From contig JASHQP010000256.1 of assembly GCA_030039095.1 (NCBI GenBank), positions 1 to 11,921 of the forward strand: 11,921 bases of DNA. The letters run 5' to 3'. Origin of the DNA: Streptosporangiaceae bacterium. GTDB taxonomy: Bacteria > Actinomycetota > Actinomycetes > Streptosporangiales > Streptosporangiaceae. Position numbers and translations under genes: made by a program. This document shows positions 1 through 11,921 of the stretch, one piece after another; position 1 is the first letter of the stretch; each line of letters starts with the position of its first letter. The notes under the pieces were generated by a model. It was not told where the DNA came from and did not search any database. It saw nothing but the letters and a program-made list of their open reading frames with translations.

Positions 1-1
1 C

Positions 2-1321
2 GGTGCGGCGGGCGAGGACGGGGCCGGCGGGCGCGACCGGGCCGACATCGACCTGGACCCGCCCGGCCACCGCAGGCTGGCCCGGCAGCTCGCCGAGGAA
101 TCCATCGTGCTGCTGGCCAACAGCCGGCAGGCGCTGCCAGTCGGTGCAGCGGACCGGCTCGCGGTGGCTGGCCCGCTGGCCGACGACCCGCTGGCGTTCT
201 TCGGCTGCTACACGTTCCCCCGGCACGTCGGCGTGCGGCACCCCGACCTGCCGGCCGGGATCGAGACCGTGTCGCTCCTCAGCGCGCTGCGCGCGGAGTT
301 CCCCGCCGCCCGCATCAGCCACGCGCAGGGCTGCGACGTGCGGTCGGGCGACCGGTCGGGCATACCGGCCGCCGTCGCCTGCGCACGCGACGCCGACGTG
401 GTCATAGCCGTGGTCGGCGACGTGGCCGGGCTGTTCGGCCGTGGCACCTCGGGCGAGGGCTGCGACGCCGCGGATCTGCGTCTGCCTGGCGCGCAGCAGG
501 ACCTGGTCGAGGCGCTGGTCGAGACCGGCCGGCCGGTGGTGCTGGTCGCCGTCACCGGGCGCCCGTACGCGCTCGGCGACGTCGCGGGGCGGCTGGCAGC
601 GGCGGTCCACGCCTTCTTCCCCGGAGAAGAGGGTGCCGGCGCGATTGCCGGGGTGCTCTCCGGCCGGGTGGTGCCGAGCGGCAAACTTCCGATCGAGATG
701 CCATCGGCCCACGCCGGGCAGCCCTCGACGTACCTGCGCGCCCCGCTCGCCGGGCGCACCGATGTGAGCACGGTCGACCCCACGCCGCTGTTCCCGTTCG
801 GGCACGGCCTGTCGTACACGACGTTCGAGTACGCGGACCTGTCGATCGGGCCCTCCGATCCGCAGCCCCTCCCGTCCGCCCCGTCCGCCCCGTCCGCCCC
901 GCCAGGGCCACTGGCCGCTTCGCCCGGGGCCTGCTTCGCGCGGATCACCACCGACGGGACGGCCGACATCAACTGCACCGTGCGGAACACCGGCGCGGTG
1001 GCCGGCGCCGAGACCGTGCAGCTTTACCTGCGCGACCCGGTCGCCCAGGTGGTGCGGCCGATCCGGTTCCTGGCGGGCTTCGCCAGGGTGGCGCTGGAGC
1101 CGGGGCAAGCCCGCCGCGTAACGTTCCGCCTGCACGCGGACCGGACCTCCTTCCACGGCCGGTCGGGCACCCGGATCGTGGAACCGGGTGTGATCGAGGT
1201 CGAGGTGGGAGCGTCGTCGGCCGACCTCAGGCTCACCGGCCGCCTGCTGCTGCACGGGCCGGAACGAGCGGTGGGCCCGGATCGGGTGCTGACCACGCCC
1301 GTGTCCGTGCAGGACGCCTGA
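2..1321 (+). CDS. GH3 family beta-glucosidase-like protein, C-terminal part (5' truncated by window)
   Basis: The reading frame is open from base 2, so the N-terminal (alpha/beta)8 domain with the nucleophile Asp lies outside the window. What remains is the GH3 C-terminal alpha/beta sandwich, opening with the family motif RLARQLAEESIVLLAN and followed by GTSGEGCDAADLRLPGAQ. The Glu codon at 455-457 sits where GH3 beta-glucosidases carry the general acid/base in their SGEG segment. FPFGHGLSYTTFEY closes the sandwich. A Pro/Ser/Ala-rich linker then leads to a fibronectin-III-like domain (GAETVQLYLRDP, FARVALEPGQARRVTF), the usual C-terminal cap of this family. It probably hydrolyses beta-linked glycosides or oligosaccharides; the exact sugar cannot be read here. 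No secretion signal can be judged because the N-terminus is missing. It shows no functional link to the monooxygenase locus downstream. Confidence 0.9.
   Translation, partial: GAAGEDGAGGRDRADIDLDPPGHRRLARQLAEESIVLLANSRQALPVGAADRLAVAGPLADDPLAFFGCYTFPRHVGVRHPDLPAGIETVSLLSALRAEFPAARISHAQGCDVRSGDRSGIPAAVACARDADVVIAVVGDVAGLFGRGTSGEGCDAADLRLPGAQQDLVEALVETGRPVVLVAVTGRPYALGDVAGRLAAAVHAFFPGEEGAGAIAGVLSGRVVPSGKLPIEMPSAHAGQPSTYLRAPLAGRTDVSTVDPTPLFPFGHGLSYTTFEYADLSIGPSDPQPLPSAPSAPSAPPGPLAASPGACFARITTDGTADINCTVRNTGAVAGAETVQLYLRDPVAQVVRPIRFLAGFARVALEPGQARRVTFRLHADRTSFHGRSGTRIVEPGVIEVEVGASSADLRLTGRLLLHGPERAVGPDRVLTTPVSVQDA
873..899 (+). repeat. Three tandem copies of a 9-bp unit inside the GH3 linker
   Basis: The unit CGTCCGCCC occurs three times in a row, perfectly conserved, and encodes Ser-Ala-Pro repeats in the GH3 reading frame. 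Because the unit is a multiple of three, copy-number change would lengthen or shorten the linker between the alpha/beta sandwich and the FnIII-like domain without breaking the frame. Confidence 0.8.
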
Positions 1322-1374
1322 CCCCGCCGGAAACCGGTCAGCCGCGGCGCCCTCCGGTCGGTATGCTGCCGATT

Positions 1375-1749
1375 ATGGCGCAGCCACCCGATCTCGAGGC
1401 TCGCGTTGCCGCGCTGGAGGAATACGTGCGCGAGCTGGACGAACGAGTGCGCCGCAACCAGCAGGACGCCGCGGCCGCCCGCGTGCTGGCCGGCGGCGCG
1501 GATCGCGACGTGACCGAGATACGGCGGGAAGGCCGGGAGTTCCGGGAGCAGAACAATCGGGTGCTGAACGCCATGCGAGAAGACCTCGCCGACCTCAGAT
1601 CAAACGTCGGCAACTTCAGGTCTGAGGTCGCCGGTGGCTTCGCCGAGGTGCGCGGCAAGCTGGACGCCGCCGCGGCGGGCCAAGAGCAGATCGCCAGCAT
1701 GCTGAGCACCCTGATCGCCCGCGGAGCCGGTCAAGGCGACGGTCAGTAG
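1375..1749 (+). CDS. Small coiled-coil protein, function unknown
   Basis: About 124 residues beginning MAQPPDLEARVAALEEYV, rich in Glu, Arg and Ala with heptad-like spacing of Leu/Val. It reads as one long amphipathic helix or coiled coil, without membrane segment, signal peptide or catalytic motif. A central segment, ARVLAGGADRDVTEIR, looks like a recurring motif of short actinobacterial hypothetical proteins, recalled from general knowledge rather than searched. An in-frame ATG at 1363 would add four residues. Neither start has a clear Shine-Dalgarno. I prefer 1375 because the polar Met-Ala-Gln-Pro-Pro start fits better than Met-Leu-Pro-Ile. It lies 53 bases after the GH3 stop and ends 15 bases from a convergent ORF. 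The frame on the opposite strand looks like composition-driven shadow. Function unknown. Confidence 0.65.
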   Translation: MAQPPDLEARVAALEEYVRELDERVRRNQQDAAAARVLAGGADRDVTEIRREGREFREQNNRVLNAMREDLADLRSNVGNFRSEVAGGFAEVRGKLDAAAAGQEQIASMLSTLIARGAGQGDGQ

Positions 1750-1764
1750 CAGATCACCGGGCGG

Positions 1765-2097
1765 TCAGGGCCCCAGGTCCCAGAGCAGGCGGTAGTAGCT
1801 GGACCGGTCCGGGTCCGGGGCGATCCCGTACGCCTCGAGCAGCAGGCCTTCCCACTGCGGGCCGTAATTCCACTCCACGCTCCAGGTGGCGACCGCGAGA
1901 TCGGCCCACCGGTCGGACCCGATCCACGACAGGATCGCGCCGATGCCGAATTCGGAGAAGTTGGCCCAGTCACCGGAGATCCCAAGGCTGATCGCCGCGA
2001 TCGTGACCAGCACGTTGAAAACCGCCCACCACACCACCCCGGCGCGCCACCATCGGGTGCGCCAGCTTCCGCGCACCCGCATTGCCGTGCCGCTCAA
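1765..2097 (-). pseudogene. Chimeric or remnant ORF: hydrophobic N-terminus joined to the C-terminal end of an APH(3')-type aminoglycoside phosphotransferase
   Basis: The last ~50 residues (DRWADLAVATWSVEWNYG..., ending SYYRLLWDLGP) match the C-terminal helices of actinobacterial kanamycin-kinase-type APH(3') enzymes. Those enzymes are normally about 260 residues. Here the HGD catalytic loop and the metal-binding Asp of the following DxG-like motif are absent. In their place stands a Trp/Val/Ile-rich stretch (about residues 17-40, including VVWWAVFNVLVTIAAISLG) resembling one membrane helix. It cannot be a working kinase. The longest frame begins with TTG at 2097; an ATG at 2082 is the more ordinary start. 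A TATAAT box upstream on the same strand suggests it may still be transcribed. The other two frames do not restore the missing kinase motifs, so a simple frameshift does not explain it. It could be a decayed gene end fused to foreign sequence, or a small expressed membrane protein. Confidence 0.55.
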
Positions 2098-2106
2098 TTG
2101 TGATTA

Positions 2107-2112
2107 ATTATA
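2107..2112 (-). promoter_or_regulatory. TATAAT -10 box candidate for the leftward chimeric ORF
   Basis: Read on the minus strand, the AT-rich block contains the consensus hexamer TATAAT about 10 bases upstream of the TTG codon at 2097. The -35 region is weak (GGATTT-like about 16 bases further upstream). The surrounding ~60 bases are strikingly AT-rich against the rest of the window, as expected for a divergent promoter region. Confidence 0.35.
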
Positions 2113-2139
2113 ACATGGTTTCTGTTTAAAATCCCCTGT

Positions 2140-2168
2140 TTGACGTAGTTAATCCGAGAGTGCATTCT
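2140..2168 (+). promoter_or_regulatory. Candidate promoter for the aldo/keto reductase
   Basis: TTGACG at 2140-2145 matches the actinobacterial housekeeping -35 element. CATTCT at 2163-2168 lies 17 bases further on as a weak -10. The ATG of the reductase follows 45 bases later. The spacing is right, but the -10 is only a partial match. Confidence 0.35.
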
Positions 2169-2212
2169 GCACCAGGCAGCTATTCACGCGCATTGCAGGG
2201 AAGGGATTGTTT

Positions 2213-3133
2213 ATGGGCCCGAGGCAGGTTACTGCCGCGGACGCGGGAACCTGGAAGCTCGGCGACCTGGTGGTAAACCGGCTCGGGTTCGGCTCGATGC
2301 GCCTGCCGCAGACCGGGCGGGCGCTGGTGCCGGATGCCGTGCCACGCGACCGCGGCCAGGCCATCGCCGTGCTGCGCCGCGCGGTCGAGCTCGGCGTCAA
2401 TCACATCGACACCGCCGCGTTCTATTTCTCCCCGCTGCGGTCCGCCAACGAGCTGATCAACTCGGCGCTCGCGCCGTACCCGGACGACCTGGTCATTGTC
2501 ACCAAGGTCGGGCCGGGCCGGGATCCGTGGGGGGAGTGGACCAACCGGGCCAGGCCGGACCAGCTTCGCGGCCAGGTCGAGGAGAACCTGCGCCAGCTAG
2601 GGCGCGATCACCTCGACGTGGTCAACCTGCGCGTGATGCGGGGCCAGACGTCGATCGCCGAGCACGTCGGCGCGCTCTCCGAACTGCAGCAGGCGGGGAT
2701 GATCCGGCACCTGGGCGTCGCCGGCGTGACGCCGGATCTGCTCGCGGAGGCTCAGTCTGTCGCACCAGTGGTCTGCGTGCAGAATCGCTACGGCATCGGC
2801 GGGGGCACCACCGAGCAGCAGGCCGGCGAACATGAATTCGTGGACGCCTGCGGGCGGGCAGGCGTCGCGTTCGTGCCCTACTTCACGATCGCCGGCAAAG
2901 GCGGGGGCGCCGGGGTCACCGGCACCGAGAACGCCGACGTGCTGGCCGTCGCGGAAGCACACGAGGCGGCGCCAGCGCAGGTCCGTCTGGCCTGGGCGCT
3001 GCAGCGCGGGCCGCACGTCCTGGTCATACCGGGCACCGGCGATCCCGATCACCTGGCTGTCAACGTGGCGGCGGCCGGGCTCCGGCTCACCGCCGACGAG
3101 ATGACCCGCCTTTCGGCCGGCCCCGTGACCTGA
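2213..3133 (+). CDS. Aldo/keto reductase family oxidoreductase
   Basis: A 306-residue single-domain protein of typical AKR length. It follows the AKR TIM-barrel pattern: LGFGSMRLP near residues 24-32, HIDTAAFY (Asp66 and Tyr71), VIVTKVG (Lys98), then DHLDVVNLRV where the usual catalytic His position is Arg140. A C-terminal segment, VLVIPGTGDPDHLAVN, matches the NADP(H)-phosphate-binding 'IPGT' region. The expected activity is NADPH-dependent reduction of an aldehyde or ketone (or the reverse) in the cytoplasm; the substrate cannot be assigned. The ATG at 2213 is chosen because AAGGGA at 2201-2206 lies six bases upstream; a TTG at 2207 would sit on top of that Shine-Dalgarno. A ketone or aldehyde reductase could notionally handle alkane-oxidation products, but it lies beyond the leftward regulator and has its own promoter, so I infer no operon link. 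Confidence 0.88.
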   Translation: MGPRQVTAADAGTWKLGDLVVNRLGFGSMRLPQTGRALVPDAVPRDRGQAIAVLRRAVELGVNHIDTAAFYFSPLRSANELINSALAPYPDDLVIVTKVGPGRDPWGEWTNRARPDQLRGQVEENLRQLGRDHLDVVNLRVMRGQTSIAEHVGALSELQQAGMIRHLGVAGVTPDLLAEAQSVAPVVCVQNRYGIGGGTTEQQAGEHEFVDACGRAGVAFVPYFTIAGKGGGAGVTGTENADVLAVAEAHEAAPAQVRLAWALQRGPHVLVIPGTGDPDHLAVNVAAAGLRLTADEMTRLSAGPVT

Positions 3134-3169
3134 ACCGCGCGCGCTGCCGGTGCAGCAGCGCCGGCGCGC

Positions 3170-3191
3170 CGCTGTCGTTCTAGCGACAGCG
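3170..3191 (+). terminator. Hairpin downstream of the aldo/keto reductase
   Basis: CGCTGTCG at 3170-3177 and CGACAGCG at 3184-3191 form a perfect 8-bp stem with loop TTCTAG, 37 bases after the reductase stop. There is no strong T-run, which is common for actinobacterial terminators. The stem is symmetric, so it could act on either strand. Confidence 0.5.
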
Positions 3192-3402
3192 CCGGCACTT
3201 TGACACCAATGGCCGGGCGGGATCGGCGGACAGATGTCGCCCTAAATGCGTTATTTGCAGTACTTTGAGGCCTACCTGGCGGACCGGTTTGGGACGCTTC
3301 CGGGTTTCGGGAGTCCTCACACAGGACTTTAGGTTGCCCGATTCCCCTTGGTTGGCGACGTTGGTGAGGGAGAAGATCGCGCACGAAGGCGTCCCTGGCG
3401 CG
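3192..3402. other. Non-coding gap without a convincing gene
   Basis: Between the reductase hairpin and the tandem repeat I see no convincing coding frame, tRNA or known RNA. One 6-bp inverted repeat (AGTCCT at 3312-3317, AGGACT at 3323-3328, loop CACAC) could be a weak terminator for leftward transcription from the regulator. Open frames crossing this region run into the tandem repeat and lack ribosome-binding sites. Confidence 0.5.
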
Positions 3403-3403
3403 G

Positions 3404-3487
3404 TCAGCCGGACGGGGGTTGCGAGGGACCGGACGGGGTTGCGAGGGACCGGACGGGGTTGCGAGGAACCGGACGGGTTGCGAGGGG
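3404..3487. repeat. 20-bp tandem repeat, about 3.5 copies, abutting the regulator 3' end
   Basis: The unit GCGAGGGACCGGACGGGGTT is perfect at 3421-3440 and 3441-3460. It is followed by a 19-base variant (3461-3479) and a partial copy, and preceded by a partial copy that includes TCAGCCGGACGGGG. The latter repeats the DNA at 3493-3506, which is the stop codon and last codons of the regulator gene on the other strand. The array therefore seems to have grown from the end of that gene. There are no spacers between units, so it is not a CRISPR. Confidence 0.85.
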
Positions 3488-3491
3488 AGGA

Positions 3492-5297
3492 TCAGCCGGA
3501 CGGGGTGACGATGCCGTACTCGTGGATCTTCCGGTAGATCGTCGCTCGCGACATGCCGAGCGACTGGGCCGCCTTGACCTTGTTGCCGCCGGAGTCGAGC
3601 AGGCTCTGCACGATCGCGTCGCGCTCCATCGACTCCAGCGGGCTGAGCAGCCGGCGGCTGACCGTCCAGCACTCCGGCGGCAGGTCGGCCGCGCGGATCG
3701 TCCCCGTGCGCCGGTGCTGGACGACGCGCCTGAGCACCTGCCACAGCTGCTCGGTGTTGCCCGGCCAGCTCGACCGCATCAGGATCTGCATCGCCTCGGG
3801 CGAGCACGTCAGCCGGGGATGCTGGTTGAGCTTCGCGAGCAGGAACGGCACCAGGTCGTGCAGGTCCTCGATGTGATGCCGCAGCGGCGGCAGCTCCACG
3901 CTGCTCGGGAAGAACCGGAGCAATCCGGCCAGGTCGCCCCTGGCCGGGCCGTGGGCCAGGGTCACCACCACCCAGAGCTCGTCTTGCCGGCGCGCGGTGC
4001 GGGTTTCCTGCAGCGCGGCCGACAGGGCGTGCAGGCGCTTCGGGCCCAGCCGGTCGATGTGCCTGATGACCAGGCAGCCAGCGCCGGTCAGCAGTTCGCT
4101 GCGGGCGGTGACATGCCAGTCCTGGCCGGCGGCGTCGGCGGCGTCAAGGACGTGGAACCGGCCGGCCGGGTTCCGGCGCTGGTGGACAGCACGGACGACG
4201 GCCAGCTTGCCGATCCCCGGCTCGCCCTCGATGGCAAGCCACTCGCCGGAGTCGTAGACCTTTTCCACCTGGTGGCATCCGCGCAGCCACAGCGTGCCGG
4301 AGCCGACCAGCCCGGGAAGGATCATGCGGGCCTGCGACCCGGCAGGAGCCACCGGCCTGCTGCCCGACTCGACGAGCTTCACGTGCACGACGCCGCCGGC
4401 CAGCCGGTCGTCACCGTGCAGCGGCCTGCAGTACATCCGCGCACGTGACCCCGTTGGCAGCTCGAGCTCGACCGCGGCTGAGTGGCGGCTGGCCAGCGCC
4501 TCGGTGGCCTGGCCGAGCAGCACCGCCTGGTCGCCGGGATCGAGCGCCTGCCGCGCATACTCGTTCATCATCACCACGTCGTGGTTGAGCGCCAGCACGA
4601 TCCCGGCGCTGTGCCGGCACGCGCGCAGGTACTCCTGCAGCAGCTCGAACTCCCGCGCGTTGCTGTCGGTGAGCAGTGCCTGGGTGATCTGGTCGGCCGT
4701 GGTCTTGGCCAGGGTGATCAGCAGCGGATCGGCGTCCTTGCGCCAGCAGGTCAGGTCGACGGCGCCGAGCGTCTTGCCGGAGATGGGGTGCCGGATCGGG
4801 ACCCCGGCGCAGGCGAGGTCCTCCAGGTTCTCGGCGTAGTGCTCGTGGCCGAACACGTGCATCGGGCGGCCGCCCTCCAGCGCCGTGCCGATGCCGTTGG
4901 TGCCAACGGACTCCTCGGCGTAGCTGAACCCGGGAGCCAGCTTCACGCTGTCGAGGTGCCGGTCGAGATCGTTGTCGGCCACCAGCCGGGTCAGCACTAC
5001 CCCGGCCGCGTCGGTGAGGATGACGCTGATCGGCTGACCCTCCAGGTGCTCGCGCAGGTGCTGCAGAACCGGCAGGGCGCTGCGGGTCAGCGGGGTGTCC
5101 AGGTCGGGGTCGCCCAGGTAGGTCAAGTCGATGCGGTCGGCCGCCACGTTCCATCGGCGCGAGCGCCACCACGAGGCCAGGATCGTGTCCCGCACCCGGT
5201 TGGGGTCGACGGCCTCGGCGGTGAGGAATCGCTCACGGGTCTCGGCCAGCCGTTCGCCATCGGCCAGGGCCGGCGGGCGCGCTGCTGCAGGCGTCAT
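3492..5297 (-). CDS. MimR/AcoR-like transcriptional activator (GAF - degenerate AAA+ - Fis HTH)
   Basis: A 601-residue protein with the layout of AcoR-type enhancer-binding proteins. A GAF sensor spans about 70-210, with the family signature FSYAEESVGTNGIGTAL at 124-140. A second PAS-like region follows (about 225-310). The ATPase-like domain (about 325-530) has Walker A GEPGIGK (358-364) and a WPGN segment (511-514). The C-terminal Fis helix-turn-helix lies at about 572-595 (NKVKAAQSLGMSRATIYRKI). The GAFTGA loop that contacts sigma54 is absent. The Walker B region reads CLVIRHID (408-415) instead of a DE-type motif, so ATP hydrolysis is doubtful. That fits actinobacteria, which generally lack sigma54. 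Divergent position beside prmABCD matches MimR-type activators of mycobacterial propane monooxygenase; the likely role is inducer-dependent activation by binding the TGTCTCA palindromes. A strong AGGAGGG precedes the ATG closely; GGGAGG lies a little further up. Confidence 0.9.
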   Translation of the reverse strand: MTPAAARPPALADGERLAETRERFLTAEAVDPNRVRDTILASWWRSRRWNVAADRIDLTYLGDPDLDTPLTRSALPVLQHLREHLEGQPISVILTDAAGVVLTRLVADNDLDRHLDSVKLAPGFSYAEESVGTNGIGTALEGGRPMHVFGHEHYAENLEDLACAGVPIRHPISGKTLGAVDLTCWRKDADPLLITLAKTTADQITQALLTDSNAREFELLQEYLRACRHSAGIVLALNHDVVMMNEYARQALDPGDQAVLLGQATEALASRHSAAVELELPTGSRARMYCRPLHGDDRLAGGVVHVKLVESGSRPVAPAGSQARMILPGLVGSGTLWLRGCHQVEKVYDSGEWLAIEGEPGIGKLAVVRAVHQRRNPAGRFHVLDAADAAGQDWHVTARSELLTGAGCLVIRHIDRLGPKRLHALSAALQETRTARRQDELWVVVTLAHGPARGDLAGLLRFFPSSVELPPLRHHIEDLHDLVPFLLAKLNQHPRLTCSPEAMQILMRSSWPGNTEQLWQVLRRVVQHRRTGTIRAADLPPECWTVSRRLLSPLESMERDAIVQSLLDSGGNKVKAAQSLGMSRATIYRKIHEYGIVTPSG

Positions 5298-5367
5298 GGC
5301 CCTCCTGCCTCCCGGGTGCTCTCGCGGGCGGCGGACTCGGCCCGAGCGGGGGTCGTCCGGGGTGTGC

Positions 5368-5396
5368 GTCCTACGTACAACGTAACAACGCCGTAA
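5368..5396 (-). promoter_or_regulatory. Possible promoter of the regulator gene
   Basis: On the minus strand TTACGG followed after 17 bases by TAGGAC is a loose -35/-10 pair about 70 bases upstream of the regulator ATG. The palindromic operator at 5405-5420 would lie just upstream of this -35, suited to autoregulation. The hexamers are weak and the call is tentative. Confidence 0.25.
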
Positions 5397-5404
5397 CGCA
5401 CAGG

Positions 5405-5420
5405 TGTCTCAAGTTGAGAC
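5405..5420. promoter_or_regulatory. Operator copy 1: perfect 7-1-7 palindrome
   Basis: GTCTCAA-G-TTGAGAC (5406-5420) is a perfect inverted repeat preceded by T, giving TGTCTCAAGTTGAGAC. It sits in the divergent gap between the regulator and the 82-residue gene. A near-identical site lies upstream of prmA at 5747-5762 (14 of 16 bases). Fis-type HTH regulators bind as dimers to such palindromes, so this is the best candidate binding site for the divergent activator. Confidence 0.75.
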
Positions 5421-5433
5421 CGCGAATTCGCGG
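5420..5433. promoter_or_regulatory. 14-bp perfect palindrome directly abutting operator copy 1
   Basis: CCGCGAATTCGCGG is fully self-complementary and shares its first base with the last base of the operator palindrome. The pair forms a continuous block of two palindromes 34-47 bases before the ATG of the small gene. It could be a second protein site or a hairpin in the 5' leader; function unknown. Confidence 0.55.
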
Positions 5434-5450
5434 CCACCTCCAACGGTCTC

Positions 5451-5465
5451 GGGTAGGAGGTACCC
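5451..5465 (+). promoter_or_regulatory. Ribosome-binding site in a small hairpin loop
   Basis: GGGTA (5451-5455) and TACCC (5461-5465) can pair and present GGAGG (5456-5460) in the loop. The AGGAGG ends six bases before the ATG at 5467, an ideal distance, and fixes the start of the small gene. Whether the short stem forms in the cell is uncertain. Confidence 0.4.
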
Positions 5466-5466
5466 C

Positions 5467-5715
5467 ATGGACCGACGGGACGAACCAACCCGCGAGACCT
5501 TCAATCCGTGGAGCATCGTCAATCTCGTGTTCCACCATCTGGCTGATCAGGGCCTGCATCCCGTCCTCGGGGAGGCGGGCGACCCGGGCGCGCCCGCCGC
5601 GGAACTGCTCCGGTCGCTCGGCATCGAGCCGGCCGCCGAAGGGAACATGCAGGTCTCCCGCGACGTCCGGGATCAGCTCGCCGAGATCCGCAACGCGATG
5701 TTCGGGGACGGCTGA
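5467..5715 (+). CDS. 82-residue protein of unknown function, first gene of the prm operon
   Basis: Starts at ATG 5467 behind a perfect AGGAGG six bases upstream. An upstream in-frame codon at 5404 would run through the operator palindrome and is rejected. The protein is soluble and acidic to neutral, with no signal peptide, membrane segment or Cys. Its centre, FNPWSIVNLVFHHLADQGLHPVLG, followed by GDPGAPAAELLRSLGI, predicts two helices joined by a Gly/Pro turn. I recall similar short actinobacterial hypothetical proteins but can name no function. It lies between the divergent regulator and prmA, in the prmA direction, with operator palindromes both before it and after it. That suggests co-induction with the monooxygenase and a role in assembly, regulation or delivery of this enzyme. 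This is inference from position only. Confidence 0.75.
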   Translation: MDRRDEPTRETFNPWSIVNLVFHHLADQGLHPVLGEAGDPGAPAAELLRSLGIEPAAEGNMQVSRDVRDQLAEIRNAMFGDG

Positions 5716-5922
5716 CGCGCGTTTCGCTGCGCCGCTGGCCGCCACCTGTCTCATGTTGAGAACCACAGACGGCCTGGCCCGAGGTGTGATGCAGGTCACC
5801 GGCAGTGTTCGGCCGTGCAGAGCTTGTGCGCCCGCTAGCGCGCTGCGGCGGCGCCGCCAGCGGACACGATCACGGAGGCAGGCAGGCTGTCTCAGCCGGC
5901 CCGAGTGCAGGAAGGGGTGACC
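5716..5922 (+). promoter_or_regulatory. prmA upstream region with second operator and leader
   Basis: This 207-base gap has no gene. It holds operator copy 2 (5747-5762) and a further TGTCTCA half-site at 5888-5894, 29 bases before the prmA ATG. A GC-rich hairpin-capable block (CGCT...GGCGGCGCCGCC...AGCG, 5841-5862) lies between them. I could not identify convincing -35/-10 hexamers. Its length and operator suggest prmA has its own inducible promoter in addition to any read-through from the small gene. Confidence 0.5.
5747..5762. promoter_or_regulatory. Operator copy 2 upstream of prmA
   Basis: TGTCTCATGTTGAGAA differs from operator copy 1 only at the central base and the last base. It is centred about 170 bases upstream of the prmA ATG, within the range of an activator site if a leader follows. 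The conservation of the arms TGTCTCA and TTGAGA between the two copies is the main support. Confidence 0.75.
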
Positions 5923-7578
5923 ATGAGTCGCCAGAGCGTGGCAAAGGCCCACCAGAAGATCCAGGAACTCGCCTGGGAGCCGCTCTACCACGAGCCAGTG
6001 TCGCAGTACGGAACCGACTACACGTTCCGGAAGGCGCAGAAGAAGGACCCGCTCAAGCAGGTCCTGCGGTCGTACTTCCCGATGCAGGAGGAGAAGGACC
6101 ACCGCGTCTACGGCGCCTCGGACGGCGCGATCCGCGGCAACATGTTCCGGCAGGTCCAGGAGCGGTGGCTGGAGTGGCAGAAGCTGTTCCTGTCGATCAT
6201 CCCCCTGCCCGAGATCTCCGCGGCGCGCGCCATGCCGCTGCTGTTCCGCACGGTGCCCAACCCGGAACTGCACAACGGCCAGGCGATCCAGATGATCGAC
6301 GAGGTCAGGCACTCGACGATCCAGCAGAACCTCAAGCGCCTGTACATGAACAACTACATCGACCCGGCGGGCTTCAACTCGAGCCTGCGCAACTTCCAGA
6401 ACGACTACTGCGGGACGATCGGCCGGCAGTTCGCCGAGGGGTTCATCACCGGTGACGCGATCACGGCGGCGAGCATCTACCTGACGATCGTGGCCGAGAC
6501 GGCGTTCACCAACACGCTGTTCGTGGCCATGCCGGCCGAGGCGGCGGCCAACGGCGACTACCTGCTGCCGACGGTGTTCCACTCGGTGCAGTCCGACGAG
6601 TCGCGGCACATCAGCAACGGGTACGCCACGCTGCTGATGGCGCTGGCAGACGAGAGCAACCACCAGCTGCTCGAGCGCGACCTGCGGTACGCGTGGTGGA
6701 ACAACCACCGCGTGGTCGACGCGGCGATCGGCACGTTCATCGAGTACGGCACCAAGGACCGCCGCAAGGACCGCGAGTCCTACGCGGAGATGTGGCGGCG
6801 GTGGATCTATGACGACTACTACCGCAGCTACCTGGTGCCGCTGGAGAAGTACGGCCTGGTGATCCCCCACGACCTCATCGAAGAGGCGTGGAACCAGATC
6901 TGGAACAAGGGCTACGTGCACGAGGTAGCCCAGTTCTTCGCCACCGGCTGGCTGGCGAACTACTGGCGGATCGACCCGATGACCGACAAGGACTTCGAGT
7001 GGTTCGAGTACAAGTACCCGGGCTGGTATGACCGGTACGGCAAGTGGTGGGAGAACTACAACCGGCTGTCGAGGCCGAACGGGCACCACCCGATCGTCGC
7101 CGAGGACGTCGACTACAACTACCCGCACCGCTGCTGGACCTGCATGGTGCCGTGCCTGGTCCGCGAGGACATGACCATGGCCGAGGTCGACGGGCAGTGG
7201 CGGACGTACTGCCACAAGGAATGCCAGTGGACCGACGAGGTCGCGTTCCGTCCCACCTACCAGGGCCGGGAGACCCCGAACATGGGCCAGCTCATCGGCC
7301 ACCGCGAGTGGGAGACCCTCTACCACGGCTGGAACTGGGCCGACGTCGTGTCCGACATGGGTTACGTGCGTGACGACGGCAAGACCATGGTCGCGCAGCC
7401 GCACCTGGACCTGGACGACCCGAAGAAGCTGTGGACGCTCGACCACCTGCGCCGGATGCCCGAGGTGCAGAGCCCGAACGTGCTGCTGAACGCGATGACG
7501 GCGGAGGAGCGGGAAGCGTTCCACGCCAACTACATCCGCGGCGGCCCTGCAGGCCGCTTCGCGCCAGCGGAGGACTGA
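5923..7578 (+). CDS. prmA: Propane monooxygenase hydroxylase alpha subunit (soluble diiron monooxygenase)
   Basis: A 551-residue catalytic subunit that hydroxylates a hydrocarbon (propane expected) using O2 and electrons from PrmB. The carboxylate-bridged diiron site is complete: Glu97 (PLPEISA), Glu127 and His130 (DEVRH), Glu192 (AETAFTN), Glu226 and His229 (DESRH). The intervals 30, 3, 62, 34 and 3 equal those of soluble methane monooxygenase (114/144/147/209/243/246). Thr196 matches the conserved active-site Thr213 of that enzyme, and Gln134 replaces its Cys151, as in toluene monooxygenases. A cluster Cys404, Cys407, Cys411, Cys430, Cys434 suggests a structural zinc site as known from phenol hydroxylase. 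Start at ATG 5923 is set by AGGAAGGGG five bases upstream; a GTG at 5905 would precede that site. Gene order alpha-reductase-beta-coupling is that of prmABCD/mimABCD. Propane, acetone or phenol are possible substrates; the sequence cannot choose. Confidence 0.95.
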
Positions 7579-7613
7579 GCCGCCGGGCAGCGATCCGACA
7601 GCCGACAGAGCAA

Positions 7614-7662
7614 GCAGGAACGGGGCCGGGAGCCCAGTGGCCGGCTCGCGGCCCCTTCCTGC
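7614..7662 (+). terminator. Long prmA-prmB intercistronic hairpin (attenuator, processing or stability element)
   Basis: GCAGGAA-C-GGGGCCG (7614-7628) pairs with CGGCCCCTTCCTGC (7649-7662). This makes 14 base pairs with a single bulged C, topped by an inner GAGCC/GGCTC stem (7630-7634, 7643-7647) and an 8-base loop. It starts 35 bases after the prmA stop and ends 67 bases before prmB. No U-run follows. It probably causes partial termination or protects the prmA message from 3' decay, so that alpha subunit exceeds reductase. Confidence 0.75.
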
Positions 7663-7729
7663 ACCAATCCCGCCGTTCCCGCCGCGTGCAGCAGGTGGCG
7701 GGGCATGACGCGAAGCCCGTGAGGGGGCC

Positions 7730-8791
7730 ATGGCCGACAAGCATGTGGTCCGGTTCGAGCCGGTCGGTATCGAGATCGAGGTCGACGAGGACCAGACGAT
7801 CCTGCGTGCCGCGGCCGAGCAGGGGATCATGCTCATGCACGGCTGCAAGGAGGGCCAGTGTTCCTCCTGCAAGTCGTTCGTGCTCGACGGGGATGACCTC
7901 GAGCTGGACCGTTACTCCACGTTCGCGCTGCCCGACTACGAGCGGGAGGAGGGCTTCACGCTGCTGTGCCGGGCGCACGCGTACGAGGACCTGACGATCG
8001 AGTTGCTCAACTACGACGAGGACATGATCAGGTCTGGTCTGCCGATCCAGCAGGCCGTGACCGAGGTCGTTGCCAATGACCCGGTCACGCACGACATGCG
8101 GCACCTGGTGCTGCGCCTGGTGGAGCCCGCCGAGCTGAGGTTCTTCCCCGGCCAGTACGTGGACATCGCGGTCCCCGGCACGGACGCCACCCGGTCGTTC
8201 TCGATGGCGAACACCTCGAGCATCCAGAGCGGGCAGCTCGAGTTCGTCATCAAGGTCTACCCGGACGGGCTGTTCTCGCACTTCCTCGACGCCGAACTGG
8301 CCGTAGGCGACCGGCTCGACGTCACCGGCCCGTTCGGCGTGTTCACGCTGCGCGAGGGCTATGAGTCCGATCTCGTCTTCGTCGGTGGCGGTGCGGGGAT
8401 GGCGCCGATTCTGTCGCTGCTGCGCTCGATGGCGGAAAAGGGCATTGAACGCAACGCGACGTACTACTACGGCGCGCGGAGCCGAAGGGACCTGTGCTTC
8501 GAAGAAGAGCTGCGCGCACTGGAGCAGACCCTGCCCGGCTTCCGGTACGTGCCCGCGCTGTCCGAGCCATCCGGTGACGACGCGTGGGACGGCGAGACCG
8601 GCCTGATCACCGACGTCGTGAAACGCCGTGAGCAGAACCTGAGCGGGGCGCACGCCTACATCTGCGGGCCGCCGCCGATGGTCGAGGCGGCGATGCCGCT
8701 GCTGAGCACCCTGGGGGTGGAGGAAAAACGCATCTACTACGACAAGTTCACCACGACAGGCGACTCGGACGAGGGTGAAGGACGACCATGA
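7730..8791 (+). CDS. prmB: Propane monooxygenase reductase (2Fe-2S, FAD, NAD(P)H)
   Basis: A 353-residue electron-transfer component that passes electrons from NADH through FAD and a 2Fe-2S cluster to the PrmA diiron site. The N-terminal plant-type ferredoxin domain has Cys39, Cys44, Cys47 and Cys80 (HGCKEGQCSSCKSF ... LLCRAHA). The flavin domain shows RSFSMAN at 155-161, the FAD-binding RxYS-type motif. The nucleotide domain has GGGAGMAP near 219-226 and the CGPPPMV motif near the C-terminus. Length and domain order equal those of MmoC/PrmB reductases. ATG 7730 follows GAGGGGG closely. The stop overlaps the prmC start (ATGA at 8788-8791), so the two are translationally coupled. The acidic tail after the last domain (GDSDEGEG) looks unstructured. 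Confidence 0.95.
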   Translation: MADKHVVRFEPVGIEIEVDEDQTILRAAAEQGIMLMHGCKEGQCSSCKSFVLDGDDLELDRYSTFALPDYEREEGFTLLCRAHAYEDLTIELLNYDEDMIRSGLPIQQAVTEVVANDPVTHDMRHLVLRLVEPAELRFFPGQYVDIAVPGTDATRSFSMANTSSIQSGQLEFVIKVYPDGLFSHFLDAELAVGDRLDVTGPFGVFTLREGYESDLVFVGGGAGMAPILSLLRSMAEKGIERNATYYYGARSRRDLCFEEELRALEQTLPGFRYVPALSEPSGDDAWDGETGLITDVVKRREQNLSGAHAYICGPPPMVEAAMPLLSTLGVEEKRIYYDKFTTTGDSDEGEGRP

Positions 8792-9954
8792 GCACTTCAG
8801 AACGCAGCCTACCGAAGCCGGTCTTTACCGACGCCGAAGCCGGGGCCAGACAGTTCCCCGACTCGAACGCACGCCGGTTCAACTACTACACGCCGGCCAA
8901 GCGCAAGCAGAGCCACTACGAGGACGTGACCGTTGAGGTCCAGCCGGACCCGCGGCACTACCTCTCCCAGGGCTGGCTCTACGGGTTCTCCGACGGGCGT
9001 GGCGGCTACCCGCTGGACTGGACGGTGCTCAAGGCGTGGGGCTCGGACCGGCCGGAGCCGGAGCGCTACCCGGGCTCGGGCGGCAAGGGCTATGACTGGC
9101 CCGCTCACGGCTGGCACCTGTTCCGCGACCCGAACGAGGAGTGGGAGCTCACGCTCTACCGCTACAACGCCAACGTCGTGCGCCAGGTCAACCAGAACGT
9201 GGACAACGCACGCGAGAGCAAGGCCTTCGACCAGTGGAACCGGAACTGGGTCCGCTTTGTCGAGCGCAACGTCGGCGCCTGGATGCACGTGGACCACGGG
9301 CTCGGACTGTACCTCTACGCCAACGCCAACCGGCGGGCGCCGACGAACATGCACAACAACGCGATCTCGGTGAACAGCATGCACCGGATCCGCGCCGCTC
9401 AGGACCTGGCGCTGTACAACCTCACGCTGAGCGAGGAGATCGCCGACTTCGACGGCGCCGCGCACGTCGAGACCTGGAACAGCGACCCGGCCTGGCAGGG
9501 CGTGCGCGAGACCGCCGAGCAGCTCACCGCGATCGACGACTGGTGCGAGGCGATCTTCGCTTCGAACGTGGTCTTCGAGCCGCTGGTCGGCGAGCTGTTC
9601 CGCAGCCACCTGGTGCAGCACGCTGCGCCGCGCAACGGCGACTTCGTGACGCCGACGATCGTCGGGGCGGCCGAGTACGACTTCGCCGAGCGGGACCTGC
9701 GCTACACCCGGGCGATGTTCGAGCTGCTCACCGCCGACCGCGAGTTCGCCGACCACAACAAGGCGATCATGCAGCAGTGGCTGTCGACCTGGGTGCCCCG
9801 GGCGCTCGCAGCGGCCCGGGCGCTGCAGCCGCTGTGGTCCCAGCCGGACGCGAAGCCGCCGCGGTTCGAGGACGGACTGGACGCGGCCAAGAGCCGCTTC
9901 GGCGGAATCGTGACCGACTTGTCCCTCGACACGCCGAAGGAGCTGGCCCAGTGA
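8788..9954 (+). CDS. prmC: Propane monooxygenase hydroxylase beta subunit
   Basis: A 388-residue helical subunit of the ferritin-like/RNR-like superfamily that pairs with PrmA in the (alpha beta)2 hydroxylase. As expected for beta subunits it lacks the two ExxH iron motifs. Family-like stretches include RRFNYYTPAKRKQSHYEDVTV near the N-terminus, then WVRFVERNVGAWMHVDHGLGLYLY and AEYDFAERDLRYTRAMFELL later. Start at ATG 8788 lies five bases after GAAGGA (8777-8782) and overlaps the prmB stop by four bases. Its own stop overlaps the GTG of prmD (GTGA at 9951-9954). The two couplings suggest reductase, beta and coupling proteins are made together. Confidence 0.95.
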   Translation: MSTSERSLPKPVFTDAEAGARQFPDSNARRFNYYTPAKRKQSHYEDVTVEVQPDPRHYLSQGWLYGFSDGRGGYPLDWTVLKAWGSDRPEPERYPGSGGKGYDWPAHGWHLFRDPNEEWELTLYRYNANVVRQVNQNVDNARESKAFDQWNRNWVRFVERNVGAWMHVDHGLGLYLYANANRRAPTNMHNNAISVNSMHRIRAAQDLALYNLTLSEEIADFDGAAHVETWNSDPAWQGVRETAEQLTAIDDWCEAIFASNVVFEPLVGELFRSHLVQHAAPRNGDFVTPTIVGAAEYDFAERDLRYTRAMFELLTADREFADHNKAIMQQWLSTWVPRALAAARALQPLWSQPDAKPPRFEDGLDAAKSRFGGIVTDLSLDTPKELAQ

Positions 9955-10325
9955 CCACGTTCAAGACAGCGGAAAGCCCGTTCAAATCCGACAACACGGC
10001 GTCCAACCAGTGCGGCTTCACGCTGATGAACAACCAGGTCGGCGTCGTGGTGGCACAGGTCATGAGCGGCAAGCCGAACGTGACCGTGCGCTACCTGCCG
10101 TCGATGATCCGGGTCGACGCCACCGGGACGATGGTGGTCGATTACGACGAGATCTCCGAGGCCCTCGGCGAGGAGCCCGGCTTCTTCGACGCTGCCGAGT
10201 TCGAGGAGAACATGTCCACCCACTACGGCCGCATGATCCACGAGGACGACCGGACGATCATGTTCGCCAACCCGGAGGACGCGGCGGACTACATCGGATT
10301 CGATCTGACAGCCCGCCAGGCCTAG
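9951..10325 (+). CDS. prmD: Propane monooxygenase coupling (effector) protein
   Basis: A 124-residue MmoB/DmpM-family protein without cofactor that docks on the hydroxylase and tunes substrate access and oxygen activation. Typical features are QCGFTLMNNQVGVVVAQVM near residues 20-40 and MIRVDATGTMVVDYDEIS in the middle of the chain. The C-terminal MFANPEDAADYIGFDL is also typical. The start is GTG 9951, four bases overlapping prmC, with GAAGGAG (9936-9942) eight bases before it. The open frame continues upstream without homology to the family, so no earlier start is needed. The stop TAG is followed after no gap by a perfect 18-bp stem, marking the end of the core prm unit. Confidence 0.93.
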   Translation: MTTFKTAESPFKSDNTASNQCGFTLMNNQVGVVVAQVMSGKPNVTVRYLPSMIRVDATGTMVVDYDEISEALGEEPGFFDAAEFEENMSTHYGRMIHEDDRTIMFANPEDAADYIGFDLTARQA

Positions 10326-10383
10326 ACGACGGCGGTGCCCAGGGGCTGTGCTGTAAGTAGCAGCTCCTGGGCACCGCCGTCGT
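10326..10383 (+). terminator. Very strong hairpin immediately after prmD
   Basis: ACGACGGCGGTGCCCAGG (10326-10343) is perfectly complementary to 10366-10383, an 18-bp GC-rich stem. It is extended inward by a G-U pair and a GCTG/CAGC stem, leaving a 12-base loop. It begins directly after the prmD TAG codon. GGGG rather than a T-run follows. It could terminate, or partially terminate, transcription before the amidohydrolase gene, or block 3'-5' decay of the prm message. Confidence 0.85.
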
Positions 10384-10433
10384 GGGGCTGCACGCCCGAA
10401 CCTGCACATTTGGCCCGTTGAAGAGGAGGAAAT

Positions 10434-11480
10434 GTGTATCAGAAGGACGGCGAGAAGTACTTCATAGTCGACAGCCACATGCATTACTGGAACGCCGCTC
10501 CTGACAACTGGGTCGAGGGTGCGGAGCAGTACGCCAAGGGCTGGATCGAGTGCTTCCACGCCTACCAGGGGCTCGGCCCGCCGGAGACGCACTGGACGAT
10601 CGAGCACTTCCAGAAGTACTCCGAGGACGACCTCATGAAGGACGTCTTCGAGGACGGCCACGTCGACGTGGCGATCTTCCAGCCCACCTATTTGCTCGAG
10701 TGGTACAAGGAGGGCTTCAACACCAGCGAGCGCAACAACACCATGGGGGAGAAGCACCCGGGCAAGTTCATCTACAACACCCGTTTCGACCCCAGGAATG
10801 GCGACGAGGGCCTGAAGGCCCTCCGGGAGAACGTCGCCCGTTACGGGTCCAAGGGCGTCAAGCTCTACACCGCCGAGTGGAACAACGGATCGCGCGGCTA
10901 CAAGCTGAGCGACCCCGCGGCCTACCGCTTCCTCGAGGCCGCCCAGGAGCTCGGCATCAAGAACGTCCACGTGCACAAGGGCCCGACGATCTGGCCGCTG
11001 GACAAGGACGCGTTCGACGTGTCGGACGTCGACCACGCCGCGACCGACTTCCAGGGGCTCAACTTCATCGTCGAGCACGTGGGCCTGCCGCGGATCGAGG
11101 ACTTCTGCTTCATGGCGACGCAGGAGCCGAACGTGTACGCGGGCCTGTCCGTGGTCATCGGCGGGCTCATGTACGCCCGGCCGAAGTTCTTCGCCAAGGT
11201 CATGGGCGAGCTGCTGTTCTGGGTCGGCGAGGACAAGATGACCTTCGGCAGCGACTACGCCATCTGGGAGCCCAAGTGGCAGATCGAGGGCTTCGTCGAC
11301 TGGGAGATGCCTTCGTCTGAGGAGTACTCCGACTACCCGAAGCTCGGCACCGCCGGGAAAAAGAAGATTCTGGGCCTGAACGCGGCGCGACTGTATGACA
11401 TCGACGTACCCGAGGAACTTCGGCTGCCCGCCGAAGCAGGTGCGCCGGCCGCCCAGGACGACGCCGCCCCGGTCGAGTAA
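10434..11480 (+). CDS. Amidohydrolase family 2 (PF04909-type) protein of the propane monooxygenase locus
   Basis: A 348-residue TIM-barrel amidohydrolase, cytoplasmic, of the amidohydrolase-2/decarboxylase-like group. Visible metal-site residues are IVDSHMHYW (His15, His17), VHVHKG (His181), IVEHVG (His215) and GSDYAIW (Asp274), the usual HxH...H...H...D set. These residues suggest an active metal enzyme (hydrolase or decarboxylase); the substrate is unknown. Homologues accompany prmABCD/mimABCD clusters in actinobacteria, so a role in maturation or in metabolism of an oxidised product is likely but not shown. GTG 10434 is used because AGGAGG (10424-10429) precedes it; an out-of-frame ATG overlaps at 10432. 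It lies 108 bases after prmD beyond the strong hairpin, so its expression is probably lower than that of the hydroxylase unless it has its own promoter. The Ala/Pro/Glu-rich tail (about the last 20 residues) looks disordered. Confidence 0.88.
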   Translation: MYQKDGEKYFIVDSHMHYWNAAPDNWVEGAEQYAKGWIECFHAYQGLGPPETHWTIEHFQKYSEDDLMKDVFEDGHVDVAIFQPTYLLEWYKEGFNTSERNNTMGEKHPGKFIYNTRFDPRNGDEGLKALRENVARYGSKGVKLYTAEWNNGSRGYKLSDPAAYRFLEAAQELGIKNVHVHKGPTIWPLDKDAFDVSDVDHAATDFQGLNFIVEHVGLPRIEDFCFMATQEPNVYAGLSVVIGGLMYARPKFFAKVMGELLFWVGEDKMTFGSDYAIWEPKWQIEGFVDWEMPSSEEYSDYPKLGTAGKKKILGLNAARLYDIDVPEELRLPAEAGAPAAQDDAAPVE

Positions 11481-11484
11481 GGGG

Positions 11485-11921
11485 ATGACTGCGACCGTTA
11501 CGACGGACGCCAGCCGCCTGCTGGCCGCGCTGGAAACCGTGCGGGATCCGGAGCTGGACGAGCCGATCACCTCGCTCGGCTTCGTGACCTCAGCCGCCGT
11601 CTCGCCCGGCGGGGACGCCGAGGTCCGGCTGCGGCTGCCGACGTACTTCTGCGCGCCCAACTTCGCGTTCCTCATGGTGGCCGACGCGTACGACGCCGTC
11701 AGCGCGGTGCCCGGCGTGCGGACAACACAGGTCGTGCTCGAGGACCACTTCGCCTCGGACGCGATCAACGGCGGGGTGGCGGCGCAGTCCGGTTTCGTGC
11801 AGTCGTTCGATGGCGAGGCCGTCAGCGAACTGCACGACCTGCGCGCCGACTTCCTGCGCAAGGCGGTCATGGCCGGCACCGACCAGGTGTGCCGGCCGCT
11901 GCTCGCGGCCGGCGCCGAGCC
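11485..11921 (+). CDS. DUF59/MIP18-type iron-sulfur assembly-like protein (3' truncated by window)
   Basis: ATG 11485 lies four bases after the amidohydrolase stop. The frame stays open to the window end, giving about 145 residues. The N-terminal part has the MIP18/DUF59 pattern: LETVRDPELDEPITSLGFV (residues 16-34) and TYFCAPNFAFLM with Cys56 at the position of the conserved Cys of this fold. The remainder (ASDAINGGVAAQSGFVQSF and onward) is an added helical region not typical of short DUF59 proteins. DUF59 proteins assist iron-sulfur or iron-centre assembly, so a role in maturing PrmB or PrmA is a reasonable inference. The only Shine-Dalgarno-like run (AAGGGG) touches the ATG, so translation may depend on coupling to the gene before it. 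A GTG at 11440 in frame is a less likely start. Confidence 0.85.
   Translation, partial: MTATVTTDASRLLAALETVRDPELDEPITSLGFVTSAAVSPGGDAEVRLRLPTYFCAPNFAFLMVADAYDAVSAVPGVRTTQVVLEDHFASDAINGGVAAQSGFVQSFDGEAVSELHDLRADFLRKAVMAGTDQVCRPLLAAGAE

Follow-up and report, generated by a model that had tools for sequence, protein, structure and literature searches.

The propane-monooxygenase locus

The window, by which we mean the whole stretch of 11,921 nucleotides analysed here, is a propane-monooxygenase locus with the prmABCD gene order, as assigned by Pfam and NCBIfam profiles. The regulator gene diverges from prmA, a small gene lies between the two, and each of the intergenic gaps around this small gene (5298-5466 and 5716-5922) holds one palindrome. 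The features on which the analysis turns are these:

3492..5297, minus strand: divergent gene of the putative activator (matches to PF01590, PF25601 and PF02954)
5379..5384, minus strand: TACGTT, the regulator's own -10-like box, 21 nt from site 1
5405..5420, no strand: TGTCTCAAGTTGAGAC, predicted operator site 1, with the perfect palindrome GTCTCAA-G-TTGAGAC at 5406-5420; predicted to serve the regulator and the small gene
5467..5715, plus strand: small gene (82 aa) of a conserved family with an NPW...GLHP motif
5747..5762, no strand: TGTCTCATGTTGAGAA, predicted operator site 2, an imperfect palindrome; predicted to serve prmA
5785..5790, plus strand: TGTGAT, -10-like box of prmA, 22 nt past site 2
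5923..7578, plus strand: prmA, hydroxylase large subunit and first gene of prmABCD (Phenol_Hydrox match)
10434-11480: amidohydrolase ORF

Downstream of prmA follow, in order, a reductase, the beta subunit, a MimD-type coupling protein (MimD NF045941, 179.7 bits against a cut-off of 150), the amidohydrolase and a DUF59-type (FeS_assembly_P) protein. Two repeats also stand out in the window: a 20-bp unit, CCGGACGGGGTTGCGAGGGA, occurs four times in tandem at 3408-3486, directly past the 3' end of the regulator gene, and a strong inverted repeat at 10326-10383 (23-nt arms, 96% complementary, 12-nt loop) separates the coupling-protein gene from the amidohydrolase gene.

A sequence-only reading of the window had picked out the two 16-letter words as paired palindromes, and they do lie one in each gap flanking the small gene, with 14 of 16 bases identical. 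Their symmetry held in full for site 1 but only in part for site 2, where 5 of the 6 outer pairs match within the 15-mer 5748-5762. The two sites are the sole exact matches to TGTCTCANGTTGAGA in the window, and at up to three mismatches there are 3 matches, two being opposite-strand readings of one place, where 0.45 would be expected. Simulated GC-rich DNA often contains generic pairs of similar palindromes, on average 1.54 per simulated window and at least one in 152 of 200 simulations (the window has 3), so the window alone is no proof of significance and the case rests on comparison.

A third half-site had been proposed as well. TGTCTCA is indeed present at 5888-5894, but is probably no operator: it is without a partner half, falls past the place where prmA transcription is predicted to begin and is statistically weak, the word occurring 3 times in the window against 1.04 expected and at least three times in 18 of 200 shuffles. 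Among relatives, locus L009 keeps GTCTCA at this position, and L001, L004, L020 and L043 have no TGTCTCA-type half-site there. As a separate observation, the prmA leader at 5888-5910 resembles the leaders of L004 and L009, a CTCAGCCG(A/G)CCCGA-like sequence being shared by all three.

The palindrome recurs upstream of prmA

To compare loci we took the best 80 PrmA relatives, one genome per species and all close relatives (88-95% identical), together with the window, and searched the 1.61 Mb of these 81 loci with GTCTCA-N3-TGAGAC at no more than one mismatch. Of 151 sites recovered, 135 fall within 700 bp upstream of prmA. The reading had staked its claim on the motif being found upstream of orthologous prm genes, and 73 of the 81 loci carry a site within that distance. 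Most of the loci (58 of 81) share the two-site layout, in which the small gene stands between divergent regulator and prmA with a site before each, and where the small gene lies within 1.2 kb upstream of prmA a site (at most one mismatch) precedes it in 62 of 64 cases. The departures are few in kind. Three loci have the first site only, namely L008 and L009, in which the small gene nearly abuts prmA, and L001, in which the second site has two mismatches; nine have a single site and no small gene there; L029 has two tandem sites, again with no small gene there; L067 has both sites and its regulator elsewhere; and L022, where the contig is cut, has the second site only. The eight loci without a site near prmA comprise seven from Actinomycetospora and one Acidimicrobiales MAG (L070).

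Across these loci there are 20 distinct words at site 1 and 38 at site 2, with a nearly invariant core of TCTCA-N3-TGAGA; 30 of the 38 site-2 words have T at position 3 of the 17-mer. Since the middle three bases vary, the GTT within the consensus first proposed (TGTCTCA-W-GTTGAGA) is no part of it; the outer arms stand, and the consensus is corrected to TGTCTCA-N3-TGAGACA.

The motif extends to more distant relatives. In the family of genome G153, PrmA occurs in 29 of 201 genomes at 76-78% identity, and all 29 prmA loci have a site roughly 100-205 bp upstream, exact in 27 and with a single mismatch in 2; exact sites are likewise found on plasmids of Rhodococcus sp. JS3073 and R. aetherivorans BW2. 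The six proteobacterial prm loci (L210-L215) have no exact site; degenerate pairs about 32-33 bp apart in L212 and L213, and weaker pairs in L214, are suggestive only. One record deserves a separate remark: in L024, which bears the name Rhodococcus rhodnii (12.4 Mb), the sites upstream of prm and their spacing resemble those of Kibdelosporangium L026, and the record may be mislabelled.

The small gene has a narrower distribution. Its ATG is preceded by a ribosome-binding-like AGGAGG, and its 82-aa product belongs to a family of 3547 proteins at E ≤ 0.001 (the best 120 of the 3547 listed) with a strict NPW..VN.VF..L...GLHP motif. The protein has no Pfam or NCBIfam match; its predicted structure (mean pLDDT 71, pTM 0.46) has no PDB fold match at E ≤ 0.001, and comparison with PDB sequences yields no relative beyond chance. 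The gene lies close to the regulator in most of the 80 loci, in some even with prmA elsewhere, and was present in 3 of 26 genomes searched; it was not found at E ≤ 1e-5 in 31 further loci (the 29 of the G153 family and the 2 Rhodococcus plasmids). Missing as it is from many other prm genomes, the small gene belongs to certain lineages only, whereas the site upstream of prmA is not so limited.

The site is rare elsewhere in genomes

In 14 prm genomes (about 127 Mb) we counted 29 exact sites, against 1 for a reversed-pattern control. Twenty-one lie within 700 bp upstream of prmA, two directly precede another or distant AcoR-type regulator gene (L016, L067) and six are unexplained; where the regulator is far from prmA, a site precedes the regulator gene.

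A class sample of 246 genomes gave the same association. The exact site occurs in 23 genomes, among them all 5 that encode full-length PrmA (E ≤ 1e-100), as compared with 18 of the 241 others. Upstream of prmA itself a site with at most one mismatch is present in all 5; in G102 the exact site lies 10 kb from prmA, which has a one-mismatch site before it. A sixth genome has a PrmA fragment at a contig end only, and no site. For 8 of the 18 site-bearing genomes outside the PrmA set, the site is upstream of an AcoR-type regulator (G037, G062, G092, G132, G143, G150, G190, G192). The other 10 showed no AcoR-type regulator or matching HTH within ten 2-kb stretches, and their sites all fall within reading frames of 149-582 codons without a stop, the expectation for chance occurrences in coding sequence; the reversed control matches 10 class-sample genomes, the same number.

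Sites are held at a fixed distance from -10-like boxes

Aligning loci on the palindrome revealed promoter-like boxes at constant spacing on three sides. Toward prmA, a box of the form T-x-T-x-A-T starts 22 nt past the palindrome (55 non-redundant loci), with T23, T25, A27 and T28 carrying 1.25-1.80 bits; toward the small gene the same positions are seen more weakly (0.30-1.31 bits, 42 non-redundant loci), and the window itself has no good -10 box at the expected place on this side. Toward the regulator, 41 of 47 non-redundant loci have a TANNNT that starts at a distance of 21-23 nt, as opposed to 0-2 of 47 in each of 14 other offset bins. The prmA-side boxes are of TGTGAT, TGTAAT and TTGTAT types, and an A at the second position, normally key in a -10 box, is avoided (2 of 55 loci).

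The start point of prmA was placed by way of Rhodococcus sp. BCP1, in which the prmA start was mapped by primer extension and a -10 of TTGTAT and a -35 of CAGATC under a conserved palindrome were proposed (PMC4428276). These hexamers and their spacing fit loci L199 and L202, both of which carry exactly GAGACAGATC and have GTCTCACATTGAGAC, whose last C starts CAGATC, and TTGTAT 22 nt past the palindrome; the BCP1 palindrome is therefore, by inference, the present motif. Taking 7 bp from -10 box to start, as BCP1 implies, the palindrome would be centred near -43, and the predicted start point of prmA in the window is about 5798.

This geometry bears on two alternatives. The first is that the palindromes are chance words or a non-regulatory element such as a terminator or attenuator hairpin, as the simulations above might invite. 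It would have to account for a site in 73 of 81 loci and for -10-like boxes that keep a set distance from it on three sides; moreover, site 2 is upstream of the predicted start and thus outside the transcript from that promoter, which counts against a hairpin. We regard this explanation as extremely improbable.

The second is that the same regulator binds but mainly represses, or acts in both ways, with autorepression at site 1 and prmA de-repressed by an inducer. The sites end beside the -35 region, site 1 faces the regulator's own promoter (an operator so placed is a common layout for autorepression) and a palindrome near -43 would suit a repressor equally. Against this, the prmA-side sequence past the palindrome shows no conserved -35 hexamer and its -10 box is without the second-position A, as expected of an activator-dependent promoter, and the regulator's family (AcoR, MimR) is generally activating. 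A predominantly repressing role is, in our judgement, unlikely. A short, constant interval between site and -10 box, combined with the lack of a good -35 hexamer, is the arrangement of a class II activator promoter and is what these loci show; because site 2 adjoins a stretch without a conserved -35 hexamer, class II recruitment is the most likely mode of action.

The regulator and its recognition helix

The divergent regulator, a MimR-like protein, has a GAF domain (PF01590, E 6.9e-13) and, as the sequence-only reading had it, ends in a Fis-type HTH (PF02954, E 1.6e-11). Between the two hallmarks of an AcoR-type (GAF/Fis) regulator, which it thus possesses, its AAA+ region is degenerate with a lid domain present (PF25601). 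No match to the sigma-54-activation domain PF00158 was found and GAFTGA is absent from the translation; the protein does not class as a sigma-54 enhancer-binding protein.

The letters of the site tend to change with the recognition helix of the regulator, a tendency drawn from comparing sequences. The helix in the window is SRATIYRK. In the class sample, an exact GTCTCA site accompanies 11 of 18 regulators with a RAT helix versus 1 of 18 with other helices (Fisher p 9.4e-4), a p that overstates the case because the regulators are related and the search went deeper in genomes with the motif than in the rest, where 5 candidates per genome were taken; the count drops 3 regulators with short upstream sequence and takes in those caught by the helix expression. 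Seven of the 18 RAT-helix regulators are without the exact site. Four Actinomycetospora loci in which prmA has no site have a regulator 11 kb off whose estimated start is preceded, at about 80-95 bp, by GTCTCG-N3-CGAGAC; this palindrome accompanies the GRATLYRR helix in 4 of 5 Actinomycetospora regulators (L216 has none), a count leaving out G442 and G443, for which the helix of the neighbouring regulator was unread. With RSS or RSG helices, GTCCCA-type palindromes occur in 3 of 5 cases (L123, L124, L146); of the exceptions, L112 has neither palindrome and L141 has a GTCTCA site, a counterexample.

Some other DNA-binding protein, a catabolite regulator for example, could own the palindromes while the neighbouring regulator does not bind them. 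TGTGAT at 5785 is a CRP-like half, and TGTGATGCAGGTCACC (5785-5800), overlapping the -10 box, fits 9 of 10 CRP-like positions; Cappelletti 2015 (PMC4428276) also described putative CRP sites in the vicinity of prmA. This CRP-like word differs from the palindrome, and 9-of-10 matches at the -10 box are common to only 2 of 72 loci, so we discarded it as a candidate CRP site. The palindrome, for its part, is rare elsewhere, precedes distant regulator genes and varies with the helix, which is not the behaviour of a global regulator's site, making foreign ownership very unlikely.

Sites outside prm clusters

The motif was at first taken to be specific to prm, a restriction that did not survive: it also stands before related regulators adjacent to amidohydrolase-led clusters without a monooxygenase. 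In G062, G092, G132, G150, G190 and a second cluster of G239, the site occupies the gap between regulator and amidohydrolase genes, and the amidohydrolase is related to the window ORF at 10434-11480 (Pfam Amidohydro_2 confirmed for L137, L139 and L142). In L139 the next genes encode a DUF59-type protein and a zinc alcohol dehydrogenase, and L137 and L138 have a gene of the ABM family nearby; the corresponding genes in L140 and L142 are named only by their resemblance in sequence. G192 has an alcohol-dehydrogenase-like gene next, and an amidohydrolase is not among the called genes. The stretches fetched for these clusters contain no prmA, and at E ≤ 1e-100 PrmA is absent from G062, G092, G132, G150, G190 and G192. 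The G143 site separates an AcoR-type regulator gene from one of the hydantoinase/oxoprolinase family, to which acetone carboxylase subunits belong. Because sites precede regulators of monooxygenase-less clusters, the predicted operator belongs to the regulator clade and not to prm alone. Beside amidohydrolase clusters, regulators of L117, L118 and L121 have two tandem palindromes 23 bp apart, which suggests paired dimers.

A proposed model for control of prmABCD

Conservation, rarity, position before regulator genes, association with the helix and fixed spacing to the -10 box together make it most likely that the palindromes are operators. That they are operators of the divergent GAF/Fis (AcoR-type) activator is the reading we favour, with a probability of roughly 0.84 on sequence evidence. 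Under this activator reading, a dimer of the regulator would bind TGTCTCA-N3-TGAGACA through its Fis-type HTH; from site 2, centred some 43 bp before the predicted start of prmA transcription, it would recruit ordinary (sigma-70-type) RNA polymerase in a class II manner, independently of sigma-54. Site 1 would act likewise in both directions, toward the small gene and toward the gene of the regulator itself, and an inducer from the propane pathway would presumably act through the GAF domain.

More tentatively, and with considerable doubt, the model might be generalised. Actinobacterial GAF/Fis regulators lacking a sigma-54-activation domain might form a clade of class II activators with a readable helix-to-operator code, in which SRAT would read GTCTCA, GRAT-RR would read GTCTCG and SRSS/SRSG would read GTCCCA, acting on -10 boxes without the key A at clusters for short-chain alkanes and alcohols. 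In the lineages that have it, the 82-aa protein, expressed from the shared site, might then be a dedicated partner of the regulator or of the monooxygenase.

Relation to known systems and significance

The arrangement recalls MimR of Mycobacterium, whose gene is also divergent from the monooxygenase genes; Furuya et al. (2011) reportedly found this divergent regulator to be required for acetone-responsive expression of mimABCD. In BCP1, the closest described case, a conserved palindrome similar to E. coli Fis sites covers the -35 region of prmA, and Cappelletti et al. (2015) pointed out a Fis-family regulator gene immediately upstream (PMC4428276). The Fis-like palindrome of prmA and its Fis-family neighbour are thus already in print (PMC4428276). 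As far as the accessible text of that paper extends, it treats the prmA promoter only, whereas the present analysis adds the regulator-side and small-gene sites, the covariation and the genome-wide scan. Also similar is the butane monooxygenase of Thauera butanivorans, where an enhancer-binding protein, BmoR, acts on an alkane-monooxygenase promoter via an upstream inverted repeat, using sigma-54 polymerase and an upstream activating sequence that precedes the -24/-12 boxes by 193 bp (PMC8899819). Unlike BmoR, the regulator here has no match to a sigma-54-activation domain, its site is predicted near -43 and the -10 box is sigma-70-like. In the literature searched, the two-site layout, the cross-genus consensus, the use without a monooxygenase and the helix/operator association were not found in print, and a search on the motif letters returned no paper on the operator, weak evidence given that subscription literature lies mostly outside such a search.

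Propane oxidation genes also co-oxidise pollutants, for example dioxane and N-nitrosodimethylamine. The analysis gives these genes a precise, testable operator and promoter layout, useful for propane biosensors and for predicting co-regulated genes, and the motif connects the same type of control with a set of clusters lacking a monooxygenase and, in many lineages, with a small, uncharacterised protein.
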